Positions 1 through 61,137 of a stretch of DNA of 61,137 nucleotides are shown one piece after another. The notes beneath the pieces are model-generated. The model had not been told where the DNA came from. It did not search any database and saw only the letters and a program-made list of their open reading frames with translations. Made by a program: the position numbers and the translations under genes. Origin of the DNA: an uncultured Rhodospirillales bacterium. Lineage in GTDB: Bacteria; Pseudomonadota; Alphaproteobacteria; Acetobacterales; Acetobacteraceae. How positions within the stretch are numbered: position 1 is the first letter of the stretch; each line of letters starts with the position of its first letter. The stretch is from positions 1 through 61,137 of the forward strand of contig CAITOL010000101.1 of the NCBI GenBank assembly GCA_903893975.1. Reading direction: 5' to 3'.

Positions 1-60
1 AGTCATAATATCTAACTAATTTGCGATCCCGCTGCGAGCAAATTCGTGCAGCCCAGGTGG

Positions 61-2604
61 TCAGGCCAGTGCCTTGACCACCTTCTCCCCCGTATCCCCG
101 CTCAATCCCGGTTGCGCCGCAATCCGTTCCAGCGCCGCCCGCATCAACCCGGAACGGCCCGGCTCATACCGCCGCCAATTGGTCAGCGGCGTCACCAGCC
201 GCGCCGCCGTCTGCCCGTTGTCCCGATCAACCGCAAGCACCATGTCTGCCAGGAACTGATAGCCGGAGCCGTCGAGCGCATGGAAATGCACCGCATTGCC
301 GCTGAACGCGCCCAACAGCGCGCGCACCCGATTGGGGTTGCGCAGGCTAAAATCCGCATGATCCGCCAGGTGCCGCACCACGGCACCGGTCTGCGGATGC
401 GGGGACGCCGCCTGCACGCTGAACCATTTATCCAGCACCAGCGGGTCCGACCGCCATTGCGCGTAAAACGTCGCAATCGCTGCCTCTCGCTGCGCATGAT
501 CCTGCTCTACCAGCACCTCCAGCGCGGCCAGCACGTCGGTCATATTGGCCTGGGCGGCAAACTGGTCCGTCGCCCGGCTCAGACCCGGCTGGCCGAGCGC
601 CGCCAGATACCACAGGCACCCGTTGCGCAGCGCCCGCGCGCCAGCGGTGGACGCAGCGCGCAACTGGTCGTAGGTCGCTTGCAACACATCCTGCAACTGC
701 GTCGCCAGCGCGGTGCGCACCTGTTGGCGCGCCTGATGCACCAGAACCGGGTCCACCGCCGTGATCTGGTCCATCACGACCGAGGTCGCGGGCAGCGCCA
801 GCAACTCCGCCACCAGGGCCGGGTCGGTGAGGGCGCGCAGCGCCGCGGCCAGGCCCCCGGCCAATCCGCCCAAGGCGTCCCCGGCATCCTCGCCGGTCAC
901 ATGCGCCAGAATCACCGCCATCGCCACCTGCTGCGTGGCATCCCAGCGGACAAAACTGTCGCGGTCATGCTGCGCCAGCAACAGCAACTGGCTGCGCGGC
1001 TGCCCGCTGAGCTTCACCGGCGCCGAAAACCCCCGCAGCAGCGATGGCACCGGTGCGGCCGTCATTCCGTCAAACGTTATCTGGGTTTCCGCCGCATCCA
1101 ACACCACCGTCCGCGTCGCCAACTCCCGCCCATCATGCGCCAACACCGCCATCGCCAGCGGAATCGGCAGTGGCGCGCCAACCTGCCGCACCGTCAGCGT
1201 GTAGCGCGCCTGTTCGGCAGCATAGCTGTCGGAAATCACCAACTCCGGCGTGCCCGGCCGGCTATACCAGGCCAGAAAGCGCATGATATCCACGCCATCA
1301 TCCGCCGCATCCTGCATCGCCCGCAGGAAATCCTCGATCGTGGCGGCCTGGTTGTCGTGCCGGGCGACATAGAAATCCATGCCGCGCCGAAACCCGGCCG
1401 GCCCCAGCACGGTGTGCAACATGCGCACGATCTCGGCGCCTTTCTCATACACCGTGGTGGTGTAGAGATTATCTACCGCCAGATAGCTGTCCGGCCGCAC
1501 CGGATGCGCCAGTGGGCCGGCATCTTCCGGATATTGCGCCGTGCGCAACCGCCGCGCCTCGCGAATGCGCTGCAACGCGGCGCTGCCGCGATCGGCGGAA
1601 AACTGCTGGTCGCGAAAAACCGTCAGCCCTTCCTTCAGGGAAAGCTGAAACCAGTCGCGGCAGGTAATGCGGTTGCCGGTCCAATTGTGGAAATACTCAT
1701 GCGCCACCACCGCTTCCACCGCTTCAAGTTCGCTATCGGTGGCGGTTTCCGCCCGGGCCAACACGTATTTGGTGTTGAAAATGTTGAGCCCCTTATTCTC
1801 CATCGCTCCCATGTTGAAATCAGCCACGGCGGCGATGTTGAACATATCCAGGTCATATTCCAGCCCGTAGACCTCTTCGTCCCAGCGCATCGCCGCCTTC
1901 AGCGCCTGCATCGCATGCCCGCAGCGGTCTTGGTCGCCATCACGCACCCAAATCGCCAACGCCACCGCGCGGCCGGACTGGGTCACAAACTGGTCGCGCA
2001 CCGCAATCAGGTCCCCAGCCACCAGGGCGAACAGATACGAAGGCTTGGGATGCGGATCGACCCATCGCGTCCAATGCCGGTAGCCGATGCGGCCTGCCGC
2101 CACCAGATTGCCGTTCGACAGCAGCACCGGATAGCGGGCTGCGTCCGCGATCAGGGTGGTGGAATAAATCGCCATCACATCCGGCCGATCCGGCAGATAG
2201 GTGATGCGACGAAATCCCTGCGCCTCGCATTGGGTGAAAAACGCCCCGCCGGACACGTACAACCCGCTCAGCGCCGCGTTGGCTTGGGGGGAGATATAGG
2301 TCTCGATCTCCAGCACGAACTGCGCCGGCACGGTGGCCAATTCCAGCGTGCCGTCGCCATGCAGCACATACTCACTGCGCGCCAGGGCGCGGCCATCCAG
2401 CGCCACGGCCAGCAAGGTCAGATGGTCGCCGTCCAGTCGCAGCGGCACCGCCTCACCCGATGCCGCCGGGTTGCGGCGCATCGCCAGCCGCGACCGCACC
2501 ACGGTCGCTTCCGGGTCCAGATCAAAGCGCAGATCGACCGTATCGACCAGGAAGGCGGGGGGCCGGTAATCGGCGCGAAACTGTGCAGCCGGGGACTCAG
2601 CCAT
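61..2604 (-). CDS. pepN: Aminopeptidase N (M1 family zinc metallopeptidase)
   Basis: Cytoplasmic broad-specificity aminopeptidase that removes N-terminal residues from peptides during protein turnover. The M1 signature is plain: the substrate-binding GAMEN motif near residue 265, then the zinc motif HEYFH near residue 300 followed by NWTGNRIT and the downstream glutamate in LKEGLTVF. At about 847 aa it has the usual length of the proteobacterial PepN subfamily. Frame-compatible GTG GTG ATG codons occur at 2610-2602; the ATG at 2604 is preferred because AGGAG lies 5 nt upstream, overlapping the first GTG. It follows cysNC by about 20 nt on the same strand and is probably cotranscribed, although no functional link to sulfate assimilation is known. 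Confidence 0.96.
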   Translation of the reverse strand: MAESPAAQFRADYRPPAFLVDTVDLRFDLDPEATVVRSRLAMRRNPAASGEAVPLRLDGDHLTLLAVALDGRALARSEYVLHGDGTLELATVPAQFVLEIETYISPQANAALSGLYVSGGAFFTQCEAQGFRRITYLPDRPDVMAIYSTTLIADAARYPVLLSNGNLVAAGRIGYRHWTRWVDPHPKPSYLFALVAGDLIAVRDQFVTQSGRAVALAIWVRDGDQDRCGHAMQALKAAMRWDEEVYGLEYDLDMFNIAAVADFNMGAMENKGLNIFNTKYVLARAETATDSELEAVEAVVAHEYFHNWTGNRITCRDWFQLSLKEGLTVFRDQQFSADRGSAALQRIREARRLRTAQYPEDAGPLAHPVRPDSYLAVDNLYTTTVYEKGAEIVRMLHTVLGPAGFRRGMDFYVARHDNQAATIEDFLRAMQDAADDGVDIMRFLAWYSRPGTPELVISDSYAAEQARYTLTVRQVGAPLPIPLAMAVLAHDGRELATRTVVLDAAETQITFDGMTAAPVPSLLRGFSAPVKLSGQPRSQLLLLAQHDRDSFVRWDATQQVAMAVILAHVTGEDAGDALGGLAGGLAAALRALTDPALVAELLALPATSVVMDQITAVDPVLVHQARQQVRTALATQLQDVLQATYDQLRAASTAGARALRNGCLWYLAALGQPGLSRATDQFAAQANMTDVLAALEVLVEQDHAQREAAIATFYAQWRSDPLVLDKWFSVQAASPHPQTGAVVRHLADHADFSLRNPNRVRALLGAFSGNAVHFHALDGSGYQFLADMVLAVDRDNGQTAARLVTPLTNWRRYEPGRSGLMRAALERIAAQPGLSGDTGEKVVKALA

Positions 2605-2623
2605 CACCACTCCTATCGACAGA

Positions 2624-4465
2624 TCAGTCGATCATACCGCGCCGCCGCAATTCGCCAACCACCTGATCCGCCAGCGCCTCCGGCGGCGCGTCGATCGTGG
2701 TCAGATGCACCTCCGGGCTCAGCGGCGCCTCATACGGTGCGTCCACGCCGGTAAAATTCCGGATCTGCCCCGCATCCGCCTTGGCATACAGCCCCTTCGG
2801 ATCGCGCCGCCGGCACTCATCCACCGGGGTGTCGACATAAACCTCCAGAAACTCGTTCTCCGCCACCCGCTCCCGCGCCAGCAGCCGCTCGGCGCGATAG
2901 GGGGAGATGAACGACACCAGCACGATCAGCCCCGCATCCACGCAGAGCCGCGCCACCTCGGCGACCCGGCGAATGTTTTCCACCCGGTCTGCCTCGCTAA
3001 ACCCCAGATCGCGGTTCAGCCCGTGCCGAACATTGTCGCCATCCAGCAGGATCGTATGCCGGCCGAGCGTATGCAGCCGGTTTTCCACCAAATTGGCGAT
3101 GGTCGATTTCCCGGCGCCTGATAGCCCGGTGAACCACAACACCGCCGGCCGCTGCCCCTTCAGCGCCGCCCGCGCCGCCTTATCCACGGTCAGCTGGTGC
3201 CAATGCACGTCAGACGCAATCCGGTCCGTGCCCAGGATCATCCCAGCGGCAACCGTGTTGCGGCTGATCCGATCGATCAGAATAAACCCGCCCAATGTGT
3301 GGCTGTGCGCGTAGGTCTCAAACACAATCGGCTGGCTCAAAGACAGCGTCACCTGGCCGATCTCGTTGAACTTCAGTTCGCGCGCCGACACCTCGGCCAA
3401 CGTGTCGACATCCAGCACATGCGCCACCGTCGCCACCGTCGCCACCACCAGCCGCGCGCCGATTTGCAGCAAATACGACCGGCCTTGGAACAGCGGTGCC
3501 TCATCGAACCAGGCCAGCCGCGCCGAAATCTTGTCGGTGGTTTCCGGCAACGGCAAACCCGCCAGCACATCACCGCGGGAGATATCGATCTCCTGGTCCA
3601 GCACCAACGTCACCGCATCCCCCGCCTCGGCCTGCGGCAGATCGCCGTCCATCGTCAGCACCCGCGTCACCGTCGCGGTCACGCGGGATTGCACGTTGGT
3701 GATCTGCTGCCCCGGCGCAATCCGCCCGGCCGCAATGGTGCCGGAAAAGCCACGGAAATCCAAATCCGGCCGGTTGACATACTGCACTGCCATACGGAAC
3801 GCCGCCTCGGTCGCCGCCATGCGCGGCGCGGCGTCTTCCAAGGCCGCCAGCAGGCTGCCACCGGTGTACCACGGCATCCGATCGGTCGGCGCCAGCACAT
3901 TGTCCCCGGCCACCGCGCAAACCGGAATCGCGGTCACCTCCAGCCCGCCCAGCTGGGCCGCAAAAGCCTGAAAATCGGCCACAATCGCCGCGAATCGCGC
4001 CTGATCGAACCCGATCAGGTCCATCTTGTTCACCGCCAGCACCACCTGACGGATCCCCAGCATGGACGCGATGGCCGCGTGCCGCCGCGTTTGGTTCAGC
4101 AAGCCTTTGCGCGCATCGACCAGCAAAACCGCCAAGTCGGCGGTTGATGCGCCGGTGACCATATTGCGCGTGTACTGCTCATGCCCCGGCGTATCCGCCA
4201 GGATGAACCGCCGGCTTGCCGTCTCGAAGTAGCGGTAGGCCACATCGATGGTAATGCCCTGTTCCCGCTCAGCGGCCAGCCCATCCACCAGCAGCGCGTA
4301 ATCAATCCCGCCGGGCACCGTGCCGTAGCGGCGGCTGTCGCGTTCCAATGCCGCCTGCACATCATCGGGGATGCGGCCGCATTCATACAGCATCCGGCCG
4401 ATCAGGGTGGATTTCCCATCATCGACGCTGCCGCAGGTCAGCACGCGCAAAAGGGAGTTGGGCAT
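2624..4465 (-). CDS. cysNC: Bifunctional sulfate adenylyltransferase subunit 1 / adenylylsulfate kinase
   Basis: Activates sulfate: the CysN half is the GTPase that drives APS synthesis by CysD, and the CysC half phosphorylates APS to PAPS. The N-terminal GTPase has the P-loop GSVDDGKS at residues 12-19, DTPGHEQY (G3) and NKMDL (G4), followed by EF-Tu-like beta-barrel domains. From about residue 440 an APS kinase begins, with a second P-loop GLSGAGKS, the [10 protein letters not shown] motif and SFISPYR with the conserved Ser. The length (613 aa) is typical of the alphaproteobacterial fusion. The start overlaps the cysD stop by one base (TGATG on the minus strand), so the subunits are translationally coupled. 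No PAPS reductase (cysH) is in the window. Confidence 0.97.
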
Positions 4466-5391
4466 CAGAAATACCCCTCGCGCTTTTTCTTCTCCATAGA
4501 CGATTCCTGATCCTGATCGATCAGCCGCCCGGCCCGCTCCGATTCACGTGTCGTATGCATTTCCGCGACGATCTCGGCGATCGTCGCCGCCGGCGAGGTC
4601 ACAGCGGCGCTATAGGGATAACACCCGAGGGAGCGGAACCGCACCAGCCGGTCAACCGGCTGCTCGCCGGGGCGGAAGCGGAAACGGTCGTCATCCACCA
4701 CGATCAGGCTGCCATCGCGCTCCACCGTCGGCCGCATCTTGGCGAAATAGAGTGGCACCACCTCGATGCCTTCCGCTTCGATATAGGTCCACACGTCCAA
4801 CTCGGTCCAGTTGGACAGCGGAAACACCCGCAGCGTCTCACCCGCGGCTAACTGGCCGTTATAGACATTCCATAATTCCGGCCGTTGCCGCTTGGGGTCC
4901 CAGGTCTGGCCCGGACCGCGCACGGAAAAAATCCGCTCCTTCGCCCGCGACCGTTCTTCATCTCGCCGCGCACCGCCAATCGCGGCGTCATATCTGCCCT
5001 CGGTCAGCGCCTGCTTCAGCGCCTCGGTCTTCATCACCGCGTTATAGAACACGCTGTCATGGTCGAACGGATTGACGTTGTCGCGAATGCCGTCGGGATT
5101 GGTATAAACCCGCAAATCCAGCCCAAACGCCCGTACCGTGCGGTCGCGAAACGCGATCATGTCGCGAAACTTCCAGCGCGTGTCGATATGCAGCAGCGGA
5201 AATGGCGGCACCCCGGGATAGAACGCCTTGCGGCACAAATGCAGCAGCACCGAACTGTCTTTGCCGATGGAATACATCAACACCGGCGCCCGCGCCTGGC
5301 CCACAACCTCCCGCAGGATATGAATGGCCTCAGCCTCAAGCACACGCAGATGCAACGGCAGCCCAGCCTTCCGGCCCAGTGACGCGGACAT
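4465..5391 (-). CDS. cysD: Sulfate adenylyltransferase subunit 2
   Basis: Catalytic subunit of ATP sulfurylase, forming APS and pyrophosphate from ATP and sulfate together with CysN. It shows the PAPS-reductase/ATP-pyrophosphatase loop [12 protein letters not shown] near the N-terminus, the [12 protein letters not shown] segment and the C-terminal [10 protein letters not shown] typical of CysD. The open frame extends to 5463, but the family N-terminus ([16 protein letters not shown]...) begins at the ATG at 5391, giving 308 aa, the normal size. It is first in the operon cysD-cysNC-pepN. A possible sigma-70-type promoter lies about 80 nt upstream at 5474-5502. Confidence 0.96.
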
Positions 5392-5473
5392 ATTGTTCAA
5401 AACCCTGTTACATCCAGCCACGCGGTGGATGATGGCCCGCCACCCGCCAATACGGCATGACAATCAGGTCGAA

Positions 5474-5502
5474 CTTATACGCAGGTCAATTTTTTCCGGC
5501 AA
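5474..5502 (-). promoter_or_regulatory. Putative sigma-70-type promoter of the cysD operon
   Basis: Read on the minus strand, TTGCCG (5502-5497) is followed after exactly 17 nt by TATAAG (5479-5474). The elements sit in an unusually AT-rich stretch between the transglutaminase stop and cysD, and the -10 ends about 82 nt before the cysD ATG. The leader would be about 75 nt. This is a pattern match only; no binding site for a CysB-like regulator was recognised. Confidence 0.4.
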
Positions 5503-5535
5503 GTCATTGGCATATCATTAACATTTTTCGAAGTG

Positions 5536-6381
5536 TTACTGTTGCGGCGCCTGCTCGCCGGCCTGCCGCACCGCAACCGTCACCACCAGCGTCTCCGCCC
5601 CCGGCCCGCGCCGCACACCACGGATCGGCGCGGCGATGGCGGCATCAAGCCCCACCGCCAACCGGATATAGCGTTCGGTCGGGCAGGTCTTGTTCGCGGG
5701 GTCAAAGCCAACCCAGCCCAGATGCGGCACCAACGCCTCCGCCCAGGCGTGATGCGCCGCCTCGGCATCCGCGCCATCAGTCAACAAATACCCGGTCACA
5801 TACCGGCTCGGGATACCCAACTGCCGCGCGGCGCTGAGGAAGATATGCGCATGGTCCTGGCACACGCCGCGCTTGCCGGCAAACGCCTCCGCCGCCGACG
5901 TCGCCGCATGCGTGCTGCTAATTTCATAGGCCACCTGCGCATGCAGGGTCGCCATCAGGCCATGCAGCGTGTTCATCTCATCGGTCACGCCGTGGCTGTG
6001 CACGTGCACCGATTGCGCGAGTGCCGCAATCGCCGCACTCGGCTTGGTCAGCCGCGTTTCCCGCAGGTAGACCGCAGGCGATGCCGCCTCATCGGTCAGG
6101 CCGACAATGCCGGCCGTATCGGTGGTGTGCACCACCCCCTCAGCCGCAACCCGCAACGGTCCGGCCTCACCGTTGGAGGCGATCAGATGCACCACATTGC
6201 CGAATGCATCCGTATAGCGCGCCGCCGTTTCAATCCCCGGCGCGCTGATCCGCCAATGTTCGATCGACTGCCCTGCATGGCGCGGCGGGCTCAGGCGCAG
6301 CGCCTGCACCGTCGTGCCACCGTCGCGGTCATAGGTGTATTCGCTCTGATGCGAGATTGCGATGCGCACGGGTTCGCTCAC
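5536..6381 (-). CDS. Transglutaminase-like cysteine protease family protein with Bact_transglu_N domain
   Basis: Papain-like fold protein of the bacterial transglutaminase-like family, predicted to hydrolyse or form amide bonds; no substrate is known. The first ~85 residues fit the N-terminal domain of these proteins (YTYD...V..LRLSPP). The catalytic Cys sits in GKRGVCQDHAHIF, the His in HAWAEALV and the Asp in GWVGFDPANK. The GTG start at 6381 overlaps the stop of the upstream alpha-E gene by one base. It is the third gene of a minus-strand operon with an ATP-grasp and an alpha-E protein, a widely conserved trio thought to make or process a peptide-like product. Confidence 0.9.
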   Translation of the reverse strand: MSEPVRIAISHQSEYTYDRDGGTTVQALRLSPPRHAGQSIEHWRISAPGIETAARYTDAFGNVVHLIASNGEAGPLRVAAEGVVHTTDTAGIVGLTDEAASPAVYLRETRLTKPSAAIAALAQSVHVHSHGVTDEMNTLHGLMATLHAQVAYEISSTHAATSAAEAFAGKRGVCQDHAHIFLSAARQLGIPSRYVTGYLLTDGADAEAAHHAWAEALVPHLGWVGFDPANKTCPTERYIRLAVGLDAAIAAPIRGVRRGPGAETLVVTVAVRQAGEQAPQQ

Positions 6382-7319
6382 TAAACGAAGTGGAATTCGT
6401 CCGCGACGGCTTCGGCCATCTCGGCGGTATCAATGATGAACTGGTCGAGAAACGCGCCAAGCCCGTCACGCAACAGCGCGTCAATCTGCACCTGCGCCAG
6501 CTTGCCGTAGCGGGCGCCCGCCAAAGCCAGGCCCATCTGCCCGCGCTCGGTCAACTCCACCAGGCTCGCCAACGATGCCTGCACCTGGTCGGTGCAATAG
6601 CGCAGGCTGCGCGGCATTTCCTGCCGCAAGATCAGGAACTCAGCGATGTTATTCGGCCGATACGCTTCCTGGAAAAAATGCCGGTACGAACGATGCGCCG
6701 AAACCGAGCGCAGAATGGTTTCCCATTGATAGGCGTTGCGGTCGCTGCTGCCGGTTCCCGGCAGCAACACGGCATATTTCATCTTCAGGATGCGCGCCGT
6801 GTTATCGGCCCGCTCCAGAAACGCGCCGATCTGGCTGAAATGAAACCCTTCCGTGCGCAGCAGCGTGCCAATCGTCGCCCCGCGGAACATGGCGGAGCGT
6901 TGCCGGACCCAATCCAGAAACTCCGGCAGGCGGGCTGGCCCAATGCGCTCGGGCTGCAAATCCGCCAACTCGTTCCAGGTCGAGTTCAACGCCTCCCACA
7001 TCTCGCTGGTCAGAGCGGTGCGCACCGAGCGCGCATTGTTGCGGGCAATTTCCACGCAAGACCGCACCGACGACGGATGGTCGCGGTCCAACAGCAGGAA
7101 CGCCCGTATCGCCTCCGGCGTTGCCGGCCGCTTCTTGGCCTCGAACGCATCCAGGCACCCCGCGGCCACCAGAATAGACCGCCAATCCTCCCGATGCCCG
7201 CCGCCGCTATTCGGCGTTAAGGCGCTTCGGTAGCCCACTTCGGTCAGGCGGGCGATATTCTCCGCCCGCTCCATGTAGCGCGACATCCAGAACAGGCTTG
7301 CAGCCGTACGACCGAGCAT
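6381..7319 (-). CDS. Alpha-E domain-containing protein
   Basis: All-helical protein of the alpha-E (DUF403) family, of unknown biochemical function. The N-terminus MLGRTAASLFWMSRYMERAENIARL is characteristic, as is its position between a circularly permuted ATP-grasp gene and a transglutaminase-like gene. At 312 aa it has the family's normal length. The ATG is separated by a single base from the stop of the ATP-grasp gene, and its own stop overlaps the next GTG. This tight coupling suggests that the three proteins are made in fixed proportion and form a complex or a short pathway. Confidence 0.93.
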   Translation of the reverse strand: MLGRTAASLFWMSRYMERAENIARLTEVGYRSALTPNSGGGHREDWRSILVAAGCLDAFEAKKRPATPEAIRAFLLLDRDHPSSVRSCVEIARNNARSVRTALTSEMWEALNSTWNELADLQPERIGPARLPEFLDWVRQRSAMFRGATIGTLLRTEGFHFSQIGAFLERADNTARILKMKYAVLLPGTGSSDRNAYQWETILRSVSAHRSYRHFFQEAYRPNNIAEFLILRQEMPRSLRYCTDQVQASLASLVELTERGQMGLALAGARYGKLAQVQIDALLRDGLGAFLDQFIIDTAEMAEAVADEFHFV

Positions 7320-7320
7320 A

Positions 7321-8769
7321 TCAGTCCTCCAGGACCCAAGTATCCTTGGTTCCGCCTCCCTGGCTCGAATTGACCACCAGCGATCCCTTCTTCAGTGCCA
7401 CCCGCGTTAACCCGCCAGGGGTAATGCGGATCTGGTCGCCCACCAGCACAAACGGCCGCAAATCGACATGGCGCGGCCCAATCCCGTTGCTCTCGAACGA
7501 CGGGCAGGTCGACAGCGACAAAGTCGGTTGGGCGATATAATTGCTCGGATTGGCCTGAATGCGGCTGGCAAATTCCCGCCGCTGCATCTTGCTCGCATGC
7601 GGGCCAATCAACATCCCATAGCCGCCAGACCCGTGCACTTCCTTCACCACCAGGTCCTGCAGATTGTCGAGCACATGCGTGCACTCATCATCCACCGCGC
7701 ACCGGAACGTCGGCACATTGTTCAGGATCGGCTTTTCGCCGGTATAGAACTCGACGATTTCGGGAACATAGGCATAAATCGCCTTATCATCGGCAATGCC
7801 GGTGCCCGGCGCGTTCACCAGCGTCACCTTTCCGGCGCGATAAAGGTCGAACAACCCGGGCACGCCGAGCAGGCTATCGGCCCGGAAGTTCAGCGGGTCG
7901 ATAAAATCATCGTCGATCCGGCGATACAGCACATGCACCTGCTCGCGCCCGCGAATGGTGCGCATGAACAGCGCGCCATCCTCCACGATCAAATCGCTGC
8001 CCATCACCAACTCAACGCCCATCTGGTCGGCCAGAAAGGCGTGCTCGAAATAGGCCGAATTAAACATCCCCGGTGTCAGCACCGCGATCGTCGGGTCGCC
8101 GTCACACTGCGCTGGCGCGACGCTTTCCAAGGTCTGACGCAGCAATTCCGGATATTGCTCAATCTGCGCCACCCGGTGTGCGGCGAATAACTCCGGAAAC
8201 AACCGCATCATCGCCTCGCGATTTTCCAGCATGTAGGACACGCCGGACGGCGTCCGCAGATTGTCCTCCAACACAAAGAACCCGCCCGCGCCGGTGCGCA
8301 CGATATCCGTGCCTATAATATGGGCGTAGACATTGCGCGGCGGATCAAACCCCATCATCTCCGGCAGAAACGCCGAATTGCCGGTGACCATCTCCGCCGG
8401 AATCCGTCCGGCCCGCACAATCTCCTGCCGGTGGTAGATGTCGTAGAGAAAGGTATTCAGCGCCCGCACCCGCTGCTCGATGCCGCGCTGCAAAAACCGC
8501 CATTCGGAGGCGGCCAAAATCCGCGGAATCAGGTCAAACGGGATCAACCGCTCGCTTGCAGCCGCGTCGCCATAAACGGCAAAGGTAATGCCGCTGCGCC
8601 GGAAAATGGCATCGGCTTCCTGCTGCTTATGGCGAAACCCGTCGCGCGTCTGCCCCTCCAGCCAACGCGTCAGCTCGGCATATTGCGGCCGCGGCGTGCC
8701 ATCGGCCTGCAGCATTTCGTCATACGCTTCGGGTGACCCACCAGCAACATATGCCTGTTTTTTGAGCAT
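7321..8769 (-). CDS. Circularly permuted ATP-grasp type 2 protein
   Basis: Predicted ATP-dependent carboxylate-amine ligase with a circularly permuted ATP-grasp fold (CP_ATPgrasp family). Recognisable segments are the N-terminal YDEML..DG..RP.Y motif, RRSGITFAVYGD, the glycine-rich LLGVPGLFDLYRAG, NAPGTGIADDKAIYAYVPE, and the VVKEVHGSGGYGM loop that should contact ATP. A TTG at 8775 is possible, but the ATG at 8769 is preferred, with AGGAC about 10 nt upstream; it gives 482 aa. It is first in the ATP-grasp / alpha-E / transglutaminase operon, and its product is presumably the ligase of the system. Substrates are unknown. Confidence 0.93.
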   Translation of the reverse strand: MLKKQAYVAGGSPEAYDEMLQADGTPRPQYAELTRWLEGQTRDGFRHKQQEADAIFRRSGITFAVYGDAAASERLIPFDLIPRILAASEWRFLQRGIEQRVRALNTFLYDIYHRQEIVRAGRIPAEMVTGNSAFLPEMMGFDPPRNVYAHIIGTDIVRTGAGGFFVLEDNLRTPSGVSYMLENREAMMRLFPELFAAHRVAQIEQYPELLRQTLESVAPAQCDGDPTIAVLTPGMFNSAYFEHAFLADQMGVELVMGSDLIVEDGALFMRTIRGREQVHVLYRRIDDDFIDPLNFRADSLLGVPGLFDLYRAGKVTLVNAPGTGIADDKAIYAYVPEIVEFYTGEKPILNNVPTFRCAVDDECTHVLDNLQDLVVKEVHGSGGYGMLIGPHASKMQRREFASRIQANPSNYIAQPTLSLSTCPSFESNGIGPRHVDLRPFVLVGDQIRITPGGLTRVALKKGSLVVNSSQGGGTKDTWVLED

Positions 8770-8866
8770 AAACAAACGGTCCTGACACTCTGGAGACGAA
8801 ATGCAGCCTCAGTCGCAAAAACTATCCCATACTACGCAAGAACCGTGCCTCAGGCGTAGTGGGCGG

Positions 8867-9646
8867 TCAGCTCCGCTCCGTCGGCGTCGCTGGCAAATCG
8901 ACCGATGCCAACTCGATCAACCGTGCCCAGGACCCTGCGGAGTGCAGATGGGCATAGATCGCCCCAAGCCAGCCGCGCTGACGCCATTCCAGAAACGTCG
9001 CATCGCTCACCGCCGCAAGCCGGTCGGCGCGCAGCAGTTGAAAGCCACGCACGCGCAATTCGCCGCCACCAGTGAAGGTCACCGCTGCTTCCTCTTCCTC
9101 CAGCAACCCCTCGGTGGCCAGCGCTCGGGCCATCGCGGTGGCCGCGTTGATATTGGCGCGCGATGATGTGCACAGCGCCACCGCATCATTCAGCATCTGG
9201 GTCGGCTTACCGTCCTCAAACATCCGCGCCGCATCGGGATTGCTAAAGGCCTCGGCCGTGGTCTCCATCCCGATATAGGTCGCGCCGCTCGACTGGTCGT
9301 CGATCAGCACGAACGGATAGCTCCGCACATAAGCCGGCACATAGGTATCTGGCCGCCAGGCGCCGTTTTTGTCGATGAACAGGTTACCCCGCGCATCCAA
9401 CCCCACCAACACCACCGGCACCGGATCTGGCCCGGCGGTAAACAGGATCGGGTAGCAGCGCCCGGCCGCCTCAAATTCCGCCAGCCCAATCGGGACCCAT
9501 TGCGCGGCGGCGGCAAAGCGGTATCCAGTTGTGCGGTCTAACCGCAGATCCGGCGTTTCGCTCGGATTGACGCCGACGACGTTGGAAAAGAACAAGGGCA
9601 TTTGCGGTGCGGCCGCAGGCGCGGTTTCGGGGGCGGTATCAGACAT
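8867..9646 (-). CDS. SapC family protein
   Basis: Resembles the SapC family (PF07277), proteins of unknown role first noticed next to an S-layer gene in Campylobacter; the name is historical and does not imply transport. Supporting features are the N-terminal PLFFSNVVGVNP segment, an aromatic middle region with FIDKNGAWRPDTYVPAYVRSYPF, and the C-terminal LAAVSDATFLEWRQRGWLGAIYAHL. The frame opens at 9703, but the ATG at 9646 has the purine-rich GAGAGA just upstream and gives 259 aa. It appears monocistronic, between the ATP-grasp operon and the CinA-like gene. There is no signal peptide. Confidence 0.82.
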   Translation of the reverse strand: MSDTAPETAPAAAPQMPLFFSNVVGVNPSETPDLRLDRTTGYRFAAAAQWVPIGLAEFEAAGRCYPILFTAGPDPVPVVLVGLDARGNLFIDKNGAWRPDTYVPAYVRSYPFVLIDDQSSGATYIGMETTAEAFSNPDAARMFEDGKPTQMLNDAVALCTSSRANINAATAMARALATEGLLEEEEAAVTFTGGGELRVRGFQLLRADRLAAVSDATFLEWRQRGWLGAIYAHLHSAGSWARLIELASVDLPATPTERS

Positions 9647-9724
9647 TCCGGTCTCTCTCGTAAAGGGCGCGCTGGGAGATAACGCAGTCCTAGCGCCAAT
9701 CAAATCGGCGTGTAAGCATTTGTC

Positions 9725-10216
9725 TCAACCGATCAACTGCAACTGTTGCTCAAACAGGCGCAACAAGGCTTGCGCGAAATGCCGCATATTGGCTTCCCGG
9801 TCAGATAACCCGGTCTCCAGCGTCAACGATGCCTGCACCTCCGGCCCGACGACGGCCACGCAGGCATGCCCGGCGCCATAGCCGTAGCTGGTCCCGGTCG
9901 GCCCGGTGGCGCCAATCTCGGCAATGCCCCAGTCCGTGCCCAACTGCTCGCGCATCGCGCCGGCGAGCAGCAAGGCCAACGCCTCTGTGCCCGGCGGCAC
10001 TGCGGCCATCTGGTCATCGGTCAACCCCAGCAATTCCCGCCGCGCCCGCTTGGTATAAACCACCGTGCCGCCGAGAAAATAAGCCGACGCGCCGGGAACC
10101 GCCAGCAACGCCGCGGAAATCAACCCGCCGGCGGAGCTTTCAGCAACCGCGACCGTATCGCGGCGCGCTTTGAGTAACGGGGCGATCCGATGGGCCGTCG
10201 GCAGCAGGGTGTCCAT
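9725..10216 (-). CDS. pncC: CinA-family nicotinamide-nucleotide amidohydrolase
   Basis: Stand-alone C-terminal CinA domain, expected to deamidate nicotinamide mononucleotide to nicotinate mononucleotide in the bacterial pyridine nucleotide cycle. The signature VAESSAGGLISAALLAVPGAS (with the catalytic Ser region) is near residues 25-45, followed by FLGGTVVYTKRARRELLGL and the GATGPTG loop. At 163 aa it is the usual length for PncC. It diverges from the MBL-fold gene at 10298 with about 80 nt between the starts. Confidence 0.9.
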   Translation of the reverse strand: MDTLLPTAHRIAPLLKARRDTVAVAESSAGGLISAALLAVPGASAYFLGGTVVYTKRARRELLGLTDDQMAAVPPGTEALALLLAGAMREQLGTDWGIAEIGATGPTGTSYGYGAGHACVAVVGPEVQASLTLETGLSDREANMRHFAQALLRLFEQQLQLIG

Positions 10217-10297
10217 AACGTGTTTCTCCGTGGTTCATTGCTGGCACGACTATGGTAGAAGTGCCGGGAAAGACCGCAAGCGGTAAGGGAGCGATAA

Positions 10298-11275
10298 ATG
10301 TCGGGTTTTGCGTCCACCAACGACCTCGCAGACAAACAAGTCTCGTTCGACGAACTCGGGGAAGGGCTGTACGCATACACCGCCGAGGGCGACCCGAATT
10401 CCGGCATCATCGTCGGCCCGGACGGGGTGATCGTCGTTGATGCCCAGGCCACGCCCACCATGGCGGCGGACGTGCAGGCGATGGTGGCCCGCGTCACCGA
10501 TAAGCCGGTGCGCACCATCGTGCTGTCGCATTACCACGCCGTGCGCGTGTTAGGGGCCAGCGGCTATCCCGCCCACTCCATCATTGCCTCCGACGTCACC
10601 CGCCACATGATTGTCGAGCGTGGCCAACAGGATATGGACAGCGAAATCGGCCGCTTTCCGCGCCTGTTCCGTGGCCGCGACGGCATCCCCGGCCTCACCT
10701 GGCCCACCCAGACCTTCCATGAACGGATGACCCTCTGGCTGGGGGACCGCGAGGTGCAGATCATCCATATCGGCCGTGCCCATACTGCCGGCGATACCGT
10801 GGTCTGGCTGCCCAAGGAAAAAGTGCTCTTCGCTGGAGACACGGTCGAATACGGCGCCACCCCCTATTGCGGCGATGCACATTTCACCGATTGGCCGGAC
10901 ACCATCAGCAAACTGCGCGCGCTGGGGGCGGAGAAAATGGTACCCGGGCGCGGCGCCGCGCTGCTCAACGCCAAAGCCGTGGCGGAGGCGCTCGATGGCA
11001 CGGACGAATTCACCGCTACCCTGTTCGCTCTGGTCAAAGCCGGCGTGGCCAAAGGGCAGAACCTGCATGACATCTACCAGAACACGATGGAGGCGATGCG
11101 CCCCCGCTTCGGCAACTGGGTGATTTTCGAGCATTGCATGCCCTTCAACGTCTCCCGCGCCTATGACGAAGCAATGGGCATCGACACGCCCCGCATCTGG
11201 ACGGCGGAGCGTGATGTGGAAATGTGGCAGGCGCTGGAGCACAAAGCCGCGCAAAGCGGCGAAATCAACCGCTAG
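10298..11275 (+). CDS. MBL-fold metallo-hydrolase-like protein with degenerate metal motif
   Basis: Metallo-beta-lactamase-fold protein, 325 aa, preceded by AGGGAG about 7 nt before the ATG. The usual HxHxDH zinc motif reads H78-Y-H80-A-V82-R83 in SHYHAVRVLGAS, so the Asp and third His are replaced by Val and Arg. Later ligand positions look intact: a His in HIGRAHTAGD and an Asp in FAGDTVEYG. The protein could bind a single metal, an altered site, or none. It lies 7 bp upstream of an MhpA-like FAD monooxygenase and DUF2783 gene, suggesting a role in hydrolysing or sequestering a product of that oxygenase. The exact reaction is unknown. Confidence 0.85.
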   Translation: MSGFASTNDLADKQVSFDELGEGLYAYTAEGDPNSGIIVGPDGVIVVDAQATPTMAADVQAMVARVTDKPVRTIVLSHYHAVRVLGASGYPAHSIIASDVTRHMIVERGQQDMDSEIGRFPRLFRGRDGIPGLTWPTQTFHERMTLWLGDREVQIIHIGRAHTAGDTVVWLPKEKVLFAGDTVEYGATPYCGDAHFTDWPDTISKLRALGAEKMVPGRGAALLNAKAVAEALDGTDEFTATLFALVKAGVAKGQNLHDIYQNTMEAMRPRFGNWVIFEHCMPFNVSRAYDEAMGIDTPRIWTAERDVEMWQALEHKAAQSGEINR

Positions 11276-11282
11276 CCCGGCC

Positions 11283-12872
11283 ATGCCCTACGCCTCACCG
11301 CGCTATGCCGCCGCCCCGCCGGGCCAGTCCGGGGAACGCCACCCGGTTGTCATCGTCGGCGGCGGCATGGTGGGGCTGACCGCCGCGCTCGATCTCGCGC
11401 GCCATGGACAGCCCGTCGTCGTGCTTGATGATGACGATACGGTCAGCATCGGCAGCCGCGCCATCTGCTACGCCAAGCGCACGCTGGAGATTTACGACCG
11501 GCTGGGCCTCGGCGCGCGCCTGATGGACAAGGGTGTGGTCTGGAATCGCGGGCGGGTGTTTTTCGGCGAACGGCAGGTCTATGATTTCGATCTGCTACCG
11601 GAAGCCGGGCATCGCTTTCCCGCTTTCGTCAATCTGCAACAATATTATCTGGAAGAATGGCTGGTCGAGGCCTGCCACGCCACCGGCCAGGTTGATCTAC
11701 GCTGGAAGCACAAAGTCGTGGGCCTCACCCACGATGCCGCCGGTGCAACCGTCAGCGTGCAAACCCCAAACGGCGATTATACCTTGCACGCCGATTGGCT
11801 GCTCGCCGCAGACGGCGCCCGCAGTTTCGTGCGTGAAACGCTGGGCCTGCCCTTCGTGGGGAAAATCTTCCGCGACCGTTTCTTGATCGCCGATGTCACG
11901 ATGCAGGCGCCGTTCCCGCCTGAGCGGTGGTTTTGGTTCGATCCACCGTTCCATCACGGTGGCTCGGTGCTGCTACACCGTCAGGCCGATCAGGTCTGGC
12001 GCATCGACTTCCAACTTGGCTGGGATGCCGACCCCGATGTCGAACGCGATCCGGAACGGGTGCGCGCCCGGGTGCGCGCCATGCTGGGGCCGGATGTGGC
12101 CTTCGACCTGGAATGGGTCAGCATCTACACCTTCCGCTGTCGTCGGCTGGAACGCTTCCGCCATGGGCGGGTCCTGTTCCTCGGCGATGCCGCGCATCAG
12201 GTCAGCCCATTCGGCGCCCGTGGCGGCAATGCCGGGGTGCAGGATGCGGATAACCTCGTCTGGAAGCTGGATCTGGTCTTGCGTGGCGCAGCCCCCGAAG
12301 CCCTGCTCGACAGCTACGATGCCGAACGCGTGCCGGCCAATGACGAAAACATCCTCAACTCAACCCGCAGCACCGACTTCATCACCCCGAAGAACGCCGC
12401 CGCGCGCGCCTATCGCGATGCGGTGCTGGAACTGGCGGCCGAGTTTCCGTTCGCCCGCAGCCTGGTCAATTCGGGCCGGCTGTCCCGGCCCGCTGTGCTG
12501 ACCGGCTCGCCGCTCAACACCGGCGATCGCGACCATTGGTCGGGTGGCGTCCCGCCCGGCGCGCCCGCGGTCGATGCCCCGGTGCAGCATAACGGCGCGG
12601 AAGACTGGCTGCTGCGCCATCTTGCGACCGGCCAATTCACCCAGTTGCGCTTTGAACCCCCGGTGGTCGGCGCGGCATCCCCCACCGTGTTCGTCACCGC
12701 CACCCCGTGCCCCGGCGCGCTGCATGATGCGCACGGCCTGGCGGCGGCGCGCTACGATGCCCAACCCGGCACCACCATTTTGCTGCGGCCGGACCAACAC
12801 GTCGCCGGGCGCTGGCGCCAGCACGATCCGGCCCGGCTGCGGCAAGCGATGGAGACTGCCCGCGCATGTTGA
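11283..12872 (+). CDS. FAD-dependent aromatic monooxygenase, MhpA/PheA-TfdB-like
   Basis: Class A flavoprotein monooxygenase similar to 3-(3-hydroxyphenyl)propionate hydroxylase: it should use NAD(P)H and O2 to hydroxylate a phenolic substrate. The N-terminal FAD-binding GxGxxG-type motif is VIVGGGMVGLTAALDLARHG (near residues 20-40), followed by GSRAICYAKRTLE; the second FAD motif is LFLGDAAHQVSPFGARGGNAGVQDADNL near residue 300. The frame is open from 11163, but that part overlaps the MBL gene; the ATG at 11283 starts 7 nt after the MBL stop and gives 529 aa. It overlaps the DUF2783 gene by 7 nt. The substrate cannot be read from sequence. Confidence 0.88.
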   Translation: MPYASPRYAAAPPGQSGERHPVVIVGGGMVGLTAALDLARHGQPVVVLDDDDTVSIGSRAICYAKRTLEIYDRLGLGARLMDKGVVWNRGRVFFGERQVYDFDLLPEAGHRFPAFVNLQQYYLEEWLVEACHATGQVDLRWKHKVVGLTHDAAGATVSVQTPNGDYTLHADWLLAADGARSFVRETLGLPFVGKIFRDRFLIADVTMQAPFPPERWFWFDPPFHHGGSVLLHRQADQVWRIDFQLGWDADPDVERDPERVRARVRAMLGPDVAFDLEWVSIYTFRCRRLERFRHGRVLFLGDAAHQVSPFGARGGNAGVQDADNLVWKLDLVLRGAAPEALLDSYDAERVPANDENILNSTRSTDFITPKNAAARAYRDAVLELAAEFPFARSLVNSGRLSRPAVLTGSPLNTGDRDHWSGGVPPGAPAVDAPVQHNGAEDWLLRHLATGQFTQLRFEPPVVGAASPTVFVTATPCPGALHDAHGLAAARYDAQPGTTILLRPDQHVAGRWRQHDPARLRQAMETARAC

Positions 12873-13102
12873 TCCTCGATCCCAACCTCAGCGACCCCGA
12901 TGCGGTTTTCGCCGCCTTGATGGAAGCGCATCGCGATCTCTCGCCCGAACAATCCCGCCGCCTCGATGCCCGGCTGGTGCTGTTGCTGGCCAATCACATC
13001 GGCGATGCAGCCGTCATCCAGGCAGCAATCGCGATCGCCGGTCAGCCCGTTTCCATCGGCAAATCCGCGCTCGACGCCCATTCGGACAACGAGGCATCGT
13101 AG
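12866..13102 (+). CDS. DUF2783 domain protein
   Basis: Small (78 aa) soluble protein resembling the DUF2783 family, typically encoded directly after an MhpA-like monooxygenase. Visible family features are the acidic N-terminus with NLSDPDAVF.ALMEAHRDLS and the LDARLVLLLANHIGD core. The ATG overlaps the end of the monooxygenase gene (ATGTTGA), so translation is coupled and a 1:1 partner such as a small accessory subunit is plausible. Its last 61 bp overlap the 3' end of the convergent sulfurtransferase gene on the opposite strand. Function is unknown. Confidence 0.82.
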   Translation: MLILDPNLSDPDAVFAALMEAHRDLSPEQSRRLDARLVLLLANHIGDAAVIQAAIAIAGQPVSIGKSALDAHSDNEAS

Positions 13103-13926
13103 AGTGCGACGTTGGTATGCCCCAACATCGTCAACGCCAGCGCATCCGCACTCGCCGCGATGCCGCCGCCGCAATAGACGATCACCCGTTTGTCGAGCGC
13201 GCCGATCGCCCCGAAGCGGGCGCGCAAGGTCGCTGCGGGCAATAACGTGTTATCAACCGGGTCAAACAGGCTCGCTGCCGGCACATTCACGCTGCCCTTG
13301 ATCCGGCCCGGCCGACCATACGGGCTTGACCCCTCGCCGGCATGTTGCTGCGGCAGCAACGCGTTGAGCGTGCAGACCGCCTGGTCGCCAATAGCGGCGG
13401 CCACCGCCGCCTGATCGACCATCAGCCCCGCACGTGGCTGGGCCACAAAAACCTGCGCGGCGCGCGCAACGGCGGCACCGGTGGCGATCGCCCGCCCTTC
13501 CAGCGTCCATTTTCTCCACCCGCCATCCAACAGCGCCGCGTTGTCGAAGCCGAACACACGCAGCAGCCACCAGATCCGCGTGGCCCACCACGCATTGGCG
13601 GTGCTGTACAGCACCACCTTGGTCTTCGGCCCCACGCCAAACCGGCCCATCGCGGCGGCGAATTGTGCCGCCGACGGCGTCATAAACCGCAAACTTTGGC
13701 TGTTATCCGACAGGTCGGCCTGCAAATCGGCGAACTGCGCCCCCAGGATATGCCCCGCCTCGTAATCCGCCCGGCCAGAGACCACCGTATAGGGCCCAGG
13801 CGGGTTCGGGCGCAGATGCACCGTGCCGTCCAACACCACCACATCGGGGTCATCGATATGCGCGGCGAGCCATGCCGTGCTGACCAGGAATTCCGGATGC
13901 ACGAAGCCACTGGTGTCGGTCGACAT
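13042..13926 (-). CDS. Two-domain sulfurtransferase (rhodanese / 3-mercaptopyruvate sulfurtransferase type)
   Basis: Tandem rhodanese protein that transfers sulfane sulfur from thiosulfate or 3-mercaptopyruvate to a thiophilic acceptor. The inactive N-terminal domain carries VVVLDGTVHLRP and the linker ...WATRIWWLLRVFGFDNAALLDGG; the active C-terminal loop is YCGGGIAAS with Cys252. A CGGGIAAS loop is closer to the MST/general sulfurtransferase type than to CRKGVT rhodanese. Two ATGs are available (13932, 13926); the second has GGGAG at good spacing, while the first abuts it. It starts 11 nt after the PatB-like gene stop, forming a C-S lyase / sulfurtransferase operon. The 3' end overlaps DUF2783 by 61 bp. 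Confidence 0.92.
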   Translation of the reverse strand: MSTDTSGFVHPEFLVSTAWLAAHIDDPDVVVLDGTVHLRPNPPGPYTVVSGRADYEAGHILGAQFADLQADLSDNSQSLRFMTPSAAQFAAAMGRFGVGPKTKVVLYSTANAWWATRIWWLLRVFGFDNAALLDGGWRKWTLEGRAIATGAAVARAAQVFVAQPRAGLMVDQAAVAAAIGDQAVCTLNALLPQQHAGEGSSPYGRPGRIKGSVNVPAASLFDPVDNTLLPAATLRARFGAIGALDKRVIVYCGGGIAASADALALTMLGHTNVALYDASLSEWASSADLPMETG

Positions 13927-13937
13927 TGCCATCTCCC

Positions 13938-15131
13938 TCAGCTCGCAGGCGCGTTGGATTGCCGAACGGCAGCGATCATCCGTTCGAGGATGCGGTCCAT
14001 GATGCGCTCGGAGGTCGCGAAGTTGAAGCGGACAAACTTCGCTGCCGTCGGATCGAACGTCTCCCCGGCGCTAAACCCGATCTTGGCCCGATCGTGGAAG
14101 AAATCGAACGCGGTGCCAGCAATCGGCAACTGGCTGCAATTCAACCAACCGAGATAGGTCGCTTCCGGCTTACGAAAGCTAATCGCCGGCACTTCCCGCG
14201 CCAGGGTATCGAACACGCGGTTCCGCATCGCCTGCAAATGCGCCAACACCTCATCCAGCCAGGGCTGTCCGGCATTCCAGGCCGCCACAGTGGCATCAAT
14301 GCCGGTAATCCCCGGGCTGCCCAGCACCTTGCGCGGCACCCGCCGGTGGAAGCGGTCCCGCAAATCCGCACTGCCAAAATACATCACCCCACAGCGCAAT
14401 CCGGGAATGTTGAAGCTTTTGGTGGGCGAGTTGATGGTGATGGTGCGCGCGGCAATCTCGGGGCTTAGCGAGGCAATCGGGATATGCCTGGCGCCGTCAT
14501 AGGTCAGATCGGCATGGATCTCATCGGACAGGATGATCAGGTCGTTCGCGATCGCGACCCGGCCAATCGCCTCCAACTCCGCCCGCTCGAACACCCGGCC
14601 AGTGGGGTTTTGCGGATTGCACAGCAGGATCATCCGCGTCGAGGGCACTGCGGCCAGCCGCTCCAACTCCGCCAGATCCATCACATAGCGCGTCCCATCA
14701 TCACGCATCGCCAACGGCACCAGATGGCGCCCGGTGCTGTGGATCGCATCATGAAACGGCGGATAGGCCGGCAGCTGCAAAATAACCCCGTCACCCGGCT
14801 CGGTGAACGACCAGATGGCCGAGAACGTGCCCTGCACCAGATCGGCCAGCGGCTGCACCAGATCGGTATCGACCTGCCAGCCGAAGCGGTCCAGCATCCG
14901 GCCCTGGAACGCTTTGGCCAGATACCCATCCGCCCCACCATCCGGGCGATCCGCGTAACCATAATCCTGATCGGCGACAATCCGCTCCATCGCCCGGCGG
15001 ATCGGGTGCGCAATCGCGAAATCCATGTCCGCCACCCAGGCCGGCAACACCGCGGGGCCGTATTTCTGCCACTTGGCATTTTGGCGCGCCCGCAAAACAT
15101 CCATCGGCAAGTCAAAGCTGTTGCTGGTCAT
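13938..15131 (-). CDS. PatB/MalY-type PLP-dependent C-S lyase (cystathionine beta-lyase-like aminotransferase family)
   Basis: Fold-type I PLP enzyme predicted to cleave C-S bonds (cystathionine, cysteine conjugates), giving pyruvate, ammonia and a thiol. The start of the family is clear in KWQKYGPAVLPAWVADMDFAIAHPI; further motifs are LLCNPQNPTGRVF, LSDEIHADLTYDG (Asp contacting PLP) and the Schiff-base lysine in NSPTKSFNIPGLRCG. The frame is open to 15203, but the ATG at 15131 matches the family N-terminus and gives 397 aa. It is cotranscribed with the sulfurtransferase downstream, which could accept sulfur released from its product. Confidence 0.92.
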   Translation of the reverse strand: MTSNSFDLPMDVLRARQNAKWQKYGPAVLPAWVADMDFAIAHPIRRAMERIVADQDYGYADRPDGGADGYLAKAFQGRMLDRFGWQVDTDLVQPLADLVQGTFSAIWSFTEPGDGVILQLPAYPPFHDAIHSTGRHLVPLAMRDDGTRYVMDLAELERLAAVPSTRMILLCNPQNPTGRVFERAELEAIGRVAIANDLIILSDEIHADLTYDGARHIPIASLSPEIAARTITINSPTKSFNIPGLRCGVMYFGSADLRDRFHRRVPRKVLGSPGITGIDATVAAWNAGQPWLDEVLAHLQAMRNRVFDTLAREVPAISFRKPEATYLGWLNCSQLPIAGTAFDFFHDRAKIGFSAGETFDPTAAKFVRFNFATSERIMDRILERMIAAVRQSNAPAS

Positions 15132-15318
15132 CGCGGCGTTAATCCATTTTTGCGGGTTGGCTTGTAGGCAGACGATTGAGCACCGGTTTCGCCATCCAGG
15201 CAAGCCACCACCCGGCTTGGCCCCGCCCTTTGCGGTCTGCGGCCAAGATGGCTAGAAGTGTGATATTTAATGTTCGGTCGTAAATTTAAGCGCCGAATTG
15301 ATAGCAGGGCAGTGCGAA

Positions 15319-16647
15319 ATGCGGATTTCAATCTTTGGCATTGGCTATGTCGGCGCAGTGTCATGTGGCTGTCTCGCCTCACTCGGCCACACCGTCATCG
15401 GTGTGGATGTGGCCGCCGATAAAGTGGCCATGCTGAACGCCGGCCAATCGCCGATTGTCGAAGCGGAAATCGATGCGCTGATCGCCGAGGCAGTTAAAGC
15501 CGGACGCCTGACCGCCACCAGCGACGTAGCGGCGGCCGTGCTCGCGTCCGATATTTCCTTCATCTCCGTTGGCACGCCCAGTGCCGCCGATGGCAGCGTG
15601 TCGATGGTGGCCGTCGATGCTGTGGCCACGGCAATCGGCCAAGCCATTCGCGGCAAAGCCGGCGCGCACAGCGTGGTCATGCGCTCCACCGTGCCGCCCG
15701 GCACGGCGGAAACGCGGGTCATCCCCATCCTGGAACGGGAATCCGGCCGCACCCACGGCGACGGGCTGTTCTATTACAGCAACCCCGAATTTCTCCGCGA
15801 AGGCAGCTCGGTGCGGGATTTCCATGCCCCGCCCTTCACCCTGATCGGCGCGCCCGCGGGTGACGATGCCACCGCGTTGCGCGCGCTTTACGCCCCGGTG
15901 GGCGGCGCCTTCCAGATCACCAGCTACCGCACGGCGGAAAGCGTCAAATACCTGTCCAACGTCTACCACGCGGTCAAACTCGCTTTCGCCAACGAAGCCG
16001 GCGCCGTGCTCGCGGCCCACGGCGTCGATGCGCGGGAGGCGTTCCGGCTATTCTGTGAAGACCGGGTGCTGAACATCTCCGCCGCCTATCTGCGGCCCGG
16101 CTTCTCCTTCGGCGGCTCCTGCCTGCCGAAAGACACGCGCAGCTTCCTCGCGCTGGCGGAAGCCGGCGGCGTCGCGCCCACCCTGCTCGGCCAATTGCTG
16201 CCCAGCAACCAGGCCGGCATCGAACGCACCTTCGCCACCATCGCCGGTTTTGCTGCCGATCACGGCGAACGTCGGGTCGCCTTGTTCGGCCTCGCCTTCA
16301 AGCAAGGCACTGACGACCTGCGCGAATCCCCGTTCGTCACCTTAGCGGAACGTATGTTGGGGCGCGGCTACGACCTGGCGATCTTCGACCGCTCGGTGCA
16401 GGTCGCACGGCTCACTGGCAGCAACCGCGCCTATATCAGCCGGGAAATCCCGCATCTCGAGCGGCTGATGGTCGAAGCACCCGGCGCGGCACTGGCAGGC
16501 CGCAAAATCGCCGTCGTCGGCCATATCGCCCCGGCGGACCGGCCGGCGATGCTGGCCGCACTGGATGGGCACACCGTGCTGGACCTGACCGGCATGGCCG
16601 AGCTGCGCGACCATCCGGGTATCCACTACCACGGGCTCTGCTGGTGA
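15319..16647 (+). CDS. GDP-mannose 6-dehydrogenase-like sugar-nucleotide dehydrogenase (AlgD type)
   Basis: NAD-dependent four-electron oxidation of a sugar nucleotide to the uronic acid. It tracks Pseudomonas AlgD along its length: N-terminus MRISIFGIGYVGAVSCGCL, the GQSPIVE segment, FGGSCLPKD with the catalytic cysteine at residue 268 (the same number as in AlgD), FGLAFKQGTDDLRESP, and the C-terminal GLCW comparable to AlgD's GICW. This favours GDP-mannose over UDP-glucose, but specificity is inferred. The ATG at 15319 is used rather than the upstream codon at 15298; 442 aa. It is first of three coupled genes and should supply GDP-mannuronate or a similar uronate for a surface glycan. Confidence 0.88.
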   Translation: MRISIFGIGYVGAVSCGCLASLGHTVIGVDVAADKVAMLNAGQSPIVEAEIDALIAEAVKAGRLTATSDVAAAVLASDISFISVGTPSAADGSVSMVAVDAVATAIGQAIRGKAGAHSVVMRSTVPPGTAETRVIPILERESGRTHGDGLFYYSNPEFLREGSSVRDFHAPPFTLIGAPAGDDATALRALYAPVGGAFQITSYRTAESVKYLSNVYHAVKLAFANEAGAVLAAHGVDAREAFRLFCEDRVLNISAAYLRPGFSFGGSCLPKDTRSFLALAEAGGVAPTLLGQLLPSNQAGIERTFATIAGFAADHGERRVALFGLAFKQGTDDLRESPFVTLAERMLGRGYDLAIFDRSVQVARLTGSNRAYISREIPHLERLMVEAPGAALAGRKIAVVGHIAPADRPAMLAALDGHTVLDLTGMAELRDHPGIHYHGLCW

Positions 16648-17852
16648 CGTCCAAGCCTCAGCTTCTGTTTGTCAGCCCGCGCTTCCTGTTCCCGATGAAT
16701 GAAGGGGGCAAGATCCGCACGGCCAATACGCTGCGACACATGAAGGGCGGCGCGTTCGAGGTCACTTTGGCTTCCCCCGTGCCGTCCGGCCACACCGTCC
16801 ACGCGGAGGAAATTGCCGCGATTTGCGACCATTTCCTGTCCTGGCCCAGCCCTCCCACCTCCAGCCTGCGTCGCGGTCTGGCGCTGTTCAGTCGCCTGCC
16901 AGTCTCGGTGGCGACCGATCGCTCCGCGGCCGGGCAAGCGGTGCTGCAAACGGCGCTGGCACGGCAACCGGATGTCGTGGTCGTCGATTTTCCGCACGCC
17001 GCCGTCCTTCTCCCCACGCCGCTCCCGCCGGCCTCGGTCCTGTTCACCCATAATGTGGAAGCCGAAATTTACGAGCGCCACGCCCGCACCGCCACCGGCG
17101 CCATGCGCTATGTCTGGCAGAATCAGGCCGGCAAAATGGCGCGGTTTGAGCGTCGTGCCCTGCGCGCGGTGCGCCGGGTGATCGCCGTCTCCGCGCGTGA
17201 CGCCAAAGCCTTGCAGCAGCGTTACGCGCTGCCCGCGGTCGACCCGATCGATACCGGTGTGGATCTCGACTTCTTCACCTTCCAGCCCACCGAACGCCAG
17301 CCGGCGATCGCCCCCGCCGGCGGGCGCATCGTATTCACCGGGGTGATGGACTCGCCGGCCAATATCGACGGCGTGCTGTTCCTGTTGCGCGAGGTCTGGC
17401 CCTTGCTCACCGCCGCGCGCCCCAACATCGAACTGGTCGTGGTCGGCCGCAACCCATCCCCCGCGCTGCTCGACGCCGGGCGCGGCCTGAATTGCCGCTT
17501 CACCGGCTTTGTCGATGACATCCGCCCCTTTGTCGCCGATGCGGACGTCTCGGTCATCCCGCTGCGCGTCGGGAGCGGCACCCGCATCAAAGCCTTCGAG
17601 TCGATGGCAATGGGCCGCCCGGTCGTGGCGACCAGCATCGGGATCGAGGGCCTCGACATCACCGCCGGCGACCATTACCTGCGCGCCGACACTCCGGCCG
17701 ATTTCGCCGCCGCCATCCTGCGCCTGCTCGCCGAGCCGGCCTTGCGCGCCACCGTCCGTCAGGCAGCCCGGCAGCGGCTGGAACAACGCTTCGGCTGGGC
17801 CCGCATCGCCCAACAGTTTGAGGCGATTTGCCTGCGGGCGATGCAGCCATGA
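16644..17852 (+). CDS. Glycosyltransferase family 4 protein
   Basis: GT-B fold glycosyltransferase, 402 aa, predicted to transfer a sugar from a nucleotide donor onto a polysaccharide or lipid carrier. The N-terminal acceptor domain begins LLFVSPRFLFPMNEGGKIRT; the C-terminal donor domain has GRIVFTGVMDSPANIDGV and the GSGTRIKAFESMAMGRPVVAT..GIEGL block with the E-x7-E-like element typical of GT4. It starts with GTG overlapping the dehydrogenase stop (GTGA) and ends overlapping the acyltransferase ATG (ATGA), so it belongs to the same exopolysaccharide-type operon. Sugar and linkage are not determinable. Confidence 0.9.
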   Translation: MTSKPQLLFVSPRFLFPMNEGGKIRTANTLRHMKGGAFEVTLASPVPSGHTVHAEEIAAICDHFLSWPSPPTSSLRRGLALFSRLPVSVATDRSAAGQAVLQTALARQPDVVVVDFPHAAVLLPTPLPPASVLFTHNVEAEIYERHARTATGAMRYVWQNQAGKMARFERRALRAVRRVIAVSARDAKALQQRYALPAVDPIDTGVDLDFFTFQPTERQPAIAPAGGRIVFTGVMDSPANIDGVLFLLREVWPLLTAARPNIELVVVGRNPSPALLDAGRGLNCRFTGFVDDIRPFVADADVSVIPLRVGSGTRIKAFESMAMGRPVVATSIGIEGLDITAGDHYLRADTPADFAAAILRLLAEPALRATVRQAARQRLEQRFGWARIAQQFEAICLRAMQP

Positions 17853-18925
17853 CCGCCGGCACCGGCGAGATCAAAAGCCTGACCGCTTTGCGCGGCATCG
17901 CCGCGATGGCGGTGGTGATCGAGCATTTCTCCGCCACCGCCGAACATCACGCCGCCGTGCCCGTGCCATCGCTGGTGGCGCATGGTTACCTCGCCGTCGA
18001 TCTGTTCTTCGTCTTGAGCGGCTTCATCATGGCCTACACCTATTTGTCCGCCTTCGAAGCCGATGGCCTGCGCGCCTACCCGGGCTTTCTCGGCAAACGT
18101 ATCGCCCGGATCGTGCCGCTCAACACGGCGGTGCTAGCCTGCCTAATCGGTGCCGGCTGGCTGAGTTCCCACCTGATCGGCCGCAATCTGCTGTTCCAGT
18201 CAGATAACCTGCCCTTCGACCTGCTGACCAACCTGCTCATGCTGCAAGGGATCGGCATCGGCACCAATCTCAACGGGCCATCCTGGACCATCAGCACAGA
18301 ATTCGCCGCCTACATCATCTTCCCGCTGCTGATCGGGCTGGCATTTCACCGCCGGCGCGGGGTCCGCATCCTCACCGCGCTCGTGGCGTTGTTCGGGCTG
18401 TGCGCCATCGCCGCAATGCAGCGCAGGCTCGGGCTGGACACCGCCACGACCGGGCAGGATGTCGGGCGATGCCTGACCGAGTTCACCCTCGGCCTGGGCG
18501 TCTACGCCGTGTTCCGCCAACGTGCCGCCTGGCCGTGGCTCGGTCAGGACCGGGTGGTGCTCGCCGCCGCCTTGGTTAGTGGCGCCTTTCTGGTGCTGCG
18601 AATCGACCTGTTGTCGGTGCTGCCATTCCCGCTGCTGATCCTCAGCCTCGCGTGCAACACCGGCCGGGCCGCGCGCTGGCTGTCATCGCCAGTGCCTTAT
18701 TTCCTCGGCGTCATTTCCTACTCGATCTACCTGATCCACAGCCCGTTCCGCCCGGTGGAGTTGGAACTGGTGCGCTGGTTGCACCCGGCCCCGCTCAGCC
18801 TGCCGCAAGCGCTCGGCTTCGCTCTGGCTGGGTCGGTGTCGATCATTCCCGTCGCCTGGCTGGCCTATCGCTGGGTTGAGCGGCCCGGCCGGTCACTGGT
18901 GCGTCGACTGCTCGCCGGCGGCTAA
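17849..18925 (+). CDS. Acyltransferase 3 family membrane protein (OafA/YrhL-like)
   Basis: Integral membrane O-acyltransferase likely to acetylate the glycan made with the two preceding genes. The family start is evident: SLTALRGIAAMAVVIEHF with the catalytic-type His, then GYLAVDLFFVLSGFIM and RIVPLNTAVL; about ten hydrophobic segments follow, ending with SYSIYLIHSPF and a final AYRWVERPGR, typical of acyltransferase 3. The ATG at 17849 overlaps the glycosyltransferase stop; 358 aa. It converges with trmJ, overlapping it by 4 nt. The soluble SGNH domain found in some relatives is absent. Confidence 0.92.
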   Translation: MTAGTGEIKSLTALRGIAAMAVVIEHFSATAEHHAAVPVPSLVAHGYLAVDLFFVLSGFIMAYTYLSAFEADGLRAYPGFLGKRIARIVPLNTAVLACLIGAGWLSSHLIGRNLLFQSDNLPFDLLTNLLMLQGIGIGTNLNGPSWTISTEFAAYIIFPLLIGLAFHRRRGVRILTALVALFGLCAIAAMQRRLGLDTATTGQDVGRCLTEFTLGLGVYAVFRQRAAWPWLGQDRVVLAAALVSGAFLVLRIDLLSVLPFPLLILSLACNTGRAARWLSSPVPYFLGVISYSIYLIHSPFRPVELELVRWLHPAPLSLPQALGFALAGSVSIIPVAWLAYRWVERPGRSLVRRLLAGG

Positions 18926-19710
18926 TCGGCCGGCTTGGACTTCCGCGCCCCGCGCCCATGCGCGAGTTCGGTCACAATGCCGTGCAGCGTGCGCAATTCC
19001 TGCTCCGTCACCTCGCCGCGTTGGAAAAAGTGCTGAATGTTACGCACCATGCCCGCCCGCTTCGGCGCATTGCGCAGAAAGCCGCAATCGTCGAGCTCGC
19101 GCACTAGATGGCTTAGGAAATTGTCCAACGTCCCCTTGGTGGCCACCACGGTTTCGTTGGTCATCAGGCTGCGCGGCACGGTCTGATCGGCGGCGGTCCA
19201 CCATTCATAGGCCATCACCATCACCGCCTGCGCCAAATTCAGCGACATAAAATCGGGATTGAGCGAATAGCGGATCAGCGCATCGGCCTGCGCCATATCG
19301 TCATTGTCCAGGCCCGCGCGTTCCGGTCCGAACAGCAGCCCACAGCGCAGGTCCCGCCCACAGATCGCCCGTAACTCGGCGGCAGCCCCACGCGCGCTCA
19401 ACACCGGTTTCACGATATGGCGTGGCCGAGGGCAGGTTGCGAACACGTGGTGCAAATCTGCCACCGCGTCGGCGACGGTATCATGCAACGTCAGGTTATC
19501 CAGCAGCCGGTCCGCGCCCGATGCGTTGCGCCACGCCGCCGGCTGCGGCCAGCCATCGCGCGGTGCGACCAGGCGCAAATGGAACAGCCCGCCATTGGCC
19601 ATTGCCCGCGCTACCGCGCCGATATTGTCGGCCAGTTGCGGCCGCACCAGGATCACCACCGGGCTATTGCCAAGCGGCGCCAGGTCCGCGCCGCCGTCGC
19701 GACCGGTCAT
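18922..19710 (-). CDS. trmJ: tRNA (cytidine/uridine-2'-O-)-methyltransferase, TrmJ type
   Basis: SPOUT-class methyltransferase that 2'-O-methylates position 32 of tRNA using S-adenosylmethionine. It has the TrmH/TrmJ motifs: N-terminal VVILVRPQLADNIGAVARAMANGG, the middle CGLLFGPERAGLDNDD, and the knot motif SLNPDFMSLNLAQAVMVMAYEW. The frame extends to 19851, within cysS, but the ATG at 19710 lies 14 nt after the cysS stop and gives 262 aa, the usual length. Cotranscription with cysS is likely; both serve tRNA function. Confidence 0.92.
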   Translation of the reverse strand: MTGRDGGADLAPLGNSPVVILVRPQLADNIGAVARAMANGGLFHLRLVAPRDGWPQPAAWRNASGADRLLDNLTLHDTVADAVADLHHVFATCPRPRHIVKPVLSARGAAAELRAICGRDLRCGLLFGPERAGLDNDDMAQADALIRYSLNPDFMSLNLAQAVMVMAYEWWTAADQTVPRSLMTNETVVATKGTLDNFLSHLVRELDDCGFLRNAPKRAGMVRNIQHFFQRGEVTEQELRTLHGIVTELAHGRGARKSKPAD

Positions 19711-19723
19711 GGCCGCAGCCCCC

Positions 19724-21067
19724 TCATGCCTTCCGCCATGTGGTGCCACCGGCGCCATCTTCCAGCAGAATGCCCTTGGCCAGCAATTCGGCCCGGATGG
19801 CGTCGGCGCGCGCGAAATCACGCGCTTTGCGGGCCGCAATCCGGTCGGCAATGGCGGTGTCGATCCAACTGCTATCGTCGTTGCCTTGGAACCACACGGC
19901 CGGCGTGCTTTGCAAAAAGCCCATCAACTGCGCGCCAGCCTGCAAATCGGCCGAAGCCTGGGCGTCGCCGGCCATCGCGGCATCCGCCAGCGCATGCAAG
20001 GCAGAAATCGCCAGCGGCGTGTTCAGGTCATCGCACAGCGCATCCATCACGCTGGCCGGCACCTCCGCGCTCGGCGCGGCCGGTGTCCGCTCAACCGCGC
20101 GGTAAAACCGGTCCAATTCCTTGCGGCAATCCGCCAGCCCGTTTTCGGAAAAATCGATCGGCGCGCGATAATGCCCACGCAACAACATCATGCGGATCGC
20201 TTCGCCCGGCGCCATCGCCAGCACCTGCCGCACGGTGAAGAAATTGCCGAGGCTTTTCGACATTTTCTCGCCGTTGATGTTCAGCATGCCGTTATGCAGC
20301 CAGTAGCGCGCGAACTGGCTGCCGGGGAAGGCGCAGAGCGATTGGGCGATCTCGTTCTCGTGATGTGGGAAAATCAGGTCCGCACCGCCGCCATGAATGT
20401 CGAAACTCTCCCCGAGCACCCGGTGCGACATCGCGGAGCATTCGATATGCCAGCCCGGACGCCCGCGACCCCAGGGGGAATCCCAACCCGGCAGTTCCGC
20501 CGGCGATGGCTTCCACAGCACGAAATCGGCCGCATCGCGCTTATACGGGGCCACATCGATCCGCGCCCCGGCGATCTGATCATCGCGATTGCGGCCGGAC
20601 AACTTGCCGTAATCGTTGAAGCTCGGCACCGCGAACAGCACATGCCCGTCAGCCGCATAGGCATGGCCGGACGCGATCAGCCGCTGGGCGATGTCGATCA
20701 TATCGCTGATATGGCCCGTCGCCCGCGGCTCTACGTCCGGCGGCAAGGCGCCCAGCGCACCCATATCAGCATGGTAATCGGCGGTCGTGCGCGCGGTAAT
20801 CGCGGCGATCGGCTCGCCTGATGCGGTGGCGCGCGCGTTAATCTTGTCATCAACATCGGTGATGTTGCGGGCATAAGTCACGCGCGGGTAAAGCCGCCGC
20901 AGCAAGCGGGCCAGCACGTCATAGACCACCACCGGACGGGCATTGCCGACATGCGCCAGGTCGTAGACCGTCGGGCCACAGACGTACATCCGCACATGGC
21001 CAGGGTCGATCGGCACGAAAACCTCGCGCCGACGGGTCAGGCTGTTATGCAGACGAAGCTCGGGCAT
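19724..21067 (-). CDS. cysS: Cysteinyl-tRNA synthetase
   Basis: Class I synthetase charging tRNA-Cys. The N-terminal [19 protein letters not shown] carries the zinc Cys and the HIGH-equivalent [13 protein letters not shown] and [10 protein letters not shown] (zinc Cys and His) follow; the KMSKS loop is present near residue 268. A long in-frame extension to 21373 overlaps unrelated sequence and is rejected in favour of the ATG at 21067, giving 447 aa. The C-terminus contains the usual anticodon-binding end [28 protein letters not shown]. It is upstream of trmJ in the same operon. Confidence 0.97.
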
Positions 21068-21212
21068 TTCCGATCCTATGCGGGTGATGGCGATGTTGTG
21101 GCGGCAGGAGAAGCGGGAATCAATGGCGTTCCCACGATCTGGCGCAGCGTTCTTGACATGACGGCCCTTCGGCGCGCCTAACCCGTTCCGATATGCAGCA
21201 ATTCTCGGTGTC

Positions 21213-22172
21213 ATGCGCTTCGGATTAATCGCCCTCGGTCTCGGCGCGCTCGCGGTCACGGCCTTGGTGACCTGGTTCGGCGCCAGCCTGATCGAACACG
21301 ACGTGCTGCGCGCCGCCTGGGCCGTGCCGCCGGTCATCGTGCTGCACGGAGTACAACTCTGGCTCTCCGGCATCGCCTGGCGGGAATCGGTGGGGGAGGC
21401 AAAGCCGAAAATTGGCCGCTATCTGCGCATCCGCTGGATACGCGAAGCGGTGAACTCCATGCTGCCGGTGGCCCAGCTGGGTGGCAACGTCGTCGGGGTG
21501 CGCTTGCTGATGATCCGCGGCGTGCCCGGCCCGCTCGCCAGCGCCGGCACGGTGATCGACGTGACGATTGAGGCCATCACTCAATTTCTGTTCACCGCGC
21601 TCGGCTTCGCGGTGCTCGCGGTCATCAGCGCCGATCTCAGCTGGGCGCCCTGGGTCGAAGGCGGCATGATCGCGATGGGGCTCGGCCTGGTGGGCTTCGT
21701 GATCGCCCAACGCGTCGGTCTGCTCCGCCTGGTGGAATTTTTCGCGCAAAAACTAACCGGCCTGTTCCCATCCCTGTCGATGGACGCCGTGCGCGGCCTG
21801 CACGATGAACTGATCCGCCTGCAGCGCGACAAAACGGCGCTGCTGAAAGCAACCGGGCTGCATTTGCTGGCCTGGCTGCTTGGCGTGGCGGAAACCTGGC
21901 TGGCGATGACCGCCATGGGCGCGCCGATGGGCTGGGCGGAAGCCCTGGTCATCGAGAGTATGGGCATGGCCGCCCGCAGCGCCGGCTTTGTCGTGCCGGG
22001 ATCGCTCGGGGTGCAGGAAGCCGGCTTCATCCTGGTCGGTGGCCTGTTCGGCCAGCCGCCGGATGCGATGATCGCGCTGTCGATGGTCAAGCGGGTGCGC
22101 GAATTGCTGGTGGGGGCGTCCGGGATGGTCGCCTGGCAACTCAGCGAAGGTAAGCGGCTGTTGCGCCGCTAA
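21213..22172 (+). CDS. Lysylphosphatidylglycerol synthase TM-region / HpnL-like membrane protein
   Basis: Polytopic inner-membrane protein of the LPG_synthase_TM superfamily (PF03706). In hopanoid-producing bacteria a related protein is called HpnL and implicated in hopanoid transport; assignment here is by resemblance only. Seven or eight hydrophobic segments are visible, and the conserved family patches are [19 protein letters not shown] near residue 75 and the C-terminal [24 protein letters not shown]. At 319 aa it lacks the C-terminal synthase domain of MprF. It faces cysS divergently and converges with thiG 7 nt away. No other hopanoid gene is in the window. Confidence 0.78.
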
Positions 22173-22179
22173 TCGCAGC

Positions 22180-22959
22180 CTACCGGATCAGCCCGGTCAA
22201 CGGGCTGGACGGGTCCGCCCCCATCCGGCGCGGCATGCGCCCGGCCAGATAGGCCAGCCGTCCGCCCTCCACCGCAGCCTTCATCGCCCGTGCCATCAGC
22301 ACCGGATGGGTCGCATGCGCGATGGCCGAATTCATCAGCACCGCCGTGCAGCCCAACTCCATGCCAATCGCGGCGTCAGACGCCGTGCCCACGCCGGCAT
22401 CCACCAACAAGGGCACTTTGGCCTGTTCGATCATCATCGACAGCATGGCCGGGTTCTGGATCCCCAACCCGGAGCCGATCGGCGCCCCCAACGGCATAAT
22501 GGCGACGCAGCCCATATCCTCCAGCCGCTTGGCGGCCAGCGGGTCATCGGCGCAGTAGACCATCACCTCGAACCCGTCTTTGATCAGCGCTTCCGCCGCT
22601 TCCAAGGTCGCCGGCATATCTGGGTACAGATGCGGCGGCGGGCCGAGCACTTCGAGTTTGACCAGGTTCCACCCACCCGCTTCCCGCGCGAGACGCAGGG
22701 TCCGCACCGCATCGCGCGCGGTGTGGCAGCCGGCGGTGTTCGGCAGGTAGGTGTATTTCTTCGGGTCCACATAGTCTTGCAGCATGGGCTGCCCGCTATC
22801 GGCAATGTTCACCCGGCGCACGGCAACGGTGACGATTTCCGCCCCGCTGGCCTCGATCGCTGCCGCCGTTTCCGGCAGATCCTTATATTTGCCAGTGCCG
22901 ACAATCAGGCGAGAGCGAAAGCTACGGCCGGCGACAGTCCAGAGATCCTCGGTGTCCAC
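22180..22959 (-). CDS. thiG: Thiazole synthase
   Basis: Builds the thiazole phosphate moiety of thiamine from 1-deoxy-xylulose 5-phosphate, dehydroglycine and the ThiS thiocarboxylate. The TIM-barrel begins with [13 protein letters not shown] and shows the Schiff-base lysine region VKLEVLGP, the [18 protein letters not shown] phosphate loop and [22 protein letters not shown]. It has 259 aa and a GTG start (22959) 3 nt after the thiS stop. With thiS it forms a minimal two-gene operon; thiO/thiH, thiF and thiE are not here. Confidence 0.97.
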
Positions 22960-22962
22960 GGC

Positions 22963-23187
22963 TCAGCCCCCTCCAATAAAATGCACAATCTCGATCGCGT
23001 CACCGGATGCCAGCACTGTCGCGGCATAGTCGGCGCGGCGCACGATTTCCTCGTTGCGTTCCACCGCCACCTTGCGGATATCCAACCCAAGGCTAGCCAG
23101 CAATTCGGCAACCGTCGGGCGCCCCGCCAGCGTGCGCCGCTCGCCGTTGATGGTCAGATCGAGGATATTCTGGTCAACCTGTTGCAT
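22963..23187 (-). CDS. thiS: Sulfur carrier protein ThiS
   Basis: Ubiquitin-like sulfur carrier, 74 aa, that receives sulfur as a C-terminal thiocarboxylate and delivers it to ThiG. The C-terminus ends with the required di-glycine (HFIGGG), and the beta-grasp pattern TINGERRTL..PTVAELLASLG...VAVERNEEIV is clear. The ATG at 23187 is chosen; the longer open frame to 23280 runs into the divergent aroQ gene. It precedes thiG by 3 nt. No TPP riboswitch was recognised in the ~86 bp before it. Confidence 0.95.
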   Translation of the reverse strand: MQQVDQNILDLTINGERRTLAGRPTVAELLASLGLDIRKVAVERNEEIVRRADYAATVLASGDAIEIVHFIGGG

Positions 23188-23273
23188 TCCCCTACTATGG
23201 CGTCCGCCGGATGACCGAACAAGCGCGGCCGTGCGCATTGAAGCGATGCGGCAGACCGTGCTAGGGCCAGCGC

Positions 23274-23726
23274 ATGTCACTCACGCCGCTCATCGCTGTG
23301 CTGAATGGTCCGAACATGAACATGCTCGGCCTGCGCCAGCCACATCTCTATGGCAGCGCGACGCTGGATGATGTCGAGTCGCTCTGTGCGGAGACCGCCG
23401 AGGAACTTGGCCTGGGGATCGATTTTCGCCAAACCAACGGGGAAGGGGAGCTGATCGGCTGGGTGCAGGAATGCCGTACCCGCTGCGCCGGCATCATCAT
23501 CAACCCCGCCGGCTACACCACCACCTCCATCGCCCTGATGGACGCGCTGCTGGCAACCGAGTTGCCGGTGATAGAGGTCCATGTGACCAACATCCACAAG
23601 CGCGAGGAATTTCGTCACCACTCCTATGTCTCGAAGGTCGCCACCGGTGTGATCGCGGGGCTGGGTATCACCGGCTATGCGTTGGCTTTGCGCGCAATGG
23701 CCGAAATTTTGGAGGATCAGGCATGA
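23274..23726 (+). CDS. aroQ: 3-dehydroquinate dehydratase, type II
   Basis: Third step of the shikimate pathway, dehydrating 3-dehydroquinate. The type II fold is shown by the N-terminal VLNGPNMNMLGLRQPHLYG (with the active-site Arg and Tyr), the FRQTNGEGELIGW segment, INPAGYTTTSIAL and EVHVTNIHKREEFRHHSY with the catalytic His. It has 150 aa, as usual. The stop overlaps the accB ATG (ATGA); aroQ-accB-accC is a common arrangement in Proteobacteria. Confidence 0.97.
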   Translation: MSLTPLIAVLNGPNMNMLGLRQPHLYGSATLDDVESLCAETAEELGLGIDFRQTNGEGELIGWVQECRTRCAGIIINPAGYTTTSIALMDALLATELPVIEVHVTNIHKREEFRHHSYVSKVATGVIAGLGITGYALALRAMAEILEDQA

Positions 23727-24184
23727 GCGCCCAACCATTCGACGCCGCCGCCGTTCGCGCTTTGGCTGATATTCTGGTCGATACCGGCCTGACCGAGATT
23801 GAGGTGGAACACAAGGACGGCCGCATCCGCGTCGCGCGCGCCCATGAGCCCAGCGCGGTCGTGCACAGCGTGGCGCCCAGCGCGCCGGCCGCCATTGCCG
23901 CCCCCGTCGCGCTCGCGCCTGCAGCCGCGCCGGTAGAAGACGCAAACCATCCCGGCGCTGTTACCAGCCCGATGGTCGGCGTCGCCTATCTGGCGCCAGA
24001 GCCGGGCGCCTCGCCCTATGTTACCCTCGGTCAAACCGTGGTCGCCGGGCAGACGTTGCTGCTGATCGAGGCGATGAAAACCTACAACCAGATCAAAGCG
24101 CCCAAGGCCGGCATCGTCAGCCGCATCCTGGTCGCCGGTGGCCAGCCGGTCGAATTCGGGCAGCCGCTGCTGATCCTGGAATAA
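23723..24184 (+). CDS. accB: Biotin carboxyl carrier protein of acetyl-CoA carboxylase
   Basis: Carries the biotin cofactor between AccC and AccAD in fatty-acid synthesis. The N-terminus [18 protein letters not shown] is typical; an Ala/Pro-rich linker spans about residues 50-80; the biotinyl domain contains [14 protein letters not shown] and the biotinylated lysine K119 in EAMKTYNQI (EAMKMMN in E. coli). 153 aa. The ATG overlaps the aroQ stop and the stop lies 4 nt before accC. Confidence 0.96.
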
Positions 24185-24188
24185 CGGC

Positions 24189-25526
24189 ATGTTCCGTAAA
24201 ATCCTGATCGCCAATCGCGGTGAGATCGCGCTGCGCATCCAACGCGCGTGCCGGGAACTCGGCATCCCCACCGTCGCGGTGCACTCCACCGCGGATGCCG
24301 AGGCGATGCATGTGCGTCTGGCCGATGAAAGCGTCTGCATCGGCCCGGCCTCGCCCCGCGACAGCTACCTCAACGTCGCCGCGATTTTGTCCGCCGCCAG
24401 CATCACCGGCGCCGATGCCATCCATCCCGGCTACGGCTTTCTGTCGGAAAATGCCGGCTTCGCCGAAATGGTCGAAGCCCATGGCCTCACCTTCATCGGT
24501 CCGTCGGCGGCGCATATCCGCATGATGGGCGATAAGATCGAAGCCAAGATGGCCATGGCATCCCTGGGCGTGCCTTTGGTGCCCGGCTCGGTTGGCGCGG
24601 TGGAAGATCTGAACGAAGCCGCCAAGGTCGCCGACCGCATTGGCTACCCCGTGCTGGTCAAAGCCGCCGCCGGCGGTGGTGGACGCGGCATGAAGGTCGC
24701 CTCCAGCGCCGAAGGGTTGGAAGAAGCCTGGCGCCTCGCCCGGGCGGAAGCCCGGTCGGCCTTCGGCAACGATGCTGTCTATATCGAGAAATATCTCGAC
24801 AAGCCGCGCCATATCGAATTGCAGGTCATGGCCGACAGCCACGGCAACGTGGTGCATTTCGGCGAGCGCGACTGCTCGCTCCAGCGCCGCCACCAGAAGG
24901 TGCTGGAAGAAGCCGGCTCCCCGGCTTTGACCGCGGCTGAGCGCGATGCGCTGGGTACAACCGTCACCGCCGGCCTTTCCAAACTCGGCTACCGCAACGC
25001 CGGCACGCTGGAGTTCCTCTATCAAGACGGCCAGTTCGCCTTCATCGAGATGAACACCCGTCTGCAGGTCGAACATCCGGTGACGGAAATGGTCAGCGGC
25101 GTCGATCTGGTGCGCGAGCAAATCCGCATCGCCGCCGGCCAACCGCTCGGCTACACCCAAGCCGATATCACCTTCAACGGCCACGCCATCGAATGCCGCA
25201 TTAACGCCGAAGACCCGCTGACCTTCGCGCCATCGCCGGGCAAGGTTACCGCCTTCCATGCCCCCGGCGGGCTGGGCGTGCGGGTCGATTCGGCGCTGTA
25301 CGCCGGCTATACCGTGCCGTCGTATTACGACAGCATGATCGCCAAGCTGATCGTGCACGCGCCCACCCGCGCCGAAGCCATTTCCCGGCTGCGCCGCGCC
25401 TTGGCGGAATTCGTCGTCGTCGGGGTGAAAACCAGCCTGCCGCTGCATCAGCGCATTGTCGATGATCCGGACTTCCAGGCTGGCGATTACACCATCCATT
25501 GGCTGGAACGTTTTGTCGGCAGCTAA
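24189..25526 (+). CDS. accC: Biotin carboxylase subunit of acetyl-CoA carboxylase
   Basis: ATP-dependent carboxylation of the biotin on AccB. The biotin carboxylase N-terminus [20 protein letters not shown], the glycine-rich ATP loop [32 protein letters not shown] and the catalytic [18 protein letters not shown] are all present. At 445 aa it has the expected length. It is cotranscribed with aroQ and accB, and its last bases overlap the beginning of the MFS transporter frame. Confidence 0.97.
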
Positions 25527-26898
25527 CGCCGGCTGGCGAGATCTGCTGTCCGCCGGCAACGGCGCGCGCTTTCTGGTGGTAACCGGCGGCGTCGCGCTGC
25601 ATGCGGTCTCGATCTACGTCGTTGCCACCATCATGCCCACCGTGGTGGGGGATCTCGGCGGCCTGCCGTTTTTCGCCTGGACCACTACGCTCTACGTCTC
25701 CGGCGCGCTAACCGGTGCGGCAGCCGTGCCGCTGGTGCTGGCGCGTGGCAGCCCCCGCCTGGCCTACCGCCTCGCGTTTTTGCTCTTCCTCACCGGCAGC
25801 CTGCTCTGCGCCGCCGCGCCGATCATGCCGGCCCTGCTGATCGGTCGCCTGGCGCAAGGCTTTGGCGGCGGCATGCTGCCAGCCTTGGCCTATTCCACCG
25901 TGCGCAGCATGTTTCCGCCCGCGCTGCATGCCCGCGCGATCACGCTCTTCGGCAGCGTCTGGGGCGTCGCGGCGCTGATCGGCCCGTCGATCGGTGGGGT
26001 ATTCGCGGCCTTCGGCACCTGGCGCGGCGCCTTTCTGGCCGACCTGATCATTGGCCTGATCTTCCTCAGCATGGCCGAACGCGTGTTACCCGCGCATATC
26101 GAGGGCGCGCCGCCGCGCGGCCGCTTCCCCGGCATTCGCCTGCTGCTGCTCGCCGGCGCGGCCATGGCCTTGAGCGTCGGCGGCCTGTCCGGCCAAACCC
26201 GAGACGCTGCCCTTGGCATCGTCGCGGCCGGCCTCATGGTCGCCACCGTGCTATGGCTTGATGGACGTGCTGAGGTGCGCCTGCTGCCGCATGGCGCCTT
26301 TCATCCGGCGGTCCCGTTGGGCGCCGTCTCCGCAACCATTGGCTTCTTGATCCTGGCGACCGCCCCGGTGGTGTTCGTGCCTTATCTGCTCCAGGCCGGC
26401 CACGGCGCCTCCCCGGTCCTCGCCGGTTATGCCAGCGCGCTGGTCGCCATCGCCTGGACCGGCGCCTCGCTGGTCACCGCCAGCGCCTCCCGCCAACGGG
26501 TGCGCCAATCCATTGCCGTCGGTGCGCCGCTGATGGCGCTCGGCATTGCCACCGATGCCTGGGCGCTGTCCGGCGGCCCGTTTTGGGCGGTGGTGATCGG
26601 GCAAGTGCTGATCGGCGTGGGCATCGGCCTGCCTTGGGCGCATTTGGGCGCCTTGATGATGGAAGTGGCGCCGGCCGAATCCCGCGCCACAGCCGGCCCA
26701 TTCATTACCACCACCCAAACCCTGGCCTCCGTCTTCGGCTCGGCCGTCGCCGGCATGGTGGCCAATCTCGCCGGCCTGCCGCTCGCCCACACCGCCACCG
26801 CCATTGGCGCCAGTGCGGCGGTGCTGTTCGGGGTGTTGCTGGTCTTCCCGCTGGTCGGCCTGCTGACCTCCTGGCAGGTGCTTCGGCTCACCCGCTGA
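25513..26898 (+). CDS. MFS transporter
   Basis: Major facilitator superfamily permease, probably a proton-driven exporter. Twelve to fourteen hydrophobic segments are visible; motif-A-like and motif-C-like stretches include [20 protein letters not shown] and [24 protein letters not shown]. The start is uncertain: the frame is open into accC, with an ATG at 25462 (65 nt overlap) and a TTG at 25513 (14 nt overlap, product [13 protein letters not shown]...). The TTG is listed because it gives a short cytoplasmic N-terminus before the first membrane helix. It ends directly against the convergent secreted-protein gene. The substrate is unknown. Confidence 0.82.
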
Positions 26899-27489
26899 CT
26901 ACGGCTTCGGCTTACCCGCCGGGACCAGCGCCGAGGCTTCAATCTGCAGCAGGATGTCGGGCTCGCGTTTGCGCGCAAACACCCCGCCATTGGAAACCGC
27001 GTTCGGATTGCTGTCGCGTTCCTGCGCGCGGACCGACGCATCGCGGGTAATCACCAGCCCGATCTGCCCGGCGGCCTTACCCTGGCCCTTGAACGGCACA
27101 AAAGTCGGCCCCGGATGCCCGGCGCTAAACTCCATCACGCCGGATATCCCGATCGAACGCGGCTCCAAGGTCAAATACAATCCGCGATTGACGAAGGAGA
27201 TATTGGCGAAAAACCGCCAGGTGGTTTCCTCAACCACCAGATTCAGCAAGGTCTCGCAGCCGGTGCGCGGGCAGTCGATATTCACCGTCGGGCCCATCGT
27301 CCCCCCGGCGGCATTCACCTGCGTCAGGCTGATCTGCCGCCGCTCGCCGACCACAGTATCTGGCGGCATCGCCAATTGCGTGCTCGGCGCCTCAATGCGC
27401 CGGCTCGGCTGCGCCATGGCGTTGGTCGTCACCAACGGGGCGGTCCCGCCAATCAGGACGCATAGCAACAGGCCACGGGAACATTGCAT
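26899..27489 (-). CDS. Hypothetical secreted protein
   Basis: A 196 aa protein with a convincing Sec signal peptide: hydrophobic GLLLCVLIGG core and likely cleavage after AMA (near residue 27). No family was recognised. The mature part has two cysteines spaced by five residues (CPRTGC), possibly a disulfide, and ends Pro/Lys-rich. Beta-type segments (WRFFANISFVNRGLYLTLE) suggest a periplasmic beta-rich domain. The ATG at 27489 is preferred over 27516, which lies inside glnD. It is 13 nt downstream of glnD on the same strand and probably cotranscribed. Confidence 0.75.
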   Translation of the reverse strand: MQCSRGLLLCVLIGGTAPLVTTNAMAQPSRRIEAPSTQLAMPPDTVVGERRQISLTQVNAAGGTMGPTVNIDCPRTGCETLLNLVVEETTWRFFANISFVNRGLYLTLEPRSIGISGVMEFSAGHPGPTFVPFKGQGKAAGQIGLVITRDASVRAQERDSNPNAVSNGGVFARKREPDILLQIEASALVPAGKPKP

Positions 27490-27502
27490 GCCGTGGGGGC
27501 CG

Positions 27503-30361
27503 TCAGGCTGCCGCACCGCTGGCCGCGCGTCGCCGTTTGGTCGGCACCGGCTCCAGCGGCGTTTCGTCAGGAGTTCCCAAGGCCGCGAGCAGCGCCTCCC
27601 GCAGTTTCGTCAACCGGCGTTCGTTTTCGACCTTCAGACCGAAGACATCCTTAATGTAGAAAACGTCGACCGCCCGCTGGCCATAGGTGGACACATGCGC
27701 CGAGGCGATCTGCATACCCTGCTCGGAAATCGCCGCCGTCACGTCATGCAGCAAACCTGGCCTGTCCCGGCCGTTCACTTCCAGCACGGTGTAGGTGTTA
27801 GACGCGACGTTATCGATCACCACTCTTGGCGGCACATGCATCGCGCGTGTCCGCTGGCCCATCAGGGTTTGGGAGCTTTTGCGGATCTCGCTGGCCAGTC
27901 GCAACCGCCCAGACAATGCCTGCTCGATCACCACGGATAGCCGCGCCAGACGATTCGGCTGGTCGATTACATTGCGGCCGCTATCTTGAATCCAGAACGT
28001 ATCCAGCGCCATGCCATTGGTCAGCGTGTGAATGCGTGCATCAACGATCGAGGCCCCAGCTACCGCCAACGCGCCAGCGATCTTGGAGAACAGCCCTGCA
28101 TGATCCGCGGTGTGCACCACCACCTCGGTCACCGCACGTGCCGGTAACGGCTGCGTTTCCACCGTCAGCGGCGCCCCGCGTCGTTCGGCATCGCGGATCA
28201 TGCGAGCGTGGCGCGCATGCACATCCGGATCGAACGACAGCCAATAGCCGGGATAGCCAAGGTCGAGGAAATGCTGCGCGTCCTCCGGCGTCCAACCCAC
28301 CAATTCCGCGAGGGCAGCCTCCTTGGCACGTGCCACCCGCACATCGCGCTCGGTGGTCGAAAGCCCCCCTGCCAGCACCTCGCCCACCCGGGCATAGAGT
28401 TCACGCAGCAGCGTGGCCTTCCAGCCATTCCAAACCTTGGGGGATACCGCGCGCATATCCGCAACCGTCAGCACCAGCAGCAAGCGCAGCCGCTCGGGTG
28501 ACTGGATGGTTTCCACCAGGTCCAGAATGGTTTTCGGATCATCGATATCGCGCTTGAACGCGGTCTGGCTCAGCAGCAGATGGTGCAGCACCAGCCAGGA
28601 CACCATTTCGGTCTCCTCAGCCGACAACCCCAACGCCGGGCAAACCTGTAAGGCAACCTCGGCGCCCAATTCCGAATGATCGCCGCCGCGGCCTTTGGCG
28701 ATATCGTGTAGCAACATGGCGGTATACAGCGCCCGGCGGGACTGCAACTGGTCCATCAGGCCGGACGCCACCGGTGCCACCTCCGCCAACTCACCCCGCT
28801 CCAGCGAATTCAGCACCCGAATCGCCTCAATCGTGTGCTCATCAACGGTGTAGATGTGATAGGTATCAAACTGCATCTGCCCGACGATGCGGGCCCAATC
28901 CGGCAGATAACGCCCGAGCACCCCGGTCTCGTTCAGCACCGCCATCCAGCGCGCGCCGTCGGCCCGGTTATGCTCGCTATCGCGCCCGCAGAGCAGGTCG
29001 AGAAACAGCGCCGCCGCCTGCGGATCGCTGCGTAAATCCTGCGCCCTGCGCTCGTGCCGGATCAGCGCGCGCACCGCCAGCGGATGCAGTTGCAGGTCGC
29101 GGTCGCGCGCCACTTGCAGAATGCGCAACATCTGGATCGGCTCGCGGTCGAACTCATGCCCTTTGGCCGCCAGCAATTTGCCGTCGGCAAGCACGAAGCC
29201 CGCTTCCACCAAGGCCGCATCGGTCTTGCCAGCCGTCGCCGGCGGCCCTAGCGCCGCGCGCACCAAGGCCGGCTCCATAATCTGCGTCAGCCGCATCACT
29301 TCGCGCGCGGTCAGGAAATAGTGGCGCATGAAGCGCTCCACCCCATCCTGCCGATCGCGCCGGGTATAACCCATCCGGGCGCCAATCACCGGCTGCAAGT
29401 CGAAGGTCAGCCGGTCTTCCGGCCGCCCGGCGACGTAATGCAGATGGAAGCGCAACGTCCAAAGCCAGTTCCAGGACCGCCGCGACAGCCGCGCTTCCTG
29501 CGGCGTCAAAATAGCGCCACCCGGGCCGTTGGGGTCGGCGAGCTGGGCAAAATCGCCGGTCCCGAAAATATAGCTCGACATCCAATAGAGCGTTTGCAGG
29601 TCGCGCAGCCCGCCGCGCCCCTCCTTCACATTCGGCTCCACCACGAACGGCGTGTCGCCATACCGCTTCTGTCGCGCATCGCGCTCCGCCTGCTTGGCGG
29701 CGATGAACGTGCCTGGCCCTGCATCGGCACAGGCCTTGCGGAAGCGTTGCGCGAAGTCGCTGAACACCGCTGCGTCCCCGGTAATCAACCGCGCATCAAG
29801 CAGGGAGGTCCGCACGGTGATATCCGCATTCGCCTCGGTCAGGCATTCGCTCACCGTCCTGGTGGCGTGCCCCACCTTCAGCCCGAGGTCCCAGAGGAAG
29901 TAGAGCATGAATTCCACCACCTTCTGCACGGTCGCCGGCGGTTCCTGCCCGCCGCCGCCCAGGCCGAACAGGCCACGCTTGCGATCGGGCGACAGGAACA
30001 GCAGGTCGATATCGCTGAACGGTGCCAAGACCGAACGGCCGTAACCGCCGGTCGCGGCAATTGTCATGCGAAGGGCGGTTTTGCCGCTGTGTGGGTTGGT
30101 GGCCAGCGCATAATCGAACAAAGCCGAGATCAACCCGTCGGTCAGGTCCGACAGCAGGCGCGCCGCGCGCAACCCGGGCAGATTGCCTTGCTCGAACACA
30201 TCCCGCACATGCACCTGCAAACGGGCAAGATGCCGCCGGAACACATCCAGCGCCACATCGCGCGCCGGGGGTTTGCCTGCCGTTGCAACGGCGGCGATGG
30301 CGTCGCGCAACTGGGTTGCGGCGGCGGCGGGCTCGTCAGGGAAGGGCAGGGCTGGCAGCAT
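27503..30361 (-). CDS. glnD: [Protein-PII] uridylyltransferase / uridylyl-removing enzyme
   Basis: Nitrogen sensor that uridylylates PII proteins under nitrogen limitation and removes UMP when glutamine is high. The nucleotidyltransferase motif GGYGRSVLAPFSDIDLL spans residues 105-121; the HD phosphohydrolase motif LLHDIAKGRGGDHSELG is near residue 553; two C-terminal ACT domains follow (VVHTADHAGLFSKIAGAL and LEVNGRDRPGLLHDVTAAI). At 952 aa it matches alphaproteobacterial GlnD. It lies 15 nt downstream of mutS; glnD next to mutS is common in Rhodospirillales. Confidence 0.97.
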   Translation of the reverse strand: MLPALPFPDEPAAAATQLRDAIAAVATAGKPPARDVALDVFRRHLARLQVHVRDVFEQGNLPGLRAARLLSDLTDGLISALFDYALATNPHSGKTALRMTIAATGGYGRSVLAPFSDIDLLFLSPDRKRGLFGLGGGGQEPPATVQKVVEFMLYFLWDLGLKVGHATRTVSECLTEANADITVRTSLLDARLITGDAAVFSDFAQRFRKACADAGPGTFIAAKQAERDARQKRYGDTPFVVEPNVKEGRGGLRDLQTLYWMSSYIFGTGDFAQLADPNGPGGAILTPQEARLSRRSWNWLWTLRFHLHYVAGRPEDRLTFDLQPVIGARMGYTRRDRQDGVERFMRHYFLTAREVMRLTQIMEPALVRAALGPPATAGKTDAALVEAGFVLADGKLLAAKGHEFDREPIQMLRILQVARDRDLQLHPLAVRALIRHERRAQDLRSDPQAAALFLDLLCGRDSEHNRADGARWMAVLNETGVLGRYLPDWARIVGQMQFDTYHIYTVDEHTIEAIRVLNSLERGELAEVAPVASGLMDQLQSRRALYTAMLLHDIAKGRGGDHSELGAEVALQVCPALGLSAEETEMVSWLVLHHLLLSQTAFKRDIDDPKTILDLVETIQSPERLRLLLVLTVADMRAVSPKVWNGWKATLLRELYARVGEVLAGGLSTTERDVRVARAKEAALAELVGWTPEDAQHFLDLGYPGYWLSFDPDVHARHARMIRDAERRGAPLTVETQPLPARAVTEVVVHTADHAGLFSKIAGALAVAGASIVDARIHTLTNGMALDTFWIQDSGRNVIDQPNRLARLSVVIEQALSGRLRLASEIRKSSQTLMGQRTRAMHVPPRVVIDNVASNTYTVLEVNGRDRPGLLHDVTAAISEQGMQIASAHVSTYGQRAVDVFYIKDVFGLKVENERRLTKLREALLAALGTPDETPLEPVPTKRRRAASGAAA

Positions 30362-30376
30362 AGCTGGGGATGTTAG

Positions 30377-33010
30377 CTACTGATTGGCGCCATGCACAGA
30401 GAGCAGTTCTCTTAATTTGTACAGCGCCTGCAAGGCTTCGCGCGGGGTCAGGCTGTCAGGGTCGATGGCTGCAAGCGCGCTGTGCAGCGCGTCGGCTTCG
30501 GCTGGCGGCTCCGGGGGCGGGGCGGCGGCCGGTGTGGCGGCAAACAGCGGCAAGGCCGCGGCTTCCGTCAGGCGGCCCGCCCGCTGTTCCAGCGCATCCA
30601 GCAAGGTGCCGGCGCGGCGGACCACCGGTAGCGGCACGCCGGCGAGTTTGGCGACATGCACGCCCCAGCTCCGCCCGCCCGCCCCAGCGGCGACCTCGTG
30701 CAGAAACACCACATCGCCCTTCCATTCCTTCACCCGCATCGTGTGCGGCGCCAGGCGCGGCAATTCGCCACTCAAGGCCGCGAGTTCATGGAAATGGGTG
30801 GCGAAAATGGTCCGGCAGCGCACGCTGTTATGCAGCGATTCCAACACCGCCCACGCAATCGCCAGACCGTCGAGCGTTGCCGTGCCGCGCCCGATTTCAT
30901 CGACCACCACCAGGCTGCGCGGACCGGCCTGATGCAGGATCGCCGCCGTTTCGGTCATTTCCACCATGAAGGTGCTGCGCCCACGCGCCAACTCGTCCGA
31001 CGCGCCAACCCGGCTGAACAGCCGATCCACAATCCCGATCCGCGCAGCCGTCGCCGGCACCGGCAATCCGGCCTGGGCCAGGATCACCGTCAGCGCGTTC
31101 TGCCGCAGATAGGTGGATTTGCCCGCCATATTCGGCCCGGTCAGCAGCAGCACCCGCCGATCCGGTGACAGGTTGGTGCTATTGGGCACGAAGGCCGCCG
31201 ACCCCGCGAGCGCATCCTCGACCACCGGATGCCGGCCATCCTCAACCAGATAATCCTCCGTCTCGGTCAGCACCGGCCGGCACCAACCGCCGGCGGCCGT
31301 GCTGGATTGGGCCAGTTTGGCGCATCCTTGCAGCACATCCAGCCGCGCCAATGCGGTCGCGCAGGCGGCGAGCGCCTCGGCCTGTTCCAGCGTCAGCGCG
31401 ACGAGCCGGGCGAAAATCAACCGCTCACGCGCGCTGGCCCGCTCCGCCGCCTCGTTGATCCGGCGATCGAGATCGGACAGATCGGCATGGGTGAAGCGGG
31501 CACCATTGGCCATGCCCTGGCGCAAGGTCAGCTCCGGGAAGCCGCGCAGTTTCTCCACCGCCACGGCAGGCACCTCGACGATATAGCCGAGTTGCGCGTG
31601 ATGGCGGATTTTCAGGCTGGCAACCCCGAAGCGTTGCGCGAAGTCCAACTGCATGCCGGCGATCACCCGCCGGCTATCGTCACGCAGCGCGCGCTCCCCG
31701 TCCAACTCTCCATCAAAGCCGCTGGCGATCGCACCATCCTCCAGCCGCGCCGGCGCCGGGTCGGTCAGGGCGGCGGCGAGCTGCGCCGGCAGGGCGGGCG
31801 GCACCTGACAGGCCGCGGCCAGCTCTGCGAGCGGTGCTGCACCGGCGATCATGCCGGCAATCTGCTGGGCCGCGGCCAGGCCATCGCGAATGGCGCCCAG
31901 GTCGCGCGGGCTGCCACGCCCGAGTGACAAGCGGCCCAGCGCCCGTGCCATATCCGGAGCACCGCGCAAGGCCGCGCGCAACGCGGCCGTTGCCTCGCCA
32001 TTGGCCGCCATCCATCCCCAGCCATCTTGTCGCGCGGCGATGGCGGCAGCATCGGTCAGCGGCGCGGCCAGATATTCCCCCAGCAGCCGTGCCCCCGCCG
32101 CCGTCATCGTGCGCTGCACGCTGGCGAGCAAGGTGTGCGTCGTGCCGCCATCGCGGGCGCGGGCAATTTCCAGGCTCGCACGGGTGGCCGCATCCATCGC
32201 CAGCAACCCCGTCTCCCCAAGCGGGGTGGGCGGGCTGAGCCGGGGCATTTTGCCCACCTGGGTGGCGCGGACATAATCCAGCGCGGCAGCGGCGGCGATG
32301 GCTTCAAGGTCGGAAAAACTGCCGAACGCCGCCATATCGGCGACGCCAAAGGCATCCGCCAGCACGCGCCGCGCCCCGGCAGCACTGCTCGCCGCCCGTT
32401 CGCGGGTGCGCCGCCCGGCCCAATCACCCAGCGCCAGTGCCTCGGGTGCCAGAATTTCTGCCGGTTCCAGCCGGCCGAGCACTGCCGCCAGCTCGCCCAG
32501 CGGCAGGCTCTGGGTTTCAAACAACCCGGTCGACACATCCAGCCAAGCCGCCCCCACCAGATTTTTGTCGGCCGCGAGCGACACCAGCAGATTGGGCCGC
32601 GATGCCTCCAGCAGGGTTTCTTCCGTCAGCGTCCCCGGCGTTACCAGGCGCACCACCTCGCGGCGGATCGGCGCTTTGCCAACCCGCTGCTTCGGGTCTT
32701 CCATCTGCTCGCCGATCGCCACTCGAAACCCGCGCCGGATCAACCGCGCCAGATACGCATCGGCCGCATGCACCGGCACCCCGCACATCGCGATCGGCGC
32801 CCCGCCATGGCTGCCGCGATGGGTCAGCGCGATATCCAGCGCGGCGGCGGCGGCAATCGCATCGTCGAAGAACATCTCGTAAAAATCGCCCATGCGAAAA
32901 AACAGCAACGCATCGGGATGGTCGGCCTTGATGGCGAACCACTGCGCCATCGCCGGGGTTGCGCCGTCCGCGTCATATGTCTTGGCGGGGAATCGAACAG
33001 GTTCCATCAT
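30377..33010 (-). CDS. mutS: DNA mismatch repair protein MutS
   Basis: Recognises mispairs and starts methyl-directed or nick-directed repair. The mismatch-wedge motif is F43-Y-E45 in GDFYEMFF; the ATPase Walker A GPNMAGKST is near residue 625, followed by VDEIGRGTATLDGLAIAWAV and the THFHELAAL switch. 877 aa is a normal MutS1 length. Two adjacent ATG codons (33010 and 33007) are possible. It diverges from maeB with about 105 bp between starts and is followed by glnD. Confidence 0.97.
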   Translation of the reverse strand: MMEPVRFPAKTYDADGATPAMAQWFAIKADHPDALLFFRMGDFYEMFFDDAIAAAAALDIALTHRGSHGGAPIAMCGVPVHAADAYLARLIRRGFRVAIGEQMEDPKQRVGKAPIRREVVRLVTPGTLTEETLLEASRPNLLVSLAADKNLVGAAWLDVSTGLFETQSLPLGELAAVLGRLEPAEILAPEALALGDWAGRRTRERAASSAAGARRVLADAFGVADMAAFGSFSDLEAIAAAAALDYVRATQVGKMPRLSPPTPLGETGLLAMDAATRASLEIARARDGGTTHTLLASVQRTMTAAGARLLGEYLAAPLTDAAAIAARQDGWGWMAANGEATAALRAALRGAPDMARALGRLSLGRGSPRDLGAIRDGLAAAQQIAGMIAGAAPLAELAAACQVPPALPAQLAAALTDPAPARLEDGAIASGFDGELDGERALRDDSRRVIAGMQLDFAQRFGVASLKIRHHAQLGYIVEVPAVAVEKLRGFPELTLRQGMANGARFTHADLSDLDRRINEAAERASARERLIFARLVALTLEQAEALAACATALARLDVLQGCAKLAQSSTAAGGWCRPVLTETEDYLVEDGRHPVVEDALAGSAAFVPNSTNLSPDRRVLLLTGPNMAGKSTYLRQNALTVILAQAGLPVPATAARIGIVDRLFSRVGASDELARGRSTFMVEMTETAAILHQAGPRSLVVVDEIGRGTATLDGLAIAWAVLESLHNSVRCRTIFATHFHELAALSGELPRLAPHTMRVKEWKGDVVFLHEVAAGAGGRSWGVHVAKLAGVPLPVVRRAGTLLDALEQRAGRLTEAAALPLFAATPAAAPPPEPPAEADALHSALAAIDPDSLTPREALQALYKLRELLSVHGANQ

Positions 33011-33115
33011 CCCCTAGATGTAGCTGGCAAGCATGGGCTTGCGAAGGCGCTTCCCTTGGTAACGCATCAGCGGCCATAAGAGACCACCAACGAAACCCGG
33101 ATTGGGAGCAACACT

Positions 33116-35401
33116 ATGGCCGACGGCATTCAGGACACACGCACCGCGCGCGTTTCGGGCGAGGAGGCCTTGGCAATGCATGCAGCCTATCCGCCAGGCA
33201 AGCTTGCCACCCGCCTGACCAAGCCGCTGACCACCGCGCGGGATTTGTCGCTGGCCTACTCCCCCGGTGTCGCCGAGCCGTGTCTGCGGATCGAGCAGGA
33301 CCCTTCCTTGGCCTATGAATATACCTCCAAGGGCAACATGGTCGCGGTGATCTCCAACGGCACTGCCGTCCTCGGCTTAGGCAATCTCGGCGCCTTGGCC
33401 TCCAAGCCGGTGATGGAAGGCAAGATCGCGCTCTTCAAACGCTTTGCCGACGTGGACGGCATCGACCTTTGCATCAACACCGAAGATGTCGATGAACTCG
33501 TCAACTGCGTCCGCTTTCTCGGGCCCAGCTTCGGTGGCATCAACCTCGAAGACATCAAAGCGCCAGAATGCTTCGTGATCGAGCAACGGCTGCGTGAGTT
33601 GCTAGATATTCCGGTCTTTCACGACGATCAGCACGGCACCGCCATCGTGGCCGCGGCCGGCCTGATCAATGCCTGCCACCTCACCGGCCGCTCCCTGGCG
33701 GAAACCCGGCTGGTGGTGAACGGCGCCGGTGCGGCGGCCATCGCCTGCGTGGAACTGCTGAAGGCCATGGGTATGCGCCACGGCAACATCACGCTGTGCG
33801 ACACCAAGGGCGTCGTCTACCAAGGCCGCACTGAAGGCATGAACCAGTGGAAATCCGCCCACGCCATCGAAACCCGCGCCCGCAGCCTGGCGGACGCGAT
33901 CGAGGGCGCGGACGTGTTCTTCGGCCTGTCGGTCAAAGGGGCGCTGACCCAACAAATGGTGCGGGCGATGGCCGATAAGCCGATTATCTTCGCCATGGCC
34001 AACCCAGACCCGGAAATCACCCCGGAGGAAGCCCGCGCCGCCAGCCCGCACGCCATCATCGCCACCGGGCGCAGCGATTACCCGAACCAGGTCAACAACG
34101 TTCTGGGCTTCCCATACATCTTCCGTGGCGCACTCGACGTTCGCGCCCGCACCATCAACGAACCGATGAAAATTGCCGCCGCCGAGGCGTTGGCGCTGCT
34201 CGCCCGCGAGGACGTGCCCGATGAAGTCAACGCCGCCGGCAGTGGCAAGCGGCTGCAATTCGGCCCCGAATACATCATCCCCAACGCCTTCGACCCCCGC
34301 CTGATCAGCCGCTTGCCGCCGGCGGTCGCCGAAGCGGCGATGCTCAGCGGTGTCGCCCGCAAGCCGATTGCCGATCTGCGCCGCTATGCCCGCGAACTCT
34401 CCGGTCGCCTGGACCCGACCGCCAATGCGCTCGACGGGATCATGGAACGGGTGCGGGCGCAGCCCAAGCGGGTGGTGTTCGCCGAAGGCGAGGAGGAGAA
34501 AATCGTCCGCGCCGCCGTGGCGTTCCGCAATGCCGGCTATGGCACTCCTATCCTGATCGGGCGCGAGGACCGCGTCCGCGCAACCATGGCCAATCTCGGC
34601 TTTGGCGCGCTCGACGGCATTGAAATCCAGAATGCCCGCCTGTCGACGCATAATCAGAAATACACCGATTTCCTCTACGCCCGACTGAACCGGCGCGGCT
34701 ATCTGGCGCGCGACTGCCAGCGCCTGGTGAACCAGGATCGCAACGTGTTCGCCGCCTGTATGGTGGTAACCGGCGATGCGGACGCGATGGTCACCGGCCT
34801 GACCCGTTCAGCCTCGGTCTGCCTCAACGATATCGGCCATGTTATCGACACCGCGCCCGACGGGATCAGCTTTGGCCTGACGCTCATGCTCGGTGAACGC
34901 GGCCAGACCATTTTCATCGCCGACACGCTCATGCATTTCCGGCCCAACCCGACCCAACTGGCCGATATCGCCATCGGCGCCGCCGCCGCCGCCCGCCAGT
35001 TGGGGCATGAGCCGCGCGTGGCGTTGCTGTCGCATTCCACCTTCGGCAACCCGGCCCACACCATTGGCGACACGATGCGCGACGCGGTTGCCATCCTCGA
35101 TGAACGCAAGGTGGACTTCGAGTACGACGGTGAAATGTCGCCCGACGTCGCGCTTGATGAAAACTACCGCGCGCTCTACCCGTTCTGCCGCCTCACCAGC
35201 TCGGCCAATATCCTGCTGATGCCGGGCTTGCACTCGGCCTACATCACCTCGCGCCTGGCGCCGCGCCTCGGCGGCGGTGGCACCATCGGGCCGCTGCTCA
35301 TCGGCCTGACCCATGCGGTGCAACTGGTGAAAATGGATAGCTCCGTCAGCCAGATCCTCGACATCGCCACCCTGGCGGCGCATCAGGCGATCATGCGATG
35401 A
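33116..35401 (+). CDS. maeB: NADP-dependent malic enzyme with C-terminal phosphotransacetylase-like domain
   Basis: Oxidative decarboxylation of malate to pyruvate with NADPH formation. The malic enzyme half (about residues 1-430) contains the catalytic Tyr region SLAYSPGVAEPC, the metal-binding VFHDDQHGTAIV and VVNGAGAAAIACVELL for NADP. From about residue 440 a phosphotransacetylase-like domain begins (PKRVVFAEGEEEKIVRAA) and includes MVTGLTRSASVCL; in this fusion it is usually regulatory, responding to acetyl-CoA, rather than catalytic. 761 aa is typical. The stop overlaps the ridA-like ATG. Confidence 0.97.
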   Translation: MADGIQDTRTARVSGEEALAMHAAYPPGKLATRLTKPLTTARDLSLAYSPGVAEPCLRIEQDPSLAYEYTSKGNMVAVISNGTAVLGLGNLGALASKPVMEGKIALFKRFADVDGIDLCINTEDVDELVNCVRFLGPSFGGINLEDIKAPECFVIEQRLRELLDIPVFHDDQHGTAIVAAAGLINACHLTGRSLAETRLVVNGAGAAAIACVELLKAMGMRHGNITLCDTKGVVYQGRTEGMNQWKSAHAIETRARSLADAIEGADVFFGLSVKGALTQQMVRAMADKPIIFAMANPDPEITPEEARAASPHAIIATGRSDYPNQVNNVLGFPYIFRGALDVRARTINEPMKIAAAEALALLAREDVPDEVNAAGSGKRLQFGPEYIIPNAFDPRLISRLPPAVAEAAMLSGVARKPIADLRRYARELSGRLDPTANALDGIMERVRAQPKRVVFAEGEEEKIVRAAVAFRNAGYGTPILIGREDRVRATMANLGFGALDGIEIQNARLSTHNQKYTDFLYARLNRRGYLARDCQRLVNQDRNVFAACMVVTGDADAMVTGLTRSASVCLNDIGHVIDTAPDGISFGLTLMLGERGQTIFIADTLMHFRPNPTQLADIAIGAAAAARQLGHEPRVALLSHSTFGNPAHTIGDTMRDAVAILDERKVDFEYDGEMSPDVALDENYRALYPFCRLTSSANILLMPGLHSAYITSRLAPRLGGGGTIGPLLIGLTHAVQLVKMDSSVSQILDIATLAAHQAIMR

Positions 35402-35748
35402 GCATCCGCCGGCTCCAACCCGAAACCCGGCTCGCTGGCGCGGTGGTGCACGGCAACACCGTCTATCTGGCCGGGCAGGTGGCGGACGATACCAGCCTCG
35501 ATGCCGAAGGGCAGACCGCAGACATTTTGCGCCAGATCGACGCGCTGTTGGCCGAAGCCGGCACCGACAAATCCCGCCTGCTCAGCGTGCAGATTTTCAT
35601 CGCCGATCTGGCCGATTTCGCCGCGATGAACCGCGCCTGGGACGCCTGGATGGACCGCGCCAACCTGCCGGCGCGCGCCACCGTGCAGGCCGCCTTGCAC
35701 GATCCGTCCTGGCGGCTGGAAATCACCGCCATCGCAGCATTGCCCTGA
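35398..35748 (+). CDS. RidA family protein (YjgF/YER057c/UK114)
   Basis: Small trimeric enzyme family that hydrolyses reactive enamine/imine intermediates from PLP enzymes, or related deaminase reactions. Residues 14-30 (GAVVHGNTVYLAGQVAD) and the C-terminal PARATVQAAL with the carboxylate-binding Arg93 are diagnostic. 116 aa. It is translationally coupled to maeB (ATGA overlap) and followed 2 nt later by the potassium channel gene, so the three form one operon. The subclass (RidA proper or Rid1-7) cannot be fixed by eye. Confidence 0.9.
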   Translation: MSIRRLQPETRLAGAVVHGNTVYLAGQVADDTSLDAEGQTADILRQIDALLAEAGTDKSRLLSVQIFIADLADFAAMNRAWDAWMDRANLPARATVQAALHDPSWRLEITAIAALP

Positions 35749-35750
35749 CC

Positions 35751-36650
35751 ATGCGCCGGCACTTCAACCGGCATTGGGTGCGGGCCACGCTGGCGACGTT
35801 GATCCTGGTCGGCCTGGTTTCCGCCGGGATCGGCGCCGACATGGGCGGCTCGCTCACCGCGTTATGTGTCTGCGGCCTCGGGTTTGGCTTTTTCTACCTG
35901 ATGTTCCCCGGCGGTTCGCATTTTGGCGTCACGGTTGCCAACTCGCTCGCGGTCTATGTCTGCCTCTTCGTCTTTTTCCGCGACGCCAATTTCCAGGATG
36001 CCTCGAAATTCGACGCCACGGTGGCCCTGGCGCTGCCGGTCTTCGGCTTTCTCGCCGGCTGTTTCGCCCGCCGCCGCCGGGTTGCCGCCAGCATTCAGGC
36101 GCGGCGCAACCACGACGTGGTGCACCTGCCGCGGCTGGATCGATGGATCCCTGTGCTGGTGGTGGTCGGCGCGGTCTCCTTCGCCGTACCCAAGCTGAAC
36201 CTGCCGGCCGAGGCGCAAGGCTGGGCGCTGATCCTGTCCATGGCGGTCATCGCAGTCGCCGTCGCCTACGCGGCGCGCGATGTCGTGGTGTTGCTGCTCG
36301 ACATCGCCCTGGTGTTTGAAAGCGTCTCGGCCCGTCTGGACCGGCTGTTAATGCCGGTCATGGCGTTTCTCACCTTCTACTCGCTGCTGGTGGTCGTATT
36401 CGCCTGCTTGTACCGCATCGCCGACCTGACCACCGACACCATGCAGTTCAACGTGCTCGGCCAACCCGGCCGGCTGAGCTTTGCCGATGCGCTCTATTTC
36501 AGCGTCATCACCATCGCCACCGTCGGCTATGGCGACATTACCCCGTCAGGCGCCCTGGTGCGCGGTCTGGCGTCGATCGAGGTCGTGCTCGGCCTGCTCC
36601 TGCTGCTGTTTGGCTTCAGCGAAATCATGCGCACGCGCGACGGACGCTAA
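35751..36650 (+). CDS. Two-TM-pore potassium channel family protein
   Basis: Membrane protein with a K+ channel pore: the filter TVGYGD is at residues 257-262, between two C-terminal helices (residues ~205-225 and 270-292). The first 190 residues contain about six further hydrophobic segments, including RDVVVLLLDIALVF, with an arginine-rich loop (ARRRRVAASIQARR) in the cytosol. There is no C-terminal RCK/TrkA-N domain, so gating is not by the usual nucleotide-binding domain. It starts 2 nt after the ridA stop. The N-terminal region has no recognised family, and it might be a fusion of a membrane domain to a pore module. Confidence 0.83.
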   Translation: MRRHFNRHWVRATLATLILVGLVSAGIGADMGGSLTALCVCGLGFGFFYLMFPGGSHFGVTVANSLAVYVCLFVFFRDANFQDASKFDATVALALPVFGFLAGCFARRRRVAASIQARRNHDVVHLPRLDRWIPVLVVVGAVSFAVPKLNLPAEAQGWALILSMAVIAVAVAYAARDVVVLLLDIALVFESVSARLDRLLMPVMAFLTFYSLLVVVFACLYRIADLTTDTMQFNVLGQPGRLSFADALYFSVITIATVGYGDITPSGALVRGLASIEVVLGLLLLLFGFSEIMRTRDGR

Positions 36651-36656
36651 CCCCGC

Positions 36657-36827
36657 TCAAGCCAGCAGCCAACTCGCCCATTCAACGAACTGCCAGACCG
36701 CGATCCAGCCTAAGACGGACATCGCGATAATCATCGGCACGGCGACACCTACCGGCAACCGTGCATCGACCGAGCGATGGTGCGCGGATGCGGCGCGGAA
36801 GGCGGATAATCCGGTGACGTTCGGCAT
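36657..36827 (-). CDS. Small single-pass membrane protein
   Basis: 56 aa hypothetical protein. A strong Shine-Dalgarno (GAGGTGAG) lies about 5 nt before the ATG at 36827, which supports translation and distinguishes this from a chance frame; the upstream in-frame start at 36872 has none. The N-terminal half is polar and slightly basic (HHRSVDARLPVG), followed by one transmembrane helix at about residues 29-50 (VPMIIAMSVLGWIAVWQFV). It lies downstream of the M23 peptidase gene on the same strand. No function can be assigned. Confidence 0.6.
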   Translation of the reverse strand: MPNVTGLSAFRAASAHHRSVDARLPVGVAVPMIIAMSVLGWIAVWQFVEWASWLLA

Positions 36828-36893
36828 GGGTCTCACCTCATATGGAGTGATCCCAAATACGTCCGAAATCATGAAGAATTCGCTGACGTCCCG

Positions 36894-37439
36894 CTATTTC
36901 GGTCGCGCGTCCCGTGGCGGCAGCCGCTCGGGGGCTCTGGCCTCTTCCAGCGGCTCAACACCGAGGCGGGGCGCCATCTGGCAGGCCGCGAGCCCGAGAT
37001 AGGGCTTCGGGTCGATTGCGTGTCCATCAACCCGGACCTCGAAGTGCAGGTGCGGACCATGGGCGTGGCCTGAAGTACCGACCGCCCCAAGCAATCCGCC
37101 CGCGTCCACCGTCGCCCCCGGTTTAATGCCAGCGGCAAATGACGCCAGATGGCCGTATCGGGTCACAATTCCGTCTGCGTGGCGGATACCGACCATCCGA
37201 CCGTAGCCAAAATACGTGCCGGTGAAAATCACCGTGCCACCCAACGCCGCCCGCACCGGGGAGCCATAGGGTGCCGTAAGGTCCAGTCCGCTATGGGTTT
37301 TGCTCACCCCGCGTGAGACTTGCTTCAGCTGTGCCGCCGGCATCAGCATCCCGCCACAAAGATCGGCTGCCCATGCCCCGCCAAACGGGGCACCACCAAC
37401 CAGCATCGCAAAGCCATAAGCCATCATTTTTTTGCGCAT
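36894..37439 (-). CDS. M23-family (LytM-like) peptidase, secreted
   Basis: Periplasmic zinc endopeptidase fold acting on peptidoglycan crosslinks. A signal peptide ends near residue 24 (GGAWA/A). Zinc ligands appear as H49-x3-D53 in HSGLDLTAP and H132 in HGPHLHFEV, with H97 in RYGHLAS as the second active-site His, so the site looks intact and catalytic rather than EnvC-like. The ATG at 37439 is preceded by AGGTG at proper spacing; the GTG at 37448 is part of that ribosome site. 181 aa, minimal, with no coiled coil or LysM domain. The C-terminus is Arg/Pro-rich. Confidence 0.9.
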   Translation of the reverse strand: MRKKMMAYGFAMLVGGAPFGGAWAADLCGGMLMPAAQLKQVSRGVSKTHSGLDLTAPYGSPVRAALGGTVIFTGTYFGYGRMVGIRHADGIVTRYGHLASFAAGIKPGATVDAGGLLGAVGTSGHAHGPHLHFEVRVDGHAIDPKPYLGLAACQMAPRLGVEPLEEARAPERLPPRDARPK

Positions 37440-37495
37440 CCGAGGCACCTAGCATGCATGAATGCGGAAATCTAGGGGATCATCTCAAATTGTAA

Positions 37496-37527
37496 CGAGG
37501 CGGTAAGTGAATGCGCTTACCGCCTCG
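37496..37527 (-). terminator. Stem-loop terminator after the NIPSNAP gene
   Basis: A perfect 12-bp stem (CGAGGCGGTAAG pairing with CTTACCGCCTCG) with an 8-nt loop starts 6 nt after the NIPSNAP stop codon when read on the minus strand. The tail on that strand is TTACAATTT, only moderately T-rich. It separates the NIPSNAP gene from the M23 gene on the same strand. Confidence 0.7.
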
Positions 37528-37533
37528 TCACCC

Positions 37534-37854
37534 TCACTGCACCGGCGAGAACGCGGTCGGGGCCAGGATGCGGTTTTCCATGTTCACCAACACATCCGCC
37601 TTGGCGACAGCGGCCAGATAGTCGCCCCAAGCCGGGTCGCCGGCCATCGCCTTGCGCCGGGCTTCACGGTCGCCCTGGTTTTCGTAGCCCCACATATGCA
37701 CAACCCGGTTCAGCTCGCCTTCCACGGTCGTGTACCAGCCCAGGCAGCGACCGAGATATTTCTGCTGCAACGGCCAGGCGAGGTCCTGATAGATTTTCAC
37801 AAAGTCGCCCATACGGTTGGGCTTGCAGGTGTAAATACGCAGATCGACGATCAT
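37534..37854 (-). CDS. NIPSNAP family protein
   Basis: 106 aa protein with the ferredoxin-like alpha/beta-barrel NIPSNAP fold: MIVDLRIYTCKPNRMGDFVKIY at the start and the second half LNRVVHMWGYENQGDREARRKAM are typical. Members bind small hydrophobic ligands, but the bacterial function is unknown. The ATG at 37854 matches the family N-terminus; the longer open frame to 38046 runs through the intergenic region. It is followed by a strong hairpin at 37496-37527 and diverges from the PhnC-like gene with about 140 bp between. Confidence 0.9.
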   Translation of the reverse strand: MIVDLRIYTCKPNRMGDFVKIYQDLAWPLQQKYLGRCLGWYTTVEGELNRVVHMWGYENQGDREARRKAMAGDPAWGDYLAAVAKADVLVNMENRILAPTAFSPVQ

Positions 37855-37993
37855 CCCATGGTCTCCGTTTCGGTAGTCGTGGTCGCAACGGCCGGCCAAC
37901 CCAGCCTGGCCGCACCCTAGCCCAGGCACAGCCAGGGCAAAAGCGCGCAGCTTTTGCTTGCCGCGCGCCGCGCGGGCGGGCACAACATCGGCC

Positions 37994-38785
37994 ATGAATG
38001 GACAGACCCTGCACCTGCGCGGACTGACCCGCCGCTTCGGCGACAAAGTGGCGGTGGATCACGTATCCGCCGATATTCCCGCCGGCCAGATGGTCGGGAT
38101 CATCGGGCGATCCGGCGCCGGAAAATCCACCCTGCTGCGCATGATCAACCGGCTGCAGGCCCCGTCGTCGGGCCAGATTTTATATGGCACCACCGATGTG
38201 ACGGCGCTGTCCGGGAAAGCGTTGCGCGACTGGCGCACCGCCTGCGCCATGATCTTCCAGCAATTCAACCTCATCCCACGGCTGGACGTGCTGACCAACG
38301 TGCTGGTCGGGCGCCTTAACCATCGCGGCACCTTCGCCAGCCTGTTGGGCCGCTTCACCGCAGCCGAACGGGCCATGGCGCTGGCCGCGCTGGATCGTTT
38401 CGATTTGTTGGAAACCGCCTTGGTGCGCGCCGGCCAAATCTCCGGCGGCCAGCAACAGCGTGTCGCCATTTGCCGCGCCTTGCTGCAACAGCCGCAACTG
38501 CTGCTGGCCGATGAACCCATCGCCAGCCTGGACCCGCGCAACGCGCAGGTGGTGATGGACGCCCTCCGCCGCATCAACCGCGAGGACGGGCTGACTGTGC
38601 TGTGCAACCTGCACCACCTCGACACCGCCCGGCATTACTGCGACCGCATCATCGCGATGCAGGACGGCCGCTTCATGTTTGATGGCACGCCGGCCGAACT
38701 CACGGCGGAAAAGGTCCGTGAGGTCTACGGGGTCACGGAAGACGAATTCCATTCCGCCCCCAGCGGGTCGCTCGCCGCCGCCTGA
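37994..38785 (+). CDS. Phosphonate/phosphate-type ABC transporter ATP-binding protein (PhnC-like), orphan
   Basis: ABC ATPase, 263 aa, closest in appearance to PhnC: Walker [10 protein letters not shown] at residues 39-47, the Q-loop [25 protein letters not shown], signature [17 protein letters not shown], Walker [14 protein letters not shown] and the switch histidine in [15 protein letters not shown]. It would power import of phosphonate, phosphite or phosphate. The usual phnD and phnE partners are not adjacent on either side, and no other ABC gene is in the window. Either the partners are encoded elsewhere or the ATPase has another job. Confidence 0.87.
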
Positions 38786-38941
38786 AGGCCGCCTCGGCCG
38801 TTTCATCGCCGCCTTCGGCACAATCCCCAGCTTAACAGGGACTTAATCGCCATCCAGGACGTGCTGGATCGCGTTTCAGGTCTCCTCCCTCGGGGACCTG
38901 CGGGCACATCGGCGGCGTGTTCAACCGTCGGAGCCCTCCGC

Positions 38942-39943
38942 ATGCGTCCTCTCTTCGCCCTCCTCGTCTGCCTCATCGCCAACCCCGTCCTGGCGGCGGA
39001 GGTGATCGGGTTTAAAGAAATCTCGTTGCCCGCGCCACGCCCGCTGCACGTCGCGATGTGGTACCCCGCAGCCGGCGGCACGGCCCGGCTGATTGCCGAT
39101 ACCAGGGTGTTCAATGGTTTCACCGCCGTGCCAGGGGCGGGCCTCGCCGACGGCCCGCATCCGCTGGTGGTGCTGTCGCACGGCTATGGCGGCAACTGGA
39201 CCAATCAGGACTGGCTGGCCGCAGCGCTTGCTGGCCAGGGCTACATCGTCGCCGCCCCCAACCATCCCGGCACCACCACCGGCGATATGGCCACCCCCGG
39301 CGTGTCCATGCTTGGGGAACGACCCCGCGATGTCAGCCGGGTGATCGACGCCGTGCTTGCCACCGCATCGGTCCCCGCCGGCCGGATTGCCGTCATCGGC
39401 CATTCCCTCGGCGGCTGGACCAGCCTGGAAATCGCCGGCGCCCGCTTCGATCGGGCAACCCTGCAAGCCGCCTGCACCGCCGCCCCGAGCCGCACCTGCG
39501 GCGAGGTGGGCGCGCATGCCGGTATGTCCGAACCAATGCTGGAGGACGCCCATGGCGACCCGCGGGTGCGGGCGGCGGTCGCGCTAGACCCCGGCGTCAC
39601 CCGTGGCTTCGCCAGCGCCAGCCTCGCACGGGTTCAGGTTCCGCTGCTGGTCATCGCCGCCGGCAGCCCGGTCATCGACCTGCCCGGCAGCACGGCCTTG
39701 CCGGTGCCTGATCTGCGTGAAGCCCCAGACCTCGTCGCCCAACTCCCGGCGGCGACGACGCGGCTGCTCACCCTGCCGGGTGCCACGCATTACAGCTTCC
39801 TGCCCGTGTGCAAGCCCAGCGCCGCCGCCCTCCTCGGTGGCGAGGCGGTGATCTGCCAGGATGCCCCCAGCGCCGACCGCGCGGCACTTCAGCGCCAGGT
39901 GCTGGACGCCGTCACTCCGTTCCTCGCGGCGGCGCTGCAGTAA
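38942..39943 (+). CDS. Secreted alpha/beta hydrolase, dienelactone-hydrolase/PAF-acetylhydrolase-like
   Basis: Periplasmic serine hydrolase. The N-terminal signal peptide (FALLVCLIANPVLA) is cleaved after LA near residue 18. The oxyanion region is PLVVLSHGYGGNWTNQDWLA, the nucleophile elbow is IGHSLGGWTSLE, and a His near the C-terminus in ATHYSFLP is a candidate catalytic base. Two cysteine pairs (CTAAPSRTC and CKPS...VIC) could form disulfides in the periplasm. The ATG at 38942 is selected because it begins the signal peptide; 333 aa. Its end overlaps the convergent AraC regulator by 32 bp. The substrate is unknown. Confidence 0.85.
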   Translation: MRPLFALLVCLIANPVLAAEVIGFKEISLPAPRPLHVAMWYPAAGGTARLIADTRVFNGFTAVPGAGLADGPHPLVVLSHGYGGNWTNQDWLAAALAGQGYIVAAPNHPGTTTGDMATPGVSMLGERPRDVSRVIDAVLATASVPAGRIAVIGHSLGGWTSLEIAGARFDRATLQAACTAAPSRTCGEVGAHAGMSEPMLEDAHGDPRVRAAVALDPGVTRGFASASLARVQVPLLVIAAGSPVIDLPGSTALPVPDLREAPDLVAQLPAATTRLLTLPGATHYSFLPVCKPSAAALLGGEAVICQDAPSADRAALQRQVLDAVTPFLAAALQ

Positions 39944-40925
39944 GGGTCTTGCGATAGTCGCTCGGGCTCAGCCCGGTCACCCGGCGGAATTCGCGGTTGA
40001 AGTTGGACTTCGTCTGAAAGCCGCAATCCAGCATGATTGCGGTCACCGCATCATCGCTCTCCTCAAGCCGCCGCCGCGCGTCGTCGATCCGGTATTGGTT
40101 CACGATCTGCGACACGTTGCGGCCGAGCTGGCGGTTGAGCGCGCCGGAGATCTGCCGCGCCGGCAGCCCGGCCCGCTTGGCCAGTCGGTCCAGGGTCAGG
40201 TTGGCGTCACGATACAAATGGCGCTCGCGCATCAGCGTAGCGATCTGCGCCACAACCGCCGCATCCGCCGAGACATCTGGCGGGCTCGGCGGGGCGGCGG
40301 GGGCCGCCACAGCCCCCGCCGGCACCCGCCAGAACGCGACCCCCAGCGCCAGCATCAGCAGCGCCCCCATCTGCGCCGCAGCCACAATACCGCTGGCCCG
40401 CGCGCCCCGGCCAAGGTCGAAGCTCAGCGCCACCGCCGCCTCCACCACGGTCGAAAGCAGCAGAATGGACCCGGCGATCAGCATCCCGCGATGCAACAGC
40501 CCAACATCGGTGAATTCCACCTTGGTCAACCCGTCCGGCCCGGCATGCGCGCGTCGCAGCAACGCAACGCCATAGCTCGCGCAGCACAAGGCCACGGCGT
40601 AATCGACCTCCTGCCACCACACGATATTCAACCCCAGCACCAGCAGCACGGGCACGGCATGGCGCGCCTCGCGCCGGCGCAGGCCCTGGCCGGCGCGCGT
40701 CAGGCATATCCACGCCAGCGGGCCAGCGGCGGCGGACAGCACCGGCAACAGCGCGCGCGAGAGCAGAATGTCATAATTCCAGCGCAACCCGATCATCACG
40801 GCTTGCGCGGCGCATACGGCGAAAAATCCAGCCAGGCCGCGCCCAGCCGCCCCGGTCGGCACCAGTCGCACCACCAGCACCAGCAGCAGCAAGGCAACAA
40901 TGAATGGCAGCGGCAGGCTGGGCAT
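39912..40925 (-). CDS. Membrane-anchored AraC-family transcriptional regulator
   Basis: The N-terminal two-thirds (residues 1 to ~215) contain about seven hydrophobic helices (FIVALLLLVLVVRLV, GLAGFFAVCAAQAVMIGL, AGPLAWICL and others). The C-terminal ~105 residues are an AraC/XylS DNA-binding domain with LTLDRLAKRAGLPARQISGALNRQLG and the second HTH AVTAIMLDCGFQTKSNFNREFRRVTGLSPSDYRK. It should sense a membrane or periplasmic signal and regulate transcription at the membrane. 337 aa from the ATG at 40925, one base after the MOSC gene stop. The overlap with the convergent secreted hydrolase suggests that this gene is a candidate target. Confidence 0.88.
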   Translation of the reverse strand: MPSLPLPFIVALLLLVLVVRLVPTGAAGRGLAGFFAVCAAQAVMIGLRWNYDILLSRALLPVLSAAAGPLAWICLTRAGQGLRRREARHAVPVLLVLGLNIVWWQEVDYAVALCCASYGVALLRRAHAGPDGLTKVEFTDVGLLHRGMLIAGSILLLSTVVEAAVALSFDLGRGARASGIVAAAQMGALLMLALGVAFWRVPAGAVAAPAAPPSPPDVSADAAVVAQIATLMRERHLYRDANLTLDRLAKRAGLPARQISGALNRQLGRNVSQIVNQYRIDDARRRLEESDDAVTAIMLDCGFQTKSNFNREFRRVTGLSPSDYRKTLTAAPPRGTE

Positions 40926-40926
40926 G

Positions 40927-41469
40927 TCAGACCACGCCGAGGGCTCGATGCGGACCAGCCGGCAACTCCACCCGGATCGTATCACCCGGCCGCACATCAC
41001 CGCCCACCCGCACCACACCCATCACACCGGCCTTGCGCACCAGGCTGCCATCGGCCGCGCGGTCGAGCACCGCCGCCATCAATCCGGGCTGGAAGCGGTC
41101 AATCTGCACACACGGATTGCGCAGCCCGGTAATCTCAACCACCGCGTGGTCGCCCAACCGCAAACGTGCCCCCGCCGGCAGCGCCAGCAGGTCCAGCCCG
41201 GTGGTGGTGACGTTTTCGCCCAGGTCACCCGGTGCCACCTGAAAGCCACCGGCGCGCAATGCCTCGAACAATTCGGCATGCATCAGATGCACTTGCCGCA
41301 AATTGGGTTGGCTCGGGTCCTTGGCCACGCGCGACCGATGCTTAACCGTCACGCCGGCATGCGCGTCCCCGTCCACGCCCAACCCGGCAATCAGGCGAAT
41401 TTCCAGCGCATTCGTTTTGCTGAAATGATGCCCACGCCGCGCGCTCACCGCCAATACCTTGCCCGTCAT
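40927..41469 (-). CDS. MOSC domain-containing protein
   Basis: Stand-alone molybdenum-cofactor sulfurase C-terminal (MOSC) domain protein of 180 aa. In the family this beta-barrel binds sulfurated Moco or acts in mARC/YiiM-type reduction of N-hydroxylated compounds. Recognisable parts are GLGVDGDAHAG, HLMHAELFEAL, the PGDLGENVTTTGLDLLALP motif and the conserved Cys in LRNPCVQID. It precedes the AraC gene by one base in a two-gene operon. No electron-transfer domain is attached, unlike YcbX-type proteins. Confidence 0.9.
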   Translation of the reverse strand: MTGKVLAVSARRGHHFSKTNALEIRLIAGLGVDGDAHAGVTVKHRSRVAKDPSQPNLRQVHLMHAELFEALRAGGFQVAPGDLGENVTTTGLDLLALPAGARLRLGDHAVVEITGLRNPCVQIDRFQPGLMAAVLDRAADGSLVRKAGVMGVVRVGGDVRPGDTIRVELPAGPHRALGVV

Positions 41470-41595
41470 CCTGCCGCATGCCCGCAGCCGGCGACCGTGC
41501 TGCTAAAGCTATGGGGATATGGCGCGATTCGTGGCATGGCTTGCTCCTGAACGGACAGACGCGCCACCCTGCAACCGGTACATCACGAGGGCAAG

Positions 41596-42684
41596 ATGAA
41601 CGACCAGATCATGGATGACCTCGTGGGGCTGCTGCCGCCGCTGATGCAATCGCTCGAGGCACTGGCCTTCGTGGCCCGGCACCTCAACCCGCCCGATTTC
41701 GCCGCCGTGCTCGATGCCGCCGGGCACCCCGATGCGCTGCTGGCGGAAGCGCGCCCGTGCTTGGAGTCCTGGCCAGACGGCGTCGCCGGGCTGCGCACGC
41801 TGCTGCAATCCAGCGCCGACGCCGCACTGGCCGGGTTCGCCGGTCTGCGCGCGGCGCCAGATCAGGACGAAAGCCTTGCCGCCGCCTATCGCGCCTTGCG
41901 CTTTCTGCCCCGCGCGCAGGAAGCCCTGTATCCGCTCGCCGCTGGCCTGCCGGCGGTCAGCCGGTTTTTCCTGCCGCCAGAGCGCCGCGACGATCCGGCG
42001 CTCCAAGCCCTGGCCAGCCAGGCCAACCCCGAAACCGGCATCATCCATGCGGGCAATGAGCCCGGCACCCGCGGTGGCTTCTCGCTTTACGTGCCCGAAT
42101 ACTACACCCCCGACCGGCCCTGGCCGCTGGTCATGGCGCTGCATGGCGGCAGCGGCAACGGGCGCGGCTTTCTGTGGAGTTGGCTGACCGATGTCCGGGC
42201 GGAAGGCGCGATCCTGGTCACCCCCACCGCCACCGGCGACACATGGGCCTTGACCGGCCGGGATCAGGATACCCCGAACCTCGCCCGCATCCTCGACCTC
42301 GTCGGCAGCCGGTATCACCTGGACCGCACGCGGCTGTTGCTCACCGGCATGAGTGATGGCGGCACCTTCAGCTATGTCACCGGGCTGGAAATGGGCTCGC
42401 CCTTTACTCATCTCGCCCCGGTCGCGGCGACGTTTCATCCGATGATGGCGGAAATGGCCGACCCGCAACGCGTGCGCGGCCTGCCTGTCCATATCGTGCA
42501 CGGCGCGCTCGATTGGCTGTTCCCGATCGCCGGCGCCCGCACCAACCAGCAGGCGCTCGCCGCCGCCGGCGCGCGGGTGACGTATCGTGAAATCCCCGAC
42601 CTCAGCCATTGCTACCCGCGCGACGCCAATCCCGGCATCCTCGCCTGGCTGCGATCCAGCCCAGTGGAGGTGACCGCCTCGTGA
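41596..42684 (+). CDS. Alpha/beta hydrolase with N-terminal helical domain (phospholipase/carboxylesterase or PHB-depolymerase-like)
   Basis: 362 aa hydrolase. The first ~140 residues are helical and not recognised; the C-terminal half is an esterase domain: PLVMALHGGSGNGRGFLWSWL (oxyanion region), nucleophile Ser in LTGMSDGGTFSY, Asp in HGALDWLFP and His in IPDLSHCYPRD. No signal peptide is present, so action on an intracellular ester is likely. AGGG lies shortly before the ATG (GAGGGCAAG). It is translationally coupled (GTGA) to the following small hypothetical gene. The natural substrate is not evident. Confidence 0.8.
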   Translation: MNDQIMDDLVGLLPPLMQSLEALAFVARHLNPPDFAAVLDAAGHPDALLAEARPCLESWPDGVAGLRTLLQSSADAALAGFAGLRAAPDQDESLAAAYRALRFLPRAQEALYPLAAGLPAVSRFFLPPERRDDPALQALASQANPETGIIHAGNEPGTRGGFSLYVPEYYTPDRPWPLVMALHGGSGNGRGFLWSWLTDVRAEGAILVTPTATGDTWALTGRDQDTPNLARILDLVGSRYHLDRTRLLLTGMSDGGTFSYVTGLEMGSPFTHLAPVAATFHPMMAEMADPQRVRGLPVHIVHGALDWLFPIAGARTNQQALAAAGARVTYREIPDLSHCYPRDANPGILAWLRSSPVEVTAS

Positions 42685-43010
42685 TCGACAACCCCGCCCA
42701 GGCCGCCCGCCTGCTGGACAAACTCGGCCCGGCCTTGCCACTCCCAGCCTATGTGACACCAGAACTGGCGGCGATGCTGAAGGCGCAGGCGCCGAATGCC
42801 GATATCCCTGCCGAGTGCCTGGTCATCGCCATCCGCGACGGCGGTGATGAAGCAGGCATCGTCTGCAAACTCGCCTTCGGTGCCGGCATCACCAAAGCGG
42901 TTTACGCCTCCATCACCCATCTGCGCTTCGACCCGCGGCTGCCGGTTGGCAAGGACATCGTCAAATACCAGAAGCGCCGCATCAAGCGGCTGCGCCAGTC
43001 GGCCGGGTAA
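42681..43010 (+). CDS. Conserved-looking hypothetical protein
   Basis: 109 aa protein starting at a GTG that overlaps the upstream esterase stop (GTGA). The composition is that of a globular alpha/beta protein: LAFGAGITKAVYASITHLRFDPRLPVGKDI in the second half, a lysine/arginine-rich end YQKRRIKRLRQ that could bind nucleic acid or phosphate. No signal peptide or membrane segment. I do not recognise the family. Translational coupling suggests that it acts with the esterase. Confidence 0.7.
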   Translation: MIDNPAQAARLLDKLGPALPLPAYVTPELAAMLKAQAPNADIPAECLVIAIRDGGDEAGIVCKLAFGAGITKAVYASITHLRFDPRLPVGKDIVKYQKRRIKRLRQSAG

Positions 43011-43102
43011 CGGCATGCCAGCCCCCAGGGCTTGGCACTTGCGACCGCACCACCATCAAGGGCCATAGTCGCCCCCGCACCCCGTTCCGGACCTTTGATA
43101 CC

Positions 43103-43978
43103 ATGGATAATTCGCTTCGTGGCATCGCGCTGATCCTTGGCGCCACGATGCTGTTTTCGATTTCCGACGCCATCGCCAAGCTGCTCGGCCAGGATTTGCC
43201 GGCGGTGGAGATCGGCGTCTTCCGCTACATCATCTTTGTCGCGATGGCGGCGATATTCTGCGCCCAGGCGAAAATCCGCCCCTGGCAGGTTGCGGTGCCC
43301 GGCGCCCAAATCTGGCGTGGCCTGGGGCTGGTCGCCTCCGCGCTATGCTTTATCGAGGCGCTGCGCCACATGCCGCTGGCCGATGCCGCCTCGGTCGGGT
43401 TCGTCTCGCCGCTGCTGATCACCGCATTGTCGGTGCCGATGTTGGGGGAGGTCGTCGGCATTCGCCGCTGGACGGCGGTGGCCGTCGGGTTTGTCGGGGT
43501 GCTGATCGTCATGCGGCCTGGCACCGGGGCGTTTCAAATCGAAAGCCTGTGGGTGCTCGGCTCCTCGTCCAGTTGGGCATTGGCCAGCGTGTTAACCCGC
43601 CAGATGGCTGGCAAAGACAATGCAGCGACGACGCTGCTCTGGTCCTCCGCCGTTGGCCTGATCGTGGTCACGCTCATGCTGCCCTTTGTCTGGGTGGTAC
43701 CCAGCACGCGGGATCTGTGGCTGTGTGGCGCCCTCGGGCTCATCGCCTCCAGCGGTCAGTTCCTGCTGGTGCAGGCCTACCGCCATGCGGAAGCCACCAC
43801 TTTGGCACCGTTTTCCTATGTGCAGCTCGCCTGGTCCGTCAGCCTTGGCTATCTGCTGTGGGGCACCTTGCCGGATGCCTGGACCTGGGTCGGCGCGGCG
43901 GTGATCGTCGCCAGCGGCATCTACACTGTGCACCGCGAGCGGGTGCGGTCGCGCGAACGCCAGCTGGCTGCGGGCTAG
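43103..43978 (+). CDS. DMT-family (EamA) transporter
   Basis: Drug/metabolite transporter with two EamA repeats and ten predicted membrane helices, 291 aa. The N-terminal repeat starts RGIALILGATMLFSISDAIAKLL and contains LRHMPLADAASVGFVSPLL; the second has AYRHAEATTLAPFSYVQLAWSVSLGYLLWG. This RarD/YdcZ-like arrangement usually exports amino acids, nucleosides or similar metabolites. It stands alone and overlaps the convergent VOC gene by 4 nt. Confidence 0.9.
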   Translation: MDNSLRGIALILGATMLFSISDAIAKLLGQDLPAVEIGVFRYIIFVAMAAIFCAQAKIRPWQVAVPGAQIWRGLGLVASALCFIEALRHMPLADAASVGFVSPLLITALSVPMLGEVVGIRRWTAVAVGFVGVLIVMRPGTGAFQIESLWVLGSSSSWALASVLTRQMAGKDNAATTLLWSSAVGLIVVTLMLPFVWVVPSTRDLWLCGALGLIASSGQFLLVQAYRHAEATTLAPFSYVQLAWSVSLGYLLWGTLPDAWTWVGAAVIVASGIYTVHRERVRSRERQLAAG

Positions 43979-44820
43979 CCGGCGACGGTAAACTCCAGCA
44001 CCGCGCCCATTGCCGCGCTGGCCGGTACCAGAATGCTGCCGCCGTCGCGTCGCCAGCCCACGATCCCCCCTGCAGTCAAGGCGGCGTCCACCTGATCCAG
44101 GCTGCGGCAGCGCAGGCGCAGCCCGGCCATATACTGCGCCCGCCCCTCGGCCGCCGGCGCCAGGTCGCCGAACCGCGCGGCACAGGCGGCGGGGGTGATC
44201 ATGTCAAAGCTGGTCAGCCCAACCGCAAGGCGCAGGCCATCGCCCATCGGCGCCACCGCCTCGGCGCCGAACATGCGGCGGAAGACGTCGGCCGGCGCGT
44301 CGATATCATCGGCCACCAGAGCCGCGCGCTCGATGCCGACCACGCCATTGGCGTGCTGGCGCCATTCATCGCGCCAGACCAGATCGCGGGTGAAATGCTG
44401 GCAGAAATAAATCCGCCCGGACGGGATCGTTCCCGGCGCCAGATGCACCGTGCGGAACACCGCATCCCGCGTGCCGTCCGCCAGCGCGACCGGGCGGGAG
44501 AATTCGACCGGCTCCGCCACCGGCACCCCCGCCGCAGCGCAGGCCGCATAGGTCGCGGCGCTGTCCTCGCTGCCGAACACCAGCCCGTTCAGCCCGCAGG
44601 GGAACTGCATCACATCCGCGCGTGGCTTCGCCGCCTGCGGATCAACGGCGATCAGTTCGAGGTAGTCCGTGCCGAACATCGCCAGATGGTTCATGGAGCC
44701 GAGCGTGTGGTAGCCGCGCGGCGTCATGGTGAAGCCCAGCCGCCGATAGGTGTCCACCGCGCGGTCCATCTGGTCGCGCACATTCACCACAACATGGTCA
44801 AGCGTTGGCACTGCCAGCAT
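43975..44820 (-). CDS. VOC family protein (glyoxalase_3-like)
   Basis: Vicinal-oxygen-chelate fold protein, 281 aa, with a recognisable first betaalphabetabetabeta unit: PTLDHVVVNVRDQMDRAVDTYRRLGFTMTPRG with a candidate metal His, then GSMNHLAMFGTDYLELI with His and Glu. A second module begins at GIERAALVADDIDAPADVF. This pattern fits the glyoxalase-like (PF13468) group, whose reactions are mostly unassigned. The ATG at 44820 is preferred over the preceding in-frame GTG because AAGGAG is 7 nt upstream. It lies 28 nt upstream of nothing cotranscribed; its end converges with the DMT transporter. Confidence 0.85.
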   Translation of the reverse strand: MLAVPTLDHVVVNVRDQMDRAVDTYRRLGFTMTPRGYHTLGSMNHLAMFGTDYLELIAVDPQAAKPRADVMQFPCGLNGLVFGSEDSAATYAACAAAGVPVAEPVEFSRPVALADGTRDAVFRTVHLAPGTIPSGRIYFCQHFTRDLVWRDEWRQHANGVVGIERAALVADDIDAPADVFRRMFGAEAVAPMGDGLRLAVGLTSFDMITPAACAARFGDLAPAAEGRAQYMAGLRLRCRSLDQVDAALTAGGIVGWRRDGGSILVPASAAMGAVLEFTVAG

Positions 44821-44848
44821 CACGCGCTCCTTATCATACGATCATGCT

Positions 44849-47800
44849 CTAGTGGGCAGGGCGTTCAAAGGCCTTCTTGGCGCGCTCTCGTACCGTCTGG
44901 AACGTGACATACAGCATCGGGATCAGGAAAATCCCCACCAATGTCGCACCGAGCATGCCGAAGAACACCGGCGTGCCGACCGCGCGGCGTGACAGCATGG
45001 CCGCACCCTGCGCGAAGATCAGCGGCACCAGCCCGAGCACAAAGGCGATCGAAGTCATCACCACCGCGCGGAACCGCATCCGCGCCCCCAACATCGCCGC
45101 TTCGACGATCGACATCCCCGCCTCACGCTGCTCCTTGGCGAATTCGACAATCAAAATGCCGTTCTTCGCTGCCAAGGCGATCAGCACCACCAGACCGATC
45201 TGGCCATACAAATCCATCGGCATGCCGCGTAACAACAACCCGCCATAAGCCGCCAGCACGCCAATGGCCACCGACAGCAACACCGGCACCGGGATCATCC
45301 AGCTCTCATACAGCGCCACCAGGAACAGATAGGCGAACAGCACCGCCAGCGCCAAAATCGGCCCGGTCTGCCCGGCGGCGCGGATCTCCTGATACGACCC
45401 GCCCGACCATTCGAAATCATACCCCGGCGGCAAGGCCTTGGACGACACTTCGCCCATCGCCGCCAACGCATCACCCGACGATATGCCCGGCCCCGGTGAG
45501 CCGCTGACGGTGATGGCGCGGTAGTTGTTGAACCGGCTGATCGTCTGCGGCCCGAGCACGATGCGCGCATCGGCAATCGAGCGCATCGGGATCATCGCCC
45601 CGGTTTTGCTGCGCACGAAAATCCGCCACACCGCCGACAGATCGGTACGGTCCAGCGCCTCGCCCTGGATATTCACCTGCCAGGTGCGGCCATACAGATT
45701 GAAGTCGTTGACATAAATACCGCCCAACGTCGCCTGCAAGGCGGTGAACACATCGGTAATGCTCAAGCCCAGCGCCTGCGCCTTGTCGCGGTCGATGTCG
45801 AGGAACACGCTGGGCACGGTCGGCGTGAAGGTGGCAAACACGCGCGACAGCCGCTTGTCGGTATTGGCCGCGCCCAGCAGGCTTTGCAACGCGCTGGCCA
45901 TATCCGCCGGATCGCGCCCTTCCAGGTTCTGCAACTGATATTCAAACCCGCCACTGGTCGAAAGCCCCTGGATGGCCGGCAAGGGGAAGGGGAAAATCAG
46001 CGCCGAGCGTATCGACTGCACCGCGCCATAGATGTTGCGGATCACCGCGGGCGCCTTATCGGCTTCGGCCATGCGTTCTTCAAACGGCTTCAGGCGCAGC
46101 ACCAGGAAGGCCGCATTGCTTTGCGCGCCCCCATCGAGCAGCGAGAACCCGACGATCGACAGCACCTTGTCCACCTGCTTCATGCCGCCGACGATTTTCT
46201 CCACCCGTTCCACCACGCCGCGGGTGCGTGCCACCGATGCGCCATCCGGCAACTGCACCATCACGAACACCGCGCCCTGATCCTCCTCCGGCAGGAAGCC
46301 GGTGGGGGTCAGATGCGACAGGCTGTAGATGCCGAACCCGGCAAACCCGATCAGCACAACCGCGAGCACCGATACCCGCAGCAGGCGGGCCACCACCCGG
46401 CCATAGCCGTTGCGCACCCCGTCGATGCCACGCATCACATAGCCCATCACGCCACGCTGCTTGTCGCTATGGCGCAGGAACACGCCGCAAAGCGCCGGCG
46501 ACAAAGTGAGCGCGTTGGTGGCGGAAATCAGCATCGCCACGCTGATGGTCACCGCGAACTGGCGGAACAACTGCCCGGAAATGCCCGGCACGAACCCAAT
46601 CGGCACAAACACCGACAGCAAAACCAGCGAAATCGCGATGATTGGGCCGGTAATCTGCTCCATCGCGCGCTTGGCCGCCTGCTTGGGCGAAAGCTCCGGA
46701 TGGTCTTCCATCACCCGCTCGACATTTTCCACCACCACGATGGCGTCATCCACCACCACCCCCACCGCCAGCACCAAGGCCAGCAGCGACACGGTATTGG
46801 CGGAGTAGCCGAGCGTGAGCAGCACGGCGAAGGTGCCGATCAAACTCACCGGCACGGCAACGGCGGGAATGATCGTGGCGCGCAAATTGCCGAGGAACAC
46901 GAACACCACCAGCACCACCAGCACGAAGGCTTCGCCGAGGGTTTTCAGCACCTCGTTGATCGTGTCGGCGACAAAGCTGGAGCTGTCATAGAAGATGACC
47001 TTCTTGACCCCATCCGGGAAACGCTTTTCCAGCGCATTCAGCGTCGCTTCCACCCGTGCCGAAGTATCGACCGCATTGGCACCAGGCGCGAGGCTCACGG
47101 CGAGGTTGACCGCCGGCTGGCCATTGATGCGGCTCTCGGTATCCTCAGTCGCCGCGCCGAGTTCGATGCGGGCGACATCCCGCACCCGCAACACCGATCC
47201 ATCGGGGTTGGCGCGTAGCACCACCGCGCCGAATTCGGCCGGCGTCGCTTGCCGGCCCTTGGTTTGCAGGCTGAACTGGAACGGATTGGCGTTATCATTC
47301 GGCTTGGCGCCCAAGCGGCCAACCGCGCCCTGCACGTTCTGCGACTGCAACGCCAGAATAATATCGGACGGCATCAGCCCGAGATCGACCAGCCGTTCGG
47401 TTTCAAACCAGATGCGCATGGAATAATCCAACGCGCCGAACACCTGCACCGCGCCCACACCCGGCACGCGAGCGATCTGATCCAACACGTTGATCGTCAC
47501 GTAGTTGGACAGGAACAACGGCGATTGTTTTCCCCCCTCGGAGGTGAAACCAACGAATTCCAGAATTGCGGAGCTACGCTTGGCGACAACAATGCCCTGC
47601 CGCTGCACTTCCGCCGGCATGCGGGACAGCGCAGCCTGCACGCGGTTGTTGACGTTGACGGTGTTGATGTCCGGATTGGTTCCGATGCCGAAGGTCACCG
47701 TCAGCGAATACGTGCCGTCGTTGGAGCTATTGGATTTCATGTAGATCATCTGATCTACACCGTTGATCTGCGCTTCCAGCGGCTGTGCCACGGTTGATTC

Positions 47801-47974
47801 GACCACCGCCGCCGACGCACCGGGAAATTTGGTGCTCACCGTCACCTGTGGCGGCACGATATCCGGGAACTGCGCCACCGGAATGCGCAGCCAGGCCAGC
47901 GACCCCGCCAGCACAGTGATGATGGCAACGACGATCGCCAGCCGTGGCCGGTCGATAAAAATGCCAGAGAGCAT
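44849..47974 (-). CDS. RND multidrug efflux permease (HAE1 family, MexF/AcrB-like)
   Basis: Inner-membrane proton antiporter of a tripartite efflux pump, 1041 aa. Typical HAE1 features: N-terminal [39 protein letters not shown], the [19 protein letters not shown] motif with the two proton-relay aspartates near residue 400, and 12 membrane helices flanking two large periplasmic loops. It closely follows the adaptor gene (4 nt gap). Family members export antibiotics, dyes, solvents or plant phenolics; substrate range is not predictable. No outer-membrane factor follows. Confidence 0.96.
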
Positions 47975-47978
47975 GCTG

Positions 47979-49130
47979 TTAGCCCTTCGGCGCGGTTGCA
48001 GGGGCCGGCGCCATCGGCGACGGGTTCACCTCAATCCCCGGCCGCACGCGCTGAATGCCATCGGCAATCACGCTCTCGCCCTCACTCAACCCCGTCAGCA
48101 CGATGGCGAGGCTGGGTGTGGACTGCCCCAGCGTGACCCGCCGCTGCTGCACCTTTTTATCCGCGCCGACGACGTAGACATAATTGCCCTGCTGGTCCGA
48201 CAGCACTGCCGCACGAGGCACCGCCAGCGCCTGCACCGGGGTGACACCTTCCAGGGTCACGGTCACGAATTCGCCGTCCAGCAATTCCCGATTGGCGATA
48301 TCGTTGCCGCTGGCCCCCGCCCGCAGCGGGTTCGCGATCCGGGCGCGCAACGTCAGGGTATCCGTCGCGCTGGCAACGCTGGGATCGACATAGTCGAGCT
48401 TGCCGATCTGGCCATAAACCTTACCGTCCGGCAGGCGCAGGCGGATTTGCACCGCGCTAAATCCTCCCTGCGCCGCATAGCGGTTGCGCAGGCTGATCAC
48501 CTCGCGCACCGACATCGGAAACACCACGTTGATCGGATCTTGGCTGACCAAACTCGCGAGCGGGCCAGACGCCGGGGTGACCACATTCCCCACCGCAAGG
48601 GCGCTGCGGCCGATCTTGCCGGAAATCGGTGCGCGGATTTCGGTGTAGTCGAGATTGATCTGCGAGGCCCGCAATTGTGCCTGATTGGCCTGTAACTGGC
48701 CCACCAGATTGGCCTCCTGCGCACGGGCCGCATCCACCGCCGATACCAGCCCGGCCGGCGAGTTCATCAGCGATTGCGCCCGCTGGGTGGTGATGCTGGC
48801 GTTTTTCAGCAGCGCCTGGGTTTGCGCAATCGCGGCCTGCTTGGCCGCCAGATCGGCTTCAAACGGTCCGCGCTCCAGGCGATACAGCACGTCGCCCTGC
48901 TTAACCTCGCTCCCCTCGACAAAATTGCGGGCCTGAATAAACGCGGTCACCCGTGCCACCAGATCCACGCGATCGGTTGCCTGCACCCGGCCGACATAAT
49001 CGGTGCTTTCCACCACATCCTGCTTGGCTGCGGCAATCACACCAACTGAGGGCGGACCCCCAGGGCCGAACTGGGCCAAGGCAGGGCCAGCGGAGAGCAA
49101 AACGGCAGCAACAGCAGTAAGACGACGCAT
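47979..49130 (-). CDS. RND efflux periplasmic adaptor subunit (MexE/AcrA-like)
   Basis: Membrane fusion protein linking the RND permease to an outer-membrane channel, 383 aa. A signal peptide ([17 protein letters not shown]) is cleaved near residue 19; there is no lipobox cysteine, so it is not lipidated, unlike AcrA. The biotinyl-lipoyl half-motifs ([32 protein letters not shown] and ...[19 protein letters not shown]) flank an alpha-helical hairpin rich in Gln/Ala. GAGG lies upstream of the ATG within an 11-bp sequence that is repeated 44 bp away. It is the first gene of the two-gene pump operon. Confidence 0.95.
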
Positions 49131-49139
49131 CGCGCGAAC

Positions 49140-49194
49140 CTCATTCCCCTAACCCCGGGCAGGGGCGGGGCCAGGCCCCACATCTCATTCCCCT
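49140..49194. repeat. Direct repeat and palindrome upstream of the RND operon
   Basis: The 11-mer CTCATTCCCCT occurs at 49140-49150 and again at 49184-49194, 44 bp apart. Between them is the dyad GGGGCC-A-GGCCCC (49167-49179). The first copy overlaps the ribosome site of the adaptor gene. The arrangement could be an operator for a regulator encoded elsewhere, or a dispersed GC-rich repeat. Confidence 0.45.
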
Positions 49195-49304
49195 CACATA
49201 TGGCACAATTCCACCGCTTGGCGACCCCGTTGCATGCGCCGAGGGTTGTCTTGTCGATCCCGGCACGCCACTTTGCGGCCAAATTCGCACGAGGAGCGTG
49301 GATC

Positions 49305-50240
49305 ATGGCTGAAACAGTGGTGGTGTGTGAGGTTGGCCCGCGGGACGGGCTGCAAATCGTCAAGGCCATCATGCCAACGGCGGTGAAGCATCGCTGGATT
49401 GCCGCCCTGGCCGATGCCGGCCTGCCGCAGATCGAAGTTGGCAGCTTCGTGCCCGCCAAGTTGCTGCCGCAGATGGCCGATACCGCGGAGATCGTTCGCG
49501 AAGCGGTCAAGCGCACCGAAACCAGCAATCCTAATCTCACCGTGGTCGCCCTCGCGCCGAATTTGCGCGGCGCCCAGGCGGCCTACGAAGCCGGCGCCCA
49601 GCGCATCAGCGTGCCGGTTTCGGTGACCGAGGGGCATAGCCGCTCCAACCTCAACCGCTCGGTTGATGAGCAGATTGCCGAAGTTGGCCGCATCACCGCC
49701 TGGCTCCGCGCCCAGCCACGCCATGTCCCGACCGAGATCGCCTGCTCCACCGCCTTCGGCTGTTCCTTCGATGGTGCCGTGCCCGTCGCCACCGTGGTGC
49801 GGGTCGCGGTCGCGCTGGCCGAAGCCGGGGCCGATGCGGTCGCCCTGGCCGATACCGTCGGCTACGGTAATCCGCTGGAGATCAAAGCCAAGGTGCGTGC
49901 GGTCCGCCAGGAAATTGGCGATAAACTCTACTGCCTGCATCTGCACGACACGTGCGGCCTCGGCATCGCCAACGCGCTCGCGGGGCTGGAGGAAGGCATC
50001 CGCAAGTTCGATTCCGCCCTCGCCGGTCTGGGCGGCTGCCCGTTCGCGCCCGGGGCATCCGGCAACATCGTCACCGAAGATCTGGTGTTTCTGCTGGAAA
50101 GCACCGGCTTTCAGACCGGGATCGACCTGGAAAAGCTGATTGCCGCGCGGGCCATCCTGCGCGAAGGCCTGCCGAACGAGCCGATGTACGGCAATCTCGC
50201 CCGCGCCGGGGTGCCCCGCACCTTCCGGCGCGCGGCCTGA
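49305..50240 (+). CDS. Hydroxymethylglutaryl-CoA lyase family protein
   Basis: HMGL/DRE-TIM-metallolyase, predicted to cleave HMG-CoA or a related 3-hydroxy-3-methyl acyl-CoA to acetyl-CoA and a keto acid. The N-terminal EVGPRDGLQIV motif supplies the catalytic Arg/Asp, CLHLHDTCGLGIANAL the metal His residues, and GLGGCPFAPGASGNIVTEDLV the signature cysteine loop. The ATG at 49305 has GAGGAG upstream; the longer frame from 49200 has none. 311 aa. It stands alone between the divergent efflux operon and a strong bidirectional terminator. No acyl-CoA dehydrogenase or carboxylase of leucine breakdown is adjacent. Confidence 0.92.
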   Translation: MAETVVVCEVGPRDGLQIVKAIMPTAVKHRWIAALADAGLPQIEVGSFVPAKLLPQMADTAEIVREAVKRTETSNPNLTVVALAPNLRGAQAAYEAGAQRISVPVSVTEGHSRSNLNRSVDEQIAEVGRITAWLRAQPRHVPTEIACSTAFGCSFDGAVPVATVVRVAVALAEAGADAVALADTVGYGNPLEIKAKVRAVRQEIGDKLYCLHLHDTCGLGIANALAGLEEGIRKFDSALAGLGGCPFAPGASGNIVTEDLVFLLESTGFQTGIDLEKLIAARAILREGLPNEPMYGNLARAGVPRTFRRAA

Positions 50241-50245
50241 CGCAT

Positions 50246-50278
50246 AAAAAAAGGCCGGTGCGCGCACCGGCCTTTTTT
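50246..50278. terminator. Bidirectional intrinsic terminator
   Basis: A perfect 20-bp palindrome (GGCCGGTG-CGCG-CACCGGCC, 50253-50272; an 8-bp stem with a CGCG loop) is preceded by seven A and followed by six T. It therefore works as a Rho-independent terminator in both directions: for the HMG-CoA-lyase-like gene (plus) and for the small secreted-protein pair (minus), which converge on it. Confidence 0.93.
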
Positions 50279-50295
50279 ACGTTCGGGCGTTTGCC

Positions 50296-50547
50296 TTAGC
50301 GGTTACCGCCGTCGCGCGCCTCAGAGCCATTGTTGTAGAAATTCGCGGTGCCAGCAGCTTCGATGTCCATTTCATGGGTATGGACAGCGGCGCGATATTG
50401 GCTGGCATCGGTCGGCGCCGTCGTGGTCACGCTCGCCTGATTGTACGGGCGCGCATCCGCACCCTGGCCCTGGTCGGCCATCGCCGCACCGGTGCCGAGC
50501 GCCAGAATTGCAGCCGCAGCAATCATCATGGATTTAACGTTGGTCAT
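50296..50547 (-). CDS. Small secreted protein, paralogue A
   Basis: 83 aa protein with a signal peptide (MMIAAAAILALGTGAAMA, cleavage likely after residue 24) and a 59 aa mature part that is polar, without cysteine, beginning DQGQGADARPY. The segment PTDASQYRAAVHTHEMDIE and the C-terminal EARDGGNR are nearly identical to those of the neighbouring paralogue B. CAGGAGAC lies about 5 nt before the ATG at 50547. No family was recognised. It ends 18 nt before the bidirectional terminator and is the second gene of the pair. Confidence 0.82.
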   Translation of the reverse strand: MTNVKSMMIAAAAILALGTGAAMADQGQGADARPYNQASVTTTAPTDASQYRAAVHTHEMDIEAAGTANFYNNGSEARDGGNR

Positions 50548-50625
50548 AGTCAGTCTCCTGTATCGCAATAAATGTCGGATCGGATCGTCGATCACGTCTC
50601 GGATTTGTGTGAAGCGGCAGATGGG

Positions 50626-50874
50626 TTAGCGGTTGCCACCATCGCGGGCTTCGTTGCCGTTGGTGTAGAAGTTCGCGGTGCCGGCGGCCTCGATGTCCAT
50701 TTCATGTGTGTGGACAGCGGCACGATATTGGCTGGCGTCAGTCGGGCTGGTGACGGTGCTGGCCTGGAAATACGGACGCGCATCGCTACCCTGGCCTTGG
50801 TCAGCCATAGCCAGGCCGCTGCTCAGCGCCAGAACGGTGGCGGAGGCAAGGATCAGGGATTTCATGGTCGTCAT
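50626..50874 (-). CDS. Small secreted protein, paralogue B
   Basis: 82 aa, signal peptide MKSLILASATVLALSSGLAMA, mature protein of 58 residues starting DQGQGSDARPY. It is a tandem duplicate of gene A: 27 consecutive residues in the middle are identical, and the end differs at two positions (N/T and S/N). The 5' leader is also duplicated, with CAGGAGAC and AATGTCGG at matching distances from the ATG. The frame remains open up to 51237, but the signal peptide and ribosome site fix the start at 50874. Function unknown; a periplasmic or exported stress peptide is possible. Confidence 0.82.
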   Translation of the reverse strand: MTTMKSLILASATVLALSSGLAMADQGQGSDARPYFQASTVTSPTDASQYRAAVHTHEMDIEAAGTANFYTNGNEARDGGNR

Positions 50875-50896
50875 AGCAAGTCTCCTGCAAAGCATG

Positions 50897-50919
50897 AATG
50901 TCGGGACAATCGGGACATT
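50897..50919. repeat. Inverted and direct repeats in the leader of gene B
   Basis: AATGTC (50897-50902) and GACATT (50914-50919) are inverted with an 11-nt centre, and within them TCGGGACA is repeated directly at 50901-50908 and 50910-50917, a 9-bp period. The block ends 23 nt before the gene B start. A related but shorter AATGTCGG is at 50571-50578, 24 nt before gene A. It may be an operator or an RNA structure next to the ribosome site. Confidence 0.5.
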
Positions 50920-51289
50920 CCTAAGCTCGGGCCGGTCATCCGGTCTCGATGGATGCTTAATTGGGCCGTTTGCTGCACCGCGATAATCGGCCTTTGCCGC
51001 AGGAGATCTATGCGTAAAACTGGGTAATCCAGGGGGTGTAATGTCAGCGTCGTGACAGGTGGCACTTTTCCGCGGCTTTTGCGGCGGATGCGGCCGTCGC
51101 GTCCTCCACCACGCGCCACCGGTCGCGATTGTGCTGAATAAACTGTAATTCTGCGGCAGGACCCTGGCCATCAAAAACCGGCGGATCGCCCGCGTGGCAA
51201 GGTCGAAATCATCCGACCTCCCAGGTGCGACTGCCAAAGTCTCCGTTCACTGCCGAGCCAGCGCGACCAATGCGCACCGGCGCAGCGGG
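50920..51289. other. Intergenic region without a recognised gene
   Basis: Together with the repeat block this is the only gap over 300 bp. It probably holds the promoter of the small secreted-protein operon, but no convincing -35/-10 pair was found. Open frames across it on either strand lack ribosome sites and family motifs; one minus-strand frame continues into gene B without a stop but does not look like a natural extension. Confidence 0.5.
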
Positions 51290-52138
51290 TCATGGCCCAC
51301 CGCCGCCATCGGCCAGATGTGCCGCCAGCTCGGCGCCCAGCAGCACGGCGCCCCAGAAAATATACATCCACAGCAGCAGGATCGGGATGCCGGCCAGCGC
51401 GCCGTAGATCGCATTGTAGGACGCAATATGGGCGATGTAGATCGCAAACCCGAGATTCAGCGCCGCCAACACCAAGGCGGCGCATAACGCACCGATCAGG
51501 CAAGGCCGCCACGGCACCTTACGGTGCGGGATCAGACGATAGAGCAGCGCGAAGGCGCCGGTTTCCAATCCGAAGGCGACCACGCCATGCGCCCGCTCCG
51601 TCCAGAGCCGGGCCGCCGGTCCGGCATCATTGCCGCCGAGCGCCAGCCAGTTCGCAAATTGATTGATATCGCCATAGATCGTCAGCAACGCGCCCAGTGC
51701 CAGCGGGCCGAGCGTCAGCACCGTCCAATAGACCAACACCCGCTGGGCCCAACTGCGTGGTGTGCGTACCCGGAAGATGTGGTGCAAATGCTCCTCAACC
51801 GTCGCCAGCACCAGAAACGCACTCACCACCAGCGCGATCACCCCAACCGTGGTGGTGGAGGCCGCGTTGTCAGCGAAGCCGGTCAGGATGATCGCCGATT
51901 CGGCGCCAATCTCCGGGGCGAAGTTTGCCATCACCAACCCGAGCAGCCGTTCGCGCAACGGCCCGAAGATCGGAAAGGCGGCAAAAATCGCAAACGCAAT
52001 GGCGATCAGCGGCACCAGGGAAACGATCGTGGCATAGCTCAGCGCACCCGCACCGGGCAGGCAACGATCGGCGAGGAAGCGCCGCAACACGGCATGCATC
52101 AACGCGGCAGCGCGGCGAATGGGCGCGCCTCGCAGCAC
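51290..52138 (-). CDS. YihY/virulence factor BrkB family membrane protein
   Basis: Polytopic inner-membrane protein, 282 aa, of the YihY/BrkB (formerly RNase BN) family; the role is unknown, possibly envelope transport. Recognisable motifs are LSYATIVSLVPLIAIAFAIFAAFPIF near the N-terminus, the middle RVRTPRSWAQRVLVYWTVLTLGPL, and the C-terminal YGALAGIPILLLWMYIFWGAVLLGAELAA. A GTG at 52138 has GGAG about 9 nt upstream; an alternative ATG is at 52099. It appears monocistronic and diverges from the receiver-like gene. Confidence 0.9.
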   Translation of the reverse strand: MLRGAPIRRAAALMHAVLRRFLADRCLPGAGALSYATIVSLVPLIAIAFAIFAAFPIFGPLRERLLGLVMANFAPEIGAESAIILTGFADNAASTTTVGVIALVVSAFLVLATVEEHLHHIFRVRTPRSWAQRVLVYWTVLTLGPLALGALLTIYGDINQFANWLALGGNDAGPAARLWTERAHGVVAFGLETGAFALLYRLIPHRKVPWRPCLIGALCAALVLAALNLGFAIYIAHIASYNAIYGALAGIPILLLWMYIFWGAVLLGAELAAHLADGGGGP

Positions 52139-52322
52139 CGGTCAGCTCCGCAACAGTTGCATGTCGGCCTATCCTTCTGCGGCAAAGTGCGGTTTCACGC
52201 GCAACTGTGTCGTGTTCACAGCGAACTTATTCCAGACTTTGCGCCATCCAGGGCAAATTGTCTGCACGTTTAGGGTGCTGCAATGCACTTGCGATGACCT
52301 GTTGCGCGAGGACATTTAGAGC

Positions 52323-52799
52323 ATGACGCATCTCGCCTTGCCGTTGGGCGCACCCATCGGTCCCGCAGCGCCCAGCGCAGCGCGGCGGGTGATCGATGCC
52401 GCACCCCGGCCGCTGATCCTGGTGTTGGCAGCCACGCCGACGCTGGCCGAGGAACTGGCCGAACTCTCCGCGTTTCTCCACGCTGATATACACGATGTGC
52501 CTAGCCTCGAGGCTTTGGAAACGGCCTTGCAAACCTTGCGCCCGGTTGGGCTGGTGGCCCATACGCCCGAAGCGCACCCCATCACCTGGGCCGCCTTGCG
52601 CGTCGTCAGCCGGATCGATCCTGGCCTCCCGGTGCTGCTGGTCACCGGCGCCACGCAGTGCGGCGCAACCACACCGGCCGAAACGTTGACGAACGTCTTC
52701 TGGCTCGACAACCAGCCCGGGCTCCGCGCAGTCAGCGAATTTCTCTTTCGCGCCGAACGCCGCCCCACAGCTAGCGGGCCAACCGGCATCGCCCGCTAG
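52323..52799 (+). CDS. Hypothetical protein with receiver-like fold pattern
   Basis: 158 aa, no signal peptide. Hydrophobic strand/helix alternation in the middle (PLILVLAAT..LAEELAEL...., RPVGLVAHTPE, LPVLLVTGA) resembles a degenerate CheY-like receiver, but there is no acidic pocket after the first strand and no convincing phosphoacceptor Asp (the corresponding strand ends in HTPE). The C-terminus is Pro/Gly-rich. AGGA lies about 10 nt before the ATG. It stands alone between YihY (divergent) and the DMT exporter (convergent, 4 nt overlap). The family is not recognised; the fold call is speculative. Confidence 0.6.
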   Translation: MTHLALPLGAPIGPAAPSAARRVIDAAPRPLILVLAATPTLAEELAELSAFLHADIHDVPSLEALETALQTLRPVGLVAHTPEAHPITWAALRVVSRIDPGLPVLLVTGATQCGATTPAETLTNVFWLDNQPGLRAVSEFLFRAERRPTASGPTGIAR

Positions 52800-53692
52800 C
52801 TGCGGGAGGCGAGCGCCACGCCGCTGACGGTGCACATCAGCGATATCAGATGCCGCGCGCCCAGCGGCTCGCCCAGCACAACTGCGGAACTCAGCACGCC
52901 GATCACCGGCACCAGCAAAATACCCACCGCTGCGGTCGAGGCAGGCAGCAGCCGCAGCGCACGGAACCAAGCCAGGTAAGACCCACACAGCGCGATGACC
53001 ACCACATAGACCAGGCTGATCCAGCCCCAGGTGCCAGCCCCGGACACATCCCAACGCTCCAGCAGCACGGCGGCGATCAACAGCGGCAGCATGCCGAACG
53101 CGATCTGCCAGGCCACCATCGGCACTGGCGGCATCAAAATCGGATGCCGTTTGGTGACGATGGTGCCAAGCGCGAACATCAGCGCCGTGCCGGTAATCAG
53201 TGCAAAGCCCGGCGCCTTGCTGGCCAGCACTGCGGCCTCCGCCCCAACGACCTGTCCGGCCACCAGGATCAGCACGCCACTAAAGCCCAGCGCCAGGCCC
53301 AGCAATCCGCGCAGGCTCGGACGCTCACCCAGGATCGGCCAGGCCAGCAAGGTCGTCCAGATCGGCATGGTATAGGCGACGATCACGGCTTCAGAGGCTT
53401 GCAGCCATAACAACGCCAGCGTCGCCAACCCCATCATCGATGTCACGTTGAGCAACCCGCTCAGCGCCAGCCACCCCCATTGCCCCGCCGGCGGGCGCAG
53501 CCGGTCGCCACGCAGCAGTGCCAATGCCAATAATAGGCCGACCCCCGCCAGGCCGGTTATCGCGCGGAAGGTGAAGGGGTGAAACTCGGCCAAGGCAAAT
53601 TTCAGCACCGGCCAATTCAAGCCCCAGGCCGTGGCGGTGAACGCCAGCATGGCAAAGCCCTGGGCCCTTTGGCCCGCTGCGGACGTGCTCAC
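52796..53692 (-). CDS. DMT-family (EamA) transporter
   Basis: 298 aa inner-membrane exporter with two EamA repeats and ten hydrophobic helices. The first repeat has TATAWGLNWPVLKFALAEFHPFTFRAITGL and LQASEAVIVAYTMPIWTTLLAWPILGERPS; the second ends LRLLPASTAAVGILLVPVIGVLSSAVVLGEPLGARH. It starts with GTG directly after the stop of the upstream lipoprotein gene and is probably cotranscribed with it. It is not closely similar to the DMT protein at 43103. The substrate is unknown. Confidence 0.9.
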   Translation of the reverse strand: MSTSAAGQRAQGFAMLAFTATAWGLNWPVLKFALAEFHPFTFRAITGLAGVGLLLALALLRGDRLRPPAGQWGWLALSGLLNVTSMMGLATLALLWLQASEAVIVAYTMPIWTTLLAWPILGERPSLRGLLGLALGFSGVLILVAGQVVGAEAAVLASKAPGFALITGTALMFALGTIVTKRHPILMPPVPMVAWQIAFGMLPLLIAAVLLERWDVSGAGTWGWISLVYVVVIALCGSYLAWFRALRLLPASTAAVGILLVPVIGVLSSAVVLGEPLGARHLISLMCTVSGVALASRS

Positions 53693-54100
53693 CTAACGCA
53701 CAAAAATCAGAATATCGTGCAGGCCGGCATCGGCCCGTGTGCGCAGTGCCAACCGCACCTGGCTCGCCCGCACCCCCTGGCCAACAATCGCCTCGGCGAT
53801 CTCGCGGGCGCCGCGCGATTGTGCACTCGCGTCGGCACCAGAGGCGATGCTGGCGACAACCTCGAACGCCGCATCGGTTTGCCGCGCCAGGCTGGCCTCG
53901 ACCAATGCGACAATCGCCGGATGCCAGTCTGGCTCCGTCGGCCCCAACCGCACCGTCAGCGCCGGTCGCTCCTCGCTCGTCACCCGGGCCAACTCCGCCG
54001 CCCCTGGTTGGCTCGGCGGAAAGAAGGTCCGCTGATCGACCAGCTTACAACCGGCAAGCAGGATCAGGGCAGCCAATGGCGGTATCAGACGGATATGCAT
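53693..54100 (-). CDS. Putative lipoprotein
   Basis: 135 aa with a type II signal peptide: basic start (MHIR), hydrophobic core PPLAALILLAGC and lipobox L-A-G-C18. Lys19 follows the Cys. The mature domain (about 118 aa) has an alternating helix/strand pattern (LTVRLGPTEPDW...IVALVEASLARQ) and the end VRLALRTRADAGLHDILIFVR. It looks like a small periplasmic outer-membrane-anchored domain, with no family recognised. It lies immediately upstream of the DMT exporter. Confidence 0.78.
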   Translation of the reverse strand: MHIRLIPPLAALILLAGCKLVDQRTFFPPSQPGAAELARVTSEERPALTVRLGPTEPDWHPAIVALVEASLARQTDAAFEVVASIASGADASAQSRGAREIAEAIVGQGVRASQVRLALRTRADAGLHDILIFVR

Positions 54101-54162
54101 GCAAACAAGCTTGCAGGAACCACGCCGGCGGGCAAGATGCGCCTATGTCACAGGAGCAGCGC

Positions 54163-55407
54163 ATGACGCAGACCAACCAGCGGATTGACGGTAAACGGCT
54201 TTGGGATAGCCTGATGGATATGGCCCGGTTCGGCGCCACGCCGAAGGGCGGGGTCCGCCGTCTGACGCTCACCGATATCGACCGCCAGGGCCGCGACCAT
54301 TTTCGCGCCAATTGCGAGGCCGCTGGCCTCACCGTGCGGGTGGACGCGATGGGCAACATGTTCGCCCGTCGTCCCGGCCGCGACCCGAACCGCCTGCCGG
54401 TACTGCTCGGCAGCCATCTCGACAGCCAACCCAGCGGCGGCAAGTTCGATGGCGCCCTCGGCGTGATCGCCGGGCTAGAGGTTATGCGCAGCCTCAATGA
54501 CCTCGGCATCACCACCGAAGCCCCGGTGGAACTGATCAACTGGACCGATGAGGAAGGCAGCCGCTTCGGCCATTCGCTCATGGGCTCCGGCGTATGGGCC
54601 GGGGTTTACGCGCAGGACAAAGCCTACGCCCTCACCGATTTGGACGGCGTCACCGTCGGGCAAGCGCTGCAGGGCATCGGCTATGCCGGCCCCGAACCAG
54701 CCAAGCCTTTCTCGGCGGACGCGTATTTCGAACTGCACATCGAACAAGGCCCGATCCTGGAGGCCGAAGGCAAGCAGATCGGCATCGTCACCGGCGCCCA
54801 GGCCCAGGTCTGGTACGATGCGGTGATCGTCGGCCAGGACTCCCATGCCGGCACCACCCCGCCCAGCGCCCGCCGCGATGCCCTGGTCGCTGCCGCCCGC
54901 ATCATCGACCTGGTGGACCGCAAAATGCGGGCCCGCGGCAACGATGGTCGCGGCACGGTCGGTCGGCTGCAAGTCTTCCCCAACAGCTGCAACGTCATCC
55001 CCGGCGAGGTGCGCTTCTCCGTCGAGTTCCGCCACCCCGACGACGCCGAGATCGCGCTGCTCGCGGGTGAATTTCCCGCCGAGGCCGCAGCCTTGGTGGA
55101 ACTGAGCGGCTGCCAGCTACACCTCACCGAACTGTTCAAAATCCCCGCCCAACCGTTCGACCCCGCTTGCGTCGATCTGGTGCGGCAAGCCTCCGCGCGT
55201 CTGGGCTACAGCGCGCGCGAAATCGTCTCTGGCGCCGGGCATGATGCGGTCTACGTCGCCCGCCACGTGCCCACGGCGATGATCTTCACCCCCTGCAAAG
55301 ATGGGCTGAGCCATAACGAGGCCGAGTCGATCGAGCCAGAGGAAGCCGCCGCCGGGTGCCAGGTGCTCTTCGAAGCCGTCGTCGCGCGGGCCAACCGGCC
55401 GCTATAG
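54163..55407 (+). CDS. Zn-dependent amidohydrolase (N-carbamoyl-L-amino acid hydrolase / allantoate amidohydrolase family, M20)
   Basis: Dinuclear metallohydrolase that cleaves N-carbamoyl or ureido groups, 414 aa. Metal ligands fit the hydantoinase/carbamoylase group: H85 in GSHLDSQPSGGKFDGALG with D96, the catalytic and metal Glu pair E130/E131 in NWTDEEGSRFG, H192 in FELHIEQGP, and the C-terminal His in DGLSHNEAE. The substrate-binding FPNSCNVIPGEVRF is also present. CAGGAG 6 nt upstream selects the ATG at 54163 over 54145. It opens a region with cytidine deaminase, an amidase and a CE4 deacetylase, all C-N bond hydrolases. Exact substrate unknown. Confidence 0.92.
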   Translation: MTQTNQRIDGKRLWDSLMDMARFGATPKGGVRRLTLTDIDRQGRDHFRANCEAAGLTVRVDAMGNMFARRPGRDPNRLPVLLGSHLDSQPSGGKFDGALGVIAGLEVMRSLNDLGITTEAPVELINWTDEEGSRFGHSLMGSGVWAGVYAQDKAYALTDLDGVTVGQALQGIGYAGPEPAKPFSADAYFELHIEQGPILEAEGKQIGIVTGAQAQVWYDAVIVGQDSHAGTTPPSARRDALVAAARIIDLVDRKMRARGNDGRGTVGRLQVFPNSCNVIPGEVRFSVEFRHPDDAEIALLAGEFPAEAAALVELSGCQLHLTELFKIPAQPFDPACVDLVRQASARLGYSAREIVSGAGHDAVYVARHVPTAMIFTPCKDGLSHNEAESIEPEEAAAGCQVLFEAVVARANRPL

Positions 55408-55782
55408 CCGGAAGGCGTTGGGCAACAGGTCGGCGACTGTCAGGTCGCCGACCCCGTCCACGTATACCGGCATATCCGCAGCCGCGAATTCGGCGATCAC
55501 CTGCCGGCACGCCCCACACGGCATGCGCGATGCCGCCGGCGCATCCGCCGCCGCATCCACACAGGCCAACGCCAGCGCCTGAATCCGCCGCGCCCCCGCC
55601 GCCACCGCCGAGAAGATGGCATTGCGCTCGGCGCAGATGGTCAGGCCATAGCTGGCATTTTCGACATTGCATCCCGCATAGATTTTCCCCTCCGCCAGCA
55701 CCGCCGCACCGACGTGAAACTGCGAATACGGGCAATACGCCTGGGCCGCGGCGGCCCGGGCGGCATCTCGCAAAGCTTGCAT
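55402..55782 (-). CDS. cdd: Cytidine deaminase
   Basis: Hydrolytic deamination of cytidine and deoxycytidine for pyrimidine salvage. Zinc motifs are intact: C50-A-E52 in GLTICAERNAI (with the catalytic Glu) and C89-G-A-C92 in PCGACRQVI; the ribose-binding NVENASYG is present. The ATG at 55782 with GGAGA nearby gives 126 aa; an ATG at 55809 is possible but lacks a ribosome site. It overlaps the upstream carbamoylase by 6 nt at the 3' ends and diverges from the RuBisCO-like gene with 62 bp between starts. No nucleoside phosphorylase or transporter is adjacent. Confidence 0.95.
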   Translation of the reverse strand: MQALRDAARAAAAQAYCPYSQFHVGAAVLAEGKIYAGCNVENASYGLTICAERNAIFSAVAAGARRIQALALACVDAAADAPAASRMPCGACRQVIAEFAAADMPVYVDGVGDLTVADLLPNAFRL

Positions 55783-55844
55783 GGCTGATCTCTCCGAACA
55801 GGTTGCCATTTGACGGGCGCGCGCCGCCGCGTCAAATCCCCATC

Positions 55845-56936
55845 ATGATCACTCGTCTGACCGCCACCTACCGCGTCCGAACCGACGCCGCGTCCATCGC
55901 CGCCCGCGCCCAGGCCATCGCGGTCGAGCAAAGCGTGGAAATGCCGCTTGATGCCATCACCGACGCCGCCGTGCTGCGCGACGTTGTCGGCCAGGTGCAA
56001 GATATTACCGACCTTGGCGATGGCAGCTTCGCCGTCCGCATCGGCCTGGCCCTCGCCAGCATCGGCACCGATGCCGGCCAGTTGTTCAACATGCTGTTCG
56101 GCAATGTCTCCCTGCAGGACGACGTGACCCTGCACGATGTCGACCTCCCACCCGAACTCGCCCGCGCTTTCGGCGGCCCCAATATCGGCATGGCGGCGCT
56201 GCGGACCCGCGTCGGCGCCACCGATCGCGCCTTCACCTGCTCGGCCATCAAGCCGCAGGGCCTGCCCGTGCCAGCCCTGGCCGATCTCGCCGCACGCTTC
56301 GCCGAAGGCGGGATCGACTATATTAAGGACGATCACGGCATGGCCGACCAGGCCTATGGCCGCTTTGCCGATCGTGTCCCCGCCATCGCCGCCGCCATCC
56401 GCGCCACCGGTGCCGCCACCCGATACGTGCCGTCGCTGTCCGGCAATCTCGACGCCATGCGCACTCAACTGCGCATCACGCAAGAATGCGGGCTTGATGC
56501 GGTCATCATCTCCCCCATGCTGGCCGGGTTCAGCAACGTGCAGTCCCTGGTGCGCAATTTCCCCACCATGGCCTTCTTCGCCCACCCCACCTTGGGTGGA
56601 GCCGCACGGATCGCGCCAGACCTGCTCATCGGCAAGCTCTTCCGCCTCCTCGGGGCGGACGCAGTCATCTTCCCCAACCATGGCGGCCGCTTCGGCTACT
56701 CGCCCGACACCTGCCGCCGCCTCGCCGCCAACGCCACCGGCGCCAACCCCGACCTCAAACCCGCCATCCCCGTTCCCGCCGGCGGCATGACCCTGGCCCG
56801 CACCCCGGAAATGCTCGACTTCTACGGCCGCGACGTCATGGTCCTCATCGGCGGCAACCTGCTGCTCGCCCGCGATCGCCTCGCCGCCGCCACTGCCGAA
56901 TTCACCCGCGCCGTCGCGCATCATTCCTACCGGTAG
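55845..56936 (+). CDS. RuBisCO-like protein (form IV, large-subunit homologue)
   Basis: 363 aa RuBisCO superfamily member that lacks residues needed for carboxylation, so it should catalyse an enolase/isomerase or other chemistry on a sugar phosphate. Aligning by motif: N87 (GNVS) matches N123; K136 in SAIKPQGL matches K175, but K177 is Q138; K161-D162-D163 in DYIKDDHG match the metal site while E204 is H164; H247 matches H294 but R295 is P248; S379 is A312 (PAGGM); loop 6 lacks the catalytic Lys. In R. rubrum such a protein isomerises 5-methylthioribulose 1-phosphate; other family members act in apionate breakdown. The adjacent cupin favours the first. Confidence 0.9.
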   Translation: MITRLTATYRVRTDAASIAARAQAIAVEQSVEMPLDAITDAAVLRDVVGQVQDITDLGDGSFAVRIGLALASIGTDAGQLFNMLFGNVSLQDDVTLHDVDLPPELARAFGGPNIGMAALRTRVGATDRAFTCSAIKPQGLPVPALADLAARFAEGGIDYIKDDHGMADQAYGRFADRVPAIAAAIRATGAATRYVPSLSGNLDAMRTQLRITQECGLDAVIISPMLAGFSNVQSLVRNFPTMAFFAHPTLGGAARIAPDLLIGKLFRLLGADAVIFPNHGGRFGYSPDTCRRLAANATGANPDLKPAIPVPAGGMTLARTPEMLDFYGRDVMVLIGGNLLLARDRLAAATAEFTRAVAHHSYR

Positions 56937-56942
56937 ACCCTC

Positions 56943-57446
56943 ATGGACCAGTCCCCCCCCGATCTACTGCGCCGCTCCCAGCCGGATTTCCGCTGGGACG
57001 CCGTGCCCGTGCATCCCTACAAAGAAGACCAGGTGGACGCGAACGGCGCCCCAGTGTTCAAAACCATCAGCCGGCAAACCCTGTTCAACGACCCCGCTCT
57101 GGCCTGCGACCTGCGGTATTTTGAGATGGAGGCCGACGGCTACTCCACGCTGGAGCGGCACGAGCACGCCCACGCCGTCATGGTCTTTCGCGGCCACGGC
57201 CACTGCCTCCTCGGCAGCGAAATCCGCCCCATCGGCCCGCACGACCTGATCAGCATCCCCGCCTGGACCTGGCACCAGTTCCGCGCCACCGCCGGGCAGA
57301 GCATGGGCTTCCTCTGCATGGTCAACCGCATCCGCGACAAACCGCAGATCCCAACCGCCGCCGAACTGGCAGAGATTGCGGCAGATCCCGCCGTCGCCCG
57401 CTTCCTTACCGGCGCCCCCTTGCCGGCAAGCCCGTCTGTCACCTAA
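56943..57446 (+). CDS. Cupin domain protein adjacent to the RuBisCO-like protein
   Basis: Single-domain cupin, 167 aa, with metal-binding residues H73 and H75 in LERHEHAHAV, a further His at 77 in place of the usual motif Glu, and H111 in WTWHQF. It has the conserved turn GHGHCLLG. In Rhodospirillum rubrum a cupin near the RuBisCO-like gene removes methanethiol from methylthio-xylulose 5-phosphate to give DXP. The arrangement here (6 nt gap, same strand) strongly suggests a shared pathway, though similarity to that enzyme is judged from memory and the substrate is inferred. The C-terminal 30 residues are Ala/Pro-rich. Confidence 0.87.
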   Translation: MDQSPPDLLRRSQPDFRWDAVPVHPYKEDQVDANGAPVFKTISRQTLFNDPALACDLRYFEMEADGYSTLERHEHAHAVMVFRGHGHCLLGSEIRPIGPHDLISIPAWTWHQFRATAGQSMGFLCMVNRIRDKPQIPTAAELAEIAADPAVARFLTGAPLPASPSVT

Positions 57447-57480
57447 AACACCGCAACATCAGCAGCAGATCGAGCGCGCC

Positions 57481-57636
57481 ATGGCCCATGCCCCTTCGTC
57501 CAACCCCGCCCCGCTAACCGAGGAAGCGTTTTTCGCTGATCGCATGGCGTTCTGGTCGGGCTTCTGCAACTTCGCCACCGTCTGCACCGTGCTGCTGGCA
57601 CTGCTGATGGCCGCGATGGCGTTCTTCCTCGTCTAA
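57481..57636 (+). CDS. Aa3-type cytochrome c oxidase subunit IV-like small membrane protein
   Basis: 51 aa peptide with a short polar N-terminus and one helix (CTVLLALLMAAMAFFLV). The pattern LTEEAFFADRMAFWSGFCNFATVCTV resembles the small subunit IV of alphaproteobacterial aa3 oxidases (COX4_pro_2), where a D-R-x-x-F-W-x-x-F motif precedes the helix. Such subunits are short and normally near oxidase genes, but none is in this window. It starts 34 nt after the cupin gene and may be cotranscribed by position only. Resemblance is moderate. Confidence 0.6.
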   Translation: MAHAPSSNPAPLTEEAFFADRMAFWSGFCNFATVCTVLLALLMAAMAFFLV

Positions 57637-57665
57637 GCCGCCCATCGTCCGCGACGCGCCGACCT

Positions 57666-59057
57666 CTACTTGAGGTCGGCGATCGCAAACGGCGCGGCCG
57701 TTTCCAGCACCCGCGCCGCACGCAGCACCAGATCATCGCGGTAAATTGCCGCCCCGATCTGCACGCTGCGCGGCAAGCCGTTCTGGGCAAAGCCCATCGG
57801 CACCGAAATCGCCGGCTGCCGCGTCAGGTTGAACGCGCAGGTCCACGGCGCCCATTGCGTCCACAACGCTTCCACCGGGTTCACCGTGCGGGCATCCGCC
57901 AGCGGCGGCGGGTTCGGCACGGACGGGCACAGCACCAGATCATATTTCAGATGGAACTTGGCCATCGCATGCGCCGCCGCAATGCGCTGCGCCTCGAACG
58001 CCATCATGTCATCCGCCGTCACGCCGCTATTATGCGCCGCCACCTCCAGCAAGCCCGGGTCGAGCATGTGGCGGCTCGATTCGGGGAAGGACTGCACCAC
58101 CCGCGTCAGCGCCACCCCCCATACCCGATTGAAGATCGCTCGCGTATCCGGCAGGCCCGGATCGGCTTCCTCCACCTCGGCCCCAGCGTCGGTGAAAATC
58201 TGCGCCGCCTGCTCAATCGCCGCGATCCCCTCCCAATCCACCGGCGCGTCAAAGCCGGGGCGGCGCAGTACCGCAATCCGCATGCCCTCCACCCCGTTCT
58301 CTATCCCATCGCGCCAGTCCCGATTGTCGTCCGGCAGGCAGAACGGGTCGCGCAGATCATGCCGGGCCAGCGCATTCAGCATCAGCGCCGCATCGCGCAC
58401 CGTGCGCGTCATCGGCCCGGCCACCGCCACGGCGGCGAACGCCCCCAGCGGCCATTGCGGCACCCGCCCAAACGTCGGCTTCAACCCCACCACCCCAGAC
58501 CACGCCGCCGGAATCCGGATTGACCCGCCGGCGTCAGTGCCAATATGCAGCGGCCCGAAACACGCCGCCGCCGCCGCCCCGGCCCCGGCCGAGGACCCGC
58601 CGGGCGTGTAATGCAGGTTCCACGGGTTGCGGGTAATGCCATGCAACGGGCAATCGCCGGGGGATTTCCAGCCGAATTCCGTGGTCGTCGTCTTGCCGAT
58701 AATCACCGCCCCCTGCGCCTTCAACCCCATCACCGTTGGCGCATCATGCGTCGCCGGCGTCGGGTCAGACAGGCGGCTGCCCCGCCGCGTCGGGAACCCG
58801 GCCATATCAACCAGGTCTTTCACCGTCGTCGGCACCCCGTCCAACTGCCCCATCGGCCGCCCCGCCGCCCAGCGCGCTTCCGATTCGCCCGCCGCCGCCA
58901 GCGCGTTCGGGTTCATCACCGCGAATGCATTGATCTTCGGGTTCAGCCGTGCGACGCGTTCGGTCACCGCCTGCAAGGCTTCAACCGGGCTGAGAACGCG
59001 GCGCGCGAACAGCGTGATAAGCTCTTCGGCGGACATCAAAGCAGGATCTGTGGACAT
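57666..59057 (-). CDS. Amidase signature family hydrolase
   Basis: 463 aa Ser-cisSer-Lys amidase: K80 in TTVKDLVD, cis-Ser155 in GGSSAGAGAA and nucleophile Ser179 in GTDAGGSIRIP; the motif TPGGSSAG is complete. It should hydrolyse an amide or ester; substrate range in this family runs from acetamide to aryl amides and Glu-tRNA, but the absence of GatB/C partners and the truncated C-terminus favour a metabolic amidase. Longer frames reach 59366, but the ATG at 59057 has GGAAG 5 nt upstream. It diverges from the CE4 gene with about 80 bp between starts. Confidence 0.94.
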   Translation of the reverse strand: MSTDPALMSAEELITLFARRVLSPVEALQAVTERVARLNPKINAFAVMNPNALAAAGESEARWAAGRPMGQLDGVPTTVKDLVDMAGFPTRRGSRLSDPTPATHDAPTVMGLKAQGAVIIGKTTTTEFGWKSPGDCPLHGITRNPWNLHYTPGGSSAGAGAAAAACFGPLHIGTDAGGSIRIPAAWSGVVGLKPTFGRVPQWPLGAFAAVAVAGPMTRTVRDAALMLNALARHDLRDPFCLPDDNRDWRDGIENGVEGMRIAVLRRPGFDAPVDWEGIAAIEQAAQIFTDAGAEVEEADPGLPDTRAIFNRVWGVALTRVVQSFPESSRHMLDPGLLEVAAHNSGVTADDMMAFEAQRIAAAHAMAKFHLKYDLVLCPSVPNPPPLADARTVNPVEALWTQWAPWTCAFNLTRQPAISVPMGFAQNGLPRSVQIGAAIYRDDLVLRAARVLETAAPFAIADLK

Positions 59058-59135
59058 GCGAACTTCCGAGATGGCGTGTGACAGTGGGTGTCTCAACGGG
59101 CAGCATAGGCAAGTGGTGCAAAGAAGGAAGCCGGC

Positions 59136-60062
59136 ATGAGCGACACTCTGCAAGACCCAAACCAGGAACCACGCGGCGAACCCTGGCAGTGGCAGGAGAA
59201 AATCTGGCGCGAAATGGTGGAGCGCAGCCGCGCCGGCCGCAGCCTCGCCCCGTCCCGCTGGCCCAACGGCGCCCGTTGCGCCGTGGCGCTGGGCTTCGAG
59301 GCCGACCACGAAACCACCGCCCTGCGCGATGACGACGACGGCCCAACCCGGTTGAGCCAAGGCCATTACGGCGCCCGACGCGGCATGCCGCGCATTCGTG
59401 CGGCGCTCGAGCGGGAAGGGGTCAACGCCACCTTCTTCTATCCCGCCGTCGCCGCCCTACTGCATGAGGACGAGGTGCGCGCCGTCGCTGCCGACGGCCA
59501 CGAACTCGCCATCCATTCCTGGATCCACGAACGCAACACCCAACTCCCGTATGAGGCGGAACGCGATCTCAGCTTCCGCGCCATGGAACTGCTCGACCAT
59601 CTCGGCGGCCGCCCCCCGGTCGGCATGCGGGCGGCGAGCTGGGATTTTTCCGTCAACACGCTGATCATCATGCAAGAGCTCGGTCTGCTCTACGACAGCA
59701 GCCTGATGGCCGATGATGACCCGTATGAGCTGGAGTCCGATGGCGAGCCCACCGGCATCGTCGAACTCCCCCCCGAATGGATCCGCGACGACAGCGTCTA
59801 CTTCAACATGCAACGCTTCTCCGCCCTCCGTCCGCAAATGGCCCCCAGCGCAGTCGAAGATATCTTCCGCGCCGAATTCGACGGCGCCTGGAACGAGAAC
59901 GGCCTGTTCCTGCTCACCCTGCACCCGCACCTCATCGGCCATCGCAGCCGCATCGGCGTGCTGGAACGGCTGATCCGCCACATGAAGGCGAAGGGCTCGG
60001 TCTGGTTCGCCACGCATGAGGAAATTGCCCTCTGGTGCAAGTCTGAGGCCGAGCCCGCGTGA
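59136..60062 (+). CDS. Polysaccharide deacetylase (CE4)-fold protein, PuuE/PgdA-like
   Basis: 308 aa NodB-homology-domain protein. Metal ligands are D57 in FEADHET and the H-x3-H pair H127/H131 in HSWIHE. The extended N-terminus (QWQEKIWREMVERSRAG) and short motif 1 match cytosolic relatives such as allantoinase PuuE or Helicobacter PgdA-like proteins rather than secreted chitin deacetylases; there is no signal peptide. It may deacylate or open a cyclic amide. AAGGAAG precedes the ATG. Its stop overlaps the following small membrane protein gene (GTGA). Confidence 0.9.
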   Translation: MSDTLQDPNQEPRGEPWQWQEKIWREMVERSRAGRSLAPSRWPNGARCAVALGFEADHETTALRDDDDGPTRLSQGHYGARRGMPRIRAALEREGVNATFFYPAVAALLHEDEVRAVAADGHELAIHSWIHERNTQLPYEAERDLSFRAMELLDHLGGRPPVGMRAASWDFSVNTLIIMQELGLLYDSSLMADDDPYELESDGEPTGIVELPPEWIRDDSVYFNMQRFSALRPQMAPSAVEDIFRAEFDGAWNENGLFLLTLHPHLIGHRSRIGVLERLIRHMKAKGSVWFATHEEIALWCKSEAEPA

Positions 60063-60307
60063 CCGAGCTACTGGCCTGGGCGCGCGCCCACCCGCTCTGG
60101 TCGCGGCTCTGGCTCAAGCTCGGCCTGCGCCTGGCGCTCGCTTTGGCCCTGGTGCCACCCTTGCAAGCCATCGCCGATCGCTACGCCCTGTCCGCCAACC
60201 TCGCCGCGGTCGTCGGGGTGCTGTTGGCCCTGCTGCTCGGCGCCCGCTGGGCGGATCGGCTGGCCGGCTGGCTGCGCATTCCCCCCGCGCCGCTGCCCGG
60301 CAGCTGA
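60059..60307 (+). CDS. Small membrane protein
   Basis: 82 aa, GTG start overlapping the CE4 gene stop (GTGA), indicating translational coupling. Two hydrophobic segments are visible (LGLRLALALALVPPLQ and LAAVVGVLLALLLGA), with a Trp-rich amphipathic N-terminus (LLAWARAHPLWSRLWLKL) and a short C-terminal tail. No family recognised. Convergent with the globin gene, with no gap between the stops. Confidence 0.65.
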   Translation: MTELLAWARAHPLWSRLWLKLGLRLALALALVPPLQAIADRYALSANLAAVVGVLLALLLGARWADRLAGWLRIPPAPLPGS

Positions 60308-60700
60308 TCAGGCGACGATATCCAGCTCCAGACTGGCCAGCATCGCCCCCCACGCCGCCGCCATCGCCGGCGTCCAGTCATCGCCGAGCAACTCGGCAAT
60401 CGTCTCCTGAATCACCCCGAAGAAAATCCCGAACACCGCGTTGGGAACGCCAAGCGTAACATGGTTGACCCGCTCCGCCTGGATCATCGGCAGCCCGAAC
60501 GTCCGGTCGGTCGCGTAGTCCAGCAGGTTTTCCATCACCATCTGCACCATCTGCCCGCGCACCAGGTAACGCTGGTCGCGAATAAACAGCGCCTCCATCT
60601 CCGGATAGCGGGCAAATAACCGCGCATAAACCGCCCGCGTCGGGTCAATATCAAGCTCCGCAAGCCGCTCCAGGCTCGCAACCACCGGTGCATAATTCAT
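60308..60700 (-). CDS. Globin-like protein
   Basis: 130 aa with the globin fold pattern: N-terminal helix NYAPVVASLERLAEL, LFARYPEMEALF (typical of the CD region), a candidate proximal His80 in RVNHVTLGV, and the G/H-helix motif LLGDDWTPAMAAAWGAMLASL. Globins of this single-domain type bind heme and act in NO detoxification or O2 sensing. The ATG at 60700 is preferred over 60721. No flavodoxin reductase domain is attached. It is isolated, convergent with the small membrane protein gene. Confidence 0.75.
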   Translation of the reverse strand: MNYAPVVASLERLAELDIDPTRAVYARLFARYPEMEALFIRDQRYLVRGQMVQMVMENLLDYATDRTFGLPMIQAERVNHVTLGVPNAVFGIFFGVIQETIAELLGDDWTPAMAAAWGAMLASLELDIVA

Positions 60701-60769
60701 GCTGTTTCCTCCGTTCCCCAAACCCTACCGCAACACCATCCCTCCGCGAAAGTAACCCATCCCCCTCAT

Positions 60770-60802
60770 CGTCATTGCGAGCAACGCGAAGCAATCCAGA
60801 GC
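60770..60802. repeat. Dispersed GTCATTGCGAGC-type repeat
   Basis: The intergenic sequence CGTCATTGCGAGCAACGCGA...CAATCCAGAG is a short imperfect palindrome (ATTGC at one end and GCAAT at the other). Highly similar units are common between genes in many Gram-negative genomes. Only one copy was noticed in the window. It lies 70-100 nt downstream-opposite of the globin start, in an otherwise gene-free 159 bp. Confidence 0.65.
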
Positions 60803-60859
60803 CACCTCTCATATTATTCCGATAACGCAACAATATACCCACAAAAACTCCGCTCCCTC

Positions 60860-61137
60860 TCACCCCCGTTTTAACGGCCACCAAGCATCCGGAATCACCC
60901 CCGGCGACCAAGCCTTCACCCGAAGCCTCCGAACCCGAGGCGTCGGCACGCGAGGCTTGCGCACCCGCACCACCACCGGCCCCACCACAACCCCCAGCAT
61001 CCGCCCGAGAGGCCGCAACACCCGCACCACGCCGGGCACCGCCGCCAGCAGCGCCACCATCTCCGGCTCCTGCATCAGTGCCTGCAACTGCGACCCATAC
61101 CCCGCCGCCTCCCAGCCCAACGCCTTCACCAGCCAAG
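60860..61137 (-). CDS. C-terminal fragment of a protein running past the window edge
   Basis: Minus-strand frame open to the end of the window with stop at 60860; about 92 residues are visible, beginning WLVKALGWEAAGYGSQLQ. The part up to RMLGV reads as ordinary coding sequence, then Arg/Val/Pro-rich residues (RVRKPRVPTPRVRRLRVK) make an unusual basic tail. No start codon with a ribosome site is seen, so this is probably the 3' end of a larger gene. The family is not recognised. Confidence 0.5.
   Translation of the reverse strand, partial: WLVKALGWEAAGYGSQLQALMQEPEMVALLAAVPGVVRVLRPLGRMLGVVVGPVVVRVRKPRVPTPRVRRLRVKAWSPGVIPDAWWPLKRG

Follow-up and report, generated by a model that had tools for sequence, protein, structure and literature searches.

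A RuBisCO-like protein (RLP) and a cupin encoded side by side in a 61,137-nucleotide stretch of DNA from an uncultured Rhodospirillales bacterium of the family Acetobacteraceae (hereafter the window) very probably constitute the enzyme pair of the methylthioadenosine (MTA)-isoprenoid shunt; we infer from sequence both their catalytic steps in this bacterium and the co-transcription of the two genes. Both enzymes and their pairing are already published. Across the genomes of this bacterial family, the RLP-cupin module appears to replace the oxygen-dependent acireductone dioxygenase route, a pattern which suggests that two salvage routes substitute for each other and which is the most valuable part of the find. 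If the assignment is correct, a relative of the acetic acid bacteria would salvage MTA without oxygen and could give off methanethiol, one of the volatile compounds in the sulphur cycle. A narrow literature search found neither RLP and cupin genome counts for the family nor a report of dioxygenase exclusion; a study of the MEP pathway based on KOfam models lists 181 candidate species that lack Dxs, 5 of which had both enzymes (PMC10663253).

The RLP frame opens with an ATG at 55845 and closes with a TAG at 56934-56936 (55845-56936, plus strand, 363 aa). The cupin frame, on the same strand, runs from an ATG at 56943 to a stop codon ending at 57446 (56943-57446, 167 aa), leaving a spacing of 6 nt. 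The original prediction of a form IV RLP followed after 6 nt by a same-strand single-domain cupin agrees with these open reading frames and with Pfam, where the RLP scores 57.4 bits against RuBisCO_large (cut-off 30.1) and the cupin 35.1 bits against Cupin_2 (cut-off 27.2). An NCBIfam search with the cupin at E 0.001 returned no match. The source genome (4.2 Mb in 202 contigs, 96% complete) contains a single match to PF00016, so no carboxylating RuBisCO was found in this assembly.

Assignment of the RLP to the DeepYkr type of form IV draws on its reading frame, its match to a solved structure, its model scores and its place in a tree. Among solved structures, 3qfw is nearest to it (E 6.1e-110, 50% identity), far ahead of 4nas (3.5e-37) and the MtnW structure 2oek (1.8e-29); 2qyg, RuBisCO-like protein 2, scores 72.9 bits. 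We take 3qfw to be R. palustris RLP1, with which its tree position fits: in a quick, midpoint-rooted tree of 129 rows (113 different), 3qfw is nested inside the Rhodopseudomonas group (supports 99*, 97* and 99*). The window RLP is among 127 rows, including 3qfw and eight Rhodopseudomonas loci, which are split from 2oek and 4nas with support 100*. The tree comparison proposed along with the original prediction thus places the window RLP with 3qfw and the Rhodopseudomonas RLPs and apart from MtnW, in a tree that left out the R. rubrum RLP, which fell outside the best 80 of 340 named genome loci compared, as well as proven OiaX and Photo RLPs. In the alignment of the same 127 rows, duplicates included, K161, D162, D163 and H164 are invariant and K136 is present in 126. 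All 127 therefore carry KDDH instead of KDDE, H164 occupying the position of the Glu in 2oek and 4nas; this Glu is presumably a metal ligand in RuBisCO. A carboxylase identity for the RLP was ruled out by this motif together with curated cut-offs, as the scores against three RuBisCO models were 94.4, 114.5 and 33.9 bits for cut-offs of 438, 497.45 and 489, respectively.

The cupin call draws on its reading frame, two solved relatives and a set of conserved residues. The best solved relatives are 3kgz (E 8.6e-49, 54% identity), which, like 3qfw, we assume to derive from R. palustris, and 3jzv (E 3.6e-48, 51% identity), which bears the R. rubrum name Rru_A2000. Judged by this similarity, the window cupin, a proposed 1-methylthioxylulose-5-phosphate methylsulfurylase, is orthologous to Rru_A2000, which serves R. 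rubrum as its cupin-type methylthioxylulose-5-phosphate sulfurylase (PMC4958253). Residues E71, H73, H75, H77, H111 and C125 are identical in all 119 cupin rows, a number that includes 3jzv and duplicates. From the cupin fold, the Glu and the four His residues are likely to bind metal; that C125 accepts the methylthio group is a guess. Rows entered the alignments with at least 330 aligned residues for the RLP (none of 126 loci dropped) or at least 130 for the cupin (2 of 119 loci dropped).

The original prediction staked the shunt on mtnP and mtnA being found elsewhere in the genome, and both are present above curated cut-offs (mtnP 314 bits, cut-off 275; mtnA 405 bits, cut-off 279), on two different contigs, neither of which is the RLP-cupin contig. 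Two matches to O-acetylhomoserine sulfhydrylase also exceed the cut-off. In the proposed pathway, MtnP would cleave 5'-methylthioadenosine to adenine and methylthioribose-1-phosphate, which MtnA would convert to methylthioribulose-1-phosphate. The RLP, as a 5-methylthioribulose-1-phosphate 1,3-isomerase, would then shift the carbonyl to give 1-methylthioxylulose-5-phosphate, from which the cupin, with glutathione, would remove the methylthio group to yield 1-deoxyxylulose-5-phosphate (DXP) and, ultimately, methanethiol. DXP is an isoprenoid precursor, and methanethiol could be returned to methionine by O-acetylhomoserine sulfhydrylase. This scheme is modelled on R. rubrum and R. palustris (PMC4958253, PMC5893883; reviewed in PMC6302742). 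Orthology of the cupin to Rru_A2000 and the presence of mtnP and mtnA support the earlier suggestion that the pair acts as in R. rubrum, as far as gene content can indicate. The search for mtnP covered the window's genome only; mtnA was matched in 33 of 34 family genomes with an RLP vs 142 of 166 others (none in G144, 85% complete; weakly in G193, 1.0e-29), and because the gene is nearly universal in the family its presence is weak evidence.

The two genes are consistently found together. A cupin homologue is encoded downstream of the RLP, in the same direction, in 29 of 30 family loci (the best 30 of 34 matches). The same holds for 77 of 80 named genome loci, which were the best 80 among 340 relatives, and for 13 of 16 other loci of the class. 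After removal of 16 duplicate RLPs from 126, a downstream cupin was found in 104 of 110 distinct loci, the window's own included, which argues that the pairing is not due to chance, at least among these best-scoring samples, as remoter RLPs may differ. The gap is wider in three named loci (244 nt in L107, 349 nt in L124 and 1386 nt in L112), and that in L112, from Methylocapsa aurea, indicates that an insertion between RLP and cupin may exist. Distances among RLPs and among cupins are correlated (r 0.637 over 117 rows, duplicates included; 500 shuffles gave at most 0.106), which speaks to joint inheritance, not function.

Six of the 110 distinct loci lack the downstream cupin. In the genome of L026 the cupin sits on a separate contig (G199:C30:23778-24236), and the retention of both genes on different contigs speaks for function over mere linkage. 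The RLP of L072 is the same as that of L168, and both loci stop about 39 nt past the RLP. Two loci from Eremiobacterota, L086 and L123, have no cupin at the locus; in L086 (2675-7140) the RLP adjoins a LysR regulator and is near RuBisCO large and small subunit genes on the opposite strand. The remaining two RLPs, L174 and L175, are 38% and 35% identical to the window RLP, have no cupin within their 4-kb loci and possibly belong to another RLP pathway. In these regions (L174 1453-3980 and L175 1492-4096, both on the minus strand), a gene upstream of the RLP, sharing 4 nt with it, encodes a transketolase C-terminal half; the N-terminal half is encoded before it, by a gene that is partly inside the locus. 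DXP synthase models also match the C-terminal half, with scores under their cut-offs.

A conserved third gene was considered as a candidate for the missing methylthio-glutathione reductase and dropped when open reading frames of at least 90 aa within 6 kb were clustered across the window and 80 loci. The largest clusters are those of the RLP (81 loci) and the cupin (77), and among the 45 largest no third gene recurs at a comparable level. Clusters present in 76, 37 and 26 loci all run on the opposite strand and, by strand and letters, were taken for antisense shadows; the next, found in 17 loci, resembles an ABC transporter ATPase by eye.

The distribution of the module within the family points to an exchange of salvage routes. 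Among 200 genomes of the family, the RLP is found in 34, and the cupin is present in 32 of these vs none of the 166 without an RLP. The two RLP genomes without a cupin (G113 and G129) have partial RLPs, of 137 and 312 of 363 residues. Acireductone dioxygenase (MtnD) exceeds its cut-off in none of the 34 RLP genomes vs 104 of the 166 others; one RLP genome, G143, does match the model but scores under the cut-off. By Fisher's exact test, which ignores relatedness, p is 3.6e-13 with genomes as units and 4.9e-6 with genera, and of 102 genera 16 have an RLP, 59 the dioxygenase and one has both. A class-wide sample of 385 genomes showed no signal of exclusion (dioxygenase in 0 of 17 RLP genomes vs 24 of 368 others, p 0.61), a test that is uninformative because the dioxygenase is rare over the cut-off there (24 of 385); three RLP genomes of the class, G279, G321 and G562, match the dioxygenase model with scores under this cut-off. 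R. palustris is reported to have a putative mtnD besides the shunt (PMC5893883).

Two characterized systems are closest to the pair in the window. In R. palustris, RLP1 (RPA2169) and the cupin (RPA2170) are likewise adjoining, the window proteins share half and slightly more than half of their residues with 3qfw and 3kgz, the presumed R. palustris structures (50% and 54%), and in eight of eight Rhodopseudomonas loci the cupin lies downstream of the RLP. For RLP1, function was demonstrated in vitro and in vivo; for the cupin, a deletion demonstrated it in vivo (PMC5893883). R. palustris also has the DHAP-methanethiol shunt, a second RLP of the Photo type and two RuBisCOs (PMC5893883), whereas one RuBisCO-superfamily protein was found in the window genome. 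The R. rubrum shunt, with RLP Rru_A1998 and cupin Rru_A2000, resembles the window in that a cupin 51% identical to Rru_A2000 adjoins the RLP and that mtnP, mtnA and O-acetylhomoserine sulfhydrylase are encoded elsewhere in the window's genome. It differs in that Rru_A0360 and Rru_A0361 are neighbours (PMC4958253), whereas mtnP and mtnA of the window genome are on two contigs, and in that the locus numbers skip A1999 between RLP and cupin, whereas the window genes are 6 nt apart.

Since RLPs are functionally diverse, the pair might act on a different sugar phosphate, either as an OiaX-type enzyme or on some other pentulose phosphate, its likeness to the shunt enzymes being one of fold only. The RLPs of L174 and L175, which adjoin a split transketolase in loci of 4 kb without a cupin, lend this reading some weight. 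Against it, the RLP reaches 60.1 bits with the curated OiaX model NF042437, whose cut-off is 700, and 91.9 bits with an MtnW model whose cut-off is 513.6, and the cupin beside it is orthologous to Rru_A2000 and kept in nearly all distinct loci (104 of 110). A different substrate is thus very unlikely, and the apionate-pathway grouping, which the original prediction had named among the outcomes that would overturn it, finds no backing in the OiaX score. Still less credible is that the RLP serves as the MtnW-type enolase of canonical, oxygen-dependent methionine salvage. An MtnW model does give its top NCBIfam match by E-value (2.1e-41), but both MtnW models, TIGR03332 and NF007095, are far from their cut-offs (91.9 vs 513.6 and 141.8 vs 409 bits), His replaces the Glu of KDDE, and identity to MtnW 2oek is 30% vs 50% to 3qfw. 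Furthermore, the genome (96% complete) has no match to acireductone dioxygenase (PF03079), and none of its four matches to MtnB (TIGR03328) exceeds the cut-off. The OiaX and MtnW identities were accordingly rejected by curated cut-offs, and the canonical pathway by the results for PF03079 and TIGR03328.

A less improbable alternative, though one we consider unlikely, assigns the pair to a minor side branch, most MTA being processed through the DHAP-methanethiol shunt by MtnP, MtnA and Ald2. R. palustris uses both shunts, and its ald2 is apart from mtnPA (PMC5893883). The window's genome does encode a class II aldolase (contig G000:C41; locus L005, 1375-2127, plus strand), a candidate Ald2 or 5-deoxyribulose-phosphate aldolase; among solved structures it is most similar to fuculose-phosphate aldolases, including 6btd (E 1.7e-38). 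This protein, however, reaches the cut-off in none of the 25 models listed of the 28 it matched, and its gene is on a contig that is neither that of mtnP nor that of mtnA. A DHAP shunt may also run in parallel with the isoprenoid shunt here. On its contig, the aldolase match (66721-66996) is about 7 kb away from an O-acetylhomoserine sulfhydrylase gene (58207-59466). Elsewhere in the same genome, at L004 (1171-3082, minus strand), a 3-oxo-tetronate-4-phosphate decarboxylase that scores over its cut-off overlaps a gene which, by eye, resembles its kinase.

Reasoning from chemistry alone, there is a slim chance that the RLP also takes 5-deoxyribulose-1-phosphate directly to DXP by the same 1,3-shift of the carbonyl, a conversion for which the cupin would not be needed. 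Such a substrate could arise by the action of MtnP and MtnA on 5'-deoxyadenosine, a by-product of radical SAM enzymes. Were this so, the Eremiobacterota of L086 and L123, whose loci have no cupin, would be specialists in this second route, which turns SAM waste into isoprenoids. A limited literature search found no statement of this activity of an RLP.

Further open reading frames flank the pair. Upstream of the RLP, at 53737-55809 of the window, are a carbamoylase-like hydrolase and a cytidine deaminase, which are shared with three relatives of the genus and unmatched in the remaining loci of the 126, many of which have just 1.5 kb of flank; they are a local arrangement outside the RLP-cupin module. 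Downstream of the cupin, on the plus strand at 57481-57636, is a 51-aa open reading frame with a hydrophobic tail, which to us is reminiscent of subunit IV of aa3-type cytochrome oxidase. It is unmatched in the other loci of the 126 and is 68-73% identical, over the aligned part, in three relatives of the genus.
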